Source: Flavobacterium aquiphilum (GTDB taxonomy: Bacteria > Bacteroidota > Bacteroidia > Flavobacteriales > Flavobacteriaceae). From it: a DNA stretch of 64,000 bases. The stretch is taken from positions 1,922,001-1,986,000 of the forward strand of contig NZ_CP114288.1 in assembly GCF_027111335.1 (NCBI RefSeq), given 5' to 3'. The translations under genes and the position numbers were made by a program. Each line of letters opens with the position of its first letter. Position 1 is the first letter of the stretch. The notes under the pieces were generated by a model that searched no databases, was not told the DNA's origin, and was given only the letters and a program-made list of their open reading frames with translations. This document shows positions 1 to 64,000 of this stretch, one piece after another.

Positions 1-454
1 TGCTTGATCCTTTTACTTTTAAATCTTTAATTAGGACTACTGAATCACCTTGCGATAAAACTACCCCGTTTACATCTCGGTGAACGATTTTGTTTTCGTC
101 GTCTTCTCCTTCGCCGGTGGCTTGTGCCCATTCTAAAGTTTCTTCGTCCAAGTACATTTGTTCCAAAAGTTCTTGCGGCCAACCATTTTTGCGCAAACGG
201 CTCAACATTCTCCAAGCGGCAACCTGCACAGGAATGTGTTCGCTCCACATGCTGTCGTTTAGGCATCTCCAGTGGTTTAGGTCTTCATGACCTGGATTTT
301 CGATTTGGTCGATACAAGTTGGACAAGCAAAAATACTTTCGTCCAATCCGCCTTTTCTAGTAGGTAATAATTGTAATTCTTTCAGGTTTTCGGTAGCAGC
401 GCATAATTCACATTGGGAACCGCTGCGTTTATTTAATTCTCTTTCGAAGCTCAT
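1..454 (-). CDS. phnA: PhnA/YjdM-family zinc-ribbon protein, 3' end outside window
   Basis: Read by eye from the ATG complement at 452-454, this frame stays open to the window edge (151 codons, no stop). The N-terminus has a zinc ribbon with two CxxC pairs (C15/C18 and C44/C47). The C-terminal part carries the PhnA signature around residues 130-151, with GDSVVLIKDLKVKGS. E. coli YjdM/PhnA is about 111 residues, so this longer form belongs to the Bacteroidota-type variant with an extended middle section. Despite the historical name, the family is not an established phosphonate hydrolase and its role is unclear. It runs in the same direction as coaD, separated by a hairpin at 542-574. Family assignment is firm; function is not. 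Confidence 0.88.
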   Translation of the reverse strand, partial: MSFERELNKRSGSQCELCAATENLKELQLLPTRKGGLDESIFACPTCIDQIENPGHEDLNHWRCLNDSMWSEHIPVQVAAWRMLSRLRKNGWPQELLEQMYLDEETLEWAQATGEGEDDENKIVHRDVNGVVLSQGDSVVLIKDLKVKGSS

Positions 455-541
455 TATAAGTGATTTTTTTTTTGGTGGCAAAAGTACGCTAAATTGGTAG
501 TTTTTGCAAGTTTATGATTTTTATGCTATCAATTTAAATTC

Positions 542-585
542 AGCTCCGACAGGTTTCAAAAAACTGTCGGGGCTGACTTTTTTTT
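542..585. terminator. Hairpin between coaD and phnA, possible terminator
   Basis: AGCTCCGACAG (542-552) pairs with CTGTCGGGGCT (564-574), with one G:U-type position. A T-run follows on the plus strand only. Both neighbouring genes are on the minus strand, where the hairpin comes after coaD but has no clean U-tract. It may therefore act as a weak terminator or simply be a repeat. Confidence 0.4.
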
Positions 586-594
586 GATTTTTTA

Positions 595-1059
595 TTACTT
601 ATGTAATTTAACTCTAACTGCGTCCGGAACAAGCATTTCATATTCTCCGTGATTACGGATAACGTCTCTTACGATGCTGGAACTAATATAAGATGTTCTC
701 GCTGCAGTCAATAAAAAGACTGTTTCTATTTTGGACAATCGTCTGTTGGTATGGGCAATGGCTTTTTCAAACTCAAAGTCGGCGGGGTTGCGGAGTCCTC
801 TCAGGATAAAATTGGCATTGATTTTTTTACATAAATCAATAGTAAGTCCTTCATAAGTGATTACAGTAACCTTTGGTTCATTCTTAAAAGTCTCTTCAAT
901 GAAACGTTTTCTTTCGTCCAATGAGAACATGTATTTTTTATCGGCATTGACACCAATGGCAATTACAATTTCGTCAAACAAAGGAATTCCTCTTTGTATA
1001 ATATCTTCATGACCTAATGTGATAGGATCGAATGATCCAGGAAAAATGGCTTTGTTCAT
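595..1059 (-). CDS. coaD: Pantetheine-phosphate adenylyltransferase
   Basis: Catalyses ATP + 4'-phosphopantetheine to dephospho-CoA + PPi, the penultimate cytoplasmic step of CoA synthesis. The 154-residue length is typical. The N-terminus shows the nucleotidyltransferase motif PGSFDPITLGH (T/HxGH type), and ISSSIVRD near the C-terminus matches the family's second nucleotide-binding motif. The start codon overlaps the stop of the upstream TMEM175-like gene by one base, so the two are probably co-transcribed and translationally coupled. Nothing looks abnormal. Confidence 0.97.
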   Translation of the reverse strand: MNKAIFPGSFDPITLGHEDIIQRGIPLFDEIVIAIGVNADKKYMFSLDERKRFIEETFKNEPKVTVITYEGLTIDLCKKINANFILRGLRNPADFEFEKAIAHTNRRLSKIETVFLLTAARTSYISSSIVRDVIRNHGEYEMLVPDAVRVKLHK

Positions 1060-1637
1060 TATAATTTATTTAATTGTTTTTCAATTCTCGAATCAGGAAT
1101 AATCCAAAGTAATGCTACCGCAATATAGAGTAAACCCGAAATCCAAGGGGAGACAAAAGCAAGTGGAATGGCTAAAATATAACATACTACAGATATTTTA
1201 CCCTTAAGATCCTTTTCTACTGCCCGGTGCAAAATAGAATCTTTTCCTTCTAGGCATATAATTCTGTTTTGAAGAATATTATAAGCAATAGCACACATTA
1301 ACAGTACAAAACCATAAATGCTCATAGGAACTGCTGAAAAATGATGTTCCCCAATCCAACTGGTAGCAAATGGAATCAAAGACAGCCAAAAAAGTAAAAA
1401 GAGATTGCCCCATAAAACAGAACCATTTACTCTTTTTACCACTTGAAGCATGTGGTGGTGATTGTTCCAATAAATGCCAACATAGATAAAACTTAAAACA
1501 TAACTCAGGAAAATCGGAATTAAATGTTGCAAAGATTCGAAACTATCTTTTTCAGGAGCTTTTATTTCCAGAACCATGATTGTAATGATTATGGCTAGTA
1601 CACCATCACTAAAGGCTTCGAGTCTGCTTTTGTTCAT
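1059..1637 (-). CDS. TMEM175-family (DUF1211) membrane protein, putative K+ channel
   Basis: A 192-residue membrane protein starting with the hallmark R-x3-FSDG motif (RLEAFSDGVLAI) in the first helix. About six hydrophobic segments follow. Bacterial TMEM175 homologues form potassium-permeable tetramers, and the FSD motif in helix 1 is the family's defining feature. Location is the inner membrane. Its TAA overlaps the coaD ATG by one base. Transport activity is inferred from the family only. Confidence 0.85.
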   Translation of the reverse strand: MNKSRLEAFSDGVLAIIITIMVLEIKAPEKDSFESLQHLIPIFLSYVLSFIYVGIYWNNHHHMLQVVKRVNGSVLWGNLFLLFWLSLIPFATSWIGEHHFSAVPMSIYGFVLLMCAIAYNILQNRIICLEGKDSILHRAVEKDLKGKISVVCYILAIPLAFVSPWISGLLYIAVALLWIIPDSRIEKQLNKL

Positions 1638-1733
1638 TTTTCTTTTGAGTTTCTATGTTTTTAATATGCTAATATGGTAAGATCCTGAGTTAATAAAATC
1701 CTTAGAAACTCAGAATCGTAGTAGTTCAGGAAC

Positions 1734-2705
1734 TTAATTCAGTACCAATTCGATGGCATTTGTGAATAAATCTTCCAATGAAATTCCTGCTGCTCTAGCT
1801 TGTTGCGGAATTAAACTTTCGGTGGTTAGGCCGGGAATGGTGTTCATTTCGAGCATATGTGGTTCACCATCCACAATGATGAATTCGCTACGGGAGAATC
1901 CTTTCATTTTTAGCACTTCGTAGGCGCGTTTTGCAATTTCTCCCACTTTTTGCGTCATCTCGTCCGAAAGGCGAGCAGGGGTGATTTCTTGTGATTTTCC
2001 TTGGTATTTTGCTTCATAATCGAAGAAATCATTTTCGGAAATGATTTCGGTTATTGGTAAAACCGTGATCTTTCCTTTGTAATTGATTACCCCAACAGAA
2101 ACTTCGGTACCGTCAAGGAAACTTTCTATGATAATTTCATTGTCTTCTTTGTACGCTACTTCAATAGCGATAGGCAATTCAGCGGCGGTTTTTACTTTTG
2201 AAATCCCAAAACTGGAACCGGCTTTGTTTGGTTTTACAAAACAAGGCAAACCTAATTTGTTTACAATTTCTTCGGTGTTGATAGCGTCGCCTTTGTTTAG
2301 GTAATAGGAATTGGCAGTTTTGATTCCGTATGGTTTTAAAACCGACAATAAATCGCGTTTGTTAAAGGTTAATGCAGCCTGATAATAATCGCAGGCAGTT
2401 TGCGGTATGTTCAACAATTCAAAATAAGCCTGCATCAATCCGTCTTCGCCAGGAGTTCCGTGAATGGCATTGAAAACGCAGTCGAAAGTTTGCTTGGTTC
2501 CGTTTATGTTTACCGAAAAGTCATTTCTGTCAATTGGGAATTCGGTATCATTGTCATCAACATAAACCCATTTTTCCTTAAAAATATGAATACGGAAAGC
2601 GTTGAATTTGGTTTTATCCAAGAAGTTGTAAACTACGTTTCCGCTGATGAGAGAGATCTTGTATTCGCTTGAATAGCCGCCCATGATGATGGCAATGTTT
2701 TTCAT
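1734..2705 (-). CDS. ddl: D-alanine--D-alanine ligase
   Basis: ATP-grasp ligase making D-Ala-D-Ala for peptidoglycan. Starting at MKNIAIIMGG (ATG complement 2703-2705) gives 323 residues, the normal length. The frame stays open upstream to 3065, but that stretch only translates the large inverted repeat at 2751-2836, so the longer start was rejected. Visible motifs are HGTPGEDG in the N-terminal half, the ATP-grasp segment FVKPNKAGSSFGISKV, and the C-terminal metal-binding EMNTIPGLT. The gene is divergent from the PASTA/rluD pair. The perfect 38-bp inverted repeat lies about 46 bp before its start and would fall in its leader. Confidence 0.96.
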   Translation of the reverse strand: MKNIAIIMGGYSSEYKISLISGNVVYNFLDKTKFNAFRIHIFKEKWVYVDDNDTEFPIDRNDFSVNINGTKQTFDCVFNAIHGTPGEDGLMQAYFELLNIPQTACDYYQAALTFNKRDLLSVLKPYGIKTANSYYLNKGDAINTEEIVNKLGLPCFVKPNKAGSSFGISKVKTAAELPIAIEVAYKEDNEIIIESFLDGTEVSVGVINYKGKITVLPITEIISENDFFDYEAKYQGKSQEITPARLSDEMTQKVGEIAKRAYEVLKMKGFSRSEFIIVDGEPHMLEMNTIPGLTTESLIPQQARAAGISLEDLFTNAIELVLN

Positions 2706-2750
2706 GTTTTTTTGTTTGATTATTGTGATATTATAAATCTTGAAAATTTT

Positions 2751-2836
2751 CCACCCCGCCTTGCAGGCACCCCTCCAAAGGAGGGGAAGTCGAACGTATT
2801 CCCCTCCTTTGGAGGGGTGCCTGCAAGGCGGGGTGG
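2751..2836. repeat. Perfect 38-bp inverted repeat (REP-like) upstream of ddl
   Basis: Left arm 2751-2788 and right arm 2799-2836 are exact reverse complements around a 10-nt loop. Each arm contains its own small palindrome, CCCCTCCAAAGGAGGGG-like, so a cruciform or nested RNA hairpin is possible. Relatives of the core CTCCAAAGGAG occur at 32914-32932 and 38274-38290. There is no coding content. Confidence 0.9.
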
Positions 2837-2882
2837 TTTTTGTTGTCGTAATTGCAAAAGCTTCTTTTGGAAACTGATGCCC

Positions 2883-2964
2883 TAGCCCCGATAGAAGTGG
2901 AAATCCTTTATATTTTTTCTTTAAAAATAAAAAGATTGCAACGAATAGCGGGAAATAGCTCCTC
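2883..2964 (+). repeat. Dispersed structured repeat, copy A
   Basis: The left end AGCCCCGATAGAAGTGGAAA and right end GATTGCA...AGCGGGA match the ends of five other copies in this window. The central stem is weak and AT-rich here, making this the most degenerate copy. It lies between ddl and the PASTA gene. Confidence 0.7.
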
Positions 2965-3047
2965 CCTTCGACTTGGCTTAGGGAAACGAGATTAATCTCA
3001 TTTTTTGGCTTAAACAAAATTATCATTTTTTTTGGAATGAAATATTT

Positions 3048-3055
3048 TATCTTTG
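3048..3055 (+). promoter_or_regulatory. Bacteroidota -7 element (TAnnTTTG) for PASTA-rluD
   Basis: TATCTTTG is an exact TAnnTTTG match 19 nt before the chosen ATG at 3074. No well-spaced -33 TTTG was found. The element rules out the possible ATG at 3053, which would overlap the promoter. Confidence 0.55.
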
Positions 3056-3073
3056 CCGGAAACAAAAATATTT

Positions 3074-3703
3074 ATGAGCTTAAAAAAGTATCTTACTAGT
3101 CGCGTATTTTTTGGACAAGTGTTGGCCGCACTTGCGATTATTGCAGTTTTGGGTTATTTGTTTATGCACTGGTTGACATTCACGACCGACCACGGGCATG
3201 AAATCGCTGTTCCCGATTTGAGAAAATTGACAGAGGAACAAGTAGAAGATAAGCTAGATCAATTGGATTTGGATTATGAGTTGTTGGACAGTGTTGATTT
3301 TAGGGGAGATTACCCAAAATACAGCGTTGTGGAGCAAGATCCAATGCCGGGAACTATGGTGAAAGTAGGTAGAAAAGTATATATTAAAATAAATTCTTCT
3401 GGGTTTTCGTCTGTTCGAATCCCTGATTTAATTGATAAAACCTACCGTGAGGCGGTACCAACGCTTAAAGCTTTGGGGCTTGAAGCAGGGACTGTTACTT
3501 ATGTACCGAATTTAGGAAAAGACATGGTCTTGGAAATGCGTTATAAAGGGCGAAACCTGAAAGTAGGGGACAGAGTTTTGAAAGCTTCAAAAATTGATTT
3601 GGTTTTAGGAGACGGGAAAGAGAGTTATCAAGAGGAAACACCGGTAGATTCTACCGCTGCTCCAAAAGAAGAAGAAACTACTACAACAAATGAACAAAAA
3701 TAA
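3074..3703 (+). CDS. PASTA-domain membrane protein
   Basis: A 209-residue protein starting at MSLKKYLTS, chosen because the upstream in-frame ATG at 3053 falls inside the promoter. A single N-terminal membrane helix (roughly residues 10-35) is followed by two PASTA repeats (about 50-120 and 120-185), the second beginning VRIPDLIDKTYREA. The tail is acidic and Thr-rich. PASTA domains bind muropeptides or beta-lactams in other proteins; here there is no kinase or transpeptidase domain, so this is a stand-alone periplasmic PASTA module. Its last 14 bases overlap rluD, and it sits beside ddl, which fits a cell-wall role by context only. Confidence 0.88.
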   Translation: MSLKKYLTSRVFFGQVLAALAIIAVLGYLFMHWLTFTTDHGHEIAVPDLRKLTEEQVEDKLDQLDLDYELLDSVDFRGDYPKYSVVEQDPMPGTMVKVGRKVYIKINSSGFSSVRIPDLIDKTYREAVPTLKALGLEAGTVTYVPNLGKDMVLEMRYKGRNLKVGDRVLKASKIDLVLGDGKESYQEETPVDSTAAPKEEETTTTNEQK

Positions 3704-4730
3704 TGAACCAATAGAGGAACTGGACGACGAGTTGTTTGAGCATTACAGGTTTGAGGTTCCGAAAGGACAGGCCATTTTGCGAATTGACAAATACTTGATG
3801 AGTCTGATTCCAAATGCTACGAGAAATAAGATTCAGAACGCAGCCACCGACGGGAATATTTACGTGAATGATGCGACTGTAAAGTCGAATTATAAGGTGA
3901 AACCCTTTGATGTGGTGCAGATTATGTTGTCGCATCCGCCATTTGAAAACAGGGTAGATCCGGAGGATATTCCGCTGGACATTGTTTATGAGGATGACGC
4001 TCTTTTGCTAATAAACAAGCCGCCGGGCTTGGTCGTGCATCCCGGTCATGGGAATTATACGGGGACTTTGGTGAATGCATTGGCTTTTCATTTTGAGAAT
4101 CTGCCAATGAACAGCAGCGAACGTCCCGGACTGGTTCACCGAATAGACAAGGATACTTCGGGCTTATTAGTGATTGCCAAAACCGAAGCGGCGATGACGC
4201 ATTTGGCCAAACAATTTGAAGCCAAGACATCTGAAAGGGAGTACATTGCTATGGTTTGGGGAAATGTTGCTCAAGACGAAGGAACTATTGAAGGAAACTT
4301 GGCGCGTCACCTGAAAGACCGTATGCAGATGGCTGTTTTTGCCGATCCTGAGATAGGAAAACCTGCTATTACACATTATAAAGTTTTGGAGCGTTTTGGG
4401 TACGTGACTTTGGTTTCCTGTAAATTGGAGACAGGAAGAACACACCAAATTCGTGCTCATATGAAACACATTGGACATCCGCTTTTTAATGATGAGCGTT
4501 ACGGTGGACACTTGATTTTGAAAGGGACGACATTTACTAAATACAAACAGTTTGTCGAAAACTGTTTCAAAGCTTTGCCGCGTCAGGCTTTGCATGCCAA
4601 AACACTTGGTTTTGTGCATCCAACTACGGGAGAAATGATGCGTTTTGATACCGAATTGCCTCAGGATTTTAAAGATTGTATCGAGAAATGGAGAGGGTAT
4701 TCGAAATCACATCATGCTGAGGAGGAGTAA
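3690..4730 (+). CDS. rluD: 23S rRNA pseudouridine synthase, RluD family
   Basis: Converts uridines in 23S rRNA helix 69 to pseudouridine in the RluA/RluD family. The 346-residue protein has an N-terminal S4 RNA-binding domain (about 25-90, beginning ILRIDKYLMSL). The catalytic domain contains the signature HRIDKDTSGLLVIAKT with the catalytic Asp. GRTHQIRAHMKHIGHP is the conserved C-terminal motif. It overlaps the PASTA gene by 14 bases and ends before a strong hairpin. The exact target positions (1911/1915/1917) are assumed from the family. Confidence 0.94.
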   Translation: MNKNNEPIEELDDELFEHYRFEVPKGQAILRIDKYLMSLIPNATRNKIQNAATDGNIYVNDATVKSNYKVKPFDVVQIMLSHPPFENRVDPEDIPLDIVYEDDALLLINKPPGLVVHPGHGNYTGTLVNALAFHFENLPMNSSERPGLVHRIDKDTSGLLVIAKTEAAMTHLAKQFEAKTSEREYIAMVWGNVAQDEGTIEGNLARHLKDRMQMAVFADPEIGKPAITHYKVLERFGYVTLVSCKLETGRTHQIRAHMKHIGHPLFNDERYGGHLILKGTTFTKYKQFVENCFKALPRQALHAKTLGFVHPTTGEMMRFDTELPQDFKDCIEKWRGYSKSHHAEEE

Positions 4731-4802
4731 AGGTTTAAAGTTTTAAAGTTTAAATTGTTTAAGATCGCTTTTTGATATTGAACAAACAAGAAATAAAAAA
4801 TG

Positions 4803-4831
4803 AAAGTCCCGATTTTTCGGGACTTTTTTAT
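4803..4831. terminator. Bidirectional rho-independent terminator, rluD / ABC gene
   Basis: AGTCCCGA-TTTT-TCGGGACT is followed by TTTTTT on the plus strand, with T-rich sequence also present on the minus strand. It lies between two convergent genes. Confidence 0.85.
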
Positions 4832-4836
4832 GGAAA

Positions 4837-6078
4837 TTACTTTGATTGTATTTCGAATAGATGATTAATAACGCCTTTTGACCCTGTCGGGCTTGGTTTT
4901 AATTCCAAAATAGAATCAGGGAAAAGATTGGGTTCCATTCGGTGGGAAACGAATAAGATAGAAATGTTGGTTTCTTTTTTTATTGTGTTTATAAGTTGGA
5001 TTACTAAGGATACATTATGATCGTCCAAACCTTCAAGCGGTTCGTCCAAAATCAATAGGGGAGGATGCTTTATGACGGCTCTGGCTATAAGAGCAATTCT
5101 TTGCTGACCAATGGAAAGGCGATTGAAAATTTTCTTTTTTAGATGCGTCATTTCGATGGTTTCCAACCAATCGGCGGCTATTTTTTTCTGTAAAGTTGTG
5201 GGTTGACGATATAATCCGATCGAATCAAAGAAACCGGAAAGAATCATTTCTTCCAAAGTGGAATTCCTGCTAAATAGATCGGTCATGGCAGTGTTGAAAA
5301 AACCAATTCGCTTTTTGATTTCCCATACACTTTCGCCACTTCCTTTTTTTCTGCCGAAAATTTCTAAATCCTGTCCGTAACCTTTTGGGTTTTCCCCTGA
5401 AATCAAGGATAACAAAGTGCTTTTTCCGGAACCATTTGGACCAATTAGATGCCAAAATTCACCTTGTTTTATTGTCCAAGAAAGCGAATCGATTATTGGT
5501 CTTTCATCATAGGAAACGGATAGATCGTTCATCTTGATAAGAACACTGTCATCAAAAACTTCTCTATGTATTGGTATTTTGTAACTGTTGTTTTCCAATG
5601 AATTCTTTTCGGAACCGTTTATTGGTTTTAGTTCAAATGAATTGTCGGAAATGTGGGCTTTATTGGTAATAAAAGGAAGTAAATCAATGTTTCGGTTAAC
5701 CAATTGAATGATGCGCACCGAATTTGAAATAACTTCAATCTCCTTTGCTAATTGAATTCGTGAAGCCTGATCCAAATGGTCCAAAGGATTGTCAAGAATG
5801 ATATAATCAGGATTTTTTTTAAGGCAATATTTTAAAAACTCCTTTTTTCGCTCACCGGACGAAAAAGTTCTTAGGTTTCGGTGGAATTCAGCCGTTGCTT
5901 CCATCGATTCGTGAATGAATTCTTCTTCGATTAATTTTTGGATCGAAATATCGGAATACAAAATTCCTTTCAAAGGATTAAAAACAGCCAAATCTCCCTG
6001 AATGTTTCCTGATAGTATAGTGTTTATAAAGGATTTTTTGTCAACTTGATTGGATAAAAGGATGTCCCAATGTTTCAT
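4837..6078 (-). CDS. Double-NBD ABC ATPase, ModF/PhrA-like, first NBD degenerate
   Basis: A 413-residue soluble protein with two ABC domains and no membrane segment. The second domain (about 170-410) is complete: Walker A GPNGSGKST, signature LSIGQQR, Walker B LLILDEP. The first domain keeps a signature (FSSGERKK) and a Walker B-like IILDNPLDHLD, but the Walker A region is unrecognisable (SNQVDKKSFIN) and the catalytic Glu is replaced by Asn. It therefore probably does not hydrolyse ATP. The arrangement resembles E. coli ModF, whose function is poorly known. No transporter partner is adjacent. It is convergent with rluD and shares its terminator. Confidence 0.8.
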   Translation of the reverse strand: MKHWDILLSNQVDKKSFINTILSGNIQGDLAVFNPLKGILYSDISIQKLIEEEFIHESMEATAEFHRNLRTFSSGERKKEFLKYCLKKNPDYIILDNPLDHLDQASRIQLAKEIEVISNSVRIIQLVNRNIDLLPFITNKAHISDNSFELKPINGSEKNSLENNSYKIPIHREVFDDSVLIKMNDLSVSYDERPIIDSLSWTIKQGEFWHLIGPNGSGKSTLLSLISGENPKGYGQDLEIFGRKKGSGESVWEIKKRIGFFNTAMTDLFSRNSTLEEMILSGFFDSIGLYRQPTTLQKKIAADWLETIEMTHLKKKIFNRLSIGQQRIALIARAVIKHPPLLILDEPLEGLDDHNVSLVIQLINTIKKETNISILFVSHRMEPNLFPDSILELKPSPTGSKGVINHLFEIQSK

Positions 6079-6157
6079 TTTGGATTTGTATTTTTTGCCT
6101 GTTTATGCTCAAAATAGGCACACAGATAACGCGGATTAAACGGATTTTTTGCGGATA

Positions 6158-6165
6158 CAAATATA
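6158..6165 (-). promoter_or_regulatory. Possible -7 element for the ABC gene
   Basis: The minus-strand sequence TATATTTG (plus CAAATATA) is an exact TAnnTTTG match about 80 nt before the ATG. No clear -33 partner was found. Confidence 0.3.
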
Positions 6166-6211
6166 ATTCGATTCGTTAATAAAATCTCTATGCATAATAG
6201 AAGAATTTATA

Positions 6212-6353
6212 TTACCGCAAATTCGCAAATTGTTTTTTTGTATTTTTAAAAAGTGTCACAAATCAGTTTTATTGTCAAGTTAAATTTGACTTACTTTAGT
6301 TAAGAACATTTGAGGCTTTAATAAAAAATGAAAATTTGCGAATTTGCGGTTAA
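6212..6353. repeat. Inverted repeat with ACCGCAAATTCGCAAATT arms, copy 1
   Basis: ACCGCAAATTCGCAAATT begins near 6213 and its reverse complement ends near 6351, enclosing about 100 bp of AT-rich DNA. The same arms recur at 29550-29624 around a shorter spacer. It occupies most of the otherwise gene-free 6079-6405 stretch. Confidence 0.75.
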
Positions 6354-6405
6354 AGTATTAGTGTTGTTTAAATTCTTTAATATTAACGACTTATAATCTA
6401 TTAAA

Positions 6406-7821
6406 CTAATTTTTAAAATTAGCTTCAAAAGCCTTGAATCTATTATCCAAATCCTGAACTAGTTGTTTTTTTACTCTTGCATCCTGAATAAAACTGTAAT
6501 TGATGCTGTTGTAAACAAATTGTTTGATGTCGATATAGGAAATGGTCGGATATCTTTTGGCCAGTAAAACATATTGCTCGGTCATATTGGTTCGTAATAT
6601 TCCCGCATCGTCAGTGCTGATTACAATTGGCACACCAAATTCTTTGTATAGCAGAATAGGATGGCGATTTTCCTTTACTTTCAAAATGAATTCGTTGCTC
6701 GCAAGATTGATTTCGACCGGAATGTTGTTTTTGGCCATATAGCGCATCAAATCATAACTTTTATCTTCATAAGCCATATCAACTCCATGCCCGATTCTAT
6801 TGGCACCGGCAATATAAACTGCAGCATTGATATGCCAGCTTAATTCTTCAGGGAGAACTAGTCCCAGTGTGAGTTCACCGGCATGCATCGCGTATTTCAC
6901 TTTTGGAAAACGGCTGTGACAATATTTAAACATAACCATGTGCAGCCAATAATCTTTCATGGAGGTTTCGCCATCTTCGGGAGAAACGATATTGACTCCA
7001 GTCATCAACGGACTGCTGTCTGCCGAGATAAAAGCAACTACTAGATTTTTGAATAAATCCACAGGTTCCATAAAACGCAAGACAAAATTTTGATAGCGCA
7101 TTGTGAATTGGCTGTCATCTATTTTGAGTGCTGCGTGCATTTTGGTAACAAAGTTGGTGTTAAAATCGGCAGCATATTTTTTGGCGTCTTTTTGAATGAA
7201 AATAGCGTACAGGGAGTCCAAAGATTTCATTACAGCTTTTTCGTTTTTGGTTGCTGCCAATTTTCTCAAATAGGCATTGTATGTGGCTAAATCATCCGTT
7301 TTTATATCACATGGAATAGTTGACAATTGGGTTTCGATGTAGCTTACATTTTCTTTGATAGCTCTGTTTTTGATTTCCAGTAGACCGGCTTCAAAATTGC
7401 CTTGCGTGGCGGGCTCAAACTTCATGAAAGATTCGAAAAACAATTTATCCGAAGGATAATCAACATTGTTGTAGTCTTTGGCAGACCATTTTTGTATTAT
7501 TTTTTGTTTGTAAGCGTCCAATTCTCCATTCTTTTGAAGCGTAGAGAATAATACCCAGTCAGATCCCAACTGTTTTTCCTGACTCACTGCCATGGTTTGT
7601 GTGTTGAGATAGAAATCTTTGGCAATGGCGTGAGCCAATAATGGTTCAGTATAAATCGAACCGGAATAATGGTGGTGCAAATCGCCTCCTTTGGGCATTT
7701 GTGCAAAAAAAGCCGTAAGGTCGGCTTCGTTGTTTCTGATTTTTTCTAAATAATTTTCGGCTGATTGAGCAAAAGCCGTTTGAAGTAGAATTGAAAAGAA
7801 GAAGGTATAAATTATTTTCAT
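6406..7821 (-). CDS. Exported adenosine deaminase-family protein
   Basis: A 471-residue metal-dependent hydrolase with an N-terminal signal peptide ending at about AFA-Q (residue 18), so it is exported to the periplasm or beyond. The zinc ligands of the adenosine deaminase family are visible: H49/H51 in GGDLHHHYSGS, MHAGE (His and catalytic Glu region), RIGHGVDM and STDDAGI. The usual Asp after HxH is Ser here. The length and export resemble secreted ADA growth-factor-like enzymes rather than the roughly 330-residue cytoplasmic enzymes. The likely reaction is adenosine or deoxyadenosine to inosine, but substrate preference is not provable. It is monocistronic, with a possible -7 element at 7837-7844. 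Confidence 0.85.
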   Translation of the reverse strand: MKIIYTFFFSILLQTAFAQSAENYLEKIRNNEADLTAFFAQMPKGGDLHHHYSGSIYTEPLLAHAIAKDFYLNTQTMAVSQEKQLGSDWVLFSTLQKNGELDAYKQKIIQKWSAKDYNNVDYPSDKLFFESFMKFEPATQGNFEAGLLEIKNRAIKENVSYIETQLSTIPCDIKTDDLATYNAYLRKLAATKNEKAVMKSLDSLYAIFIQKDAKKYAADFNTNFVTKMHAALKIDDSQFTMRYQNFVLRFMEPVDLFKNLVVAFISADSSPLMTGVNIVSPEDGETSMKDYWLHMVMFKYCHSRFPKVKYAMHAGELTLGLVLPEELSWHINAAVYIAGANRIGHGVDMAYEDKSYDLMRYMAKNNIPVEINLASNEFILKVKENRHPILLYKEFGVPIVISTDDAGILRTNMTEQYVLLAKRYPTISYIDIKQFVYNSINYSFIQDARVKKQLVQDLDNRFKAFEANFKN

Positions 7822-7836
7822 TTTCTAAATTTCATT

Positions 7837-7844
7837 CAAAAATA
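7837..7844 (-). promoter_or_regulatory. Possible -7 element for the adenosine deaminase gene
   Basis: Minus-strand TATTTTTG (plus CAAAAATA) matches TAnnTTTG 15 nt upstream of the start codon. No -33 element is evident. Confidence 0.3.
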
Positions 7845-7899
7845 ATCAAATTAGATGAATTTATGTTATCTCTAAGTGAAATTGACTTAAATAAAATAA

Positions 7900-8063
7900 T
7901 ATGACTGTCCGCTTAGCGGACCAAAATTACCATTAAGATATTAAGAAAATTAAGTTTTTAGGCTTAATGAACCTTAATTTCTTAATGGTTTTAAGAGAAA
8001 AAACCTTTTGTTTTTTAATAAACCGACAAAATTTTGGGTTGGTATTATTAACGGATAGTCATA
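7900..8063. repeat. Gene-free stretch with nested inverted repeats (MITE-like)
   Basis: The outer arms TATGACTGTCCG (7900-7911) and CGGATAGTCATA (8052-8063) are near-perfect reverse complements. Inside are the palindrome GTCCGCTTAGCGGAC (7907-7921) and an arm pair ACCATTAAG...CTTAATGGT (7929-7989). No gene or transposase is present. It accounts for most of 7822-8132. Confidence 0.5.
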
Positions 8064-8132
8064 TAAAATAGTGTCATTGTTATCCAAGCGATCCAAAAAT
8101 CAGCGGAGAAACGCCATTTATCAAGAGTTGGT

Positions 8133-8645
8133 CTATATTTTTAGTTTCATTAATAAATCGGTTTGCTGTTCATCGCCCAAAGTAAAAACGTGCTTGTCGA
8201 AAGTGACAAAACCATTTTTTGCATAAAACTGTATCGCTCTGTGGTTTTCTTCCCAAACGCCCAGCCACGCATAATCCACCTGATATTCCTGTGCCGTTTT
8301 TATGGCTTGGTCAAGCAGCAGTTGCCCTAATTTTTTTCCGTGAAAATCTTTCAAAACATAAATACGCTGAATTTCGATTGTCTCGTCCTCAACCGTTTCG
8401 GTTTGTGCATTTCCCAGATTTAATTTGAGATAACCCACCGGTTCATTGTCCCAATAGGCAATGTAAAATGGCGAATCCGGATTGTTTATTTCCAAAGTCA
8501 ATTGAGCCGTGTTGAAACTTTCCTGCAGGTATTTTTCCATATTTTCGGGAGTGTTTATTTCCGAAAAAGTTTCGGTAAATGACCTAATGCTTATGTCCTG
8601 TATCGTGCTGAGGTCTTTTATATTGGCTTTTTTAATTTCAATCAT
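8133..8645 (-). CDS. GNAT-family N-acetyltransferase
   Basis: A 170-residue protein starting at MIEIKKANIKD. A longer start at 8684 was rejected because its codons lie in the end of dispersed repeat copy B. The acetyl-CoA motif is seen in the second half (IYVLKDFHGKKLGQLLLDQAI, shown in part: HGKKLGQ), followed by the typical GVWEENHRAIQFYAKNGF strand-helix. This resembles ribosomal or small-molecule acetyltransferases, but the substrate cannot be read. It has no operon partner. Confidence 0.85.
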   Translation of the reverse strand: MIEIKKANIKDLSTIQDISIRSFTETFSEINTPENMEKYLQESFNTAQLTLEINNPDSPFYIAYWDNEPVGYLKLNLGNAQTETVEDETIEIQRIYVLKDFHGKKLGQLLLDQAIKTAQEYQVDYAWLGVWEENHRAIQFYAKNGFVTFDKHVFTLGDEQQTDLLMKLKI

Positions 8646-8665
8646 TTCAATCGGTTTTATTATAA

Positions 8666-8778
8666 TTTTTTGAAGCAGAAACATAGGGCATTTTCAGGAA
8701 ATATCGTCCCGCTTTACACTGCAATCTCTTGTACTGAACCCCAGTACAAGAGGATTTTCGTTTCAATCGGGGCTAAAA
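8666..8778 (-). repeat. Dispersed structured repeat, copy B
   Basis: In minus orientation: the AGCCCCGATTGAAA end at 8778, a central stem CTTGTACTG / CAGTACAAG with a short loop, GATTGCAGTGTAAAGCGGGA, and the distal GTTTCTGCTTC box at 8669-8682. It lies just upstream of the GNAT gene. Confidence 0.8.
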
Positions 8779-8818
8779 GCCGGCATTTTGCTTTTTTGTT
8801 TTAAGCTAAAAATCTGCT

Positions 8819-8880
8819 ACAAATTACATGAATTTTTACTAATTAATTTGTGCTAATTCTTGAAATTCGTGTTTATTTTT
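8819..8880. repeat. Dispersed intergenic repeat related to 32985-33020
   Basis: AATTAATTTGTGCTAATTCTTGAAATTCGTGT resembles the block between trpC and trpF (AATTAATTTGTGTTAATCT...AAATCCGTGT; shown in pieces below 20 bases where contiguous: AATTAATTTGTG, AATTCGTGT). The function is unknown. Confidence 0.45.
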
Positions 8881-8956
8881 TTCTATTTCATTTTAAAAAT
8901 CTATGACAACATTAAACAATTCAATTCATAGTTTCCGAAATCTAAATTTCAATTTG

Positions 8957-8964
8957 TATTTTTG
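8957..8964 (+). promoter_or_regulatory. -7 element for yaaA
   Basis: TATTTTTG matches TAnnTTTG, with a weak TTTC about 21 nt upstream and the ATG 27 nt downstream. Confidence 0.45.
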
Positions 8965-8990
8965 AAATCGTTTTAAAAGAACACATAAAA

Positions 8991-9749
8991 ATGAAAATCG
9001 TACTCTCTCCGGCCAAATCGCTAAATTTCGAACAGGAATTACCAATAACCCAACATACATCATCTTCTTTTCTGAAAGAATCCAGACAAGTCCATAAAGT
9101 TTTGAAGCAACAATCACCGAAAAATTTATCGGAATTGATGTCGATTTCGGACAAGCTAGCTGATTTGAATTGGAAGCGTAACCAAGATTGGAAAACACCT
9201 TTCACTCCCGAGAACGCCCGTCCCGCTATTTATGCCTTTGATGGTGATGTCTATACCGGACTCGACGCTTACTCAATTCCTGTGGATAAAATGGAACAGC
9301 TTCAAGGCAGTCTTAGGATTTTGTCAGGTTTGTACGGATATTTGAAACCGTTGGATTTGATTCAGCCCTACCGATTGGAGATGGGAACGAAATTACCCAT
9401 TGGCGAAAGCAAAAATTTATACGAGTTTTGGAAAAAGACCATCACCGATTCCCTGAACAAAGAACTTAAAAAAGGGGAGTTGTTCATCAATTTGGCGAGT
9501 AATGAATATTTTTCGGCTGTGGATGCCAAAGCCCTGAAAGTTCCTGTCATCACTCCCGAATTTAAGGATTACAAAGACGGTAAACTGAAAATGATCAGTT
9601 TTTTTGCCAAAAAGGCGAGAGGATTGATGGTGCGTTATATTTTGGACACCAATGCCCAAACCATTGATGATTTAAAAGGATTCAATTACGAAGGCTATCA
9701 GTTTGACACTAATTTATCCAAAGGAAATAATTTGGTTTTTACGAGGTAG
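8991..9749 (+). CDS. yaaA: YaaA/UPF0246 peroxide-stress protein
   Basis: A 252-residue YaaA-family protein, normal length for the family, beginning with the conserved MKIVLSPAKSLNFE. The mid-region has FDGDVYTGLDA and RILSGLYGYLKPLDLIQPYRLEMG (the latter read in parts), both family hallmarks, and the end has the basic FFAKKARG motif. E. coli YaaA lowers intracellular free iron under hydrogen peroxide stress and can bind DNA. Here the role is inferred from homology. The gene stands alone, with its own promoter-like element and repeats on either side. Confidence 0.93.
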   Translation: MKIVLSPAKSLNFEQELPITQHTSSSFLKESRQVHKVLKQQSPKNLSELMSISDKLADLNWKRNQDWKTPFTPENARPAIYAFDGDVYTGLDAYSIPVDKMEQLQGSLRILSGLYGYLKPLDLIQPYRLEMGTKLPIGESKNLYEFWKKTITDSLNKELKKGELFINLASNEYFSAVDAKALKVPVITPEFKDYKDGKLKMISFFAKKARGLMVRYILDTNAQTIDDLKGFNYEGYQFDTNLSKGNNLVFTR

Positions 9750-9841
9750 GCTTTAATTGGCCACGGATTAGACGGATAAAACTGATTGCCACGGATTTTA
9801 ATTCAAACGTTTAACTGACTAAATAATAAAATTTGCTGTGC

Positions 9842-9858
9842 AAAGTCTCCCGACTTCG
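9842..9858 (+). repeat. 17-bp direct repeat, left copy
   Basis: AAAGTCTCCCGACTTCG folds as a small hairpin. An identical copy lies at 10662-10678, so the pair brackets the two-gene unit 9888-10611. Confidence 0.7.
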
Positions 9859-9887
9859 CAAGAGTAATAATAGTTTATTGCTTGTCG

Positions 9888-10343
9888 CTAGTTGCTATTT
9901 TTAAATGTATCTTTTAGTGAGTTAATTTGTTCAAATGTCATATCAGTAAGTTTTGTGGAAAAATTGTCTGTCCAATTACTTGTTTCTGTTGTGCTCTGAA
10001 ATATTAGTTGTAAATCTCTTCCGTCTAAAATAATTCTCTTTTTGTTTTTTTCAATTGTCCACGAACCAAAATCTTTGTCTGAATAGTTGTCTACCAATAA
10101 CTTTTCATCTTCAAAAAAATATTTGAATAAATCATACGTAAATTTATTGAGAGAATTGCCAAGTTGTTTTTCTATGTCAAACGCATATGATATGCAAGTT
10201 TCAATAGCCCTATCTAAATTGTGGTCAGTTGTTTCTGTTTGTCGTCCAAATTTGTCTATAAGTTCAACTTTATAAACATTATTTGTGACCTCGTCAAAAC
10301 GCAAAGTCCATTTGTCTACTAATTCTACATTATTTCTAATCAT
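9888..10343 (-). CDS. Hypothetical protein (151 aa) in accessory two-gene unit
   Basis: I do not recognise the family. The product is soluble, acidic and rich in aromatic and Lys/Asp/Asn residues, with no signal peptide or membrane segment. Its start overlaps the end of the upstream 91-residue gene by 8 bases, so the two form one transcription unit. The identical 17-bp hairpin on each side of the pair (9842-9858 and 10662-10678) suggests a mobile or cassette-like unit. Such isolated pairs are often toxin-immunity or orphan immunity genes, but nothing in the sequence shows this. Confidence 0.7.
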   Translation of the reverse strand: MIRNNVELVDKWTLRFDEVTNNVYKVELIDKFGRQTETTDHNLDRAIETCISYAFDIEKQLGNSLNKFTYDLFKYFFEDEKLLVDNYSDKDFGSWTIEKNKKRIILDGRDLQLIFQSTTETSNWTDNFSTKLTDMTFEQINSLKDTFKNSN

Positions 10344-10611
10344 TTTTAGTAAATTTTCGTTCTCCTGTGATATCGTAAGTTTTTAAATGTTCGCCGTTAT
10401 GATTATAGATAGAACATTCAAATTCAGGTTTACTTTTTATTAAGTTAAGGACAAAACTTTCTGCATCATAAAAATTGTCAAATAGTTGATAAACTTCTCC
10501 TTCGTTGTTACCTTTTGAGAATATTGTTAAGTCTTTTTTAAAAACGTGACCTGTCGTATATTCAGCGATAAGAATCGAACATTTATTTTCTTCTAAGATT
10601 GGTGCTTTCAT
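10336..10611 (-). CDS. Hypothetical protein (91 aa) upstream of the 151-aa gene
   Basis: An unrecognised 91-residue soluble protein with no signal peptide, beginning MKAPILEENKCS. Its composition is that of a small alpha/beta domain. It is translationally coupled by an 8-base overlap to the 151-residue gene. It is the first gene of the unit bracketed by the 17-bp direct repeats. Codon use is AT-rich like its surroundings. No catalytic or binding motif could be identified. Confidence 0.65.
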   Translation of the reverse strand: MKAPILEENKCSILIAEYTTGHVFKKDLTIFSKGNNEGEVYQLFDNFYDAESFVLNLIKSKPEFECSIYNHNGEHLKTYDITGERKFTKND

Positions 10612-10661
10612 TCGTTTTTTGTTTGTCGCTTGTAGTATTGCAGCTAACTTCTTGCTTTATG

Positions 10662-10678
10662 AAAGTCTCCCGACTTCG
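10662..10678 (+). repeat. 17-bp direct repeat, right copy
   Basis: Identical to 9842-9858 (AAAGTCTCCCGACTTCG). The gene-free stretch 10612-10922 around it also holds CCTTATCAGTT twice (10684-10694 and 10898-10908) and a terminator. Confidence 0.7.
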
Positions 10679-10772
10679 TACAGCCTTATCAGTTTTAAGA
10701 ACGATTGTTTTTAAGAAACTCTTCTGAGAGTTGGTAACTAAAAATACGAAAAAATTACCTTTGAATTTCTTT

Positions 10773-10798
10773 AAAAAAAGAGGACATTAAATCCTCTT
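10773..10798 (-). terminator. Terminator of the DUF6438 lipoprotein gene
   Basis: The minus-strand stem AAGAGGA / TCCTCTT with a 7-nt loop is followed by seven T residues. It lies about 125 nt past the stop codon. Confidence 0.65.
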
Positions 10799-10904
10799 GA
10801 AATATTACATTTTTTTTTTACGACAAGTCCATAGTTGAGGAATCACACGGTTCAGTTCAACACGAGTTTCATTGTTCGTACTGCGCACGCAACTAAACCT
10901 TATC

Positions 10905-10919
10905 AGTTGGCAGTAGTTC
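10905..10919 (+). repeat. Inverted repeat arm flanking the lipoprotein gene, left
   Basis: AGTTGGCAGTAGTTC is, with one mismatch, the reverse complement of 12075-12089. The two arms exactly bracket the gene at 10923-12068. Confidence 0.6.
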
Positions 10920-10922
10920 TTT

Positions 10923-12068
10923 TTAATCGTATTCTGTTTTGTTTCTTACTCTTTTTAATAAATTATTTTTCTCTAAAAAATTGTAGCCAAGATTTAGTGT
11001 GGTAAATTCACCTTTTTTAGTTTCAAATTTAAAATACTGGCCATCACTTTCTACTTTTTTTTCAGTATCATCTGTCCAATAATTAATTGTATATTTTACT
11101 TTAAAGTCTTTTTTGCTTTCTTCACAATTTTGCAAAATACTTTTTAAATAGAAGCATTCGGATTTAGTTAATTCGCAGACTTTCTTACCGCTTATAAATC
11201 GTGCATATTCAAAATCGACAAATTTCCTGGGCTCATCCTTTCTTTCAAGTTTAATATTTTGATTAAGAAAAACTATTGGTAAAGTTGCCCATTTCATTTC
11301 CGTTGGTGATTCGTCTCCGTAATCTGTTATAGTTTTTAATATTTTGCCATCCTTAATAAATGTAGTCGTAATAGTCATCGCATCCGAGCGACTTGCTATG
11401 TAATCATCTTTTAAGTTTATAAAGTTTGCTTTTTTATAATTGTTTTCAATTTTAATGAAACTTTTTCGGCTAATTTTAGATTTACAGTATCCTTTTTGAT
11501 CCACATACATCTTTCCATAGTATTCAATTTCTCCACTTTTGGAAATCATTATGTCATCAATAGGACAAGTCCCATAACATCCCGAAGTTGACACAATAAC
11601 TTTGTCAAAGGAATTTAGTGGGTCAATTTTATAGTGTTGCTTTAAAAATTTTTCTTTTGATTTGTCATTGTATTCTAAAATTAAAGAATCTTTAGTAAGT
11701 TTAAATATTTTAATATTTACCCACTTTTTATCTTTTAAATCAAACATTTCTAGTCTGTCATTTTTAATTCTATATTTTGTATAGCTCCCGAGAAACTTTC
11801 TCTTATTTCTCCCATCATTATCTTTTTCAGTAAAATCAAAATATCCGGTTTTATTCTCGACTTCTCCATTTTTGTAAAATGAATAACCGGATTCCCCAAA
11901 TGGACTAAATCTCCTTGGAAGTATAATTATATCTTCATTTGTTGTTTCTTTTGGGATCTCGTAAAAACTTTTCCAATCGCCTATAATTAATCTCCCATAA
12001 TTATTAGATTTCTGTTTACAAGAAATTAAAGTTAAAATTAATGCTAATATTATCGTTGTTTTTCTCAT
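10923..12068 (-). CDS. DUF6438-domain lipoprotein
   Basis: A 381-residue lipoprotein with a type II signal (LTLISC, Cys at about 17). The N-terminal half (about 25-145) resembles lipocalin-like lipoprotein domains (GDWKSFYE...). A DUF6438 domain follows from about 150, recognised by the motif SGCYGTCPIDDIMI and then GEIEYYG. The Cys pair in GCYGTC is characteristic. DUF6438 proteins are envelope lipoproteins of unknown function common in Bacteroidota. The gene is enclosed by short inverted repeats (10905-10919 and 12075-12089) and followed by a terminator, as if it were a self-contained accessory unit. Confidence 0.82.
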   Translation of the reverse strand: MRKTTIILALILTLISCKQKSNNYGRLIIGDWKSFYEIPKETTNEDIIILPRRFSPFGESGYSFYKNGEVENKTGYFDFTEKDNDGRNKRKFLGSYTKYRIKNDRLEMFDLKDKKWVNIKIFKLTKDSLILEYNDKSKEKFLKQHYKIDPLNSFDKVIVSTSGCYGTCPIDDIMISKSGEIEYYGKMYVDQKGYCKSKISRKSFIKIENNYKKANFINLKDDYIASRSDAMTITTTFIKDGKILKTITDYGDESPTEMKWATLPIVFLNQNIKLERKDEPRKFVDFEYARFISGKKVCELTKSECFYLKSILQNCEESKKDFKVKYTINYWTDDTEKKVESDGQYFKFETKKGEFTTLNLGYNFLEKNNLLKRVRNKTEYD

Positions 12069-12074
12069 TTTTTA

Positions 12075-12089
12075 GAATTACTGCCAACT
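12075..12089 (-). repeat. Inverted repeat arm flanking the lipoprotein gene, right
   Basis: GAATTACTGCCAACT is the partner of 10905-10919 with one mismatch. It begins seven bases upstream of the lipoprotein start. Confidence 0.6.
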
Positions 12090-12256
12090 AGTATATAGGT
12101 GCAACAAACCTTCTTATATATACTCAAAATCAGGTAGATTGGCTCAGGTTTTGTGGGTTTTATGATGTTTCAAATATAGAAAATAATAATTATAAACTTA
12201 CAAAGTAAGAATGTTGTTTTTAGGAATAATTGTAAAAAGGTAAAAATGTTCCTCTC

Positions 12257-12360
12257 TAGCCCCGATTGAAATGAAAATCCTCTTGTGTTGGGGTTCAACA
12301 CAAGAGATTGTAGTGTAAAGCGGGAACAATGTTGTAAAAAACACCAACTGTTCTTGCTCC
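12257..12360 (+). repeat. Dispersed structured repeat, copy C
   Basis: Elements in order: AGCCCCGATTGAAATG, a stem CTTGTGTTG / CAACACAAG, GATTGTAGTGTAAAGCGGGA, and the distal TTCTTGCTCC box. It fills much of the gene-free stretch 12069-12443. Confidence 0.85.
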
Positions 12361-12378
12361 TAAAAATGATAAAAAAAT

Positions 12379-12422
12379 AAAACTCCGGATTTCACTAATC
12401 AATCAGTGAACTCCGGAGTTTT
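12379..12422 (-). terminator. Terminator of the efflux operon
   Basis: A long stem pairs AACTCCGGA (12381-12389) with TCCGGAGTT (12412-12420), with inner TTCACT/AGTGAA pairing. It is followed by TTTTATTTTTTT on the minus strand, 22 nt past the emrB stop. Confidence 0.85.
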
Positions 12423-12443
12423 ATAAAATTAAATTCTAAAATA

Positions 12444-14027
12444 TTAATGCATCGCTTCGGATGGATCTATTTTGTTTTTTCCTTTTTTGATCGTAAGGAT
12501 GAAAGGAATGCAGAACAGGAACAGGATTCCGAGGTACAGAAAGATATCCATATAGGACAATACGGTGCTTTGGAGCATTACTTTCATTTCGAGTACTTTA
12601 TAGGCTTTGGACAAGGCTTCGTTGGCGGCATATCCTTTTGACATGAAGCCCATCTGTAACTGATGTACCATTTGTTGTACTTTGAGCGAACTTTGGTCAA
12701 GGTACTGAATCAAATTCACTCTATGTTCCTGATTAAGCCTAGAGATGTATGTCGTGATGATGGCAATACCAAATGAACCTCCCAACTGTCTCATCATTCC
12801 GGTAAAAGCGGCTCCTTCACCAATATGTTTTCCTTTTAAAGTGGATAGTGACAAAGTGGTAATTGGCACGAATAAAAATCCTAAACCAACTCCTCTAAGG
12901 ATTAACGGCCAAAACATGTGTTCTACTCCCGTATCCGGTGTCATTAGCCCGTGCATTAGGAAAGTAAAGATGAAAAACACTAGGAATCCTCCCGCTGCCA
13001 TATAGGTTTGGGGAACTCCACGCTGAATCATTTTCCCAATAAAAGGCATCATAATTCCGGTTGTTATCGAACTCGGAAGCAGTAACAACCCTGCATCGGT
13101 AGCTGTCCATCCCAATACTGACTGTGTGTAAATCGGAATAATAAAGGTGGAACCAAAGAGCCCGAATCCCATAATGAACGACATAATGGTTCCTACTCTA
13201 AGATTGTTGTCTTTCAATACTTTTAGGTTTACAATAGGGTGTTTATAAACGAGTTCTCTCCATATAAACAGCACCAGGCCAAAGACCGAAACTACGCTCA
13301 ATGCCACTATCATACCGTCATTGAACCAATCGTCTTGTTGTCCGTGTTCCAAAATAAATTGGAGTGAACCGATGAAAGTTGCCAAGAGGGCAATTCCCCA
13401 CCAATCGACTTGGTTTGCTTTTAGTTTGTCTCCGTATTTTGGGCTTTTTACATAACCAATAGTCAGCAAGGCGGCAATAATACCAATTGGAATGTTGATG
13501 TAAAAAATGAAAGGCCATGAGAAATTGTCAACGATATAACCTCCCAACGGCGGCCCCAATGTAGGCCCCACAATTACTCCCATTCCGTAAATGGCCTGTG
13601 CCATTCCTCTTTTGGCAACCGGATAACTTTCGGTGATGATGGTTTGGGCGGTTACCAGTAAGGCTCCTCCTCCCAGACCCTGTATGAATCGGAATGCGAC
13701 AAGTTCCCAAATATTGGTGGCATTACCACACAAAAAGGAAGATACCGTAAAAACAACAATCGAAGTTGCAAAGTAATTACGACGTCCAAATTGTTGCGAC
13801 AACCAGCTTGTCATTGGGATTACGATTACGTTTGCAATAGCATACGCGGTGATTACCCAAGCGACATCGGTTAGGGTAGCACCAAGACTACCTCTCATAT
13901 TATTTAGGGCTACGTTGACAATTGTGGTGTCCACAATTTCCAGTAAAGCACACATTATACAGGTTATCGTGATAATAACCCTGTTAATGCCGTATTCTAC
14001 TAAATCGTCTTCTTGGTTTTGTACCAT
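12444..14027 (-). CDS. emrB: DHA2-family (EmrB/QacA) multidrug efflux MFS permease
   Basis: A 527-residue inner-membrane permease with about 14 hydrophobic helices, typical of DHA2 drug/H+ antiporters. The loop after helix 2 has the MFS motif A-like LSQQFGRRNYF, and motif C appears as GVIVGPTLGPPLGGYI. It is the last gene of tetR-tolC-emrA-emrB, so it forms the inner-membrane part of a tripartite pump with the adaptor and outer-membrane channel encoded upstream. A 202-bp gap with palindromic arms separates it from emrA. Substrates cannot be predicted. Confidence 0.93.
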   Translation of the reverse strand: MVQNQEDDLVEYGINRVIITITCIMCALLEIVDTTIVNVALNNMRGSLGATLTDVAWVITAYAIANVIVIPMTSWLSQQFGRRNYFATSIVVFTVSSFLCGNATNIWELVAFRFIQGLGGGALLVTAQTIITESYPVAKRGMAQAIYGMGVIVGPTLGPPLGGYIVDNFSWPFIFYINIPIGIIAALLTIGYVKSPKYGDKLKANQVDWWGIALLATFIGSLQFILEHGQQDDWFNDGMIVALSVVSVFGLVLFIWRELVYKHPIVNLKVLKDNNLRVGTIMSFIMGFGLFGSTFIIPIYTQSVLGWTATDAGLLLLPSSITTGIMMPFIGKMIQRGVPQTYMAAGGFLVFFIFTFLMHGLMTPDTGVEHMFWPLILRGVGLGFLFVPITTLSLSTLKGKHIGEGAAFTGMMRQLGGSFGIAIITTYISRLNQEHRVNLIQYLDQSSLKVQQMVHQLQMGFMSKGYAANEALSKAYKVLEMKVMLQSTVLSYMDIFLYLGILFLFCIPFILTIKKGKNKIDPSEAMH

Positions 14028-14057
14028 TTTTTTCTGATTTATTCGCTGTATTCTTTT

Positions 14058-14201
14058 AACATATAAGTCATATAAGTTTTTAAAATTTTGTTCATCAGTG
14101 TTTAAAAGAGAGTATAAGTTGAAAACTTACTTTACTTAGATGAACTTTTAATTTTGCTTGATAACGTTTTAAATAAAAAGCTTATATGACTTATATGTTT
14201 A
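14058..14201. repeat. Inverted repeat with ACATATAAGTCATATAAG arms inside the efflux operon
   Basis: ACATATAAGTCATATAAG (about 14059-14076) and CTTATATGACTTATATGT (about 14182-14199) are exact reverse complements 105 bp apart. They fill the emrA-emrB gap. Confidence 0.7.
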
Positions 14202-14229
14202 AAATAATCTATTTGATAAAGCGGTTTTA

Positions 14230-15309
14230 TTACTTCAAATGAACATCCACGTCAGCGTTCATACCCGGACGAAGCAATTTTATTTTTTGAGGATCGTTTG
14301 AAGCGTTAAGGCTTATTTTTACCGGTAATCTTTGGATGGTTTTTACAAAGTTTCCAGTTGCGTTATCCGGAGGAAGTAATGAAAAACGGGATCCTGTAGC
14401 CGGTGAAAAAGAAGTAAGCGTTCCTTCAAAATCATAGTCAGGATATGCATCTACTCTTACCGTTACTTTTTGGCCAATAACCATTTTGTTCAATTGTGTT
14501 TCTTTAAAATTAGCCACAACCCAAGCTTCATTGTTATTGATGATGAAAAATAAAGATTGTCCTTGTTGTACCAGTTGTCCCGGTTGAATGTCAATTTTTG
14601 AAACTTGTCCGTCAATAGCAGCGGTTACCACAGTGTAAGTCAGGTTTAATTGAGCCACTTCAAGCAATGCTTTTGCTTTTTTGATATTGGCAGCCGCAAC
14701 TTCCGTTTGTTTATTGGTAACTCTTGATTTTGCTTCGATTACCGATTTTTGGTAAGCACTCGCTTTTTGTTGTTGTTGCAAAATACGTACTTGGCTTTCA
14801 GCTTCTTGTTTGGCGGCCAATGCTTGTTCGTATTGTTGTTTTGTGATCGAGTGATTTTTGTATAGGTTTTCGTAACGAACATAATCACTAGTTGCTCTGC
14901 CCAATCTGATTTTGGCAGTTTCAATATTTCCTCCAGCCGATTGAACGTTAGCATCCGAAACGGCAATGCTAGCCAATGCACTTCCAATATCTTCTTTGGC
15001 TACTTCATAACCACCTTCAGCACCGATTAAAGCTGCGTTTGCTTCTTCAATTTTTAATTGATAATCTCTTTTGTCAATGGTAAATAAAGTATCTCCCTTT
15101 TTTACATAATCATTATCCTTAACATATACTTTGCTGATATATCCCGAAACTCTTGGGATAATAGGATTCATGTTTTTCTCAATTTGGGCATCGTCTGTTT
15201 CTTCGTGTCCTTGAGAATGGATGTATTTTACGATTCCGTAAGTTCCTCCTGTTAGGATCAAAACCAATAGGATTATGATGAATTTTGTGTTTGTTTTTTT
15301 CTTTTCCAT
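14230..15309 (-). CDS. emrA: HlyD/EmrA-family periplasmic adaptor
   Basis: A 359-residue membrane-fusion protein. A single N-terminal membrane helix (about 9-27) precedes a biotinyl-lipoyl-like half-motif (GYISKVYVKDNDYVKKGDTL, read as one strand pair). A long Gln/Ala/Glu-rich coiled-coil hairpin (about 85-205) follows, then the second lipoyl half (GQVSKIDIQPGQLVQQGQ) and a beta-barrel. It links the emrB permease to the TolC-like channel. It is 14 bp downstream of tolC in the same operon, so co-expression is expected. Confidence 0.93.
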   Translation of the reverse strand: MEKKKTNTKFIIILLVLILTGGTYGIVKYIHSQGHEETDDAQIEKNMNPIIPRVSGYISKVYVKDNDYVKKGDTLFTIDKRDYQLKIEEANAALIGAEGGYEVAKEDIGSALASIAVSDANVQSAGGNIETAKIRLGRATSDYVRYENLYKNHSITKQQYEQALAAKQEAESQVRILQQQQKASAYQKSVIEAKSRVTNKQTEVAAANIKKAKALLEVAQLNLTYTVVTAAIDGQVSKIDIQPGQLVQQGQSLFFIINNNEAWVVANFKETQLNKMVIGQKVTVRVDAYPDYDFEGTLTSFSPATGSRFSLLPPDNATGNFVKTIQRLPVKISLNASNDPQKIKLLRPGMNADVDVHLK

Positions 15310-15323
15310 GATATTGGCGGTAG

Positions 15324-16643
15324 TTATATTTTTGAAAGGTTGAAGGTTTGTGATAATTGTCCTGTAGCCGAAAGTAATTCGTAATATCTTTGAATCACGT
15401 CAACTTTGGCAATGGTTTCGCTTATTTTTGATTTCAGTTGTTCTACATCGGCTTCAAGTAAATCATTGGTGTCCGAAAGACCGTTTTCGTATTTATCTTT
15501 TACGATTCGGTAATTTTCAGTTGCCTGATCAACAGCTTCTTTGTAAACAATGTTTTGTTTTATTGCCAAATCATAATTGGTAATTGACTGCTGTACTTGA
15601 ACTCTAATGTTGTCTTTTAAAAGTTCCTCAGTGTTTTTTACTTCAAGAGCTTTACTTTCTGCAATTTTTACTTGTGTACCATTTTTAAGGATTCCGCTGA
15701 TGTCGTAAGATACGCCTACACCAAAGAACATCGCATTTTCCAAAGTTACGATATTGTTCATGTTCAAAGCAGCATATCCACCCACCAAAGCTACGCTAGG
15801 GTAGTAGGCTCCTTTGGCAATTTTGACATTGTTTTGAGTTGCTTTTTCCTGAAATTGCAATGCCTCCAAATCTTTTCTGTTTTCAAAAGCGGGTTTCTCG
15901 TCTGATGGGACTTCATCTTTGTGAAGATTAATCAAATCACTTTCATTAACAACCAATTTAGTCTCTGTTGGTAATTTTAACAAAGTTACGAGATAGTAAT
16001 TGATTACTTTTTCATTGTTTAACGCTTCGTCAAGTGACAACTGAATTTTTGAAGCCTGAAGTTGCGCTTTCAATAAATCATTTCGAGGAATGATTCCGTT
16101 TTTTTCCAAAGCAATAAAATCCGTAACACGTTGATTGGCGCTTTTTTGGTTTTCCTTCAATAATTCGATGGTTCTTTGTACTTTATAAAGATTGGCATAG
16201 TAGTTTATCACTCTCATGGCCACATCTTCTTTAGTCTTGGATGCCATCGCATTTTCAGCCTGAAATAAATTATCCTGAAGTTTTATACCGTTTTGAATTT
16301 TCATTCCGGCAAATACAGGGATATTTAAACTGGCTTGGCCTATCATTATTCTATCCGGTACAGGAAAAGCTCCAGATCCAGCATTGATGTCTAATTTTAC
16401 TGTTGGTTCGGTTAATTGAAGCAATTGCCCGTTGATTTTCAGGTCCGGGTATTGCGTGTTCTTGGCCGATTGTAATTCCTGTTTCTTGGTTTCTACTTTG
16501 GTGTTGGCCAATGAGATTTCATTACTTTTTGTCCAAGCCAATTGTATCGCCTCTTCCAGCTTAATATTGGTCTTGTCTTGGGCATTGATTGATGAAACTC
16601 CAATGAAGAAACTTCCAAAGAGCATTAAATTTCTAACTTTCAT
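15324..16643 (-). CDS. tolC: TolC-family outer-membrane efflux channel
   Basis: A 439-residue outer-membrane factor with a type I signal peptide (cleavage near NAQ, residue 22). It has the duplicated alpha-helical, Gln/Lys/Glu-rich OEP repeats: EEAIQLAWTKSNEI begins the first, and RNDLLKAQLQASKIQL and NDLLEADVEQLKSKI mark the conserved helices. It completes the tripartite pump with emrA and emrB. Its 5' end overlaps the tetR 3' end by 11 bases, which suggests translational coupling to the regulator. Confidence 0.93.
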   Translation of the reverse strand: MKVRNLMLFGSFFIGVSSINAQDKTNIKLEEAIQLAWTKSNEISLANTKVETKKQELQSAKNTQYPDLKINGQLLQLTEPTVKLDINAGSGAFPVPDRIMIGQASLNIPVFAGMKIQNGIKLQDNLFQAENAMASKTKEDVAMRVINYYANLYKVQRTIELLKENQKSANQRVTDFIALEKNGIIPRNDLLKAQLQASKIQLSLDEALNNEKVINYYLVTLLKLPTETKLVVNESDLINLHKDEVPSDEKPAFENRKDLEALQFQEKATQNNVKIAKGAYYPSVALVGGYAALNMNNIVTLENAMFFGVGVSYDISGILKNGTQVKIAESKALEVKNTEELLKDNIRVQVQQSITNYDLAIKQNIVYKEAVDQATENYRIVKDKYENGLSDTNDLLEADVEQLKSKISETIAKVDVIQRYYELLSATGQLSQTFNLSKI

Positions 16644-17259
16644 ATGTCAAGAGGGCTTTAATGGTTTGTTGAATGTGCATTGTCAGTGTTGTTTTTATAT
16701 AAGTATTGAATTCTTCGTCTGTTTTCAAGTTCAGTATTTCCTCGAAATAAGGTTTGTTCATCTGGAAGTGAAAATAAGTGCCCAACATCGTTGGCATTAT
16801 CAACGGAATAATCACGTCTTTCCTGAAAATGCCCTTGATTTGACCTTCGTGGACAATGATTTCCAATGATTGTAAGTTGGCTTTCTTGATGTCGGAAAGT
16901 GACTGGATTTTCAAAGCCCTTTTCATGGAAGCCAATTCAAAATGGAGCACTCGGTAAATTCCCCTGTTGCAATTGAGTCGGTTTACATATAGCTCAATGA
17001 GCTTGTTTATTTTTTCTACAGGTTCTAGTTTTTCTTCAATCAAGTTAACCAGTTGTTCCTTGAGACCCGAAGTTTTGTACAAAATCAACGCCTCCAATAA
17101 TTTTTCCTTGCTTCCAAAATAATAAGAAACCATAGCGACGTTAATGTTTGCTTCCTTCGAAATATCCCGGATGGACGTACCCTCAAATCCTTTCTCGGCA
17201 AATAGCGTTTCGGCTACTTTTAGGATCTCAATTTGTTTGTCGTTTAAATCGGTTTTCAC
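16633..17259 (-). CDS. TetR-family repressor of the efflux operon
   Basis: A 208-residue TetR regulator. The N-terminal helix-turn-helix (about 10-55) contains the classic GFEGTSIRDISKEANIN segment and VSYYFGSKEKLLEAL. The C-terminal ligand domain is divergent, as is usual. It is the first gene of the operon and overlaps tolC. A near-perfect palindrome at 17287-17319, just upstream of its start, is a strong candidate operator for autoregulation. The inducer is unknown. Confidence 0.92.
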   Translation of the reverse strand: MKTDLNDKQIEILKVAETLFAEKGFEGTSIRDISKEANINVAMVSYYFGSKEKLLEALILYKTSGLKEQLVNLIEEKLEPVEKINKLIELYVNRLNCNRGIYRVLHFELASMKRALKIQSLSDIKKANLQSLEIIVHEGQIKGIFRKDVIIPLIMPTMLGTYFHFQMNKPYFEEILNLKTDEEFNTYIKTTLTMHIQQTIKALLTYES

Positions 17260-17286
17260 AATTTCTAATATTTTAACGGCACAAAA

Positions 17287-17319
17287 TTAAACAACTGTTT
17301 AAATTAAACGGTTGTTTAA
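17287..17319. promoter_or_regulatory. Candidate TetR operator (palindrome)
   Basis: Left arm TTAAACAACTGTTTAA (17287-17302) and right arm TTAAACGGTTGTTTAA (17304-17319) are inverted copies with one mismatch. Each arm is itself nearly palindromic. It lies 28-60 bp before the tetR start. Confidence 0.75.
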
Positions 17320-17487
17320 TTTTTCTTTAACTTTTCTTTAACAGTTAACGATGTAGTTAAATTGTAGTATTGGTAGGGGTTAAGGCTTTGTTTGAAGAGA
17401 AAAAAGGATAGGGTGAAATACCAAATTGAAATAAGCAGAAAAGGCGTTCTGTCAGAAAAATGACGAAAAAGGTCATCTATCTTTTGT

Positions 17488-17495
17488 TATATTTG
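17488..17495 (+). promoter_or_regulatory. -7 element for the phosphatidyltransferase gene
   Basis: TATATTTG matches TAnnTTTG 32 nt before the ATG. No -33 was found. Confidence 0.4.
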
Positions 17496-17526
17496 ATAGT
17501 TAATTGGTTTGTAATAAAATAAATAA

Positions 17527-18111
17527 ATGAGAAATCGAAATTATTATATTGTTAACGCAATCACATTGTATCGTATTTTGGCAGCTCCTTTGTTGCTTAT
17601 TTTTATTTATACGAAGCAATTCGATCTTTTCAGGTGGTTTCTCTGTTTTAGCTTTTTTACTGATTTGGTAGATGGTTATCTTGCCCGAAAATTTAAAGTT
17701 GTCAGTATCTTGGGCTCAAGATTTGATTCTATTGGTGATGATTTAACGGTTTTTGTCGCACTGGTTGGTCTGTTTGTATTTAACCCTGAATTTATTCACA
17801 AGGAAACTGTTGTATTAGCTATACTTTTTTCATTTTATATTATCCAAACCACTTTTTCTTTGGTTCGCTATAAGAAAATTTCAAGTTTTCACACATATCT
17901 TGCTAAATTGGCAGCTTTATTACAAGGTGTTTTTTTGACATCGAGTTTTATTTTGCCAGAACCTTTACTTTTTTTATTTTACTTGGCTGTTTTTGTAACC
18001 GTTATTCAGCTTATTGAAGAAATTGCATTGGTAGTATTACTCCCAAAGTGGGAAGCAAATGTGAAAGGACTTTTTTGGGTTTTAAAAAGGAAGAAACAGA
18101 ATTTTTTATAA
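17527..18111 (+). CDS. CDP-alcohol phosphatidyltransferase-family membrane protein
   Basis: A 194-residue polytopic membrane protein (about five helices). It contains the complete CDP-OH-P transferase motif D-x2-DG-x2-AR-x8-G-x3-D-x3-D, spanning DLVDGYLAR to the final Asp of FDSIGDD (about residues 49-75). The family joins CDP-diacylglycerol or a similar donor to an alcohol such as glycerol phosphate or inositol. The first-helix RILAAPLLLIF resembles PgsA/cardiolipin-synthase types. It is monocistronic and divergent from tetR. The alcohol acceptor is not resolvable. Confidence 0.88.
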   Translation: MRNRNYYIVNAITLYRILAAPLLLIFIYTKQFDLFRWFLCFSFFTDLVDGYLARKFKVVSILGSRFDSIGDDLTVFVALVGLFVFNPEFIHKETVVLAILFSFYIIQTTFSLVRYKKISSFHTYLAKLAALLQGVFLTSSFILPEPLLFLFYLAVFVTVIQLIEEIALVVLLPKWEANVKGLFWVLKRKKQNFL

Positions 18112-18163
18112 ATTAATTTTGGTATAAATTATCATTTCAATAAGCTTTGAAATTAACTGCTAT

Positions 18164-18658
18164 TTATGCCGGAATATTTTTTTCTTTAATCGGAATCCAG
18201 ATTTCTTCTTCGGAGTTGGGATCGTCTTTTTTATATTTTTCTCCCAATATTTCAAAATGCGGCCTGTTGTCCAAATCGTAATCTGAATTAGGAATCCAGG
18301 TTCTGAAGATGTAGTCAAAAATGGCGATGTCGTGTCCCTTAAGTTCGAAAACAGCGTAAAGTCCGCCTGATAAAGTAAAAGGCTCCATTTCGGAAGGAAT
18401 ATTAATGAAGTCTGAAACCTCAAGTGTTGCCCATTTCACGAAAATGGCTTTAGGATCGAAAGCTTTGAAATAGTTTGGTTCATATACCTGAACAGCAAAT
18501 AAATTTGAGCTTAACGGATTTTGAATTTCGGCACGTTTTGGCATAAAACTTTGCCATAACTGATGCGTTTTATTATCAGCAAGCGACATTTGAAGTTGCT
18601 TACCAATTAATTTTTTTTCATGTAAAATTTCAATTCTGGGTTCCGTTTGAAAGTTCAT
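18164..18658 (-). CDS. GyrI-like / AraC effector-binding-domain protein
   Basis: A 164-residue stand-alone small-molecule-binding domain of the GyrI-like superfamily, without a DNA-binding domain. The recognisable end is YAVFELKGHDIAIFDYIFRTWIP followed by the acidic LDNRPHFEILGEKY (read in parts), typical of AraE/GyrI-like domains. It starts one base after the stop codon of the GNAT gene, so the two are cotranscribed. A role in sequestering or sensing a cationic or drug-like molecule is suggested by the family only. Confidence 0.75.
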   Translation of the reverse strand: MNFQTEPRIEILHEKKLIGKQLQMSLADNKTHQLWQSFMPKRAEIQNPLSSNLFAVQVYEPNYFKAFDPKAIFVKWATLEVSDFINIPSEMEPFTLSGGLYAVFELKGHDIAIFDYIFRTWIPNSDYDLDNRPHFEILGEKYKKDDPNSEEEIWIPIKEKNIPA

Positions 18659-18659
18659 G

Positions 18660-19106
18660 TTATAGTGATTTTTTTAGGCAGACACTGGTTTCAACATTTT
18701 CATACGGTTCATAATTTGGGATTATCTGGTAACCTGATTTGTGGTACAAAGCAACGGCCTGGGGATTGTTTGTACCTGTTTCCAGAATGCAGTTGGTATA
18801 ATTGTTTTCGGTAGCCCAAATTTCCAATTCTTTCAAAACCCGACTTGCAATTCCTTTTCCCCGAAAATCTGGGTGAACAAACATTCTTTTTATTTCGACA
18901 GTGTCAGCATCAAATTCTTTGAAAGCCCCGCAGCCAATTGCAATAGTTTCCTCATAGCAAACCACAACATGATTTATTTTGGCCAATGTGTTGTGTTGGG
19001 CGTAAAAATCATGATCCTCTCCATCTTTAATTTTCAAATCTTGATCAAGCAAAACGACCAGTTTTTGGAAATCGATATTTTCAGAGGTTGTTCTTATGAT
19101 GGTCAT
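18660..19106 (-). CDS. GNAT-family N-acetyltransferase
   Basis: A 148-residue GNAT. The acetyl-CoA-binding motif is VHPDFRGKGIASRVLKELE, followed by the typical TNCILETGTNNPQAVALYHKSGY pattern (parts: NNPQAVALYHKSGY). These are strong matches to small-molecule or amino-acid acetyltransferases of the YpeA/PaiA type. It is followed immediately by the GyrI-like gene. The substrate is unknown. Confidence 0.88.
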   Translation of the reverse strand: MTIIRTTSENIDFQKLVVLLDQDLKIKDGEDHDFYAQHNTLAKINHVVVCYEETIAIGCGAFKEFDADTVEIKRMFVHPDFRGKGIASRVLKELEIWATENNYTNCILETGTNNPQAVALYHKSGYQIIPNYEPYENVETSVCLKKSL

Positions 19107-19191
19107 GATTTGTTGTTTTACTTGAGCAAATTTATGTGATTGTCTGTAGTGGTTTAGTTTTATTGATTACAAATTTACAAATTGCGCTATA

Positions 19192-20202
19192 TTATTTAAC
19201 AGTGCATTTGAACTCTTTATTTGCAATGTTAATTTTCGTATCAGACTTAAAAACACTAATAATTTCTGCCATGATGGATAAAGCTATTTCTTCCGGTGTC
19301 TGGCTTCCGATAGGTAATCCAACAGGTCCATGAATTTTATCAAAAATAACATCATCAATAAATAAATCAGTATCAAGAATAGCATTTAGTAGTTTTTCTC
19401 TGCGATGAATTGGCCCAAGAAGACCAATATAGCGAACTTTTGAAGTAATCATTGTCAGTAAAAAACGCAGATCTTTTGAGAAATTATGGCTCATAACCAC
19501 AACCGCAGTGTTTTTACAAAAGAGATTTTGATCGAGATCTTCCGGTTTCATCGTTAAAACCGATTTTGCAAATGGAAAATCACTGTCATTTACCGAACTG
19601 TATTCGGAACCAATAATGACAACTTCCCACCCTAAGAATGACGCCATTTGACTTAATTTTTCTGCATCATGTTCTATTCCAAAAATACATAATCTGTTTA
19701 AAGGCTGTATTTCCTGCTTGAAAACCATATTGTCTGATTCTTTCTGATAATTGGAATGATAGATAGTGATGTCTTTGAATTCAAAAGAAGTTCCAAAATT
19801 GAGTTTGCTAATTTCGTCCGTTAAGAATGAGCAAGACAATGAAAAAGGCTGCCTTTTTTTAATAGCCTGCTCAATTAGTTGAATGAGTTCATTGTCAGGA
19901 TGGAACATTTCTATTAAAATATAAATGCTTCCTTCACAGCCCAATCGAAAACGGCCGTCGTATTTAAAAACTTTCGGGCAATTTGAAGAGAACACACTGA
20001 TGGATTGCCTTATAACTTCCTGTTCTACGCAGCCACCGCTTAATGCTCCGGTTATATTTTCATATTCATCAATCAGCATTTGTGTGCCTTCCTTTCGATA
20101 AGAAGAACCTTCTGTATGGACAATTGTTGCAAGAACTGTCCGGACATCCTTTTTACTTGCCTTTTTGTATGACTCTATTATTTTTAAAAACTCGTGGGTC
20201 AT
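19192..20202 (-). CDS. xdhC: XdhC/CoxI-family molybdoenzyme maturation factor
   Basis: A 336-residue protein with the XdhC_CoxI domain at the N-terminus (TIVHTEGSSYRKEGTQMLI, then GALSGGCVEQEV with the conserved Cys). A C-terminal Rossmann-like XdhC_C domain ends near the motif GLLGPIHRREKLL and GPVGLPIGSQTPEEIALSI. XdhC binds molybdenum cofactor, promotes its sulfuration and inserts it into xanthine dehydrogenase-type enzymes. It is the last gene of a co-directional block whose first gene is such an enzyme (24439-29031), though three unrelated-looking genes lie between them. Confidence 0.92.
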   Translation of the reverse strand: MTHEFLKIIESYKKASKKDVRTVLATIVHTEGSSYRKEGTQMLIDEYENITGALSGGCVEQEVIRQSISVFSSNCPKVFKYDGRFRLGCEGSIYILIEMFHPDNELIQLIEQAIKKRQPFSLSCSFLTDEISKLNFGTSFEFKDITIYHSNYQKESDNMVFKQEIQPLNRLCIFGIEHDAEKLSQMASFLGWEVVIIGSEYSSVNDSDFPFAKSVLTMKPEDLDQNLFCKNTAVVVMSHNFSKDLRFLLTMITSKVRYIGLLGPIHRREKLLNAILDTDLFIDDVIFDKIHGPVGLPIGSQTPEEIALSIMAEIISVFKSDTKINIANKEFKCTVK

Positions 20203-20233
20203 TTATTCTACGGTTTAAACTTTTCGGGAATGA

Positions 20234-21760
20234 TTAATTATTCCCGAAAAGATTTTTATAGTTTAATTGAATATATTCCAAAATTTCACTCGATGAAGGT
20301 TTTGGATTACCGGTCATATCTTCCAGAATATCTGCTATCAGGTTGTGCAGGTCGTTTACATGTAATTCACCTGCTTTCAAATTCCATTCTAATGGTTTTA
20401 CTGTCGGAATATCATCTTTACGGGCATTTTCTAATTGTAATAAACACGAAAAATCAGGGGCTGATTTGTCCCTTTCCGTAAGTGAGCCTTCAAGGTTAAA
20501 ACAATTTTGAACGGTTTTGATAATAGAGGAATGGTCAAATGGCGTATATCCATCAGGCCTTGCAATCAGTCCTTTTTTAATGAAAGGATTAATGACCACA
20601 CAGGGCACACGCACACCAAAGCGGTTGAAAAGAAATCCATCCTGACCAGCTCGTCCGTCTTCATAAGGATTTTTGGCTCCGGTTGGAGGAGGGACGTGAT
20701 CATAAGTACCGCCATGTTCATCATAAGTAATAATAAATAGTGTACTGTCAAAAAAAGGTGACGATTTTATCATATTGTAGATGTCGGCAATCAGTTTTTC
20801 ACCAGCCCGAATGTCAGTTGGCGGATGTTGGTCATTTTGCCCTTCTCCGCCATAGTTAGGCTCTAAGAAAGAGTAACTCGGCAGGTTCCCCTCTTTACAT
20901 TTTGCTTCAAAATCTGATAATGTTCCAAAATTATTATTGTATTTAGAATCATGTAATTGCGTCATGATAAGCCGGGTGAGCGAAAAATGATTGTTTCCAA
21001 ACTTGCCGTCTTCATCTTTAGCACTAGCAAAATCATTGTTGCCAAAAATTCCCCAACTAAGGTCTTTTCTTCCTCCATCGATAGCATCCTGCATTTGGTT
21101 AAAGATAGTTTTTGCATCGCATTGAGCAACCGGATTATTATTGACATGCCCAGTTGAAGTGGCTGCGTGTACAAAATCGCGATTAGGAATCGTCTGGCTG
21201 GGAACAGAACAATGATAATGATCACAGACAGCAAAACTTTTTGCGAGCTCGCTTAATACGGGAGTTTGTTCTGGAGTATAGCATTTCATAATGCTGCGAG
21301 GGTTTGTTGGATCATCCCCAAAGCTGAACGCCCCGTAAAGCATGGCATTTTGATAATTCTGAACAAATCCCATATTAATAGCAGGAGGTGCATATTGCTG
21401 AGCTACATTATATTTTAAATACAATTGATGATTGGTGTCTTTAAAACCTTCTCCCGGATCAGGGTTTGGAAGAGTAAAATCTACAGGATTTGGAACAAGT
21501 TCTCCTCTGCGTTTTTTGGGTTGACCGTTTTTCTCAACCATTACTTTTTCAATGAAAGGAATACCATCTGAATCTATATTATTAAGCGGATTCCATAAAT
21601 CTTTGGTTAATCCTTCATATTGCTGGTTGTGTGGCGGTTTTTCACCGTCATATAACCAACCCAAAAGATTGTCAAAAGACCGATTTTCCATCATCAAGAC
21701 TACAATATGCTTGATGGTATCTTGTAATTTTCCCGTATTGGGTTTTAGATATTGGTTCAT
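20234..21760 (-). CDS. Phosphoesterase (phospholipase C / acid phosphatase AcpA superfamily)
   Basis: A 508-residue enzyme of the PF04185 phosphoesterase family. Near the start is the metal-binding motif VLMMENRSFDNLLGW. The nucleophile region is CSVPSQTIPNRDF (about 190-205), and TYDEHGGTYDHVPPP (about 345-360) supplies further metal ligands. Members cleave phosphodiesters or phosphomonoesters, for example phosphatidylcholine in PLCs and nucleotides in AcpA. Unlike most, it has no Tat or Sec signal peptide. It starts 35 bp after the DNase II homologue and precedes xdhC by 31 bp. The substrate is not determined. Confidence 0.88.
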   Translation of the reverse strand: MNQYLKPNTGKLQDTIKHIVVLMMENRSFDNLLGWLYDGEKPPHNQQYEGLTKDLWNPLNNIDSDGIPFIEKVMVEKNGQPKKRRGELVPNPVDFTLPNPDPGEGFKDTNHQLYLKYNVAQQYAPPAINMGFVQNYQNAMLYGAFSFGDDPTNPRSIMKCYTPEQTPVLSELAKSFAVCDHYHCSVPSQTIPNRDFVHAATSTGHVNNNPVAQCDAKTIFNQMQDAIDGGRKDLSWGIFGNNDFASAKDEDGKFGNNHFSLTRLIMTQLHDSKYNNNFGTLSDFEAKCKEGNLPSYSFLEPNYGGEGQNDQHPPTDIRAGEKLIADIYNMIKSSPFFDSTLFIITYDEHGGTYDHVPPPTGAKNPYEDGRAGQDGFLFNRFGVRVPCVVINPFIKKGLIARPDGYTPFDHSSIIKTVQNCFNLEGSLTERDKSAPDFSCLLQLENARKDDIPTVKPLEWNLKAGELHVNDLHNLIADILEDMTGNPKPSSSEILEYIQLNYKNLFGNN

Positions 21761-21795
21761 CTTGGTTAAGTTTTTTGGCAGAAATTAGACGCTGT

Positions 21796-22848
21796 TTAAT
21801 GTGTAGCTTTAATTAAATTTTGGGCATCAACCCTGGAATGTCCCGGAGGTGCTATGATAAGGTCTGTTTTAGATAAAGCCGCCCATAATGTATTGTCCTG
21901 AAAAGCAATAGTACCTCCACCACGTTTTTCCTGCGAAATCATGCGATTGATATCACCAACACAAACCCAGTCAGAGTCCACACTAACAGCCCATTTGGCA
22001 TGATCGTGTGTTTCCGGCCAATTCCATGGCACTCCAAGCGGACTCAGGTCAATGTATTTAACATCGAAAGTTTTATGAATACCGTCACTGTCCAATGTTG
22101 GAGGGATTTTGCCCCGAATCCAGGTTTCTACATCAATGTCTGTTCTAAGTGCAGGACCAACTAAATCATTCCAGAAATCTTTATTCCATTTTTGATTCTT
22201 TGCAATAACTTTAAAGTCAAATCCTCCTCGGGATTTATAAGCCAACACATCTGAATCCCCTGTGGGATTTGGGTTTAGGGGTTGACTGAGAATATAAAGA
22301 GGATCATTTTTATCTAATGATTCTGGAATTTGTGGTAAGTATACTTGCGGAACCTGGTGATTTGCCATTTGAGCAGCAATTTTTCCAGCCGTTTCAATAT
22401 CTATAGAAATACAAAGGAAAGTCTGGCCGTATTCAGGTGTCGGCATTGATGTTTCTTTTGCGTCAGCATATTTTGGCCAAGAATGAAGTAACCATAATGC
22501 TGTTTTTGTTTCAGTATCAAAAGCCAAAACACCTTTAGTATGTCCAAATGTACTACTGTCTGTTCTATTGGCATCGGCAGGCATTTCATCATTGTAAAGA
22601 ATCCACCCGGTAGTTGGTGTTGGCGGTGTGTCAAAGATGGCTTTTAGTGTAAGGTCAAGCGCTCCTTTTCCGTCAGTCAGTAAATTAGGTGATTGGACAA
22701 CTTTTTTTATGTTTGGGTCATAATAAACGTATTCATAGCCGGTGGCTGTAGGTTCGTTTGCGGTTTTTCCAAGTTTTGGAACTTTGTATGCAAACCACCA
22801 ATCAACTTGTTGACCGTTTTCATCTAATGCAGAAATTGTATTAGCCAT
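21796..22848 (-). CDS. Deoxyribonuclease II homologue
   Basis: A 350-residue protein strongly matching the DNase II family. The start NGQQVDWWFAYKVPK parallels the animal enzyme's N-terminus. GHTKGVLAFD (H103-x-K105) and DHAKWAV (H283-x-K285) are the paired HxK active-site motifs of this PLD-fold pseudodimer. YGQTFLCIS, WVCVGDINRM and KRGGGTI are also conserved. DNase II cuts DNA without metal at acidic pH to leave 3'-phosphates. Family members are common in animals but uncommon in bacteria. No signal peptide is visible, so where it meets DNA is unclear. It sits between the haem lipoprotein and phosphoesterase genes, after a hairpin (22891-22926) that may partly insulate it. Confidence 0.88.
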   Translation of the reverse strand: MANTISALDENGQQVDWWFAYKVPKLGKTANEPTATGYEYVYYDPNIKKVVQSPNLLTDGKGALDLTLKAIFDTPPTPTTGWILYNDEMPADANRTDSSTFGHTKGVLAFDTETKTALWLLHSWPKYADAKETSMPTPEYGQTFLCISIDIETAGKIAAQMANHQVPQVYLPQIPESLDKNDPLYILSQPLNPNPTGDSDVLAYKSRGGFDFKVIAKNQKWNKDFWNDLVGPALRTDIDVETWIRGKIPPTLDSDGIHKTFDVKYIDLSPLGVPWNWPETHDHAKWAVSVDSDWVCVGDINRMISQEKRGGGTIAFQDNTLWAALSKTDLIIAPPGHSRVDAQNLIKATH

Positions 22849-22879
22849 TTTATATTTTTTTAAGTTTTCTTAATAGTAT

Positions 22880-22926
22880 CAAGTATAGTTATACCGATTC
22901 AAATCTTTGATGACTTGAATCGGTAT
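22880..22926 (-). promoter_or_regulatory. Hairpin and weak -7 element between lipoprotein and DNase II genes
   Basis: ATACCGATTCAA (22891-22902) and TTGAATCGGTAT (22915-22926) form a 12-bp perfect stem without a U-tract. Minus-strand TATACTTG (22880-22887) matches TAnnTTTG with one mismatch. The gap may therefore contain a processing or partial termination site and a secondary promoter. Confidence 0.45.
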
Positions 22927-22958
22927 TCTTATTATGAATTAATAATCCCTCTTGCAAA

Positions 22959-24392
22959 TTATTTATTAGGAGCTACATCTCCACGTCGGATAGGTACTTG
23001 TACAGCTTTGTACTGGGAAGCAAAACTTCCTTTCTCTGCAGCTTCTTTAGCAGTGAAAAAGTTTTCTAAAGCAATGGCCACCTGAAAAGAAAAATCTGTT
23101 GAATATACAGTTTGATTCATTGAGGTACCACAGTTTATATTTTGAAACCATTTCATCCATTCATGACCGCCGCCGCCTACTGGAGGAGCTTGTCCACCAT
23201 CAGGCGCTGCATTAGGCGGAACAAGTGAAGTAACTGCGGGATATTGAGCCGCATTATGACATGACATACAAGAAACGGTATTTAAATCGGCAGGACCGTC
23301 TAATCGTCCGTTCCATCCAAGATGCTGAGGCGGAAGATTTGGACTTTCGAAAATTACAGTTTCTTTTAGGTCTTTGTTAACCTCAGTTTTAATTGGCGGA
23401 TATGGAGATGTTTTATTTATTCTGTTTTTAGGATCATTCCCCCAGGTAAGTCCAACAGGCACAAGATTCATCAATTTATTTTTCTTATTCAGTTTTCCGT
23501 TGTAGCAAAAAGTTCCAAATACCCAGCCGGTTCCTTCAGGATTGCTTGGGCTTCTGTCTGCCCTTGGATCACGAACGGAGATATCCATTTGTAAAAGATG
23601 CACATCAGAAACGACTCTTTTGCTTGATTTCCAGAAATTTTCAGTGATGTAAGCTTTCCATGTCAATGGATTTACAAGATAATCTACAAAATCGGTTCCT
23701 TTTGGAGCATCGGTAAATAATAATTTTACGAAGACGGTTCCAGTTGGGAATCCACCATTATTATAACGTTTATCCAATACTTTAAGATTAGGGTGTTGAG
23801 GATCTTTCCACATTTGCCCCATTGCATAACCTGCTTTATCATTGATCAAAGTAATGGCATATACAGAATAATCACCGTCAACTCCTTTAAGTCCAGGACC
23901 TAATTGGAGAGGTCCTAGTGGAGCTTCTTTAATAAGACCGTGAAAACCTTCAGTTCCTCCATTTGGCGGATAGGCATTTGGTCCTTCAACACTTGGATGT
24001 AGCCATGGGATATGATACCAGTTGCGAACTTTATTTTCATAAGGATCCCAGTCTTCTGTATTTCCTTCAAAACCATAATCGCGAACGGCTTCAATATATT
24101 TTAAAGGTTCTTTTTTGAAATCTATTTCGAGAAATTTCGGCATGTCTTCAGGCATTTCCGTTGGGAAATCTGTTTTTAAACGAAATATAGGCTGGTCAGA
24201 ATATTTTTCTCTGTATTCCTGAGGGCTTACCATGTAACCAAAATCAGGGAATCCATTTTCTTCATAGTTTTGTTTTTCTAAAGCAGCAAGTGCAGCCGTG
24301 CTTTTTTCAATAATTGGCGCCTCATCCTTTTTTCCGTTGCAGGAGGCAATAAGGACGGAAGTTGCAATAATTAATGGTCTTAAGTTTTTCAT
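22959..24392 (-). CDS. Monohaem c-type cytochrome-like lipoprotein
   Basis: A 477-residue lipoprotein with a type II signal (LIASC at the processing site). A single haem c motif, CMSCH, lies near the C-terminus (375-379). The large N-terminal part (about 40-360) is Pro/Gly/Asn-rich and not otherwise recognised. It lies 46 bp downstream of the xanthine-dehydrogenase-like gene, so the simplest reading is that it is an envelope-anchored electron acceptor or partner. However, the enzyme has no export signal, so direct contact is uncertain. The distal haem ligand could not be assigned. Confidence 0.75.
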   Translation of the reverse strand: MKNLRPLIIATSVLIASCNGKKDEAPIIEKSTAALAALEKQNYEENGFPDFGYMVSPQEYREKYSDQPIFRLKTDFPTEMPEDMPKFLEIDFKKEPLKYIEAVRDYGFEGNTEDWDPYENKVRNWYHIPWLHPSVEGPNAYPPNGGTEGFHGLIKEAPLGPLQLGPGLKGVDGDYSVYAITLINDKAGYAMGQMWKDPQHPNLKVLDKRYNNGGFPTGTVFVKLLFTDAPKGTDFVDYLVNPLTWKAYITENFWKSSKRVVSDVHLLQMDISVRDPRADRSPSNPEGTGWVFGTFCYNGKLNKKNKLMNLVPVGLTWGNDPKNRINKTSPYPPIKTEVNKDLKETVIFESPNLPPQHLGWNGRLDGPADLNTVSCMSCHNAAQYPAVTSLVPPNAAPDGGQAPPVGGGGHEWMKWFQNINCGTSMNQTVYSTDFSFQVAIALENFFTAKEAAEKGSFASQYKAVQVPIRRGDVAPNK

Positions 24393-24438
24393 TTGTTAAA
24401 AAGATTAGTAATGATTGTTTTTATTTGTCTATAATATT

Positions 24439-27400
24439 TTATTGTCCAAGATGTTTTTCGGTTACTTCACAGGCTCTGCGAACTTCCTGTACTGTTGCCG
24501 GTGCATCGAAACGGAAGAGTGGGTCTAGGTTTCGTTCAATCCTTGAAGCACGAATCGCGGCTTTGATTGCGAAGAATACACTATTAGCCAATACCAGAGG
24601 AGGTTCACCAACCTCTTTTGCTGAAAATATTTGGTTGGAGTCTTCCGGAATACTTTGTACCGATTCTTCATCTCTAGGAAAAAGAAAAGTGTTCATTTCC
24701 AGCGGTATGGTAGTGATTGCTGGAATTTTATAACGCCAGGTATTTGTCGAGTTTAATCGACCTTTATTGGCTCCTTCGGTTTCTGAGACTAATTTTTCGG
24801 TTAACAGGTATCCGATCCCCTGAACAAAAGCACCCTCTACTTGTCCTATGTCGATGGCTGGATTCATACTCCATCCCATGTCATAGATGATGTCGGAACT
24901 AATGATTTTGACTTCTCCCGTAAGGATATCCACTTCTGTGACAGAACAAGCCACCGAATAGGTAAATCCAACAAACGAATCAACGCCACCACCAAGTTTG
25001 GCATCTTTAACGCGTTCTATACCAGGAATGTTAGGTTGGTCTTTTTCGGTTTTGAATGTCATGGCCGGAATTTGAACCTCACCACCTTTTATTTTGGTGT
25101 TAAAAGAAGCAATAAGATTAACCCTTTGCGATGCCGCTTGGCTGATTAGATTTTGCCAAATCATTGTTTCTTTTCCGTCACCGCTTTTAATTTTTTTAGC
25201 CCAGCCTTTGTCTTCTCCGGCACCATAATTCCAAAAGTCTATGTTTTTCTTTTTACACCAGTCCTCACCGTTTTCTTTCAACAATTGATAGCCAAATTCC
25301 ATAAGTCTGGCTCGCATTTCTTCGCAGGTTTGTTTTACCGCTTCACAAGAATAGGGAGTTCCAGTAGATCCTCCAGTACTTGTTGGATTTGGAATAACAC
25401 TTGTGTTTACATTGTCAATGAATATCATTTCCATCGGTATTCCCAGGACATAGGCCGCGACTTGTTGTGCTTGTGTAACCAAACCTTGTCCAATTTCGAC
25501 ACCACCCTGATGAATGACAACGGTTCCGTCGCCGGGATTGATGACCACTATGGCAGCAGATTGTTCCAATGCAAGTAAATTATATCCTGAGCCGTATTTT
25601 ACGGGTATCATAGAAATTCCTCTTTTATGCCATTTGTTTTTCTTGTTGAATTTTTCCACTTCCAGATATTTGGCTTCGAAATTCGAAACTCTCTTGGCAT
25701 AAGCCCAAACTTGTTTCATGTAGCAATAAGTAAGTGCCTGTCCAAATGGTGTGACATCACCACGGTCGTAAAGGTTTTTTTCGCGTAAATCTTCCGGTCT
25801 CATGTTCAATGATACAGCGGCATCATCAATTGCGTTTTCAACAATATTTTTACCTTGTACGTCACCAAACGCACGCATTGCAGTACTTGGAGCCGTATTG
25901 GTGCGACACACGTCGATTTGACTCTCAAAATTTTTGATTTTGTAGGCATTGTCCGTTCTCAACTGAATACAATTGGAAACGATAAACGAGCAGTCGTAGA
26001 AAGCACCGCCGTCTCCCCACATTTTTAGTTGGAATCCGTGAATAATTCCTTTGTTTTCGTTTTTATGTTCACCGGTGTCAACAGCAATTTGGTATTCACC
26101 ATAGTAAGCATGACGTTTTCCGATCATTGCGGTATCCTCATCTCGGGGAACTGCAAGACGAACAGGTCTTTTTGTCGCTTTTGCAGCCACGGCTGTTGGT
26201 CCGGCAATAAAACGAGTTTGTTCCGTTTTACCTCCAAATCCACCACCCACTGGCGGTACTTCGACTTCAATTTGGTGATGGTACATTGCCAATGCCGAAG
26301 CAACGGTATCATGCATTCCTCCGGGACTTTGTACGGATGGCTGTACTTTCATGCGATGCTCATCCATTGGCGTTACGATACAGGCCTGTGGTTCCATGTA
26401 GAAATGGGCTTGACCACCGCAAAGCTGTGAGGAACTAACGACGGTGCAAGGCACGCTGTCAACAGTAACTTTTTTTGTATCTATTTTTTGTTCGCGTAAA
26501 AGCGTTTTAGGAACCGTCGTGTCATCATTTGTGGCCCATTCAAATTGACTTCCAGGACGGGTTATTTTCCAAATATGGGAAGCGAAAGAAGCAGAAACCG
26601 GTGCGTCGGGGAAAATACTTCCTTTTTTGATGGCCTCAAGTAAATCTATGATTGGCTCGCTCCATTGCTCTGTCCATGGCGCTCCAGGTTTCGAATATTG
26701 CACACATTCCGTGGACACAAAGGCAGCAATTTTAATAGCGTCCTGCTCACTTGGAGCAAGTACCATCGCAATGGATTGTCCTACATAACTAACCAATTGT
26801 TCCGCAAATAACGGTTGGTCACTTCCCATTCCCTGATAGTTACGCCCCCCGTTTTTAATATTTTCTGCGGTAATAATATCAGTAAAAGTTGGGAATTTCT
26901 CTTTTAGAAATGTTTTTAGTTCCTCAATCGAAGCTATTTTTTTATTGTTTGGATTTATAAACGAGTAATTCATCAACGCTCTCTGACTTTGTACGAATGC
27001 ACCGTTTAGAGTTAGTGGCGGTACAGCGAGTTCATGAGTGTAATTGGTTTGTCCGGAAGTTTGGTACATAGCCGTAACCTTGATGTAGGGTTGCGCTACC
27101 GGAGCTTTATAATCTTGTGTTTTGTAAGTTTGTATTCCGTCACTTACCGGCCAATTACCCCATTTGGTTTCAGCTGTGGAAATCAGGTTTTCCGGTATAG
27201 AAGCTCCTTTTACGGCCAAAGCATTTACAATTGCCTTGTAGAAAAAAGAAACGGCTAGTTGGGTGCGGTATTCCGAGGTGAAGTCTTCGTTTGGAACTTC
27301 TTCCATTCTTTTTTTCTGCGCATCCAGTTCTTTGGAGACTTCTTTTGCCAATATCTTTGAAAGATTTTCGGCATCCCCCAAGGTCAGTTTTTTATTTTTC

Positions 27401-29031
27401 ATGGCCTCTTCAGTTTCCGTAGCTCTCCAAGGATACGGTGCAATCCCTCCAAATACGATCATTGCCGAATTGACAATCAAATTATCATTAATGCTGAAAT
27501 TGGTAGTGGCGTTGACAATACTATGAGCATTCACTTCGCGAAGTGCCACTTTTTGCGCCAGTGCCACATCATTTGAACTTTTCAAAGGAATTACATAGGA
27601 AGTAAGGACAATTTCATCTGCGAGTTTAGGATCTTTTATGATAGCTTCAACTAGCGCTTCGGCAGTTTTTGTGTGTTCCTTGAAAATACCGTTTTTGTCC
27701 AATAATAAGTAATTAATTTTTGTTTCCACCGCAAATAGGGCAGTAAAAAGATCGGACGGAAAAGGTTCTCCGGTATGCATCGGAATATGTTTTAGCACCA
27801 GCATGGTGTTTCCGCCGATAGAAGCAGCATTACGGACAATTCGGCCAGCGGTTCGGCGTGCCATATAGTCCAATGCCTCCAATATCGAAATGTCAGATAT
27901 TGATGTTTTTTTGTTTATGTGTTTGAGCTTATCGATACCTTGAGAGAGGATCTCGATAAGTTCACTGTATGTTGTGCTGGCAGCTATTTGAAGATAATCG
28001 TCCGTTAATTTGTGTTCGGTATTCAAATCGGGAATGAATCGAATGTCAACGTAAAAAGTCGTGTCTAAATACTCGTTTTTGTAGATTCCATAAGAAGTGT
28101 TGGCATGTACGAGTCTTATATTCTTGTTGTTTTTAAATATTTCGGCCAATTCCGATAGCGATTTTGGAGCTACCCAACGGTTTGTGGTAACACCGGAAGC
28201 AGGCTGTTGAGCATCTCTAGGAAAGGGAATTTCGACATTGGAAGGAAGTTGGGCTTTGGTAACCGGATCTAGTTTACAGGGCATTCTGTTTTTTTCGTCG
28301 GTGGCAGACCAATCAGAGGCAAAAGTTTTCATTCCGGTAAGAATGGAGCGGTAACCGGTGCAACGGCATAAGTTTCCGTCGAACGCTTCCTCAATTTCTT
28401 TTTTGGTTGCATTTGGTTTATTGTGTATGAACTCAGACATATTCATTACAAATCCAACGCTGCAATATCCGCACTGACTACCATTGTTTAAAGCCAATTG
28501 GTATGCAACAGGATTCATTCCTAAGTGTGATTCCTCAGAAGGATATTCTGAGATTTCCTCAATAATTTTTAATTCTGCTGTACAAATGACGCTTTGCATA
28601 TTTTCGGCTATTTTTTCCTGTACCGCAAGTCGTTTGTCTTCTGCTTCTTTTTTTGCCGCCTCCAATACAGGAGAAATATCCTCATCGAGGGGAACGTTGC
28701 TGCGTGTAGAACTGGATTTTTGTATAAGGTGTTCAGGATCTGGTTTACGAACACCTCCTGTTCCTTCAATTGTTGTGACTGAAAGTCCGCCTATGGAGCA
28801 TACCGGTCTAAGACAGGAATTGATAGCAAGATGTTCAGCCTCTTTTTTTGTGTCGTTCCATTCCGAAAGGATTACGGTACAACCACCACAACCACCCTGA
28901 CCGCATGGCTTTTTAGGGCCTGAGAGTGCCACTTTTGGAGATTTTAAATAATCGATTAAAAGTAAATCAGGTGAGGGATTTTCTATGGTAGTGGCTTTTC
29001 CGTTCAAAAAGAAATTTACAGAATTTTTCAT
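24439..29031 (-). CDS. Xanthine dehydrogenase-like molybdo-flavo-iron-sulfur enzyme, single chain
   Basis: A 1530-residue fused enzyme in the order [2Fe-2S] - [2Fe-2S] - FAD - molybdopterin, as in animal xanthine dehydrogenase; most bacteria split these over two or three subunits. C43, C48, C51 and C73 bind one cluster; C187, C190, C222 and C224 bind the other. The FAD loop is NAASIGGN (401-408). The Mo domain (about 660-1530) has VGGGFGGK, the substrate Arg in AMRAFG and the catalytic Glu at about 1476 (EVGEPP). A 74-residue insertion lies between the clusters compared with the bovine enzyme. It is probably a cytoplasmic purine or aldehyde hydroxylase. It heads a block ending in xdhC. The substrate is not proven. 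Confidence 0.9.
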   Translation of the reverse strand: MKNSVNFFLNGKATTIENPSPDLLLIDYLKSPKVALSGPKKPCGQGGCGGCTVILSEWNDTKKEAEHLAINSCLRPVCSIGGLSVTTIEGTGGVRKPDPEHLIQKSSSTRSNVPLDEDISPVLEAAKKEAEDKRLAVQEKIAENMQSVICTAELKIIEEISEYPSEESHLGMNPVAYQLALNNGSQCGYCSVGFVMNMSEFIHNKPNATKKEIEEAFDGNLCRCTGYRSILTGMKTFASDWSATDEKNRMPCKLDPVTKAQLPSNVEIPFPRDAQQPASGVTTNRWVAPKSLSELAEIFKNNKNIRLVHANTSYGIYKNEYLDTTFYVDIRFIPDLNTEHKLTDDYLQIAASTTYSELIEILSQGIDKLKHINKKTSISDISILEALDYMARRTAGRIVRNAASIGGNTMLVLKHIPMHTGEPFPSDLFTALFAVETKINYLLLDKNGIFKEHTKTAEALVEAIIKDPKLADEIVLTSYVIPLKSSNDVALAQKVALREVNAHSIVNATTNFSINDNLIVNSAMIVFGGIAPYPWRATETEEAMKNKKLTLGDAENLSKILAKEVSKELDAQKKRMEEVPNEDFTSEYRTQLAVSFFYKAIVNALAVKGASIPENLISTAETKWGNWPVSDGIQTYKTQDYKAPVAQPYIKVTAMYQTSGQTNYTHELAVPPLTLNGAFVQSQRALMNYSFINPNNKKIASIEELKTFLKEKFPTFTDIITAENIKNGGRNYQGMGSDQPLFAEQLVSYVGQSIAMVLAPSEQDAIKIAAFVSTECVQYSKPGAPWTEQWSEPIIDLLEAIKKGSIFPDAPVSASFASHIWKITRPGSQFEWATNDDTTVPKTLLREQKIDTKKVTVDSVPCTVVSSSQLCGGQAHFYMEPQACIVTPMDEHRMKVQPSVQSPGGMHDTVASALAMYHHQIEVEVPPVGGGFGGKTEQTRFIAGPTAVAAKATKRPVRLAVPRDEDTAMIGKRHAYYGEYQIAVDTGEHKNENKGIIHGFQLKMWGDGGAFYDCSFIVSNCIQLRTDNAYKIKNFESQIDVCRTNTAPSTAMRAFGDVQGKNIVENAIDDAAVSLNMRPEDLREKNLYDRGDVTPFGQALTYCYMKQVWAYAKRVSNFEAKYLEVEKFNKKNKWHKRGISMIPVKYGSGYNLLALEQSAAIVVINPGDGTVVIHQGGVEIGQGLVTQAQQVAAYVLGIPMEMIFIDNVNTSVIPNPTSTGGSTGTPYSCEAVKQTCEEMRARLMEFGYQLLKENGEDWCKKKNIDFWNYGAGEDKGWAKKIKSGDGKETMIWQNLISQAASQRVNLIASFNTKIKGGEVQIPAMTFKTEKDQPNIPGIERVKDAKLGGGVDSFVGFTYSVACSVTEVDILTGEVKIISSDIIYDMGWSMNPAIDIGQVEGAFVQGIGYLLTEKLVSETEGANKGRLNSTNTWRYKIPAITTIPLEMNTFLFPRDEESVQSIPEDSNQIFSAKEVGEPPLVLANSVFFAIKAAIRASRIERNLDPLFRFDAPATVQEVRRACEVTEKHLGQ

Positions 29032-29370
29032 GTCAGTATTGGGAGATTTTTTTTGTTTTTATTAGGAAAAATAGTTGTAATATTGTAAAGATATGTCGTT
29101 AGACTTGTTAATTGTGCTTTTTTTCGTTAAAAAATTAACATTTTTACCAATTCAAAGTTGCCGAATTGATTTGTTGATTTGGAAAAAAATGGCATTAACC
29201 CTTAATATTGAGTTATGAGAAGGCTAAATAGGGGTATGAGTAAAGGAGGAGTTTTTTGAGAGGGAAACACTCTAAAACTTGAGAGGCTTCGGTTTTTGCT
29301 GTTTATTCTAAATCTGAACTAATTGTTCTCTTTTTTTTGAATGATTATTAAAAGGCGTAATGTTGTTTTT

Positions 29371-29488
29371 TAGCCCCGATTGCAGTGGAAATCCTTGTGG
29401 TCTCGTCCTTTGAAAGACGAGATCACAAGATTGAAGCGGAAAGCGGGACCAATGTTTCTGAAAAGGCATAATCTTTCTGCTCCAAAAA
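29371..29488 (+). repeat. Dispersed structured repeat, copy D
   Basis: AGCCCCGATTGCAGTGGAAA is followed by an extended stem CTTGTGGTCTCGTC / GACGAGATCACAAG with one mismatch, then GATTGAAGCGGAAAGCGGGA and the distal TTTCTGCTCC box. It lies in the 610-bp gap between the xanthine-dehydrogenase-like gene and trpA. Confidence 0.9.
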
Positions 29489-29549
29489 ATAATGATAGCG
29501 TTTAGGTTCGAAGGGGAATTACGATATGGGGAAAATATTGCGTAGGCAA

Positions 29550-29624
29550 AAAAATAACCGCAAATTCGCAAATTTATTAAGTACAGAATACTTATTATAA
29601 TTTGCGAATTTGCGGTTTAATGAT
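29550..29624. repeat. Inverted repeat with ACCGCAAATTCGCAAATT arms, copy 2
   Basis: The same arms as at 6212-6353 but with a spacer of about 35 bp, just downstream of trpA. It could fold as a hairpin at the operon end. Confidence 0.75.
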
Positions 29625-29641
29625 TTATAAAAAGAAACTGT

Positions 29642-30403
29642 TTATCGAATCGTTTTCACAAAATCACCTATTTTTCCGCTTCCGTTTTCTTTCAAATGCG
29701 TGATGAAAGCACTTCCGATAATCGCTCCTTTGGCGTATTGTGTTGCTTGATTGAAAGTCTCTGCATTGCTGATTCCAAAACCAACGATTTGTGGGTTTTT
29801 CAAATTCATTTCGCCGATGCGTTTGAAATACGTTTCCTGTGTATTTCCAAAACCTGATTGTGAACCCGTAACACTAGCAGAGCTTACCATGTAAATAAAT
29901 CCGTCCGAAACGCTGTCGATAAAACGAATACGCTCGTCTGAAGTTTGCGGTGTAATCAGGAAAATATTGAGTAATCCGTATTTTTCGAATATGGCTTTAT
30001 ATTGTTCGGCATAGACATCAACAGGAAGGTCGGGGATAATTAAACCGTCTATCCCTATTTCGGCACATGTTGCACAGAATTTCTCCACTCCATATTGCAA
30101 CATTGGGTTAAAATATCCCATTATCACCAACGGAATATTTACGCTTTTGCGAATGTCTTTTAATTGGTCAAATAAAATTTGTGATGTCATTCCGTTTTCC
30201 AAAGCCTGTGTCGAACTCGCCTGAATGGTTGGTCCGTCAGCCAAAGGATCACTAAAAGGTAACCCGATTTCTATCATGTCAACACCGTTTTTTTCTAAGT
30301 CTTGAATGATTTGCACTGTGTCGTTCAAGTTGGGATATCCCGCTGAAAAGTAGATAGAAAGTATTTTTTTATCTTCTTGTAATTTTTGGTTTATTCTGTT
30401 CAT
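29642..30403 (-). CDS. trpA: Tryptophan synthase alpha subunit
   Basis: Cleaves indole-3-glycerol phosphate to indole and glyceraldehyde 3-phosphate. Starting at MNRINQKL gives 253 residues, normal for TrpA; a longer in-frame start at 30478 adds only non-conserved sequence. The catalytic Glu and Asp lie in MIEIGLPFSDPLADGP, and the phosphate-binding loop is GFGISNAETF. It is the last trp gene, separated from trpB by a GGCT-like gene and dispersed repeat copy E. This makes a direct trpBA pair impossible to translate as one coupled unit. Confidence 0.97.
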   Translation of the reverse strand: MNRINQKLQEDKKILSIYFSAGYPNLNDTVQIIQDLEKNGVDMIEIGLPFSDPLADGPTIQASSTQALENGMTSQILFDQLKDIRKSVNIPLVIMGYFNPMLQYGVEKFCATCAEIGIDGLIIPDLPVDVYAEQYKAIFEKYGLLNIFLITPQTSDERIRFIDSVSDGFIYMVSSASVTGSQSGFGNTQETYFKRIGEMNLKNPQIVGFGISNAETFNQATQYAKGAIIGSAFITHLKENGSGKIGDFVKTIR

Positions 30404-30498
30404 TTTAAAAATATTTTTCTTGGGATCCAAAATCCTGTCGTTGTGTTTTTTATTGCTATGCAATTTTAAATAATGCATAGTTTATTTTTTGCCTTTTG

Positions 30499-30819
30499 CT
30501 AAATCGCAGCGCTATAAGCCCAGGCTTTTTGGTTTGATTGCAGTAAAACTTCCACACGTTTGTAATGCAGTCCTTCATATAAATCTGCCTGATGGAGTTC
30601 CCTCATCGAGACTTCATATAAAACACCGCTGATGGTGTCGTTGGAATCGTTAGTTTCCATAATGATAGGATAATGCTCTATGCCAAATTCTTCTTCAATC
30701 TGGATTTCATTTAATTCATAACCAACCAATGTTTCCGGCGTTCCGTCAAGAATACGGCCAAAAAGATTTTCTTGGACATCCTTGTCCTGTAAAGTCCCAT
30801 AAGCGAATAATTTTTGCAT
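30499..30819 (-). CDS. Gamma-glutamylcyclotransferase-like (AIG2/GGCT) protein
   Basis: A 106-residue single-domain protein with the GGCT-fold start KLFAYGTLQDKDVQ (the YGTL loop) and the acidic catalytic region QADLYEGLHYKRVEV, where the Glu corresponds to the family's general acid/base. Family members release 5-oxoproline from gamma-glutamyl compounds or gamma-glutamylamines. It lies between trpB and trpA in the same direction, with no obvious metabolic link to tryptophan. The substrate is unknown. Confidence 0.82.
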   Translation of the reverse strand: MQKLFAYGTLQDKDVQENLFGRILDGTPETLVGYELNEIQIEEEFGIEHYPIIMETNDSNDTISGVLYEVSMRELHQADLYEGLHYKRVEVLLQSNQKAWAYSAAI

Positions 30820-30881
30820 AGCTACTATGTTTTGAGAATATTATACTGTCATTTATTATTAATCTGAGTTTTAATTATTAT

Positions 30882-31008
30882 TTTTTGAAGCAGAAACATT
30901 AGGGCATTTTTTGCCGGCATTGTTCCCGCTATCCGTTACAATCTTTTGTAGAGGTGGGTTTGAAACCCATCTCTACAAAAGGATTTCCACTTCTATCGGG
31001 GCTAAAAG
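30882..31008 (-). repeat. Dispersed structured repeat, copy E
   Basis: Minus orientation: AGCCCCGATAGAAGTGGAAA near 31006, the variable stem TTTTGTAGAGATGGGT / ACCCACCTCTACAAAA with one mismatch, GATTGTAACGGATAGCGGGA, and the distal TTTCTGCTTC box near 30889. It sits between trpB and the GGCT gene inside the trp operon. Confidence 0.88.
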
Positions 31009-31083
31009 GAAACACCATTGCTCATTTGCCATCATACCCCAAAAAAGTTGTTTTTCGACATTCAGAATCTCAGTAACTTATTT

Positions 31084-32265
31084 TTACAACTTGAAAAAAT
31101 CAATATACGTATTCAAATCTTTGTCTCCACGACCTGAAAGGCAGATAACTACAACATCCGTCGGTTTGAAATTTCTTTCTTTCAAAACCGCCAAAGCATG
31201 CGAAGATTCAATAGCAGGAATAATACCTTCCAGTTTACATAATTCCAATCCCGATTCCATAGCGTCATCATCGGTAACCGAAAAGAATTCGGCGCGACCT
31301 GATTGTGCCAAGTGCGCATGCATTGGTCCTACACCAGGATAATCCAATCCTGCCGAAATAGAATAAGGTTCGGTAATTTGCCCGTCAGGTGTTTGCATCA
31401 ATAAGGTTTTGCAACCGTGAATGATACCCACTTTTCCCAGTTTGCTCGTTGCGGCGCTGTGACCGCTGTTTACACCTTTTCCGGCAGCTTCAACCGCTAT
31501 GATTCCCACTTGTTCGTTGTCAAGGAAATGATAAAAAGTTCCTGCTGCATTACTTCCTCCACCAATGCAAGCTACAACAAAATCAGGATTTTCGCGTCCT
31601 TCTTTTTCTTGTAACTGCCATTTGATTTCTTCGGAGATAATACTTTGAAAACGGGTTACCATATCCGGATAAGGATGTGGTCCAATCGCAGAACCAATGA
31701 TATAGTGAGTATCCACCGGATTGTTAATCCAATCGCGAATGGCTTCGTTTGTCGCATCTTTCAATGTTCTTGAACCAGAAAGCGCAGGGCGTACAGTCGC
31801 TCCAAGCATCTTCATACGGGCAACGTTTGGCGCCTGACGCTTGATGTCGATTTCGCCCATGTACACGATGCATTCCAATCCCATCAAAGCACAAACGGTA
31901 GCGGTTGCAACTCCGTGTTGTCCAGCACCGGTTTCAGCAATGATACGTTTTTTGCCTAGTTTTTTGGCAACCAGAATCTGTCCAATAGTGTTGTTGATTT
32001 TGTGCGCTCCCGTATGGTTGAGGTCTTCTCTTTTGAGGTAGATTTTGGTATTGTATTTTTCAGAAAGCCTTTTTGCAAAATACAATGGACTTGGGCGACC
32101 CACATAATCTTTTAGTAATTGGTTGAATTCTTTTTGGAATTCAGGTTCTGCGGTTATTTTTAGGTATTGTTGGCGTAATTCCTCCACATTTGGATATAAC
32201 ATTTCAGGGATGTAAGCTCCCCCAAATTCTCCGTAATAGCCTTTTTCGTTGACGTTGTATGACAT
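31084..32265 (-). CDS. trpB: Tryptophan synthase beta subunit
   Basis: PLP enzyme joining indole and serine to give tryptophan. Starting at [16 protein letters not shown] gives 393 residues, the usual length; an upstream in-frame ATG at 32319 lies within trpF and adds non-homologous residues. The PLP lysine is in [19 protein letters not shown] and the phosphate-binding GGGSNAAG are complete. It starts 11 bp after the trpF stop codon, so the two are tightly coupled in the operon. Confidence 0.98.
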
Positions 32266-32275
32266 TTTATTTTTT

Positions 32276-32968
32276 TTATTTGTTTTCGCGTAGGGACAAT
32301 TCGCGAATTGTCCGTACAAGATTGATGTTTTTTAATCCAGGTTCGATTTCGAATTTACTGTTTACGTCGATGGCATAAATCGGTAAATTGGTTTTTAAAA
32401 TTGCTGCTACCGAATCCAATTCTTCAATTCCAATTCCGCCACTAAGGAAGAACGGTTTTGTCGATGGATAGTTCTCCAATATTTTCCAGTCGAAAGTGGT
32501 TCCGTTTCCGCCCGGTAATTTTCCTTTGGTATCAAAAAGAAAATAATCACAAACCGATTCGTAGGGTTCCAAAACACTGAAATCAAAATTTTCGTCTGCT
32601 GAAAACACTTTGATGATTTCGATGGAAGTACCAAATTTAGTTTTTATTTCCGAACAAAATGCAACCGATTCCTGACCGTGTAATTGAACAGCCTGTAAAT
32701 TATATTTTTTTACTTTTTCCTCAATTACAGTGATGCTTTCATTGACAAAAACTCCCGTTTTTTTAATGGATTTAGGTAATTCAGGCATTTCTCCATCAAA
32801 ATAGCGAGCCGATTTTGGCCAAAATATAAATCCCATATAATCGGGTAGGAGCGAACCTACTTCGATCATATTGTCAGGGTATTTCATTCCGCAGATTTTA
32901 ATCCTCACCCCAGCCCTCTCCAAAGGAGAGGGAGTCGAAGTGTCTTTATGTTCTGAATGTTTTTTCAT
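32276..32968 (-). CDS. trpF: Phosphoribosylanthranilate isomerase with repeat-derived N-terminus
   Basis: Amadori isomerisation of phosphoribosylanthranilate in tryptophan synthesis. The TIM-barrel core begins at IKICGMK with the catalytic Cys, and FVNESI and FLSGGIG are conserved. From the ATG at 32968 the protein is 230 residues; the first ~22 residues, containing [11 protein letters not shown], are encoded by a palindromic repeat (32914-32932) and are absent from ordinary TrpF. A GTG at 32906-32908, immediately before the core, would give a normal 210-residue protein. Either the repeat was inserted in the coding sequence and is tolerated, or translation starts at the GTG. It is coupled to trpB. 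Confidence 0.93.
32914..32932. repeat. Palindromic repeat inside the trpF 5' end
   Basis: CCCTCTCCAAAGGAGAGGG is a perfect 19-nt palindrome with a central A, followed by AGTCGAAG. Its core and flank match the arm of the ddl repeat (2751-2836). Confidence 0.85.
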
Positions 32969-32984
32969 TTTAAATTTTAGATAT

Positions 32985-33020
32985 AAATCACAGAATTAAT
33001 TTGTGTTAATCTATGAAATC
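32985..33020. repeat. Dispersed intergenic repeat between trpC and trpF
   Basis: The block with AATTAATTTGTG and GAAATCCGTGTC resembles 8819-8880. It fills the 59-bp trpC-trpF gap. Confidence 0.45.
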
Positions 33021-33027
33021 CGTGTCT

Positions 33028-33810
33028 TTATTTTAATTGCTCAATAAATTCCGTTGCCGCTTTTCCGGCGTTGTCGGTTTTCATAAAGTTTTCTCCAATC
33101 AAAAATCCTTTGTAACCATAAGGTTTCAGTTCATTTATGGCTTCGATTGACGAAATACCGCTTTCAGAAACTTTTACAAATTCGTTAGGGATTTTGTCTG
33201 CCAATTCTTTGCTGAAATCAAGACTAACTTCAAAAGTTTTCAGGTTTCTGTTATTCACCCCAATCATATCCAATGTCGGCATTATTGATTTTTCCAGTTC
33301 TTCCAGATTGTGTACTTCCAACAGTACTTCCAATCCCAAACCTTTAGCAAATTCAGATAATGATTTGATTTCTTCTCTTGTCAAAACTGCAGCAATAAGC
33401 AAAATTAAATCAGCTCCGTGGGCTTTGGCTTCCAATATTTGGTATTCGTCAACAATGAATTCTTTTCGCAACAGCGGAATATTAACCGATGCTCTCGCCA
33501 AAAGTAAATCGTCCAAAGAGCCACCGAAATATTTTCCGTCAGTTAAAACCGAAATCCCGCAAGCACCCGCACTTTCGTATCCTTTAACCACTTCCTCAAC
33601 AGTAAAACCGTGATTGATAACCGCTTTTGAAGGAGAACGACGTTTATGTTCGGCGATGATTCCCGTGTTGCTGTTTCTCAAATTTTGACTTAGAGAAATC
33701 ACTTTTTTTTCAAAGAAAACAGAGGATTCCAATTGCGAAACCGGAATGATTGATTTTTTAAGAACAACTTCTCTTTTTTTGTCAACTATGATTCTGTCTA
33801 ATATATTCAT
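33028..33810 (-). CDS. trpC: Indole-3-glycerol-phosphate synthase
   Basis: Closes the pyrrole ring to give indole-3-glycerol phosphate. The 260-residue TIM barrel is full length and monofunctional, unlike the E. coli TrpC-TrpF fusion. Conserved segments are AEHKRRSPSK (substrate-binding Lys), LLRKEFIVDEYQI (catalytic Lys) and GVNNRNLKTFEV; the ending VSESGISS and GFLIGENFM binds phosphate. It starts 5 bp after the preceding SAM-like gene, so it is in the same transcript. Confidence 0.97.
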   Translation of the reverse strand: MNILDRIIVDKKREVVLKKSIIPVSQLESSVFFEKKVISLSQNLRNSNTGIIAEHKRRSPSKAVINHGFTVEEVVKGYESAGACGISVLTDGKYFGGSLDDLLLARASVNIPLLRKEFIVDEYQILEAKAHGADLILLIAAVLTREEIKSLSEFAKGLGLEVLLEVHNLEELEKSIMPTLDMIGVNNRNLKTFEVSLDFSKELADKIPNEFVKVSESGISSIEAINELKPYGYKGFLIGENFMKTDNAGKAATEFIEQLK

Positions 33811-33815
33811 TTTAT

Positions 33816-34502
33816 TTAATTGATTTTTCTTTTAATTACCAGCATTTTGTTTCCGTCTTTCTGAAATTCATAGTCTGATGATTCAATCGTCACATTGAAA
33901 TCAGTACTAAAATGAGTAATGATATCTTCTAAAACTTCTGATTTTGTTGCATTCAAATTCAATATTGGAAATATCCTTATTTCTTTGCAAATACGCAACA
34001 TTTCGCTAATTGACTTAATGTGAAAATCCAATCCCAGTTGCGAATACAGAATGAGGAAATGGGAACTTAACCCCAAATCAAATTCCGAAGTGTCATATTT
34101 TGTTTTGTTTGGCAACTCGTGATAAATGTATCTTTGTTGCTCTTTCCCTTTTTCATAATCATCAATAAAAACAGACATTGCTTTCATGCGAATTTGTTCC
34201 AATTCATCAACGTTTTTGATGTTTTTCCAAACGAATTTTTCCTGATTCGTTCTCATTTGTTCCAGAACTGTTTCTTTGGTCTCGTCAATTCGTTGATTTA
34301 ATTCAGCTTTTGTAAATTGATAAATTGGATCCAGTGAAACTACAGTTTTATTAAGTTTTGCCATTTCTGAATTGAAGCTAGCCGGTCCATCTCCAAAACT
34401 GATAATTCGATTATTGAAATCAGCATCCGTCAGTTTGAAAATTTTGGTGTATTCTTCTAAATTTCGCCCCCAAGGGACTACATTTTTTAATTCAAAAGCC
34501 AT
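33816..34502 (-). CDS. Predicted SAM-dependent methyltransferase-like protein in trp operon
   Basis: A 228-residue soluble protein starting at MAFELKNVVPWGR. An earlier start at 34571 was rejected because it would run 34 bp into the SGNH gene. Segments resemble a Rossmann methyltransferase: IISFGDGPASFNSEM for the SAM loop, VVSLDP for the acidic strand end, and FDLGLSSHFLILYSQLGLDFH with SEMLRICKEIRIFPI at the C-terminal half. The glycine loop is atypical, so catalysis is uncertain. It is placed 5 bp before trpC in the operon, but any link to tryptophan synthesis is unproven. Confidence 0.65.
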   Translation of the reverse strand: MAFELKNVVPWGRNLEEYTKIFKLTDADFNNRIISFGDGPASFNSEMAKLNKTVVSLDPIYQFTKAELNQRIDETKETVLEQMRTNQEKFVWKNIKNVDELEQIRMKAMSVFIDDYEKGKEQQRYIYHELPNKTKYDTSEFDLGLSSHFLILYSQLGLDFHIKSISEMLRICKEIRIFPILNLNATKSEVLEDIITHFSTDFNVTIESSDYEFQKDGNKMLVIKRKIN

Positions 34503-34537
34503 GATTTTCTTCTTACTTAATTCTTGTAGTTTTTTGC

Positions 34538-35191
34538 CTAATTCAATTTGTCTTTTAAGGTATCGATCCATATTTGATATCCTTTTTCATTCATGTGCAA
34601 ACGATCTGACCCAAATATATCTTCTTTTGGATTTCCGTTTGCGTCAAGCATTTTATCCCAAATATTTACAAAAATGATATTGTGATTTTTATTTATATAG
34701 TTTTCAATAAGTTTATTGGTTTCTATTTGTCTCTCTTTCATTTGCCATCGTGACGGACTAGGTTTTATAGAAATGTAGATAATTGGAACATTTGGCTCTT
34801 GTTTTCTAATGTTTTTGTACAAAGTTTTGAAACGATTGAACACCTCGGTTGGTGTAACTTTTTCAGAACTCGCTATGTCATTTTCTCCACAATAGATAAC
34901 TATTTTTCGAGCATGGTATTTGAAAATAATTTCATTTTGAAAACGAATCACATCTAATAAAGTTGAACCGCCAAAACCACGATTTATAAGAGGAACCGAT
35001 GGGAAATCCTGTTGTAAATGTGTCCATTTTGTAAAAGACGAACTGCCGACAAAAAGAACGGGATTTTTTATTGGAGTTTTTAAGCTGTCTTCCTTTTTGA
35101 AAGCCTGAATATCGCCGTAAAACGGGACTTTCTGTGCAGAGGAATGTATTGACAGAAAAAGCGTGATGGCAAAAACAATCTTTTTAAACAT
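34538..35191 (-). CDS. Exported SGNH/GDSL-family hydrolase
   Basis: A 217-residue exported esterase-type protein with a signal peptide (cleavage near SSAQ, residue 19). SGNH blocks are visible: VGSSSFTKW (nucleophile Ser), NRGFGGS (Gly), CGENDIA (Asn) and the C-terminal DRLHMNEKGY (Asp/His). Such enzymes remove acyl or acetyl groups from carbohydrates or lipids. It sits inside the trp operon 27 bp after trpD with no evident metabolic link. The substrate is unknown. Confidence 0.87.
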   Translation of the reverse strand: MFKKIVFAITLFLSIHSSAQKVPFYGDIQAFKKEDSLKTPIKNPVLFVGSSSFTKWTHLQQDFPSVPLINRGFGGSTLLDVIRFQNEIIFKYHARKIVIYCGENDIASSEKVTPTEVFNRFKTLYKNIRKQEPNVPIIYISIKPSPSRWQMKERQIETNKLIENYINKNHNIIFVNIWDKMLDANGNPKEDIFGSDRLHMNEKGYQIWIDTLKDKLN

Positions 35192-35217
35192 GAGTTATTT
35201 GTTTTTATTGATTCAAC

Positions 35218-36210
35218 TTAAATACTTAATTCTTTCAATTTATTTAAAGCTGCTAATGCTTTTCCAGAGAACAAACTTTCTTTAGCCAATTCAAAACTTT
35301 CTAATGGAGAACTGCCATTTACAGTTGAAATTGCCATTGCTGCATTGGCACAAACTACATTGTTTTGCGCTTCGTTTCCTTTTCCGGAAATAATATTGAT
35401 GAACATTTCTGCCGATTCATCGATGGTTTTTCCGCCTTCAATTTCGCTTTGCGCTAAAAGACAAACACCAAAATCAGAAGGATTCAATATTCCTTCTTTA
35501 GTGCTGGTTATTATTTTTGTTGGCCCTGTTAATGAAACTTCATCGTAGCCATCTAGTGAATGTAAAATAGTAAAATTGATATCGGTATTTTGATATAAAT
35601 AACCATACATTCTGGCCAATTCGAGATTGAAAACACCTACCAATTGGTTTTGTGGAAAAGATGGATTTACCATTGGCCCCAACATATTGAAGAAGGTTTT
35701 AACTCCCAATTCTTTTCGGATCGGACCCACGTTTTTCATCGCAGGGTGAAATAATGGTGCATGTAAAATCGCAATTCCGGCTTTGTCGATGCATTTTTCA
35801 ATGAAAGTTGCGTCGTTACTGAATTTAATGCCCAATTTTTCCATCACGTTACTTGAACCTGAAATCGAAGAAACACCGTAATTTCCGTGTTTTGCGACTT
35901 TTATTCCTGCACCGGCAGATACAAATGAGGCTAAAGTAGAAATGTTGAAAGTGTCTTTTCCGTCACCACCCGTTCCGCACAAATCGATAGTATTATAATC
36001 GGATAAATCTACACGAATACATAATTCTAAAAGCGCTTCCCTGAATCCCGCTAACTCTTCTATACTAATGCTTCTCATCATGTAAACGGTCAGGAATGCC
36101 GAAATCTGGCTTGGGTTGTAACTTCCGCTAGAGATGTTAACCAATACGTTTTTGGCTTCTTCTTTGGAGAGAATTTCGTGGTTGATTAATCTGTTTAATA
36201 TGTTTTTCAT
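35218..36210 (-). CDS. trpD: Anthranilate phosphoribosyltransferase
   Basis: Transfers phosphoribose from PRPP to anthranilate. The 330-residue length is typical. DLCGTGGDGKDTFNIST is the PRPP-binding glycine loop, KHGNYGVSSISGSSNVME follows, and FAPLFHP-like LHAPLFHPAMKNVGPIRKELG (in parts) is conserved. It is a separate gene rather than fused to TrpG. Downstream in the operon comes the SGNH gene. A low-complexity ACTTAG-type repeat lies in its leader. Confidence 0.97.
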   Translation of the reverse strand: MKNILNRLINHEILSKEEAKNVLVNISSGSYNPSQISAFLTVYMMRSISIEELAGFREALLELCIRVDLSDYNTIDLCGTGGDGKDTFNISTLASFVSAGAGIKVAKHGNYGVSSISGSSNVMEKLGIKFSNDATFIEKCIDKAGIAILHAPLFHPAMKNVGPIRKELGVKTFFNMLGPMVNPSFPQNQLVGVFNLELARMYGYLYQNTDINFTILHSLDGYDEVSLTGPTKIITSTKEGILNPSDFGVCLLAQSEIEGGKTIDESAEMFINIISGKGNEAQNNVVCANAAMAISTVNGSSPLESFELAKESLFSGKALAALNKLKELSI

Positions 36211-36217
36211 TTTTCTT

Positions 36218-36256
36218 TTTAAGTTGCTAAGATTCTAAGTAACTAAGTTTTTAAGT
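36218..36256 (-). repeat. ACTTAG-type repeat upstream of trpD
   Basis: Minus strand CTTAGTTACTTAGAATCTTAG-type sequence (plus CTAAGATTCTAAGTAACTAAG, in parts). Related blocks are at 36715-36749 and 55799-55846, each directly before a minus-strand gene. Confidence 0.6.
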
Positions 36257-36299
36257 TTATTATTGACTGAATTCTAAATACTGAAAACAATCAACTTTT

Positions 36300-36707
36300 T
36301 TAGTGTTCATTTCCTTGATAAATCCACATTGGTTCGGTGTTTCCGGCACGCTCAAAACCATTTTTTTTATAAAAATCCACTGCTTTTCCGTCGGCGGTCA
36401 GCATTTGCATATGGAAGTGACTGTATTTCTCCTGCATTTTGTCAACAATCATTTTACCAATTCCTTTTCCCTGATATTCCGGTAGTACCAATAAATGCGG
36501 ATAATAAACCGTTAAATGCCCGTCAGAAATAGCATTTCCAAGTCCGATAAGTTTTTTGTCTTCCCAAGCTGTAATCAGCGTTTCGGAATTCAATAAACCA
36601 TTGTACAACTGTGTTGGTTTCTCAGCAGAGCTCCAGCCGTTTGCTTTGTACAATACTAATATGTCATCGAGATTTATGTCCCTTGTTTCGGAAATGGTTA
36701 TGTTCAT
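36300..36707 (-). CDS. GNAT-family N-acetyltransferase
   Basis: A 135-residue GNAT beginning MNITISETRDINLDD. The acetyl-CoA loop is VLPEYQGKGIGKMIVDKMQ, followed by the end motif AVDFYKKNGFERAG. The size and pattern match small GNATs that act on amines or small molecules. It is embedded between the cytochrome and trpD genes of the trp operon. The substrate is unknown and there is no sign of a tryptophan role. Confidence 0.85.
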   Translation of the reverse strand: MNITISETRDINLDDILVLYKANGWSSAEKPTQLYNGLLNSETLITAWEDKKLIGLGNAISDGHLTVYYPHLLVLPEYQGKGIGKMIVDKMQEKYSHFHMQMLTADGKAVDFYKKNGFERAGNTEPMWIYQGNEH

Positions 36708-36714
36708 TTTTTTA

Positions 36715-36812
36715 AGTTGTTAAGATTCTAAGTGACTAAGTTTCTAAGATTTTTTTCTAACTTCTAACGTCTATTTTCTGTTTTCTATCCTCTATTTTCT
36801 AACTTCTATTTT
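36715..36812 (-). repeat. ACTTAG-type and TTCTA-type low-complexity repeats
   Basis: CTAAGTGACTAAGTTTCTAAG (in parts, 36728-36750) is followed by stuttering TTCTAACTTCTA / TCTATTTTCT blocks (36757-36810). They fill the gap between the GNAT and cytochrome genes. Confidence 0.55.
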
Positions 36813-37631
36813 CTTTCCCGACATGTATTTCAAATAATCTACAATTTCCTGCGATTCCTGTTTTGTGATTCCGAGTGTTGGCATTTTTACTTTGTTTCTG
36901 AAAGAAGCCGGATTTACAATGTAATCAACCAATTCGGTTTCTTTCCAATATTCGGTTACGTTTTTGGGATAATTTAATTCAGGTCCCATTTCGCCTCCAA
37001 TTCCGTTTATCGCATGACAGGTAATACAGTATTTTTGAAATAGTTCAAAACCTTTCATTGCCGCTTCATCATCTTTTGGTTGCAAGGCTTCGATGTTTTT
37101 ATTTTTCGGCTCCAAGTGAAATTTTATCACATTATATGGCCATTTGTATTTCTGATTATCCGCTGAAATCGATGTGTAAACCAAATAAAACGGATCTGCA
37201 TTCATTTCGTTTCCGTTTTTGACAATCTTTTCCCAATTGGAACCTTTTGGTGCATCAACATCTTTGAAAGCTAGAAATGATTTTGTTTCCAAAAATAATT
37301 CAAGAGGCATTTCGGGTTTGTAACCGTCAATGCATTCGAAAACAATCAGTGTGTTCTTGATGTCAACTTTTGACAAATCCATTTCATTTTTTAAAAGAAG
37401 CGATGCGTTTACGGCATGATATTTCTTCGTTTTATGATAAACAGGATCATTAATAACAGTGACAACAGTATCTTTTCCCAATTTACTATTTGCTTGCAAA
37501 GCAACTAAATCCAAAACCATTTCGGGTTGTGCAGTAACGGTTTGCTCTATTTTTTGCTCCTTTTGTTTGTTACAGGAAAGAAAGCAAAAAATAAGGCAAG
37601 AGATGATAAAGCGGATTTTGACTGTTTTCAT
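36792..37631 (-). CDS. Monohaem cytochrome c lipoprotein
   Basis: A 279-residue lipoprotein with a type II signal (CFLSC). The first 200 residues are not recognised. The C-terminal 80 residues form a class I cytochrome c domain: haem motif CITCH, GGEMGPELN after it, and the axial Met in KVKMPTLG. It is located in the envelope, probably an electron carrier. It interrupts the trp operon between trpG and the GNAT gene. The exact stop-start spacing suggests co-transcription, but biological linkage to tryptophan is not apparent. Confidence 0.85.
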   Translation of the reverse strand: MKTVKIRFIISCLIFCFLSCNKQKEQKIEQTVTAQPEMVLDLVALQANSKLGKDTVVTVINDPVYHKTKKYHAVNASLLLKNEMDLSKVDIKNTLIVFECIDGYKPEMPLELFLETKSFLAFKDVDAPKGSNWEKIVKNGNEMNADPFYLVYTSISADNQKYKWPYNVIKFHLEPKNKNIEALQPKDDEAAMKGFELFQKYCITCHAINGIGGEMGPELNYPKNVTEYWKETELVDYIVNPASFRNKVKMPTLGITKQESQEIVDYLKYMSGKKIEVRK

Positions 37632-37692
37632 TTGTTTGTCATTTAGAGATCTAACAGGTTTTTAAAATCTGTTAGGTCTAAAATATTGATTT

Positions 37693-38259
37693 CTAGTTTT
37701 TCAACCAATTTTCCAAAATCTTTTTTCCGTTTGGTGTTAACACGCTTTCGGGGTGAAACTGTACACCTCGAACATCGTATGTTTTATGGCGCAAAGACAT
37801 AACCTGACCATTTTCGTCAAAAGAAGTGGCTTCCAAAACATCAGGTAAATTGGCATCGACAACCCATGAATGGTAGCGTCCTACTTCGAATTCGTCCTCT
37901 AATCCTTCAAAGAGTAATTCGTCACTAACCGATTTTTTTACCAGTGTGGCAACACCGTGATATACTTTGTCCAAGTTGGAAAGTGTTCCTCCAAAAACTT
38001 CTCCAATTGCTTGTTGTCCAAGACAAACCCCGAAAATACTTTTGGTAGGGGCATATTTCTGGATAACAGCTTTCAATAATCCCGCTTCATCAGGAATTCC
38101 GGGTCCAGGGGAAAGCAAGATTTTATCGAAACCTGCTATTTCATCAATATCAAATTCATCGTTTCTGTAAACGGTAACTTCGCAATCTAAATCTTCAAGA
38201 TAGTGTACCAAATTATAAGTGAAACTATCGTAATTGTCTATGACTAGTATTTTTTTCAT
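37693..38259 (-). CDS. trpG: Anthranilate synthase glutamine amidotransferase component
   Basis: Class I glutamine amidotransferase supplying ammonia to TrpE. The 188-residue length is right for a stand-alone TrpG. The nucleophile is in GVCLGQQAIGE, and the His-Glu of the triad in FHPESVLTPNG. LLSPGPGIPDEAG is the glutamine-binding strand. It lies just after trpE, with two G/C-rich hairpins in the gap. Confidence 0.97.
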   Translation of the reverse strand: MKKILVIDNYDSFTYNLVHYLEDLDCEVTVYRNDEFDIDEIAGFDKILLSPGPGIPDEAGLLKAVIQKYAPTKSIFGVCLGQQAIGEVFGGTLSNLDKVYHGVATLVKKSVSDELLFEGLEDEFEVGRYHSWVVDANLPDVLEATSFDENGQVMSLRHKTYDVRGVQFHPESVLTPNGKKILENWLKN

Positions 38260-38273
38260 TTTTCCTCCCCCAG

Positions 38274-38386
38274 CCCCTCCGAAGGAGGGGAGTGCCTATT
38301 GGGGTAAATAGGGTTTTAATTATTATTTATTGTTTAGTGTTATCTTTTCCACTGTAGCTGAAGTCCCCCCTTCGGGGGCTAGGGGG
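38274..38386. repeat. Two G/C-rich palindromes between trpE and trpG
   Basis: CCCCTCCGAAGGAGGGG (38274-38290) and a CCCCC-TTC-GGGGG stem with flanking AGGGGG (38364-38386), the latter ending two bases from the trpE stop. They are related to the repeat arms near ddl and in trpF. Confidence 0.75.
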
Positions 38387-38387
38387 A

Positions 38388-39788
38388 TTAAATTGTTTCG
38401 GCTAAATCCAATGCTTTGTTCAATGCTAGTAATTTATTGTAAACTTCCTGCATTTCGCTTTCTTCATCTGAACTGGCGACAATTCCGGCTCCCGCTTGGG
38501 AATGCAGCTGGTGATTTTTGGAAAGAAAAGTTCGGATCATAATGGCGTGGTTGAAGTTGCCTTCAAAATCCATAAAACCGATGGCGCCACCGTAAAAATT
38601 ACGGTTTGTTTTTTCGTAATCTTCAATCAATTGCATGGCTCTGTGTTTAGGAGCCCCGCTTAAAGTTCCTGCCGGGAAAGTATCGGCAACAACCTGCATG
38701 GTAGTAGCTTTATCGTGTAAATGTCCGGTTACTTTGGATACCAAATGGATTACGTGGGAGAAAAACTGTACTTCTCTGTATTTTTCTACCTGAACGGCAT
38801 GTCCGTGTCGGCTTAAATCATTTCTGGCCAAATCCACCAACATTACGTGCTCGCTGTTCTCTTTTTTGTCTTCGGATAGTTTTTTTGCTAAATCGGCATC
38901 TTTTTCATCATCTCCGGTTCTTCTGAAAGTTCCTGCGATTGGGTGAATTTCGGCTTTACGGTTTTTTACAATAATTTGCGCTTCGGGTGAAGAACCAAAA
39001 ATTTTGAAATCACCATAATCAAAAAAGAATAGGTAAGGGGATGGGTTAATGCTTCTTAAAGCTCTGTAAACATTGAACTCATCACCTTTGAATCCTTGCG
39101 TAAACCTTCTGGATAAAACCAATTGGAACACATCGCCACGGAAACAATGTTTTTTGGCCAAAGCCACATTTTGTTTGAATTCTTCATCAGTTAGGTTTGA
39201 AAAACCTTCACCTTCTTTAGAGAATTTATACGAAGCAATATTTCTCGATTGTAATAATTGTTCAATTTCCGAGATATTGTTTGTGCCGTCAAGATTGTGG
39301 CAGAAAATATAGGCTTCATTTTTGAAATGGTTGATAGCAATGATGTTTTGGTAAACCGCATAATACACATCCGGAATCGAATTGCTGTTTTCTTTTTTAG
39401 CAATACTTACTTTTTCAAAATAACGAACGGCATCATATGAGATATATCCAAACAAACCGTTATTGATGAATTTGAAATCGGTTTTGTCAGATTTGAATTG
39501 CCCTGAAAAGTTTTGAATAATTTCTGGTACATCAGTGTTTGCATCAATTGTAATTGTTTCGGACGTTCTGTCAGGATAGTTTTTGGAGATCGTTTCGTTC
39601 TCAATTTTTATCGAAGCAATCGGATTGCAGCAGATATATGAAAAACTGTTGTCGTTTCCATGATAATCGCTACTTTCCAATAAAAGGCTATTTGGAAATT
39701 TATCTCTTATTTTGAAATAGATGCTTACCGGTGTCGTCGTATCGGCTAGTATTTGTTTGTAATGTGTTTGTAGTTTATAGGTTTTCAT
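38388..39788 (-). CDS. trpE: Anthranilate synthase component I
   Basis: Converts chorismate and ammonia to anthranilate. The 466-residue length is normal. The N-terminal tryptophan-feedback motif LLES is present (SLLLESSDYH). Catalytic parts are SPEAQIIVKNRKAEIHPIAG, ARNDLSRHGHAV and AGAGIVASSDEESEMQE. It is the first enzyme gene of the operon. It lies immediately downstream of the leader peptide and attenuator hairpin, so its expression is likely attenuated when Trp is abundant, in addition to feedback inhibition. Confidence 0.98.
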   Translation of the reverse strand: MKTYKLQTHYKQILADTTTPVSIYFKIRDKFPNSLLLESSDYHGNDNSFSYICCNPIASIKIENETISKNYPDRTSETITIDANTDVPEIIQNFSGQFKSDKTDFKFINNGLFGYISYDAVRYFEKVSIAKKENSNSIPDVYYAVYQNIIAINHFKNEAYIFCHNLDGTNNISEIEQLLQSRNIASYKFSKEGEGFSNLTDEEFKQNVALAKKHCFRGDVFQLVLSRRFTQGFKGDEFNVYRALRSINPSPYLFFFDYGDFKIFGSSPEAQIIVKNRKAEIHPIAGTFRRTGDDEKDADLAKKLSEDKKENSEHVMLVDLARNDLSRHGHAVQVEKYREVQFFSHVIHLVSKVTGHLHDKATTMQVVADTFPAGTLSGAPKHRAMQLIEDYEKTNRNFYGGAIGFMDFEGNFNHAIMIRTFLSKNHQLHSQAGAGIVASSDEESEMQEVYNKLLALNKALDLAETI

Positions 39789-39841
39789 GCTTTATCTTGC
39801 TTTTGATACAATGGATTTTTTTTGTGTTTTTCGAAATAAAA

Positions 39842-39871
39842 AAAAGGCTTGTCGTGATGACAAGCCTTTTT
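39842..39871 (-). terminator. trp attenuator (rho-independent terminator before trpE)
   Basis: Minus strand: AGGCTTGTC, a short loop, GACAAGCCT, then an eight-T run, 54 nt before the trpE start. The loop and 3' arm (TCACGAC) can pair with GTCGTGA at the end of the leader ORF, giving a possible antiterminator. A second stem TATAGT/ACTATA (39875-39896) lies between. Confidence 0.85.
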
Positions 39872-39906
39872 ATATTATAGTTCAAATAATACTATAGGAG
39901 CTTACT

Positions 39907-39963
39907 TCACGACGTTTGACGTAAATTGTTCCACCACCAAGTATTGTTTGTTAATGTTTTCAT
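39907..39963 (-). CDS. trpL: trp operon leader peptide
   Basis: An 18-residue ORF, MKTLTNNTWWWNNLRQTS, read on the minus strand from the ATG complement at 39961-39963. Three consecutive Trp codons (39931-39939) lie in its middle. This is the classic ribosome-stalling leader: with scarce Trp-tRNA the ribosome waits at the UGG run and changes folding of the downstream hairpins. A promoter match lies 19 bp upstream and the attenuator hairpin 36 bp downstream. It is too short for standard ORF calling. The pairing scheme is inferred, not measured. Confidence 0.9.
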   Translation of the reverse strand: MKTLTNNTWWWNNLRQTS

Positions 39964-39981
39964 GTTTTGTTTTGTTGTTTG

Positions 39982-40012
39982 CAAATATATAAATGATATT
40001 TGTTTCGGCAAA
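39982..40012 (-). promoter_or_regulatory. trp operon promoter (TTTG-N19-TAnnTTTG)
   Basis: Minus-strand TTTG (40009-40012), then exactly 19 nt, then TATATTTG (39982-39989). This is a full Bacteroidota-type -33/-7 pair, with the leader ATG 19 nt downstream. Confidence 0.8.
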
Positions 40013-40067
40013 AAATATGAAATAAAAAAAAAGATATTTTTTTTGCTTTTTTGTTAAATTGTTTTGT

Positions 40068-40634
40068 TTAGAAGGCCAAAACTACGTTTAATTCAAAATC
40101 GTCATAAATTGTTTTGTCTCCCAAATCGTCAAAATAACTTCCTGAACCGTATCTGATATCATATTTGGTACGGTTAATTTCCAATTCGGCGGTAGCTTTA
40201 TTTCCGTTTACAACCAAATCAAACTGAACATTGCCTGTAATTCCTTTAATAGTCAAATCGGCATTGATGAGGTAGGTATTGTTTCCTTTGTTGGCAATGC
40301 TTTTGAATACTAAAGTGGAAGTTGTGAAATTATCGACACTAAAAAAATCTTCAGATCTTAAATGGCCTTCCAATTTTGTTTTGGAACTCCCTGTTTGGTC
40401 TGTATTTGATAATGTTTTCATGTCTGCGGTAAAACTGCCTCCAGTCAATTTTTTGTCCTTGAAAATAAGGTAGCCATCTTTAAACTTAATTGTTCCTTCA
40501 TGCTGTCCCGTTATTTTTTTTCCTTCCCAATTAATGATACTTTTGGAAACATCAATTTTGTAAGTCTGCGAAATTACTTTGGTATAGGAAAAAAGAACCA
40601 ATAAAACAAGACTAAATGATTTTAAGCTTCTCAT
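40068..40634 (-). CDS. YceI-family exported protein
   Basis: A 188-residue exported protein with a signal peptide (cleavage near VISQ) and the YceI lipocalin-like fold signature: KSIINWEGKKITGQHEGTI near the N-terminus and LEGHLRSEDFFSVDNF in the middle. YceI proteins carry isoprenoid or fatty lipids in a hydrophobic pocket. It is paralogous to the YceI gene at 42628-43194, with nearly identical length and end. The ligand is unknown. It is separated from the trp leader promoter by about 60 bp. Confidence 0.9.
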   Translation of the reverse strand: MRSLKSFSLVLLVLFSYTKVISQTYKIDVSKSIINWEGKKITGQHEGTIKFKDGYLIFKDKKLTGGSFTADMKTLSNTDQTGSSKTKLEGHLRSEDFFSVDNFTTSTLVFKSIANKGNNTYLINADLTIKGITGNVQFDLVVNGNKATAELEINRTKYDIRYGSGSYFDDLGDKTIYDDFELNVVLAF

Positions 40635-40887
40635 ATTTACAGCGATTAAGTTAATAATATAGTTAACGAAGTGTCGGCTGATTTTGATTTTTTACAAAAA
40701 ACAAAACGAAAGCCTAAATATTTGTAAATTACAGATTGTCAAATGCTTTATAAAGTTAAAGCAAAAAAAATTAATCCTATAGTTTTTGAATTATTATTTT
40801 AAGGATAAGTGAGTTATGTTTTTTTTAAGTTCAGATTGAAATAAGCGTTTAAAGGAATAGATATTGAAAGAAAATAAAAGTTTTTGC

Positions 40888-40920
40888 AAAAAAAAAAGCC
40901 TGATAACTTACATCAGGCTT
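40888..40920 (-). terminator. Terminator of the beta-helix gene
   Basis: Minus-strand AAGCCTGA / TCAGGCTT stem followed by a run of ten or more T residues, eight bases past the stop codon. Confidence 0.85.
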
Positions 40921-40927
40921 AGTAGAA

Positions 40928-42202
40928 CTATTTTGAACTGACCAGCTGGCTCGAGTTTCTTGTTCTGAAATCTGGGGCTTTTTTGATATCTGGCTGTAAG
41001 AACAACTCGATATTACTTAATTTTGTCGATTCTAATGAGAATGTATCGCTATTGTACCATTTGTTTAGTTCAGGATTTAGCTCTGCATTTTCGCTAAATA
41101 CAATTCCACCGCATCGGTTGATTTGTAAGCCTTGAATGTTGATTTTTGCTAAATTTGCTGGAAGGCTTCCAATTTTATTTTCAAGTAAAACACAACTGCT
41201 GAATCCGTCAATTACACTGTTATTGATATTGAAATAACTTTTATCTTTGACATAAACCGCTTCTCTTACTAATCCCTGGCTATTGTCTTCTGTATTGATC
41301 AACGTCATGTTATTGGCGGTGATTTTTGTTAGTTTTTTGGTTAAATCAGCATTTTCAGCTTTGTCGTAAGAATCGATTTCAAAGCAACGAGAACCTGAAA
41401 AGTCTGAAGAGTAAGGGTTACGGATAGCAATACTATTTGATATTGTGCATTGAACTCCTTGTGTGAAATCAAAATCATCATCTGTAGCTCTAAACGAAAT
41501 CAGATTACTAAAATTGACGTCTCCACCATAACATTCGAACGAATCATCGTTGGAGAAACTGATTTGAACAAAATCAATTTTAGTTCCTTTTCCAACTCCC
41601 GCCATTGATAAGCCATTCAACTCTTTCAACATATTTATTTTATGTCCTGAAAATTCGATGCGAACATATTTTAAAATACCCGAATTGCTATTAGGATCTT
41701 GTCCGCCATAGTAGCTTACTGCGGGATCAAGGTTGAAATCTAAAAATCCTGTACCTCCAATTTTATTTATTGGCGCCTCGCCAAGGATTAGAATTCCACC
41801 CCAATCTCCTGGTCTTCTTTCAGAGATATTTTTGTTTGAAGTAAAAACTATAGGATTAGTAGCGGTACCTTCAGCCATAATTTTACAACCTTTGGTGATG
41901 ACAAGTGTTCCGCAGGTTTCTTTATCGCCTCTAATAACTGTACCGGGTTCAATAGTCAAAACGGCTTTATTAGTTATGTAAACTGTTCCAGTCAAAAGAT
42001 AGATATTGTTTTTTGTAAGTCTTAAATCGGAGTTGATGGTGCCAGCCAATATTTGTGTTGGTTCACTGTATTCTGTCGTGGCCGGTTTGAAATTTGTCCA
42101 ATTGGTAAGCCAGTTAGTTTCGCCGGTGATTCCTTTTATCTGTTGTGCATTAAGCGGGATAATAAAAAGTGTAATAATGACAACGAATAGTTTTTTTTTC
42201 AT
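40928..42202 (-). CDS. Exported right-handed beta-helix protein
   Basis: A 424-residue exported protein (signal peptide ending near LNAQ). Repeating short beta-strand units such as LTIEPGTVIRGDKETCGTLVI, GDWGGILILGEA and NMTLINTEDN suggest a parallel beta-helix as in pectate-lyase-type or surface proteins of Bacteroidota. No catalytic motif is recognised. It may bind or modify polysaccharide. It is flanked by terminators and by two YceI paralogues. No C-terminal T9SS sorting signal is clear. Confidence 0.78.
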   Translation of the reverse strand: MKKKLFVVIITLFIIPLNAQQIKGITGETNWLTNWTNFKPATTEYSEPTQILAGTINSDLRLTKNNIYLLTGTVYITNKAVLTIEPGTVIRGDKETCGTLVITKGCKIMAEGTATNPIVFTSNKNISERRPGDWGGILILGEAPINKIGGTGFLDFNLDPAVSYYGGQDPNSNSGILKYVRIEFSGHKINMLKELNGLSMAGVGKGTKIDFVQISFSNDDSFECYGGDVNFSNLISFRATDDDFDFTQGVQCTISNSIAIRNPYSSDFSGSRCFEIDSYDKAENADLTKKLTKITANNMTLINTEDNSQGLVREAVYVKDKSYFNINNSVIDGFSSCVLLENKIGSLPANLAKINIQGLQINRCGGIVFSENAELNPELNKWYNSDTFSLESTKLSNIELFLQPDIKKAPDFRTRNSSQLVSSK

Positions 42203-42449
42203 AGCGCTATAAATTGTAGGTTTTTTGCAGTGTAGCTTTGGTTATTTATTTTTTGTCAAAATTACCGCAACAATGTTTTTAGCGTATTTTGTTAAGATTA
42301 TTTATATGTAACCTTTGAGTTAAGAGGAAAAGGGTGCGGGTGCTTTGGGAGATTTTGGGTAAAGGGAATGTGTTTTTCATTGATCTGTGTTTTTTTGCGC
42401 AGACTAACGCAGACTTTTTTATGCTTATGAAAAGGTCAAGTTTTTCTCA

Positions 42450-42555
42450 TGAGCCCCAATGGAAACGGCATCCTGTTGTCCCGGGGTTCGGGACAACAGA
42501 TATAGTGGACAGCGGGACAAATCTTGTCATGAAAAACCAAATTTCTGCTCCAAAA
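42450..42555 (+). repeat. Dispersed structured repeat, copy F
   Basis: GAGCCCCAATGGAAACGGCA, a long stem CTGTTGTCCCG / CGGGACAACAG, GATATAGTGGACAGCGGGA, and the distal TTTCTGCTCC box. It occupies the 42203-42627 gap along with a terminator. Confidence 0.88.
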
Positions 42556-42578
42556 AAAAACGGACTAGGGTAAAAAAA

Positions 42579-42605
42579 ATACCCCCGACACAATTGCCGA
42601 GGGTA
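42579..42605 (-). terminator. Terminator of the MarR-nitroreductase-YceI unit
   Basis: Minus-strand TACCCTCGGCAATTGTGTCGGGGGTA-type stem (arms TACCC/GGGTA with inner CGGC/GTCGG), followed by TTTTTTTT. Confidence 0.75.
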
Positions 42606-42627
42606 CTTTCCATTAAATGATCTAAAA

Positions 42628-43194
42628 TTAAAATTTCAAGTTCACTGTCAAGTCGAAATCATCGTAGATTGTTTTGTCTCCCAATCCTTCGAAGAAACTT
42701 TTTGAACCGTATTTGATATCGTATTTAGTTCTGTCTACTTGGAATGATGTCGTTGCGGTATTTCCGTTTACGGTGATATCAAAAGTAACAGGGTTTGTTT
42801 TTGCTTTGATAGTCAAATCGGCAGTTACAGTATATACGTTGTTTGCTTTAGCAGCGATAGTTTTGAAAACTAGAGTTGCAGTAGGGTATTTGTCAGTTCC
42901 AAAAAAGTCATCGGCTTTCAAGTGACCGTTTAATTTTCCTAAGTATTCTCCAGTTAAATCTGTAGAAGTAAGAGATGGCATATCAACCACGAAAGAACCT
43001 CCAGTTAATTTATTTTTTTTGAAAACCAAAGAACCGCTTTTGAAAGCTACAGTTCCAGAGTGTTGTCCAGTTACCTTTTTTCCAACCCAGTTGATTGTAC
43101 TTTTTGAAACATCTATTTTTTTAGTTTGTGCAGATACAGTTAATGTAGATAAAGCTACTACGAATGCTAAGGCAATTGTTTTTAAATTTTTCAT
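42628..43194 (-). CDS. YceI-family exported protein
   Basis: The 188-residue paralogue of the protein at 40068-40634, with a signal peptide (TVSAQ cleavage) and YceI features: KSTINWVGKKVTGQHSGTV and LNGHLKADDFFGTDKY. It lies 53 bp after the nitroreductase stop, so it belongs to the MarR unit. Association of a lipid-carrier fold with a nitroreductase suggests a quinone- or isoprenoid-related stress function, by context only. Confidence 0.9.
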   Translation of the reverse strand: MKNLKTIALAFVVALSTLTVSAQTKKIDVSKSTINWVGKKVTGQHSGTVAFKSGSLVFKKNKLTGGSFVVDMPSLTSTDLTGEYLGKLNGHLKADDFFGTDKYPTATLVFKTIAAKANNVYTVTADLTIKAKTNPVTFDITVNGNTATTSFQVDRTKYDIKYGSKSFFEGLGDKTIYDDFDLTVNLKF

Positions 43195-43247
43195 GTGTGT
43201 AAATTGTTTAATTTGATTTAATTGATTTTAATTTGAATTAGTAATTA

Positions 43248-43880
43248 TTATAAGGTAACAAATAAGTCTTCTTGTGATTTTCTTACTTTTTTGTAAAATT
43301 GAGTGGCATCTTCTTCGTGACGGTATCCAACAGTTGCGATTAACGAAGCATTAAGATTTTGTTTGTCTAATCCTAGTATTTCGTTTACTTGTGCGGGAAC
43401 AAAACCTTCCATTGGAGTTACGTCAATTTTAAGTTCGGCAGCTGCATTAAGTAAATTTCCAAGTGCCAGGTAAGTTTGTTTTGAAGTCCAAACGTTTTTA
43501 ACTGCTGGTTCCAAAGTCGAAATTTTCGATTTCATGAAGTCACCATATCCAGCTAATGATTCTAATGGAGTTTCTCTTGTTTCGCTGATAGCGTTCAAAA
43601 ATTTATCGATTGTTTCGTCTCCAACATTTGTTTCGTTTGCAAAAATGAATAAATGTGATGCATCGACGATTTGTGTTTGCCCCCAGGCAGCAGGTTGTAA
43701 TTGTGCTCTCAATTCCGGATTTTCAATAATAAGAACTTTGTAAGGTTGTAAACCATATGAGGATGAACTCATACGAATTGCTTCTTTTAAAGTGTTTAAA
43801 TCTTCGTCAGAAACTTTTTTAGTTGCATCAAATTTCTTTGTTGCATATCTCCAGTTTTGATTGTTCAAAAAATTGCTCAT
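43248..43880 (-). CDS. NfsB-like FMN nitroreductase family protein
   Basis: A 210-residue nitroreductase-fold flavoprotein. The N-terminal LNNQNWRYATKKFDATKKV and RMSSSSYGLQPYKVLII are family features binding FMN. It probably reduces quinones or nitro compounds with NAD(P)H. It starts 14 bp after the MarR stop, so it is cotranscribed with and probably controlled by MarR. Substrate specificity is not readable. Confidence 0.9.
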   Translation of the reverse strand: MSNFLNNQNWRYATKKFDATKKVSDEDLNTLKEAIRMSSSSYGLQPYKVLIIENPELRAQLQPAAWGQTQIVDASHLFIFANETNVGDETIDKFLNAISETRETPLESLAGYGDFMKSKISTLEPAVKNVWTSKQTYLALGNLLNAAAELKIDVTPMEGFVPAQVNEILGLDKQNLNASLIATVGYRHEEDATQFYKKVRKSQEDLFVTL

Positions 43881-43893
43881 AATATATTCGTAT

Positions 43894-44349
43894 TTATTTA
43901 GTTCGATATTTTTCTAGTAATGTATTCAATTGTATTAATTCTTCTTCGGTTAGATTTTTTGCAAAGAAATCTTCATGCTCCTTTACTTTTGGATCCAATT
44001 CGGTTAATAAATCCATCCCTTTTTGAGTAATCAATACTTCAATCTTTCTTCGGTTATCGGGGCAAACATTTCTTGTGACCAAATCTTTGAGTAATAATTT
44101 ATCAACAAGTCTTGTTGTATTGCTTGTCCTAGCCAGCATTCGTTCCTGTATGATGCACATATTGGCAGGACAACCTTTTTGTCCTCTCAATATTCGTAAC
44201 ACATTGTATTGTTCTGCTGAAATGTCATAAGGTTTTATGATTTCATTAAAACGTTCAATGATGACATTTTGTGTATACATCAAATTCAAAACCACTCTTG
44301 TTGCTTTATTATAGTCAACTGTACTTTTTAACTCCTCTTCAATTCTCAT
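43894..44349 (-). CDS. MarR-family regulator
   Basis: A 151-residue MarR regulator when started at MRIEEELKS. The longer start at 44388 was rejected because a -7 element and an operator lie between the two ATGs. The winged helix contains SAEQYNVLRILRGQKGCPANM and TRLVDKLLLKDLVTRNVCPDNRRKI (wing with Arg-Arg-Lys; both in parts). It probably represses its own transcription and that of the nitroreductase and YceI genes by binding the two identical-type palindromes at 44365-44410. The inducer is unknown. Confidence 0.88.
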   Translation of the reverse strand: MRIEEELKSTVDYNKATRVVLNLMYTQNVIIERFNEIIKPYDISAEQYNVLRILRGQKGCPANMCIIQERMLARTSNTTRLVDKLLLKDLVTRNVCPDNRRKIEVLITQKGMDLLTELDPKVKEHEDFFAKNLTEEELIQLNTLLEKYRTK

Positions 44350-44364
44350 ATTTGTAGGTGTCTT

Positions 44365-44410
44365 ATTTGTTGATACAAATGTAGTCATATTTAAATTTGT
44401 ATATACAAAT
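44365..44410 (-). promoter_or_regulatory. marR promoter with two MarR-type operators
   Basis: ATTTGTTGATACAAAT (44365-44380) and ATTTGTATATACAAAT (44395-44410) are 16-bp palindromes of the same pattern. Minus-strand TACATTTG (-7, 44376-44383) and TTTG (-33, 44406-44409) overlap the two sites with a 22-nt spacing, so binding would block both promoter elements. Confidence 0.8.
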
Positions 44411-44621
44411 GTTAAAGTTAAATTTTTGTTAATAAATTTAAATCCTTTTTAATTGTTGAGGTTGTAGATTCTGAAAAAAAATAATAAATAATCTTTTAGG
44501 CGAGTTTTTCAATAGATCCGATTTATTTGCTTTTTACTGAGGTTTGTTTTTTTTTCTAAAAGACTATGCTATATTTATAAAAAAATGACATATTAAATAT
44601 TAAATTATTTGATTTTTGATA

Positions 44622-46637
44622 ATGGAAAAGCTAAAAAAGGAATTTACTTATGAAGAATTACTCCAAAAAGTAAAGGAGCAGGAGCAACATATTAAAGAAT
44701 TAAATGAAGAAAAGAATGCTATTACCAATTTTGAGTATTTTGTAAAAGAATCACCAGATTTAATATGCATTGCCGATACTAATGCCTATTTCAAAGTAAT
44801 CAACGAAGGTTTTGTCAAAGTCTTGGGCTATTCTAAGGAAGAATTGTTGTCAAAACCATTTCTTCAATTTATTCATCCGGAAGATTTAGAGAAAACTTTG
44901 GCAGAAGTCAAGAATTTGACAAAAAAACATCCGACTATTGATTTTGAAAACCGATACATAACTAAAAACGGGGAAACTGTTTTTTTGCAATGGAAAGCCA
45001 ATTTGCACACCACAAATAATTTAATCTACGGCATTGCCAGAGATGTTACGCAGATTAGAAAAACTGAGGAAAAACTTTTATCAAGTGAAAAATCACTTAA
45101 TGAGGCACAGCGAATTGCTAAAATTGGGAGTTGGGACTTTCATTTGACAACTCAGGAATTAAATTGGTCCAACGAATTATATGAGATATTCGAAATTGAA
45201 AACAATCCTCATGACTCCGAACTGTATGCTAAATATCTATCAAGTTTTCTACCCGAAGATGCGGAACTATTAAATAGAAACGTTTACAACACTATTTCGA
45301 ACAAGATTCCTTATGAAATGGAGCATCGAATAATTTTGGCTAACCAAAGAATGAAGTGGGTGTTTTGTACGGGAGTTCCGGTTTTGGATAAAAATGATAA
45401 TGTCGTCTCTTTAAAAGGAGTGGTTCAGGATATTACCCAGAAGAAGCTGATTGATGAGACTATTAAAGCTAAAGAAAAAGCCGAGGCTGCTAATAAGGCT
45501 AAATCAGATTTTCTGGCCAATATGACTCATGAAATTAGGACTCCTCTTAATGGAATAGTTGGTTTTACTGATTTGTTATTAAAGACAAAATTTGATAATG
45601 ACCAATTAGAATATCTCAAATCAGTCAATGAATCGGCTAATGCATTGATGGAAATCATCAGTAATATTCTTGATTTTTCAAAAATAGAGGCGGGAAAATT
45701 GGAATTGAGCTTTGAAGAAATTGATATTATACAATTGCTAAACCAAATTATCAATTTGTTTAAATACGAAGCAAACCACAAGAAAATTGATTTAGAGCTG
45801 GAGATCGATTCTAATGTTCCAAAATACATCAAAGGAGATTCTTTTCGATTAAAACAAATATTGGTCAATTTGTTGAGTAATGCGATGAAGTTTACTTTTT
45901 CGGGTTATATAAAATTGAAGGTTGCTCAGGTCGAGGAGGAAGATTCAGTTTCAAAAATCAAATTTTCGGTGCTGGATACAGGAATTGGAATTATGGATTA
46001 TAATCAAAAGAAAATTTTTCAATCCTTTATTCAGGCTGATAACACCACAACCCGAAAATATGGAGGAACAGGTTTGGGATTGGCAATTTCAAATCAACTT
46101 TTGGCTTTAAAGAACAGTGAGTTAGAATTAATCAGTACTTATGGTGTAGGAAGTGAATTCTTTTTTACAGTTGCTTTCGAGAAAATTTTATTTAAAAAAA
46201 GAGCTATTGAAGAAAAACTGAATTCTGTTGTACATATCCCTTTTCGTTTGTCTAATTCGCTGACTAATTTTAAGGTATTAGTTGTCGAAGACAATAAAAT
46301 AAATATGCTTTTGGCTAAAACTTTAATCAAAAAAATCATAAAGAACTGTGAATTGATCGAAGCTACAAATGGCTTTGAAGCCGTAGTTTTGGCCGAAGAA
46401 AGATTACCCGACTTAATTTTTATGGATATTCAAATGCCAATTCGTAACGGGTACGATGCTACTTTGGAAATCCGAAAAAAAGAAAAAACTAAGCACATTC
46501 CCGTAATTGCGTTGACGGCAGGAGTTTTGAATGGAGAAAAAGAAAAGTGCATTGAACACGGAATGTCTGATTATCTAACAAAGCCTATTGTACAGTTTGA
46601 ACTTGAAAAAGTGTTGTTAAAATGGTTGAATGATTAA
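44622..46637 (+). CDS. Hybrid histidine kinase, PAS-PAS-HisKA-HATPase-REC
   Basis: A 671-residue soluble hybrid kinase started at the ATG; an earlier TTG at 44616 is less likely. There is an N-terminal coiled coil, two PAS domains (about 35-155 and 155-285), then HisKA with H303 in [10 protein letters not shown], an ATPase domain with NLLSNAMKFT and TGLGLAIS, and a receiver with acceptor D602 in MDIQMPIRNGY. No membrane segment, DNA-binding output or Hpt domain is present, so a partner Hpt or response regulator must be elsewhere. It is paralogous to the next gene. Confidence 0.92.
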   Translation: MEKLKKEFTYEELLQKVKEQEQHIKELNEEKNAITNFEYFVKESPDLICIADTNAYFKVINEGFVKVLGYSKEELLSKPFLQFIHPEDLEKTLAEVKNLTKKHPTIDFENRYITKNGETVFLQWKANLHTTNNLIYGIARDVTQIRKTEEKLLSSEKSLNEAQRIAKIGSWDFHLTTQELNWSNELYEIFEIENNPHDSELYAKYLSSFLPEDAELLNRNVYNTISNKIPYEMEHRIILANQRMKWVFCTGVPVLDKNDNVVSLKGVVQDITQKKLIDETIKAKEKAEAANKAKSDFLANMTHEIRTPLNGIVGFTDLLLKTKFDNDQLEYLKSVNESANALMEIISNILDFSKIEAGKLELSFEEIDIIQLLNQIINLFKYEANHKKIDLELEIDSNVPKYIKGDSFRLKQILVNLLSNAMKFTFSGYIKLKVAQVEEEDSVSKIKFSVLDTGIGIMDYNQKKIFQSFIQADNTTTRKYGGTGLGLAISNQLLALKNSELELISTYGVGSEFFFTVAFEKILFKKRAIEEKLNSVVHIPFRLSNSLTNFKVLVVEDNKINMLLAKTLIKKIIKNCELIEATNGFEAVVLAEERLPDLIFMDIQMPIRNGYDATLEIRKKEKTKHIPVIALTAGVLNGEKEKCIEHGMSDYLTKPIVQFELEKVLLKWLND

Positions 46638-46880
46638 TGCTTTAATGTAAGGAATATTTTAGCTTAAATAGATCAATTTCAGGGAGACAAAAAGTTAGTT
46701 ATTAATGGTTTATGTAGCTTAAGTTTCGTATATTTAAATGGCATTTTGGTTACTTGTTTTTGTTTGTTAATTCAATTTTGCTTTGTGATTATGAAATGAG
46801 CATGACTACAAAATTGGGCGCAGTACCAATGGTGATATGCTAATTTCATATGATCGATAAAAAACAATAAATATCAACAT

Positions 46881-49802
46881 ATGAAAGAAACTCTACCATC
46901 AGTTGAAGAATTGTTACAAAAGATCAAGAAGCAAGAGCGTAAGATTTCTTTATTGCAAAAGAAGATAGATTCAATTGCTAATTTTGAATTTTTCACCCGG
47001 GAAACTTCTGATTTCATTTGTGTTACCGATTTAAATAGATATTTGAAGGAATTCAATCTTGTGTTCATGAACAAGTTAGGATATTCCAAAAAGGAATTAT
47101 TGGTGGATAGTTATACCAAATTTTTCTATCCGGAAGACCTTGAAATATCATATCAAGCATTTCAAGAACTTTTAAATGGAAGTACCTCAGTTACCTTTGA
47201 GAACAGGATTGTTACCAAGAAAGGAGAACTTTTGTCAGTACAATGGACATCCATTATCAATCCTGAAAAAACTTTAATTTATTCCATAGGAAGAGATATT
47301 ACCGACATTAGAAAAATTCAAGAACAGCTGGTTACTAGTGAAAGTTTATTGAATGATGCCCAAAAAATTGCAAAAATAGGTAGTTGGGAATTCAATCTGA
47401 AAACTCAGGAATTGGTTTGGTCCAAAGAATTGTATCATATTTTTGAAATTCCCTTTGGTACCAAAGAAAACTTGTATGAACTATATCTGAGTTGTTTTTC
47501 GGAAGAAGACAGGGAGATTCTCTACAAAAAAATAGATGAATCGATTAAAACAAAATTACCTTATGAAATAGAACATAAACTGAATTTTGCTGATAATCGT
47601 TTTAAATGGGTTTTTGGAACCGCAGTTCCGATCACAAATGATAAAGGAGAAATTGTTATGCTGAAGGGAGTCGCCCAGGACATAACTGAGAAAAAAAGGA
47701 TTGAGAGTGAAATTTTGGCCAAAGAAAAAGAATTCGAGGAAATCAAAGAGAAAGAAAGAGAACAGCAAAGCAATGCCAAATTCAGAAACTATGTTGAAAA
47801 TGCGCCCGATGGTGTAATGGTTGTGGACAATGATGGGAATTTTTTAGAAGTAAATCCTGCCGCAACAAAAATTACTGGTTATTCCAAAAAAAAGCTGCTA
47901 AAAAAAACATTTAGGGATTTGATTCCGACAGATTCATTGAGTAAAATTGAAAGTTTGTTTGAAACTCTTTCTTTGAAAGGGACTTCAAATGAAGTAGTTA
48001 AATTTATAAATAAAGCAAAAACTGTAAGGTTTTGGTCCATTGATGCCGTTAAATTATCGGAAAAACAGGTTTTATTATTTGTAAAAGATATAACAGAAAG
48101 AAAAAATGCCGAAACGAAATTAAAAGAAAGCGAACTGTTCTTGAAAGAAACCCAAAGTATAGCGAGATTGGGGTCTTATAGCATTGATTTGCGCACCGGA
48201 AAATGGGGGAGAACTGATATATTGAATGCTATTTTGGGAATAGATGCCGATTATGATTTGAATCAGCAAACTTGGCCAGAGTTTCTTCATCCTGATTGGC
48301 GGGAACCTTTGGAGGAATATTTCCAGGAAGAAGTCATTAAAAAAAGAAAACCATTCAACAAGGAATATAAAATCATAAGAGCAAGTGACAAAGCAGAACG
48401 CTGGTTACACGGAATAGGGAATTTAAAATATGATGAAGATGATAATCCTTCTGTTGTAGTAGGAACTATTCGCGATATAACAGATCGTAAATTATTGGAA
48501 TTGGAATTAATACGATCTAAAGAAAAAGCCGAAGAAAACGAAAAGGATTTGTATGTTAAATATATAGAATACGAGGAGATTAATCAGGAGTTGAAAGAGA
48601 CCAACAGGGAGCTTAAAAAAGCAAAAATTCAGGCCGAGGAAGCTAATAAAGCCAAGTCAGACTTTTTGTCCAATATGAGTCACGAGATTAGGACTCCGCT
48701 AAACGGTATAGTTGGTTTTACCGATTTATTGATGAAGACCAATCTGGAAAAAAATCAGTTGGAATACATGTCAACTATTAATGTTTCGGCAAATTCCCTT
48801 ATGGAAATCATTAATGATATACTTGATTTTTCAAAAATTGAATCGGGAAAATTAGATTTATACATAGAAGATATTGATCTTTTTGTGTTGTTGCATCAGG
48901 TGATTGATTTGTTTAAACATCAGGCCAATATCAAAAATATTGAGTTGATATTAAATATAGAGGAGAATGTGCCACAATATGTCTGTGCCGATTCGATTCG
49001 ATTGAAACAAATATTGGTGAATTTAATGAGTAATGCTCTGAAATTTACTTCTTTCGGACATATTAATTTGGATGCTGAGTTGGTAAAAGAATCTAAGAAT
49101 AACGTAACTATAAAATTCTCCATTAAAGATACCGGAATTGGAATTAAGCAATATAACCAAAAGAAAATTTTCAATTCTTTTGTGCAAGAAGAAAGTGCTA
49201 CTTCAAAAAAATTTGGTGGCACCGGATTGGGCTTGGCTATTTCCAATTTATTGCTTGGATTAATGAAGAGCAATCTACAGTTGAAAAGTAAATACGGCGA
49301 TGGTAGTGATTTTTTCTTTTTAATCAAATTTAAAAAAGCGAACCCAATAAAAGATACTTATGTTGAATTGACTCCGCAAAAAGAAATTAGAAAGATAGAA
49401 TATGCAAATAATTTAGAAGCGTTGCGTATTTTGATTGTTGAAGACAACAAAATAAATATGTTTCTGACCAAAACTTTAGTGAAACGAATTATTCCGAATG
49501 CCGTTATTCTAGAAGCAACAGATGGAAAATTGGCGATAGATCAATTGGAAATTAATAAGCCCGATTTGATTTTGATGGATATTCAGATGCCAATAAAAAA
49601 CGGGTATGAAGCCACAATGGAAATTAGAAACCATAAAGGAGCTGACAAAATCCCTATCATTGCTCTAACGGCAGGAATTATGGTTGGTGAAAAGGACAAA
49701 TGCCTTGAGTTTGGTATGAATGATTATGTTTCTAAGCCAATAATCGAAGACGATTTGGATTTAATATTTCGAAAATGGTTGCCTCAAAAACAATTGAGTT
49801 AG
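46881..49802 (+). CDS. Hybrid histidine kinase with four PAS domains
   Basis: A 973-residue soluble hybrid kinase, paralogous to the upstream gene: an N-terminal coiled coil, four PAS-type domains up to about residue 560, a coiled-coil linker, HisKA (H601 in [11 protein letters not shown]), HATPase ([10 protein letters not shown] and [10 protein letters not shown]) and REC (D900 in [11 protein letters not shown]). It is separated from the first kinase by 243 bp without another gene. The two probably arose by tandem duplication with gain of two PAS domains here. The signal and output partner are unknown. Confidence 0.92.
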
Positions 49803-49835
49803 GTTCATTCTTTTAAAAGTCCTAAGAATTTGTTC

Positions 49836-52076
49836 TTATACTCCCAAATTTCTAAACAAATCTTGATAATTAGGATTGTTTGGGTCTAGTTGTTTCAATC
49901 GTAAGGCGGTTTGCTGTGCTTTTGCATTGTTACCACTTTGGATATAGACAAAAGTAAGCGCATAATATAAATCAGAAGTATCAGGATTTATGGCAATACC
50001 TTTTTGTAAAACCGCTTCGGCTTCTTTGAATTTTTTCTTAGCGTTTAGCATCAAGCCATAATTATAATACACTCTCGGATTTTGTGATTTTAAGGATACA
50101 GCTTTCGCAAAAGCGGCTTCAGCAGCAACAGCATTATTCATTTCGTTATAAAGCAAAGCCAAATTATAATAAATACGCTCGTTATTTGGGTCGTTTTTCA
50201 ACGCTTTTTGCAATACTTGTAATGAAGCATCGTTTTTCCCAACCGCATTATACAACGAAGATAAATTAAGCAAAGCATAATTGATTTTGCTGTCTTTTTT
50301 TAATCCTTTCAAATAGAAAGCTTCAGCGTTTACGTAATCTTGAATTTTAAGATAGTAATCTGCTAGCATTACATTTCCAATGGAAAAGTCGGTTTGGTAA
50401 CGAAGATAACTTACTAATTCTTTGTTGGCAGCTTCAAAAGCAGTTGTGTATTGAGTTGGAATTTGGTCTTTTGGTAAACTCACAAAAAGATCTGCAGCAG
50501 CAATACGAACCGCTCTTACTTTATCCAATAATAAAGGGCCTACATTGCTAATCCAATCATTTGGGGCGAAAATAGCTAAGCTACGCAAAGCTCTGTAACG
50601 CACTTGTGCATCTTTATGGTTCAAACAAGACAATATTGTTTTCAAACTCGTTGGTGTATTGATACTGCCAAGGTAGAAAACAGCTGTAGCTTTGATTATA
50701 TTCGGAGTAGTTGGAAGATTAATTAATTGTACCAAATGTGATTCGCTATTGGCATCCAATTTACTTCCGGGAATCAAATCATCGGCAAAATGATATTTTC
50801 GGTTTGGGCCATACCATTTGATTACGGCATTTGCCAATTCTTTTTCCGATTTGTCTTTATGACAATTACTGCAGGCATTTGGAGTGCCATATTTAACCGA
50901 AAGATCGGGACGTGGCACTCTAAAACTGTGATCATGACGCAAATCATTGCCCATATATAATTTACCTGGCATATGGCAGTTTACGCAAAGAGAACCTTTT
51001 GAACCAACAGTATGGAAGGTATGTTTTGGCGTGTCGTATTTTTTTGCGATATGACATTGCAAACAGGTTTGATTATCAATTTTTTTCAGTTTGATGCTGT
51101 GTGGATTATGGCAGTTACTGCATTTTACACCTTTGCTATACATTTTGCTTTGTAAGAAAGAAGTATAAATGTAATCTTCGTCATCAACTTGTCCGTCTGC
51201 ATGAAAAAACTCAGTGTCCGGAATCTGCGGAATGTAGTTATCCATTATTTCCTTGCTGTCAATATGTTTTGGACTAATTTCCGAAACTCTGGCATGACAG
51301 GGAGCACAAGTATTGATCAGTTCCAATTGTCCAGTGTTTTTGGCCAATTTCATAAAACTGCCTGTTACTTTATCTCCTGATTTGTAATCGGAGCCGTTGA
51401 TGTAATTCAAATGTTTTTGTCCGGCACCATGACAACTTTCACAACTAACATTGATTACGCTGTAACTGGTTTTGTAAGTATCGGTTTTGGTGTCGTAATT
51501 TTTGTGCAAATTGGTCGAATGGCAGGTAGCGCACATCGTATTCCAGTTTTGGGCATTTCCTGTCCAATGCAGCCAGTCATGAGAGGGTATTTTTTGCCCT
51601 GCATATTGATTGAACCATTTCTTTTTATTGACATCCCAGCTTAAACGGGGTACTTGCATTCTTCCTCCCGGAAATTGAACCAGATATTGTTGTAAAGGTT
51701 TGTATCCAAAAATATACTTTACTTCAAAATCATGGTTTTTGCCGTCGCTTCCTTCAGTATTGATGAAAAATTTAGAACCTTTTTTATAGAATTTGCTGGT
51801 AACGCCATCGGCGGTGAAAGTCACATTATTAAAATCTCCTCTTACAGTAGAATCATTGGCAGGAAGCATAGACATATAATGGTCGGATTGTTTCCATTGA
51901 TGATGCTCTGTGGTGTGGCATTTTACACAGGATTTATCTCCAACATAGGCATTGTTATCAGAAAGTGTTTCGGTGTATTCACCATCTCTTGAGCTGCAGC
52001 TGTCAACAATAAAAACTCTAAAGATTATAAACAGAATGATGAGGATTCCTATGAGAATTGAAGACTTTTTGAGCAT
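49836..52076 (-). CDS. Octahaem c-type cytochrome with TPR repeats
   Basis: A 746-residue protein starting at MLKKSSILIG (a longer start at 52121 adds no family sequence). An N-terminal membrane helix leads into a domain with eight CxxCH motifs (CVKCH, CATCH, CESCH, CAPCH, CSNCH, CLQCH, CVNCH, CSNCH), about residues 55-370. HEAT-like and then TPR repeats follow (about 400-746). It resembles exported cytochrome c554-type proteins with added TPR scaffolding. Expected location is the periplasm or envelope. It probably transfers electrons in an anaerobic or detoxification path. The partner is unidentified. Confidence 0.88.
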   Translation of the reverse strand: MLKKSSILIGILIILFIIFRVFIVDSCSSRDGEYTETLSDNNAYVGDKSCVKCHTTEHHQWKQSDHYMSMLPANDSTVRGDFNNVTFTADGVTSKFYKKGSKFFINTEGSDGKNHDFEVKYIFGYKPLQQYLVQFPGGRMQVPRLSWDVNKKKWFNQYAGQKIPSHDWLHWTGNAQNWNTMCATCHSTNLHKNYDTKTDTYKTSYSVINVSCESCHGAGQKHLNYINGSDYKSGDKVTGSFMKLAKNTGQLELINTCAPCHARVSEISPKHIDSKEIMDNYIPQIPDTEFFHADGQVDDEDYIYTSFLQSKMYSKGVKCSNCHNPHSIKLKKIDNQTCLQCHIAKKYDTPKHTFHTVGSKGSLCVNCHMPGKLYMGNDLRHDHSFRVPRPDLSVKYGTPNACSNCHKDKSEKELANAVIKWYGPNRKYHFADDLIPGSKLDANSESHLVQLINLPTTPNIIKATAVFYLGSINTPTSLKTILSCLNHKDAQVRYRALRSLAIFAPNDWISNVGPLLLDKVRAVRIAAADLFVSLPKDQIPTQYTTAFEAANKELVSYLRYQTDFSIGNVMLADYYLKIQDYVNAEAFYLKGLKKDSKINYALLNLSSLYNAVGKNDASLQVLQKALKNDPNNERIYYNLALLYNEMNNAVAAEAAFAKAVSLKSQNPRVYYNYGLMLNAKKKFKEAEAVLQKGIAINPDTSDLYYALTFVYIQSGNNAKAQQTALRLKQLDPNNPNYQDLFRNLGV

Positions 52077-52164
52077 AAAGAAGATTTTTGCCAAAAATAT
52101 AGAATTATAAAGCAGTGACAAAGGAGAGACGGCAATAAAATTGTTGCCATTCTTTTTTTTATAA

Positions 52165-52199
52165 AAAAAGAGTGTTTGCAGGTAACAAACACTCTTTTT
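52165..52199 (-). terminator. Terminator after the small secreted protein gene
   Basis: AAAAAGAGTGTTTG / CAAACACTCTTTTT forms a 14-bp perfect stem with a 7-nt loop, and T-rich sequence follows on both strands. Confidence 0.85.
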
Positions 52200-52223
52200 A
52201 GGGTCATTATAAATTAATTACAA

Positions 52224-52400
52224 TTACGCTTTCTTATCAGTCTTTGCTTTGCAGCAAGATTTTGTGGATTTGTCACAAGCTTTTTTTTCTTTAGCCGTGC
52301 ATTCTTTTTTTGAAGTTTCTTTTGGTTTCGTTTCCTGAGCGCTCATGTTCATTCCTGCCGAAAAAAGAGCAACTGCCAAAACTGTGATTAGGTTTTTCAT
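52224..52400 (-). CDS. Small exported Lys/Cys-rich protein
   Basis: A 58-residue ORF read by eye. MKNLITVLAVALFSAG gives a signal peptide with cleavage near MSAQ (residue 22). The mature 36-37 residues are highly charged (Lys/Glu/Thr) with four Cys (C34, C42, C49, C50), ending KSCCKAKTDKKA. A strong terminator lies 25 bp beyond the stop. The composition recalls small periplasmic metal-binding peptides, but no family is recognised. It lies between the octahaem cytochrome and the sulfur cluster, in the same direction. Confidence 0.75.
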   Translation of the reverse strand: MKNLITVLAVALFSAGMNMSAQETKPKETSKKECTAKEKKACDKSTKSCCKAKTDKKA

Positions 52401-52563
52401 AGTTATTTGTTTTGATTAATGATGAGTCAAAAGTATTGTTTTTTTTGAATCACTTTCATTAATTAACTTTTTTATAACTCATTAGTATTAATGCGTTTTA
52501 TATTAGGTAGTTGTGGTTTGAAAGTAATGCTGTTTTGCCACTTTTTAGGACTTTTACTTGGTT

Positions 52564-52755
52564 TTATTTTTTTTGATTTGTAAATAAATTAAAAAATAGT
52601 CCGCCAAGTAAGCTACCATATAAAGTAGAATTCACAGGTTTTGAGGTTATAGCACAACTTCCCGAAGCACAACCCACAAAATGGTAATACAAGTAGCCAG
52701 CTATTGCGCCAGTGAGAATTCCGATTCCGGTGATTAAAATTGCTTTTTGGTTCAT
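52564..52755 (-). CDS. DUF6132-type small membrane protein
   Basis: A 63-residue membrane protein with two hydrophobic segments flanking GCASGSCAITS, a Cys pair typical of DUF6132. Its start overlaps the thioredoxin stop in an ATGA arrangement, so translation is coupled. It belongs to the sulfur-metabolism gene block and may bind a sulfane sulfur or metal, but there is no direct evidence. It is the last gene of the block. Confidence 0.82.
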   Translation of the reverse strand: MNQKAILITGIGILTGAIAGYLYYHFVGCASGSCAITSKPVNSTLYGSLLGGLFFNLFTNQKK

Positions 52756-53054
52756 GTATTACTTTTTTCGATGATTATTTTGACTAAATCATTTGTTCCC
52801 ACAACTCCAGATTGCCTCCATAATTGTTTTCCTTTTTGAAAAAGAATCATAGTGGGGACACCGCGTACTTGATATTGTGAAGCAATTTGCTGGTTTTTGT
52901 CCACATCTATTTTGATGATCGAAATTCGGTCGCCCAAATTGTCTTTAACCTGTTTCAGGATGGGTGCCAATGTTTGGCAAGGTCCACACCAAGTAGCGAA
53001 AAAATCGACTAAAACAGGTTTTTCGGATTGAATGATATCGTTGAAAGTACTCAT
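52752..53054 (-). CDS. Thioredoxin
   Basis: A 100-residue thioredoxin with the CGPC active site in FFATWCGPCQTL and the cis-Pro motif RGVPTMILF. It is cytoplasmic and lacks a signal. It lies in the sulfur cluster, where a thioredoxin can reduce persulfides or regenerate rhodanese and persulfide dioxygenase products. It overlaps the DUF6132 gene by four bases. Confidence 0.95.
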   Translation of the reverse strand: MSTFNDIIQSEKPVLVDFFATWCGPCQTLAPILKQVKDNLGDRISIIKIDVDKNQQIASQYQVRGVPTMILFQKGKQLWRQSGVVGTNDLVKIIIEKSNT

Positions 53055-53064
53055 TTTTTAAGCG

Positions 53065-53253
53065 TTATTTTTTTGGAATTGTACAGCCGTTTGGTCCACA
53101 GCCCGTATTGAAAATTACTTGAACTAAGAAAAATAATCCAAATACGATGAAGAACCATTCGTTTGTATAATAGGCTTGGGAGAATAAAAATAGTGCAAAA
53201 GCAAGACGGAAAACCCGCATGACATGCCAGTTGCTAAATAGGATTTCTTTCAT
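53065..53253 (-). CDS. Small membrane protein with CGPNGC motif
   Basis: A 62-residue membrane protein with two hydrophobic helices (about 12-28 and 32-48) followed by CGPNGCTIPKK. The paired Cys in CGPNGC resembles a thioredoxin-like or metal/sulfur binding hook. The family is related to small YgaP/DUF2892-like membrane proteins but is not clearly assigned. It lies 11 bp before the thioredoxin gene, in the sulfur cluster. Confidence 0.72.
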   Translation of the reverse strand: MKEILFSNWHVMRVFRLAFALFLFSQAYYTNEWFFIVFGLFFLVQVIFNTGCGPNGCTIPKK

Positions 53254-53287
53254 TTTTTCTTTTAAAATGGTTTAACGTTTATGAGGT

Positions 53288-54124
53288 TCAAACAAAATGC
53301 TTTCCAATTTTGTATTTGATATCATAAGCGATTTCTTTTTGTAATGTTTCTAATGCAATTTCATTTTTGCTTACAATCAAAACTTCGGCAAAATTACTAC
53401 TCATACTTACGTTTAAGATGCCTTCAATTGAAGAGAATTTTTCTGAAACTGTATTTTTACAACCACTGCATGTAATTCCTTCAAACGGGTATAAATTGAC
53501 AAGGACTTCGCTGTTTTTTTGAAATTCAATAAATAATTCGGAATCAGCTCTTTTTTCTGCAGAATTTCGGCAAATTTCCATTTTTAAAAAATCAAAAGAC
53601 TTCTGAAAAAGAAGATTGTATTCTTCCTGGCTTCCGCCAAATGGAGGCCCACTTTCGAAAGTTCGATTGAATAATAAGCCTGCAATTTTTCCTTTATCAT
53701 CCAAAAGTTGATGCATTTTCCAAACATATTTTTGGCGCATTGTTGGAGGCAAGGCACAAAAGAAAGTTTGTTCAAGAATCAAGTCATAAACTCCCCGATG
53801 CTCAAAAAAGTCACCCAATACGATGTTAATATTGGAATTGTCTTTGAACTTGAATTTTAAGTTCTCTACTAATGTTGGTGCAATGTCAATTACAGTAATA
53901 TTTGTAAATCCTTGTTCCAAAAGATATTCAGCTTCATAAGTATTCCCGCAGCCCGGAATCAAAATCGAAATGTTTTTATCTTTTAAAGAGTCAATATAGC
54001 TTTTTAAAGGAGGTGACACTTGACCAAGATCCCAAGCTGTTGAGTTAGCCTGATATTGGTTATCCCAATAGGTTTGATCCAATGGTTTTTCACAAGAAGT
54101 TATGCAGCATTGTAAGTTTTCCAT
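53288..54124 (-). CDS. TPMT-family methyltransferase fused to an HMA-like domain
   Basis: A 278-residue fusion. Residues 15-200 are a thiopurine-methyltransferase-type SAM enzyme: TYWDNQYQANSTAWDLG, the SAM loop ILIPGCGNTYEAEYLLEQG, and LEQTFFCALPP. Residues about 207-278 form a heavy-metal-associated-like module with GITCSGCKNTV (C219/C222). Extra Cys lie at the N-terminus (C6, C7, C11). TPMT relatives methylate thiols, sulfide, selenide or tellurite. HMA domains bind thiophilic ions, so a chalcogen or metal substrate is suggested. It sits among sulfane-sulfur genes, 33 bp upstream of the membrane protein gene. Confidence 0.82.
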   Translation of the reverse strand: MENLQCCITSCEKPLDQTYWDNQYQANSTAWDLGQVSPPLKSYIDSLKDKNISILIPGCGNTYEAEYLLEQGFTNITVIDIAPTLVENLKFKFKDNSNINIVLGDFFEHRGVYDLILEQTFFCALPPTMRQKYVWKMHQLLDDKGKIAGLLFNRTFESGPPFGGSQEEYNLLFQKSFDFLKMEICRNSAEKRADSELFIEFQKNSEVLVNLYPFEGITCSGCKNTVSEKFSSIEGILNVSMSSNFAEVLIVSKNEIALETLQKEIAYDIKYKIGKHFV

Positions 54125-54127
54125 GAA

Positions 54128-54331
54128 TTATATTTTTTTATTGGTGTTGATGCCAAAAAGAGTGTATAATGGACAGAAACTAATAAAACTGGTTAGTAAA
54201 AAGATGATAGCAAAAGCCAATAGGACAATTGCCAATGTACCGGTTATTATACCCGAATAGTATAATATTGCAATGATTATTCCTATTACGGAACGAATCA
54301 ATTTGTCTGTAGAACCCATGTTTTTTTTCAT
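54128..54331 (-). CDS. DUF2892 (YgaP-type) membrane protein
   Basis: A 67-residue membrane protein with two long hydrophobic helices and a conserved FCPLYTLFG motif, beginning MKKNMGSTDKLIRSVIG; this is the DUF2892 consensus. In other bacteria the domain is found fused to rhodanese in YgaP, where it may help move thiocyanate or sulfur species across the membrane. Here it is a separate gene between the dioxygenase fusion and the TPMT-HMA gene. Confidence 0.9.
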   Translation of the reverse strand: MKKNMGSTDKLIRSVIGIIIAILYYSGIITGTLAIVLLAFAIIFLLTSFISFCPLYTLFGINTNKKI

Positions 54332-54373
54332 AATAAAAAGTATTTATAGGTTGATGAATATAGTGACTGATTT

Positions 54374-55789
54374 TTATTTCATTAGTTTACTTTGACACAC
54401 AAAATCGGTTTTGGGAACATCAGTTTTGGCAATAGCATTAAACCCACCTTCAATTTCACTGAAATTTCTAAAACCACGGGCTTGTAAAATTGATGCTGCA
54501 ATCATGCTGCGATAGCCACCGGCGCAGTGCATGAAGAAATGTTCTTTTGGGTCAATGTCTTTTATCCAATCGTTAATGTTTGCGAGCGGTTTGTTGAACG
54601 CTTCTTCAACATGTTCGGCGCTGTATTCACTTGGTTTACGAATGTCAATAATTTTGCTTTCGCCAATTTTTACTTTCGTTTTGAATTCTTCTGCGGTGAT
54701 TCGGTTGATGGTGTCAACATCTTTACCGGCATTTTTCCAGGTATCGAAACCTCCTTTTAAATGACCTACTAAATGGTCAAAACCTACACGGCTCAAACGG
54801 GTTACAGTTTCTTCTTCTTTTCCTACCTCGGTAATAAGTATGATAGGTTGGTTTACATTGGCGATCAGAGCGCCTACCCAAGGGGCAAAATCACCGTTGA
54901 TTCCTATGTTTATTGATTGTGGAACGAATCCTTTGGCAAAATCACTGTTGTTTCTTGTATCCAGAATTAATGCTCCTTTTTCTTCAGCTATGGTTTCAAA
55001 TTCGGTTACAGATAAAGCATGCATTCCATTTTGTAAAACTTCCTGAAAACTATCGTACCCTTTTTTATTCATGGCAACATTCATCCCAAAATAGGCTGGG
55101 GGAGGGAGCAGTCCCTCTGTAACTTCCTTGATGAATTCAGCTTCGGTCATATTGTCCCTTAATGCATAATTGGTTGCTTTTTGGTTTCCAATAGTCGATA
55201 CGGTTTCTTTACTCATGTTCTTTCCGCAGGCACTACCGGCTCCGTGTGCTGGATAAACAATGACATCGTCTGCCAGAGTCATTATTTTGTTTCTTAACGA
55301 ATGGAATAATAAGGCCGCTAATTGATCCTGAGTCATCGAAGCAGCTTTTTGGGCAAGATCAGGTCTTCCAACGTCGCCAATAAAGAGCGTGTCTCCTGAG
55401 AAAATTGCATGATCTTTTCCGTTTTCGTCAATCAGTAAATAAGTAGAACTTTCCAGTGTGTGACCGGGCGTATGCAATACTTTTATTTTGATATTACCTA
55501 TTTCAAATATTTGATTGTCAGTAGCAACTGTAGCTTTAAATTCGGGTTGAGCGGTTGGACCATAAACGATTTCTGCATTTGTTTCTTTGCTTAAATCCAA
55601 ATGTCCCGAAACAAAATCGGCATGAAAATGAGTTTCAAAAATATATTTCAACTTAACTCCATCACGTTCGATACGGTCCAAATATGGTTGGGTTTCTCTC
55701 AACGGATCGATTATAGCCGCTTCGCCATTGGAAGTGATATAATAAGCACCTTGTGCCAGACAGCCAGTATAAATTTGTTCGATTTTCAT
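54374..55789 (-). CDS. Persulfide dioxygenase-rhodanese fusion (CstB-like)
   Basis: A 471-residue protein with an MBL-fold persulfide dioxygenase domain (about 1-240). The metal site HFHADFVSGH provides H54, H56, D58 and H63; GHTLESSTYLL and FSGDTLF follow. A rhodanese-like domain (about 265-345) has no catalytic Cys. A second, active rhodanese has C422 in HCAGGYRS. The same MBL-inactive rhodanese-active rhodanese order occurs in CstB. Glutathione or other persulfides are oxidised to sulfite, and sulfur is transferred to give thiosulfate. It lies at the centre of the sulfur cluster under probable Crp control. It is cytoplasmic. Confidence 0.93.
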   Translation of the reverse strand: MKIEQIYTGCLAQGAYYITSNGEAAIIDPLRETQPYLDRIERDGVKLKYIFETHFHADFVSGHLDLSKETNAEIVYGPTAQPEFKATVATDNQIFEIGNIKIKVLHTPGHTLESSTYLLIDENGKDHAIFSGDTLFIGDVGRPDLAQKAASMTQDQLAALLFHSLRNKIMTLADDVIVYPAHGAGSACGKNMSKETVSTIGNQKATNYALRDNMTEAEFIKEVTEGLLPPPAYFGMNVAMNKKGYDSFQEVLQNGMHALSVTEFETIAEEKGALILDTRNNSDFAKGFVPQSINIGINGDFAPWVGALIANVNQPIILITEVGKEEETVTRLSRVGFDHLVGHLKGGFDTWKNAGKDVDTINRITAEEFKTKVKIGESKIIDIRKPSEYSAEHVEEAFNKPLANINDWIKDIDPKEHFFMHCAGGYRSMIAASILQARGFRNFSEIEGGFNAIAKTDVPKTDFVCQSKLMK

Positions 55790-55798
55790 GGTATTTTT

Positions 55799-55846
55799 AT
55801 TAAGATATAAAGTTACTAAGATTCTGAGTAACTAAGGTTTTGATTT
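55799..55846 (-). repeat. ACTTAG-type repeat upstream of the persulfide dioxygenase gene
   Basis: Plus CTAAGATTCTGAGTAACTAAG (in parts) just before the start of the dioxygenase gene; similar to 36218-36256 and 36728-36750. Confidence 0.5.
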
Positions 55847-55950
55847 TTAAGTTTTAAAGGTTCAAAAATGTAGAAAATGTTATTGTTGTTTCTTGTTTAC
55901 TATTTGTTGCTTTTTGTTGCTTTTTTGCCCTTTGCTCTTTGCCTTTTGTA

Positions 55951-56736
55951 TTAGAAACTTAACTCCCTGATAATAATGTATATTCCCATCACTAAAATAA
56001 ACCATCCAAAAAAGGGCTTGAGTTTGTTTCCGTCTATTTTTTTAGACAAAGAGGAACCTATAAGCATTCCTATAAAAGCAATGGTTGAGATACTCAATAG
56101 GAAAGTATAATTAATTGGTGTGCCAATGTATAAATCACCGGCAAATCCAATGGAAGAGTTAATAAAAATGATCAATAATGAAGTCCCTACGGCTTGTTTC
56201 ATAGGTAAATTGGCAAAAAATATCAGAGCTGGAATAATTAAAAAACCTCCGCCTGCACCAAGAAACCCGGTCACAATACCAACGACAGAACCGATTATTG
56301 CCAATTGAAAATAATTAGTTTTTACTGATTCTATTTGAGGGATCTTTTTTTGAATCATAGAAATTGATGCAGCCATCATCAAGACTGCAAAAACAATCAT
56401 AATCAGGAAATCTTTGGTGACCTGAAAATCATTTATCGTAAAAAGTACATTAGGAATTTTTAAGATAATTACTTCACGGATTACCAATATGGAAAATACG
56501 GAAGGAATGGCAAAAAACAATGCCGATTTGATTTTGAGATTTCCCATTCGGTAATGACTGAAACAACCAGACAAAGCTGTAATCCCGACAATAAATAAGG
56601 AATAACTTGTGGCTAATTTAGGGTCTATTTTAAATAAATAAACCAATATGGGAATTGTCAAAATAGATCCGCCACCACCTATTAAACCTAGTGAGAGTCC
56701 TATAACTACAGATGCTAAATAACCAATGTATACCAT
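55951..56736 (-). CDS. TauE/SafE-family sulfite/organosulfonate exporter
   Basis: A 261-residue membrane protein with about eight helices, starting at MVYIGYLASVV, the typical N-terminus; an earlier start at 56781 adds a short hydrophilic tail. GLSLGLIGGGGSILTIPILVYL and FLGAGGGFLIIPALIFF are the family's duplicated glycine-rich motifs. It probably exports sulfite or thiosulfate generated by the persulfide dioxygenase. It lies upstream of that gene in the same direction and downstream of the crp-family gene. Confidence 0.9.
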   Translation of the reverse strand: MVYIGYLASVVIGLSLGLIGGGGSILTIPILVYLFKIDPKLATSYSLFIVGITALSGCFSHYRMGNLKIKSALFFAIPSVFSILVIREVIILKIPNVLFTINDFQVTKDFLIMIVFAVLMMAASISMIQKKIPQIESVKTNYFQLAIIGSVVGIVTGFLGAGGGFLIIPALIFFANLPMKQAVGTSLLIIFINSSIGFAGDLYIGTPINYTFLLSISTIAFIGMLIGSSLSKKIDGNKLKPFFGWFILVMGIYIIIRELSF

Positions 56737-56907
56737 GTTTGCTTTTTGTTTAGGCAAAGATGCGAAGACTATTTTTGACATACTGTAACTTTTGTCACTT
56801 AGGGAAAGTTTAGAAAGATTAGAAGGTTAGAGGTTGAGAAAGTTTAAAAGTTTAAAAGTTTAGAGGTTTAGTTTTGCCCTTTTGCCCTTTGTTTTTTGCC
56901 CTTTGAA

Positions 56908-57534
56908 TCACATCAAAATTTCAATCTGGTTACGGCTCAAAACCACCAAACCTCTTTGTTCCATTTTTTTGAGCAGTCTTGAAATGACTTCTCTTGAAGT
57001 GTTTAAATCAGAACCAATTTCCTGATGGGAAAGTTTCAGCTCTTTGCAGCCACAAGCTTCGACCTGTCGTTTCAGGTAGAATTCAAGGCGTTCGTCCATG
57101 GCTCTAAAAGCTATGCTGTCAATTACTTCCAAAACTTCTTCAAATCGATTGCGATAACTGCCAATCACAAATTCGTACCAGGTTCGATGTTGCATCATCC
57201 ATTTGTCCATTAAAGCCAGCGGAACCATAATAAGTTCGGCGTCATCCACCACTTTTGCCATAAACTGACTTTTTTCACTATTGACAGAGCATACCATTGA
57301 TAAGGCACAAGCTTGCCCGGGCTGCAAATAATACATAAAAAATTCACCACCATCAATATCTTCACGATACACTTTGATAGTTCCTTTGCTAACCAGGACT
57401 GTATTTTTGATGTATTGCCCGGTACGCATAATCACTTCGCCCGAACTAAAGTTTTTAATGACTTGGTTTTCTTTAATGTCTTTAATTAATTCGTTTGAAA
57501 AGGATGGGAATAATTTTTTTAACTGATCTTGCAT
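56908..57534 (-). CDS. Crp/Fnr-family regulator of the sulfur cluster
   Basis: A 208-residue regulator: a cyclic-nucleotide-binding-type beta-barrel (about 20-115) with VLVSKGTIKVYRED, a coiled coil, and a C-terminal helix-turn-helix (about 165-205; SHQEIGSDLNTSREVISRLL). It lacks the FNR N-terminal Cys cluster but has four Cys (GQACALSMVC and EACGC). They could sense redox or sulfane sulfur, although this is inferred. It is the first gene of the block running to the DUF6132 gene. Confidence 0.9.
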   Translation of the reverse strand: MQDQLKKLFPSFSNELIKDIKENQVIKNFSSGEVIMRTGQYIKNTVLVSKGTIKVYREDIDGGEFFMYYLQPGQACALSMVCSVNSEKSQFMAKVVDDAELIMVPLALMDKWMMQHRTWYEFVIGSYRNRFEEVLEVIDSIAFRAMDERLEFYLKRQVEACGCKELKLSHQEIGSDLNTSREVISRLLKKMEQRGLVVLSRNQIEILM

Positions 57535-57888
57535 TTTGAGTTTTTATTTTGGAGTGAATTGGCGATCGATATTGTAAAATTAGTAAAAATTGAAGCTGTT
57601 TTTATAAATAGCTATGGATAGTATATTAAAACTAAGACAATAATTTTTTTATTGAAATCTTAGCCAAAAGTTTTAAACGGTGAAGATTTAGTATAGTTTT
57701 TTTAAATGAGCGTAATCCTGTTTGTATTTTAATTAAAATTACTTCTTTAATAATTTGAAAAACAGGCTTTTTTTAGGTGTTAAAGAATGAATCCTACGAA
57801 AACGTTTTCTTTGATTTTTTGATTAATTCACAAAAAAGAGGTGTATTGTTTGAGAAAAACCTCGTATTTTTACAAAAAAATATAAATT
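57535..57888. other. Gene-free region between divergent crp-type and rhodanese genes
   Basis: A 354-bp AT-rich stretch between divergently transcribed genes. No repeat copy, hairpin or coding ORF was recognised. It must contain the promoters and possibly Crp-family binding sites, but no convincing palindrome was seen. Confidence 0.5.
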
Positions 57889-58194
57889 ATGAATCTAACA
57901 CAAGAGGAATGGGTTTCCCAATTAGAGGCTGATGATAATGCAGTGATATTGGATGTAAGAACCGAAGATGAATGCGATCAAGGCATAATAGAAGGTGCTA
58001 TCAATATAGATATTCATAAAGGACAGGAATTTATAGATGCTATTGAGGCATTGGACAAAAACAAAAATTATTATGTGTATTGCCGCTCAGGAATGAGAAG
58101 TGCAAAAGCATGCGAGATAATGAACGAGTTAGGTATTGAAAATGCCTATAATTTGCTCGGAGGAATAATAGAATGGAATGGAGATATAGTTTAA
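57889..58194 (+). CDS. Single-domain rhodanese
   Basis: A 101-residue cytoplasmic rhodanese with the active-site loop YCRSGMRSAKACEIM containing the catalytic Cys. DVRTEDECDQGIIEGAINIDI is the usual substrate-loop start. It probably transfers sulfane sulfur and complements the persulfide dioxygenase fusion, although it is transcribed divergently from the cluster. A strong terminator follows (58201-58225). Confidence 0.93.
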   Translation: MNLTQEEWVSQLEADDNAVILDVRTEDECDQGIIEGAINIDIHKGQEFIDAIEALDKNKNYYVYCRSGMRSAKACEIMNELGIENAYNLLGGIIEWNGDIV

Positions 58195-58200
58195 CATCAT

Positions 58201-58225
58201 AAAGAGGCCATAAGCCTCTTTTTTT
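58201..58225 (+). terminator. Terminator after the rhodanese gene
   Basis: AAAGAGGC / GCCTCTTT stem with a loop of about five bases, followed by a run of T residues. Confidence 0.85.
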
Positions 58226-58263
58226 AAGATCAATAAAAAATAACCAAAATAACCGGAAAAGTA

Positions 58264-59844
58264 ATGAATACAATACCTCAAGAATTTAAAATAACTGCCC
58301 CACTGGTTCAAGACACCTATTTGGTAAATGGTGAATTGAAAAAATGGACCGGTAAAACAACACCAGTATATTCTACAATTTCGTCAACCGAAAAGTATGA
58401 ACCAACATTATTAGGTTCTATCCCTTTTATGGGAGAGGCTGAAGCATTAGAAGTGGCAGAGTCTGCAAAAGCTGCTTTCAACAACGGACAAGGTTTATGG
58501 CCAACAATGAAAGTTGTTGATCGTATTAAATGCATGGAGAAGTTTGTTGAAAAAATGAAAGAGACCCGTACAGAAGTAGTTAAACTTTTGATGTGGGAAA
58601 TTGGTAAATCACTTGGAGATTCTGAGAAAGAATTTGACAGAACGGTAGAGTATATCAATGATACTATCGAAAGCTATAAAGAATTAAACAGCCGTTCGGC
58701 ATATTTTTCTAAAGTGCAAGGGATAAATGCTATGGTGCGTAGAGGACCCATCGGAGTAGTATTGTGTCTTGGACCATACAATTATCCATTGAACGAAACT
58801 TTTACATTGCTGATTCCTGCTTTGATTATGGGGAATCCAGTAATTTTCAAACCGGCTAAGCATGGTGTATTATTGATTTCGCCATTGTTGGAAGCTTTCA
58901 GAAGTTGTTTTCCTAAAGGAGTTATTAGCATTGTTTATGGTAGAGGACGTGAAATTGCTTCGCCAATTATGAAATCCGGAAAAGTTGATATTTTGGCTTT
59001 GATCGGAAACAGTAAATCAGCAATTGCTTTGCAGGATCAACATCCAAATAAAAACAGATTACGTTTAGTATTAGGATTAGAAGCCAAGAATCCTGCGATT
59101 ATATTACCGGATGCCGATTTGGATTTGGCAGTTCAAGAATGTATAACAGGTTCATTATCGTTTAATGGTCAACGTTGTACCGCATTGAAATTGATCTATG
59201 TACACGAAAATGTAGCAGCCGAATTCAACAAACGTTTTGCTGAAAAAGTGGATGCGCTTAAATTTGGAAATCCTTGGGAAAAAGGAGTAGCATTGACTCC
59301 GCTTCCGGAAACCGAAAAACCGGCCTATATTGAAGAATTGATTAAAGATGCCAAAGAAAAAGGAGCTAAAGTAATCAATCCAAAAGGTGGAAAACGCACA
59401 GAGAATTTTATTTACCCAGCTATTTTGTTTCCGGTAAGTAAAGATATGAGAGTTTATAATGAAGAGCAATTTGGACCAGTTGTTCCGGTTTTGACTTTCA
59501 AAGATATTCAAGAACCATTGAACGATATGGCAGAATCTAACTACGGTCAACAAGTAAGTTTGTTTGGAAAAAGCATCAAAACCATTGCACCGCTAATTGA
59601 TACATTAGTAAATTTGGTTTGTAGAGTAAACTTGAACAGTTCTTGCCAAAGAGGACCAGACGTTTTCCCTTTCACAGGAAGAAAAGATTCGGCTACAGGA
59701 ACATTAAGTATCCATGATGCCTTGCGTTCGTTCTCAATCAGAACTTTTGTAGCTTCAAAAGACAATTCTTATAACAATGAGATTTTACAAGATTTGTTGA
59801 ACAGCAAAGAATCGAATTTCATCAATACCGATTATATTTTGTAA
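58264..59844 (+). CDS. gapN: NADP-dependent glyceraldehyde-3-phosphate dehydrogenase
   Basis: A 526-residue aldehyde dehydrogenase-superfamily enzyme of the non-phosphorylating GAPDH type, oxidising glyceraldehyde 3-phosphate directly to 3-phosphoglycerate with NADP. The catalytic Cys is C305 in [10 protein letters not shown]. The catalytic Glu lies in [21 protein letters not shown] and VIFKPAKHG bind the cofactor. This long form is commonly annotated in flavobacteria. It bypasses ATP formation and supplies NADPH. It is monocistronic between two terminators. Confidence 0.9.
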
Positions 59845-59865
59845 TCATTTCTTAAACATTTTAAT

Positions 59866-59898
59866 AACCGTCTCATTTTAAAAAGTGAGGCGGTTTTT
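59866..59898 (+). terminator. Terminator after gapN
   Basis: AACCGTCTCATTTT / AAAAAGTGAGGCGGTT-type stem followed by T-rich sequence, 22 nt beyond the stop codon. Confidence 0.8.
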
Positions 59899-59977
59899 AT
59901 TTTCAAATAGTTGTTTTGAAATTTAGTTAACTGATTTGTTTTTAGAATTTATTCCAAAATGTTGTTTGCTAATTGAT

Positions 59978-59985
59978 TATATTTG
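59978..59985 (+). promoter_or_regulatory. -7 element upstream of a small membrane ORF
   Basis: TATATTTG matches TAnnTTTG. An ATG at 60058 begins only a 12-codon frame; the longer membrane-protein frame is offset from it (see 60127-60279). Confidence 0.35.
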
Positions 59986-60126
59986 TAGTAGCGATTCCTA
60001 GTTTTTTCTAACTATTGAATATTGCGTTCAAATGGTTTTCTATAGGGTAACTGAATTGATGAATTTTTTACTACTACAAACATCAAAAAGAGAATAAAAA
60101 TAGCAGCCAGAAATGTTCATGGACGA

Positions 60127-60279
60127 TTGCACCGTGAGCCTTTTTATGTGCATCCCAGACTAAGTTTTATTCCTAATATTGTCATCAACATTCTTACCTT
60201 CATTATAGCAGTAGTTTTGATAGCCTCTGTTTTATATTTATTGGTCCGTTTTCTTATCAAAGCATTTTATCATTTGTAA
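60127..60279 (+). CDS. Possible small membrane protein or frameshifted remnant
   Basis: A 50-codon frame, opened here at a TTG, encodes a basic segment followed by a long hydrophobic helix (NIVINILTFIIAVVLIASV) and a basic C-terminus ending RFLIKAFYHL. The coding look of the helix is good, but no ATG occurs in frame; in-frame residues continue upstream to a TGA at about 60052. A nearby ATG at 60058 is in a different frame. Either a non-ATG start is used or a frameshift has broken the gene. The 533-bp gap has no other candidate. Confidence 0.4.
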   Translation: MHREPFYVHPRLSFIPNIVINILTFIIAVVLIASVLYLLVRFLIKAFYHL

Positions 60280-60377
60280 TCTGAATTTATAATTTTTTTT
60301 AAAAATTTGTTACAAAATCTTCATTTTTAGACTTACAGATTATTGTTACCATCATCAATAAACCTAAAAATCTAAAA

Positions 60378-62261
60378 ATGAGAAAATCAAGCCTGTTAAA
60401 ATTAGTATTAGTATTTCTGTTTTTTCAGCAAAATATTTTTGCACAAGAGCTTTATATGCCCAGAAATATAAAGGAAGCTTATGAAAAAGGAACCCGTTCA
60501 ATGGACGGTTTGCCTGGCAAAAAATATTGGCAAAATCATGGTAAATATGACATGGATATTAGCGTAAATCCAGCCACAAAAATGGTCAGTGGAGCAGAAA
60601 CCATAGTTTATGAAAATAACAGTGCTGACACATTGAGGAATATGGTAATACGATTTGTGAATAATATACATAAGCCTTCTTCTCCCAGAGGCGGTAGTGT
60701 TAGTAATGATTTTTTGTCAAATGGATTAACGATAACTTCTTTAAAAATAAATGGGGAAGTTTATAAGGAAGATGCAAGAAATTGGGGAACGGTTGGTAAT
60801 GTAAAAATGAATAAAGTGATATTGCCACATTCCAAAGCAACCCTTGAGATCGAATGGAACTATCCTTTGTCAAAAGAAAGTGGAAGGGAAGGACAAATAG
60901 ACGAAACTACTTTCTATGTCGCTTATAGTTATCCTAGAGTATCTGTTTTTGACGATTACAATAGATGGGATAGATTGCCTCATACAGATCGTCAGGAATT
61001 TTATAATGACTTTAATGATTATTCTTATACAGTAAAAGCTCCAAAAAATTACGTAGTATATGGAACGGGAGATTTACTGAATCCTGATGAGGTCTTGCAG
61101 CCGGAATTTGCAGATCGTTTAAAAAAATCATACACGACAGATGAGGTAGTGCACATAGCCAATGAAAAAGAAATGAGTTCAGGAGTTGTAACTCAACAAA
61201 AGGAATGGAATAGCTGGAAATTTCAGGCGAACAATATTACTGATGTTTGTTTTGGTTTAAGCAACCATTATGTATGGGATGCCGGAAGTGTTGTTGTAGA
61301 TGCAAAAACCAAACGCCGGGCGAGCACTCAAGCCACTTATGATATTGTAAAAGGAACCGATTTCAGAAACTCTGTTAAAAATAGTAATTACGCATTGTCT
61401 TGGTTTTCTAATAATTGGCCAGGTGTACCTTATCCATACTCTAAGATGACCGCTTTTCAAGGATTTGCAGATATGGAATACCCCATGATGGTTAATGACT
61501 CCCAAGTTGGTGATCCGAATTTTGCACAATTTGTACAAGATCATGAAATTGCACATACTTATTTTCCTTTTTATATGGGAATAAATGAAACCAGATATGC
61601 TTTTATGGATGAGGGCTGGGCTACTACTTTTGAATATTTGATTGGTATAGAAGAGCGCGGTAAAGAAGCTGCCGATAAATTTTATAAAGAATTCAGAATT
61701 GACTATTATATAAATGATTCTTCAGCAGAGGAAGATCAGCCTATAATTTCGATGTCAACACAAGTATCAGAGGCAGGTTATGGTAACAACTCGTATGGTA
61801 AAGCATCGCTTTCTTATCTTGCCTTAAAAGACCTGCTGGGCGACGAGCAATTTAAAAAAGCACTGCATTTTTATATGGAAACTTGGAATGGTAAACATCC
61901 TATTCCTTGGGACTATTTCAATTGCATGAATACAAGTTCGGGCAAAAATTTAAATTGGTTTTTCAATAATTGGTTTTTTTCCAATAATTATATCGATTTG
62001 ATGATAGAAAAAGTTGAAAGTGTTAATTCGAAAAATTCAATTTGGGTCAAAAATGTAGGAGGGTTTGCCATTCCTTTTGATGTTATCGTTGTTTATAAAG
62101 ACGGATCAAAAGAAATTTTTCACCAAAATCCATCTATTTGGCAAACTAATCAAAAAAACACTGTAATTACTTTGAAATCAGATAAAAAAATTAAGTCGAT
62201 TTCTCTTGATAATGGTATATTTATGGATGCTAGTCCCTTAAATAATATGTTGAATTATTAA
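60378..62261 (+). CDS. M1-family zinc metallopeptidase, exported
   Basis: A 627-residue gluzincin aminopeptidase-like protein with a signal peptide (cleavage near IFAQ, about residue 22). The zinc motif is H389-E-x2-H393 and E412 (HEIAHTY with DEGW), matching HExxH-x18-E. An N-terminal beta-domain (about 40-270) matches the M1 fold. The gene starts 99 bp beyond the small membrane ORF, without clear coupling. It probably cleaves N-terminal residues of peptides outside the cytoplasm. No sorting domain is visible. Confidence 0.92.
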   Translation: MRKSSLLKLVLVFLFFQQNIFAQELYMPRNIKEAYEKGTRSMDGLPGKKYWQNHGKYDMDISVNPATKMVSGAETIVYENNSADTLRNMVIRFVNNIHKPSSPRGGSVSNDFLSNGLTITSLKINGEVYKEDARNWGTVGNVKMNKVILPHSKATLEIEWNYPLSKESGREGQIDETTFYVAYSYPRVSVFDDYNRWDRLPHTDRQEFYNDFNDYSYTVKAPKNYVVYGTGDLLNPDEVLQPEFADRLKKSYTTDEVVHIANEKEMSSGVVTQQKEWNSWKFQANNITDVCFGLSNHYVWDAGSVVVDAKTKRRASTQATYDIVKGTDFRNSVKNSNYALSWFSNNWPGVPYPYSKMTAFQGFADMEYPMMVNDSQVGDPNFAQFVQDHEIAHTYFPFYMGINETRYAFMDEGWATTFEYLIGIEERGKEAADKFYKEFRIDYYINDSSAEEDQPIISMSTQVSEAGYGNNSYGKASLSYLALKDLLGDEQFKKALHFYMETWNGKHPIPWDYFNCMNTSSGKNLNWFFNNWFFSNNYIDLMIEKVESVNSKNSIWVKNVGGFAIPFDVIVVYKDGSKEIFHQNPSIWQTNQKNTVITLKSDKKIKSISLDNGIFMDASPLNNMLNY

Positions 62262-62405
62262 TAAAATTTGATTTTATTTAATAATTATTAATTTTGCGCA
62301 ATTATTTTGGTTTTTACTTAAAAAAGTACTGTTTTCATGATAATTATCAGCTTTCTTGCTACAACGTTTTCATAAATTTGATATATAATTAAACAACATC
62401 AGGCC

Positions 62406-62807
62406 ATGAAAGCAGTAATCAAAGTTTTGGTAGTATTTGCTTTACTAATTGTGTCAGGTACAAAAAGTATAGCTCAAGAAATAAGCTGGGTAGCACCAGA
62501 GTATTCAAGTTCTTTAGTAAACCCATTTGTAGGAAATCAGAAGGCTACTAATGAAGGTAAAGTAATTTTCGAACAAATGTGTGTTTTGTGTCACGGTGCG
62601 AAGGGTCAGGGAAATGGAGAAGCAGGTCTTACTTTACAGCCTCACCCCGCTAATTTTTTAGCTTTGAATGTAAAAAATGAAACTGATGGTGCTATTTTTT
62701 GGAAGATAACGAATGGAAAGGCCCCGATGGCAACTTATTTTGAACTATTAACAGATGACCAAAGATGGAAATTGGTCAATTATATACGAGAATTAGAAAA
62801 AAAATAA
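62406..62807 (+). CDS. Exported monohaem cytochrome c
   Basis: A 133-residue exported cytochrome c (signal cleavage near SIAQ, about residue 24). The haem site is C59-x2-C62-H63 in CVLCHGAKGQGNGE, and the Met ligand lies in NGKAPMATY. It has the fold of small class I cytochromes with a C-terminal helix RWKLVNYIRELEK. It follows the metallopeptidase gene with 144 bp between, so it may have its own promoter. It is a likely periplasmic electron carrier. Confidence 0.92.
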   Translation: MKAVIKVLVVFALLIVSGTKSIAQEISWVAPEYSSSLVNPFVGNQKATNEGKVIFEQMCVLCHGAKGQGNGEAGLTLQPHPANFLALNVKNETDGAIFWKITNGKAPMATYFELLTDDQRWKLVNYIRELEKK

Positions 62808-62843
62808 TTTTGAATTAGTAACCCGAATCATTTTTTTTTAACG

Positions 62844-62886
62844 AAACCGTTACTCCAATGGTATTGAGGAGTAACGGTTTTCTTTT
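62844..62886 (+). terminator. Terminator after the cytochrome c gene
   Basis: AAACCGTTACTCC / GGAGTAACGGTTT forms a 13-bp perfect stem with an 11-nt loop, followed by TCTTTT. Confidence 0.88.
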
Positions 62887-63021
62887 GCTTAGTCAAACTT
62901 AAGGCGCTCAGTTTTTACCAATTGTAACTATTGAATTCCTCATCCGTAACTCTTTCCAGCCAATCGACAGCGCTTTTTGGAGTAAAGGCGGTTTTGTTAC
63001 TCCATGTCATTTATCCCATAT

Positions 63022-63192
63022 AACGCCATGTATGGCGTTCTGAACCCCATTTTTGTGGTTGTATAACCCCAAATTTGGCGTCCTGAACCCCAAAAATGGC
63101 GTTGCTAACCCTATGAATGGGGTTGTATGACGTAAAATTTGGCGTCTCGAACCCCATACATGGGGTCCTTGACGTAAAAATTGGGGTTTTTT
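63022..63192. repeat. Tandem array of eight 21-22 bp palindromic units
   Basis: Units begin at 63022, 63043, 63065, 63086, 63107, 63129, 63150 and 63171. The consensus is AACCCCA-nnnn-TGGGGTT-nnn, with paired substitutions such as AACGCCA/TGGCGTT. There are no spacers. It lies in the 529-bp gap 62808-63336. Confidence 0.85.
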
Positions 63193-63336
63193 AATCTCTT
63201 TTGGTTTAATTCCTCGAAGTTCTGCTTCGATTTTTATGGTATATTCACAGATAAAAAGAAAAATTTACGACCCGAGTGATAGCGAATAGGAGAAGCAATT
63301 CTGCTATCGTTGTCTAGATCTGAGCTGTCGGGATTT

Positions 63337-63984
63337 TTATTTTAAACTGAATATATCAACGTCTTTTCCTTTATAGGTTATTCTTAGTTGTCTATTCATT
63401 TTACTTGCTGGATTTTCAACCATTGATACTTCTTCTAATTCCATTTCGTGAATTTCTCTAACACACATTTTACCTGAATAAAATTTTCCTTTCATATGGT
63501 CACAATCTTCATATTCTAATTCACAAATGCTGCATTTAGTTTTTTTTATTATTCCGCCAACACTTGCGAACATGATTTTTGGAAAAAGAATCTTTTCGTA
63601 AATTTCAAGACGATTGATGTAATTATTTAATTGATTGGAATTAAAAGGATGATTTGTTGAAGCAATTGAAATGCAATTTTGAGCTAAAATCAAAGCTGTC
63701 CATGCAGAATCTGTTTCACCTAATTTCAAATTTACTATCATTTGGATTTCTTGTTTAACAGAATCAATAGAATACTTTAAGAATAAAAGAAGATTCATTT
63801 CAGTCTCAGTTAATCCTTTCTTCGACATTAAATCGCTTAATTTGTTCATATAAGAATCAATTTCTAATACTTCGCTTTTTTGTAATTCAATATCTCTTGA
63901 AAAAATAGCAATGTTTTGTGCATTATCTGCAATTGCATTAAACTCTTCAAATATATTTTTTACTTCAATGTCAGTAATTATCAT
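63337..63984 (-). CDS. Hypothetical protein with Cys/His zinc-like motif
   Basis: A 215-residue protein of unknown family. Residues 1-125 are predicted mostly alpha-helical, with EMNLLLFLKYSIDSVKQEI. A C-terminal metal-binding-like segment CSICELEYEDCDHMKGKFY (about 153-172) contains C-x2-C, Cys-x-His and a following Cys, resembling short zinc knuckles seen in some phage-associated proteins. SMVENPASK recalls the SLVDNPA motif of some prohead proteases but is too short to prove relation. No membrane segment is visible. The gene is near the window edge, with no visible partner. Confidence 0.62.
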   Translation of the reverse strand: MIITDIEVKNIFEEFNAIADNAQNIAIFSRDIELQKSEVLEIDSYMNKLSDLMSKKGLTETEMNLLLFLKYSIDSVKQEIQMIVNLKLGETDSAWTALILAQNCISIASTNHPFNSNQLNNYINRLEIYEKILFPKIMFASVGGIIKKTKCSICELEYEDCDHMKGKFYSGKMCVREIHEMELEEVSMVENPASKMNRQLRITYKGKDVDIFSLK

Positions 63985-64000
63985 TTTTCTATATTATTAA

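Follow-up and report, generated by a model that had tools for sequence, protein, structure and literature searches.

A conserved, modular Flavobacterium cluster with a probably non-purine molybdo-hydroxylase and a P460-like haem lipoprotein

What do a xanthine-dehydrogenase-like enzyme (XDH), a haem lipoprotein (haemLP), a DNase II homologue, a phospholipase C-type phosphoesterase (PLC) and an XdhC maturation factor do side by side in one block of genes? The block lies in the window, the 64,000-nucleotide stretch of Flavobacterium aquiphilum DNA that was analysed (NZ_CP114288.1, positions 1,922,001 to 1,986,000). We give an even chance to the following explanation: the XDH is a molybdo-hydroxylase that acts on something other than purines and has a P460-type partner in the envelope, and the block consists of two adjacent units of one modular cluster, to which DNase II-PLC is often attached. 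No description of the cluster was found in the open-licence literature, judged by titles and the openings of abstracts. The most informative new points are a probably non-purine pocket with a control from within the genus, the association of XDH and a P460-like protein within the close clade, and the linkage to DNase II.

All five genes were intact and on the minus strand, with successive gaps of 46, 110, 35 and 31 bp from XDH to XdhC (Table 1), and this confirmed the co-directional block with 31-110 bp spacing described in the sequence-only reading. The five genes are under strong constraint (dN 0.026-0.118 versus dS 0.65-1.77, window compared with L005 and L009). None of the five proteins matched a PADLOC model, and a role in anti-phage defence was rejected on this basis. 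We recognised no immunity or delivery gene within the block, and none of its five genes is a nucleotidase, nucleoside hydrolase or phosphorylase.

Table 1. Features of the block (positions in the window)
Feature	Positions	Strand	Description
XDH	24439..29031	-	single-chain molybdo-flavoenzyme, 1530 aa
haemLP	22959..24392	-	predicted exported mono-haem lipoprotein, 477 aa, CMSCH, putatively cytochrome P460/c'-beta-like
Hairpin after haem gene	22891..22926	-	15-bp stem; probable 3' end of unit 1
DNase II homologue	21796..22848	-	PF03265, both HxK motifs
PLC (phosphoesterase)	20234..21760	-	PF04185; nearest solved relative non-specific phospholipase C4
XdhC	19192..20202	-	XdhC/CoxI-type Moco maturation factor; optional cluster member

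The haem lipoprotein, the two hydrolases and XdhC

The Pfam searches bore out the first identification of the XDH-like enzyme, DNase II, the PF04185 phosphoesterase and XdhC, but for the haem protein the sole match was to Cytochrome_P460, and it was sub-threshold (20.3 of 27 bits). We observed one CxxCH motif in haemLP, which was kept in all of the best 120 of 517 homologues, and, at the N-terminus, a hydrophobic stretch that closes with Ser-Cys and reads by eye as a lipobox. The best fold matches, of moderate quality, were cytochrome P460 and cytochrome c'-beta, while searching PDB sequences with the haemLP profile gave no match. The single CxxCH is shared with this superfamily, and the fold matches make a common beta-sheet fold possible; haemLP differs in its length (477 aa versus about 160), in being a probable lipoprotein and in its low sequence similarity. 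HaemLP has an invariant Lys, K223, which is at most a candidate for the Lys-haem cross-link of P460 proper. When haemLP was compared by profile with HP2, a second haem protein at L025 and L066, short stretches matched and no homology beyond these emerged.

The DNase_II Pfam model was matched at 4.7e-79 (266.4 bits against a cut-off of 23). The match to the solved structures 5i3e and 5unb was nearly full-length (521 bits), with the two HxK motifs (here HTK and HAK) in common. Both motifs were kept in 28 of the 29 DNase II loci described below, the exception (L033) being a partial match. No signal peptide was visible on the DNase II or the PLC of the window by a hydropathy check only. In this the DNase II is unlike the lysosomal animal enzyme, which has one.

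The phosphoesterase matched PF04185 at 5.5e-71 (240 bits against a cut-off of 23), and its nearest solved relative was the non-specific phospholipase C4 (NPC4, 8hav), which we take to be a plant enzyme. This counts against the part in nucleotide breakdown that the protein had been given. Although it belongs to the same sequence family as NPC4 and the PF04185 phosphoesterases, it differs from them in that it lacks a visible signal peptide, adjoins DNase II, and falls under both matched NCBIfam cut-offs, including that for phosphocholine-specific PLC (TIGR03396, 113.2 of 580.25 bits). XdhC exceeded the cut-offs of XdhC_CoxI (PF02625, 65.9 versus 24.3 bits) and XdhC_C (PF13478, 108.1 versus 29.7 bits), and stayed under those of TIGR02964 (72 of 161.6) and of the aldehyde-oxidoreductase maturation factor NF045664 (148.8 of 350).

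The substrate pocket of XDH

The domain order and cofactor domains of XDH are those of xanthine dehydrogenase/oxidase, whether single-chain (mammalian) or split (XdhAB): two 2Fe-2S domains, an FAD domain and two Moco domains, here with an insertion of ~70 aa between the 2Fe-2S domains. The Pfam matches were Fer2 (barely at its cut-off), Fer2_2, FAD_binding_5, CO_deh_flav_C, Ald_Xan_dh_C, and MoCoBD_1 and 2. The pocket was assigned by alignment to bovine xanthine oxidase, and residues were numbered by applying the full-length chain's offset. We observed T936, C1021, F1055, Y1150 and E1476 at the positions of bovine E802, R880, F914, F1009 and E1261.

This pattern was seen throughout the best 120 of 2213 XDH homologues: Thr at the Glu802 position, Tyr at the Phe1009 position, the Phe corresponding to Phe914 and the catalytic Glu (E1476, bovine Glu1261) were each found in 120/120, and the Arg880 position was Cys in 117 and Ser in 3. 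As these homologues are the best-scoring ones, the counts apply to the close clade. A homologue on a Methylobacterium plasmid had T, C, M, Y and E. In the control, the split XDHs encoded by L098 and L099 (two other Flavobacterium genomes), these positions held E, R, F, F and E. Passages of two papers describe Glu802 and Arg880 as hydrogen-bonding the purine, with mutation reducing activity (PMC3624778; PMC4334109), and PMC3624778 cites a reference whose title speaks of a switch to aldehyde-oxidase-type specificity.

We also looked for enzymes acting further along. OHCU decarboxylase was found in 11/11 genomes with a split XDH versus 0/10 genomes carrying this XDH. This enzyme belongs to urate breakdown. 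Uricase was absent from all 21 of these genomes, and hence does not discriminate between them.

Counter to a non-purine role, the whole XDH and its Moco domains matched xanthine dehydrogenases in the PDB better than aldehyde oxidases (AOX); the FAD domain, when searched alone, matched aldehyde oxidase chains only (2/2). A loop of this domain takes part in NAD binding in XDH, and the sequence at that position reads as in AOX. The protein is like AOX also in that neither keeps the Glu/Arg pair of XDH. However, it is far under the NCBIfam cut-off for aldehyde oxidase (TIGR02969, 525.1 of 1912.3 bits), and it lies in a bacterial cluster with a haem lipoprotein. The split-subunit NCBIfam equivalogs of XDH were not reached either (xdhB 432.8 of 849.5 bits, xdhA 234.6 of 467).

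What the protein shares with xanthine dehydrogenase, besides its architecture, is the catalytic Glu, one of the two stacking Phe residues, XdhC nearby and the best whole-protein PDB match. It is unlike that enzyme in the Thr/Cys replacing Glu/Arg, the Tyr replacing the second Phe, the insertion, the P460-type partner, and the finding of OHCU decarboxylase in none of the 10 carriers searched. We conclude that XDH is probably a non-purine molybdo-hydroxylase. Several close homologues carry the source label "xanthine dehydrogenase", and this label is probably wrong, given Thr/Cys in place of Glu/Arg and the adjacent P460-type partner. The same clade signature poses a testable question about the substrate.

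Recurrence and modularity of the cluster

A scan of genome contigs with a DNase II protein gave 29 loci. In seven of these (L005-L011), XDH, haemLP, DNase II and PLC were present in conserved order, and XdhC was also present in the five from Flavobacterium (L005-L009). The other two, from an uncultured Flavobacteriaceae (L010, which has a second, diverged haemLP) and a Saprospiraceae MAG (L011), have different flanks and no XdhC in the stretch examined. A Chitinophagaceae locus (L015) held DNase II-PLC only, and a Methylobacter locus (L014) held DNase II and a distant PLC separated by one gene. In the remaining 20 loci, some of them on short contigs, DNase II was the only one of the five genes. 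When duplicates were counted once (L006 = L055, L007 = L049, L008 = L050, L009 = L052; L047 and L053 are near-identical), the whole block was found in seven distinct Flavobacterium genomes, including the window and L048 (G502). The co-occurrence of DNase II, PF04185 and XDH suggested by the sequence-only reading is thus conserved, with the block in these seven genomes and four of its genes in two more.

DNase II is itself rare: among 395 Bacteroidota genomes it was found in four (diverged copies in two of them). HaemLP was found in five of the 395 (G084 being marginal). In the order of the Saprospiraceae MAG, haemLP was found in 4/119 genomes, and its close kind only in G541, the centre of the search itself. 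We scored 150 Flavobacterium genomes, with at most three XDH and ten haemLP candidates per genome. A full haemLP was present in eight, a ninth match (G426) being distant. An XDH of 78-100% identity was present in the same eight genomes and in no others; 42 had any XDH match, 34 of them weaker matches only. In stretches of ~20 kb around these eight core carriers (G000 is the window), DNase II-PLC was present in five and XdhC in six. G206, outside the eight, has XDH-haemLP alone, and the core without DNase II-PLC was seen in four Flavobacterium genomes.

In the XDH tree, the copies lacking DNase II form a group within which L008, a copy that has it, is nested, and the outgroups L010 and L011 have DNase II. 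Two losses are then the simplest history, one loss and one regain being the alternative. In the haemLP tree resolution is poor, and two changes are not required.

Beyond Bacteroidota, linkage was estimated by taking contigs of equal size in bp as the same contig, which is a proxy and not proof. We compared the best 120 of 517 haemLP, the best 120 of 2213 XDH and the best 120 of 1086 DNase II homologues. The haemLP and XDH lists shared 19 equal-size contigs (19 of the 45 haemLP contigs of at least 9 kb), against 0-2 in controls shifted by 1-20 bp. The DNase II and XDH lists shared 13 (of 59 contigs of at least 9 kb; controls 0-1), and in one of these matches both proteins were named Verrucomicrobiota (P0167 and P0276; 22316 bp). 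The signal between DNase II and haemLP was weak (five contigs, controls 0-3).

On the Methylobacterium plasmid, a haemLP homologue (27%) adjoins the XDH (41%). Around the distant haemLP homologues (about 25-42%) of other plasmids and six Pseudomonadota genomes, tblastn of the flanks found no such XDH, so that the pairing belongs to the close clade and the Methylobacterium case, not to the whole haem family. In the phylum of the Methylobacter MAG, haemLP was found in 7/299 genomes (including G1161 at E 8e-4), and this XDH in 0/6 of the flanks of its carriers (L081-L086, tblastn); a nucleoside hydrolase is adjacent to the distant haemLP in L085. The phylum of the Acidobacteriales MAG gave one distant haemLP in 199 genomes. 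The 0/140 in the phylum of the Polyangiaceae MAG comes from a search without a positive control and carries no weight.

Together, these searches showed that the neighbourhood recurs well beyond chance and is real, conserved and modular: XDH and haemLP are the core, DNase II-PLC is often attached and XdhC is optional. The view that the genes belong together was upheld by the four-gene order common to two Bacteroidota families and, by the equal-size proxy, by the DNase II-XDH link in Verrucomicrobiota. The link between a molybdo-hydroxylase and a P460-like haem protein, frequently with DNase II as well, is seen in more than one phylum.

Near DNase II we also saw a tyrosinase (L067) and, in L015, flavin oxidases of the BBE and GMC-like kinds accompanied by a ferritin-like protein. 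A flavin-oxidase theme around DNase II was rejected, since most of the 29 loci share no further gene family (Pfam on 20 selected neighbours).

Transcription units and competing explanations

We observed a strong hairpin after the haem gene in 11/11 of the Flavobacterium copies that we looked at, whether DNase II was present or not. The stem is nearly identical among the seven copies that have DNase II: over the 12 pairs checked, three changed to G-U and one became a mismatch. In the copies without DNase II (L046, L047/L053, L051) the hairpin is kept and the stem sequences are different. A structure that is kept while its sequence changes is in keeping with an RNA 3' end. In L011 the hairpin is long, and in L010 there is no clear one. 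The hairpin has no U-tract, and the terminator scan did not call it. Since it follows the haem gene regardless of DNase II, it suggests that the block is two transcription units, split after that gene. The earlier suspicion of two units gains from this; the hairpin on which it was partly based is real, although its stem is 15 bp in the fold and not 12 bp.

The strongest rival is that XDH-haemLP and DNase II-PLC have no common pathway and were spread together by horizontal transfer. We consider this possible, while leaning against it. It agrees with the hairpin between the two pairs, with the DNase II-PLC of L015 and L014 (in the latter with one gene between), with the 22 of 29 DNase II loci (some short) that lack XDH and haemLP, and with the four Flavobacterium genomes that have the core alone. 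However, the four-gene order is kept in Flavobacterium, the uncultured Flavobacteriaceae and Saprospiraceae despite different flanks, and an XDH and a DNase II that are both named Verrucomicrobiota come from contigs of equal size.

An oxidative-lytic cassette, in which a molybdo-oxidase that reduces O2 would attack cells or debris jointly with a haem protein, an acid DNase and a phospholipase (self-lysis, killing or scavenging), appears unlikely. The aldehyde-oxidase-like FAD domain of XDH would suit it, as would the oxidases, the ferritin-like protein and the tyrosinase near DNase II. Against it are the DNase II and PLC without a visible secretion signal, the lack of a PADLOC match or a recognised immunity or delivery gene, and the DNase II loci that mostly share no other gene family. 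Its extension to a cross-phylum system for digesting or killing cells, built of a molybdo-oxidase with the Thr/Cys/Tyr pocket, an envelope P460-type partner, the acid DNase and the phospholipase, is similarly improbable.

The DNA-to-purine path of the sequence-only reading, in which DNase II cuts DNA, the phosphoesterase dephosphorylates the nucleotides, XDH oxidises the bases and XdhC matures XDH, is very unlikely: it has in its favour the conserved DNase II/PLC/XDH linkage (also by equal-size contigs for DNase II-XDH), key motifs of XDH and DNase II that look intact, the xanthine dehydrogenases as best solved relatives of the whole XDH and the nucleoside hydrolase of L085, but the Glu802/Arg880 pair retained by the two split XDHs is Thr/Cys across the clade, OHCU decarboxylase is missing from all ten carriers, the block lacks enzymes linking nucleotides to bases, the DNase II and PLC have no visible export signal and are absent from four core carriers, and the nearest PLC structure is a phospholipase.

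The reading we prefer, a non-purine molybdo-hydroxylase with an envelope partner, would have XDH and haemLP as unit 1, the core. XDH would be cytoplasmic, passing electrons from Mo through the two 2Fe-2S centres and FAD to an acceptor that, with an aldehyde-oxidase-like FAD domain, is probably not NAD+. Its substrate would probably be an aldehyde or another N-heteroaromatic compound and not xanthine or hypoxanthine. The lipid-anchored P460-type protein may work in the envelope, where it would handle a reactive small molecule, presumably in a shared route. Unit 2, separately expressed, would comprise DNase II and the PLC-type phosphoesterase followed by XdhC, which would serve unit 1 by sulphurating Moco. 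The two hydrolases would be a frequent, dispensable addition. Among the loci scanned, a Bacteroidota-type promoter pattern was matched upstream of the XDH of L007 alone.

Genes and signals around the block

The terminator-like hairpin found at the junction of the PF04185 phosphoesterase (PLC) and XdhC genes lies on the strand opposite to the block genes. Downstream of XdhC, the pair encoding a GyrI-like/Cass2 protein and a GNAT acetyltransferase was retained, with both genes adjoining the block, in L009, a Flavobacterium locus with the whole block. In two other such loci, L005 and L006, the GNAT gene was near the block without the GyrI-like/Cass2 gene. Judged from the predicted proteins, the consecutive efflux-type genes at window 12444-17259 probably form a multidrug efflux operon.

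Features in the window and at loci (L) of other genomes or plasmids
Feature	Location	Remark
Terminator-like hairpin	window 20220-20251	plus strand; PLC-XdhC junction; terminator scan
GyrI-like/Cass2, GNAT pair	window 18164-19106	downstream of XdhC
TetR regulator, TolC-like outer-membrane protein, HlyD-type adaptor, MFS transporter	window 12444-17259	consecutive; TetR by Pfam, others by sequence reading
Nucleoside hydrolase (PF01156), haem lipoprotein homologue, HP2	L085:8000-11849	one strand; immediate neighbours
HP2	L066:12767-14287	
HP2	L025:12026-13372	
HP2	L085:8000-9418	
HP2 copies	L086, L082	
DNase II with oxidases (GMC-like, BBE) and a ferritin-like protein	L015:2486-12972	
DNase II with tyrosinase, GTPase, metallophosphoesterase, ferritin-like	L067:4788-17035	

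A second haem protein family

We observed that a second haem protein family (HP2) repeatedly adjoins homologues of the haem lipoprotein, and at L025 it lies two genes past DNase II. The copies read carry a CxxCH motif at the C-terminal end, and the three copies tested gave no Pfam match.

Homologues of the haem lipoprotein also occur on rhizobial plasmids. Several TIR-domain genes lie near the one at L062, and the one at L063 has a nuclease and a gene of the caspase family close by.

DNase II elsewhere

Besides the neighbourhoods tabulated, a diverged DNase II copy with a single TAG stop within the match was seen in a same-class genome (G194; L004/L057).
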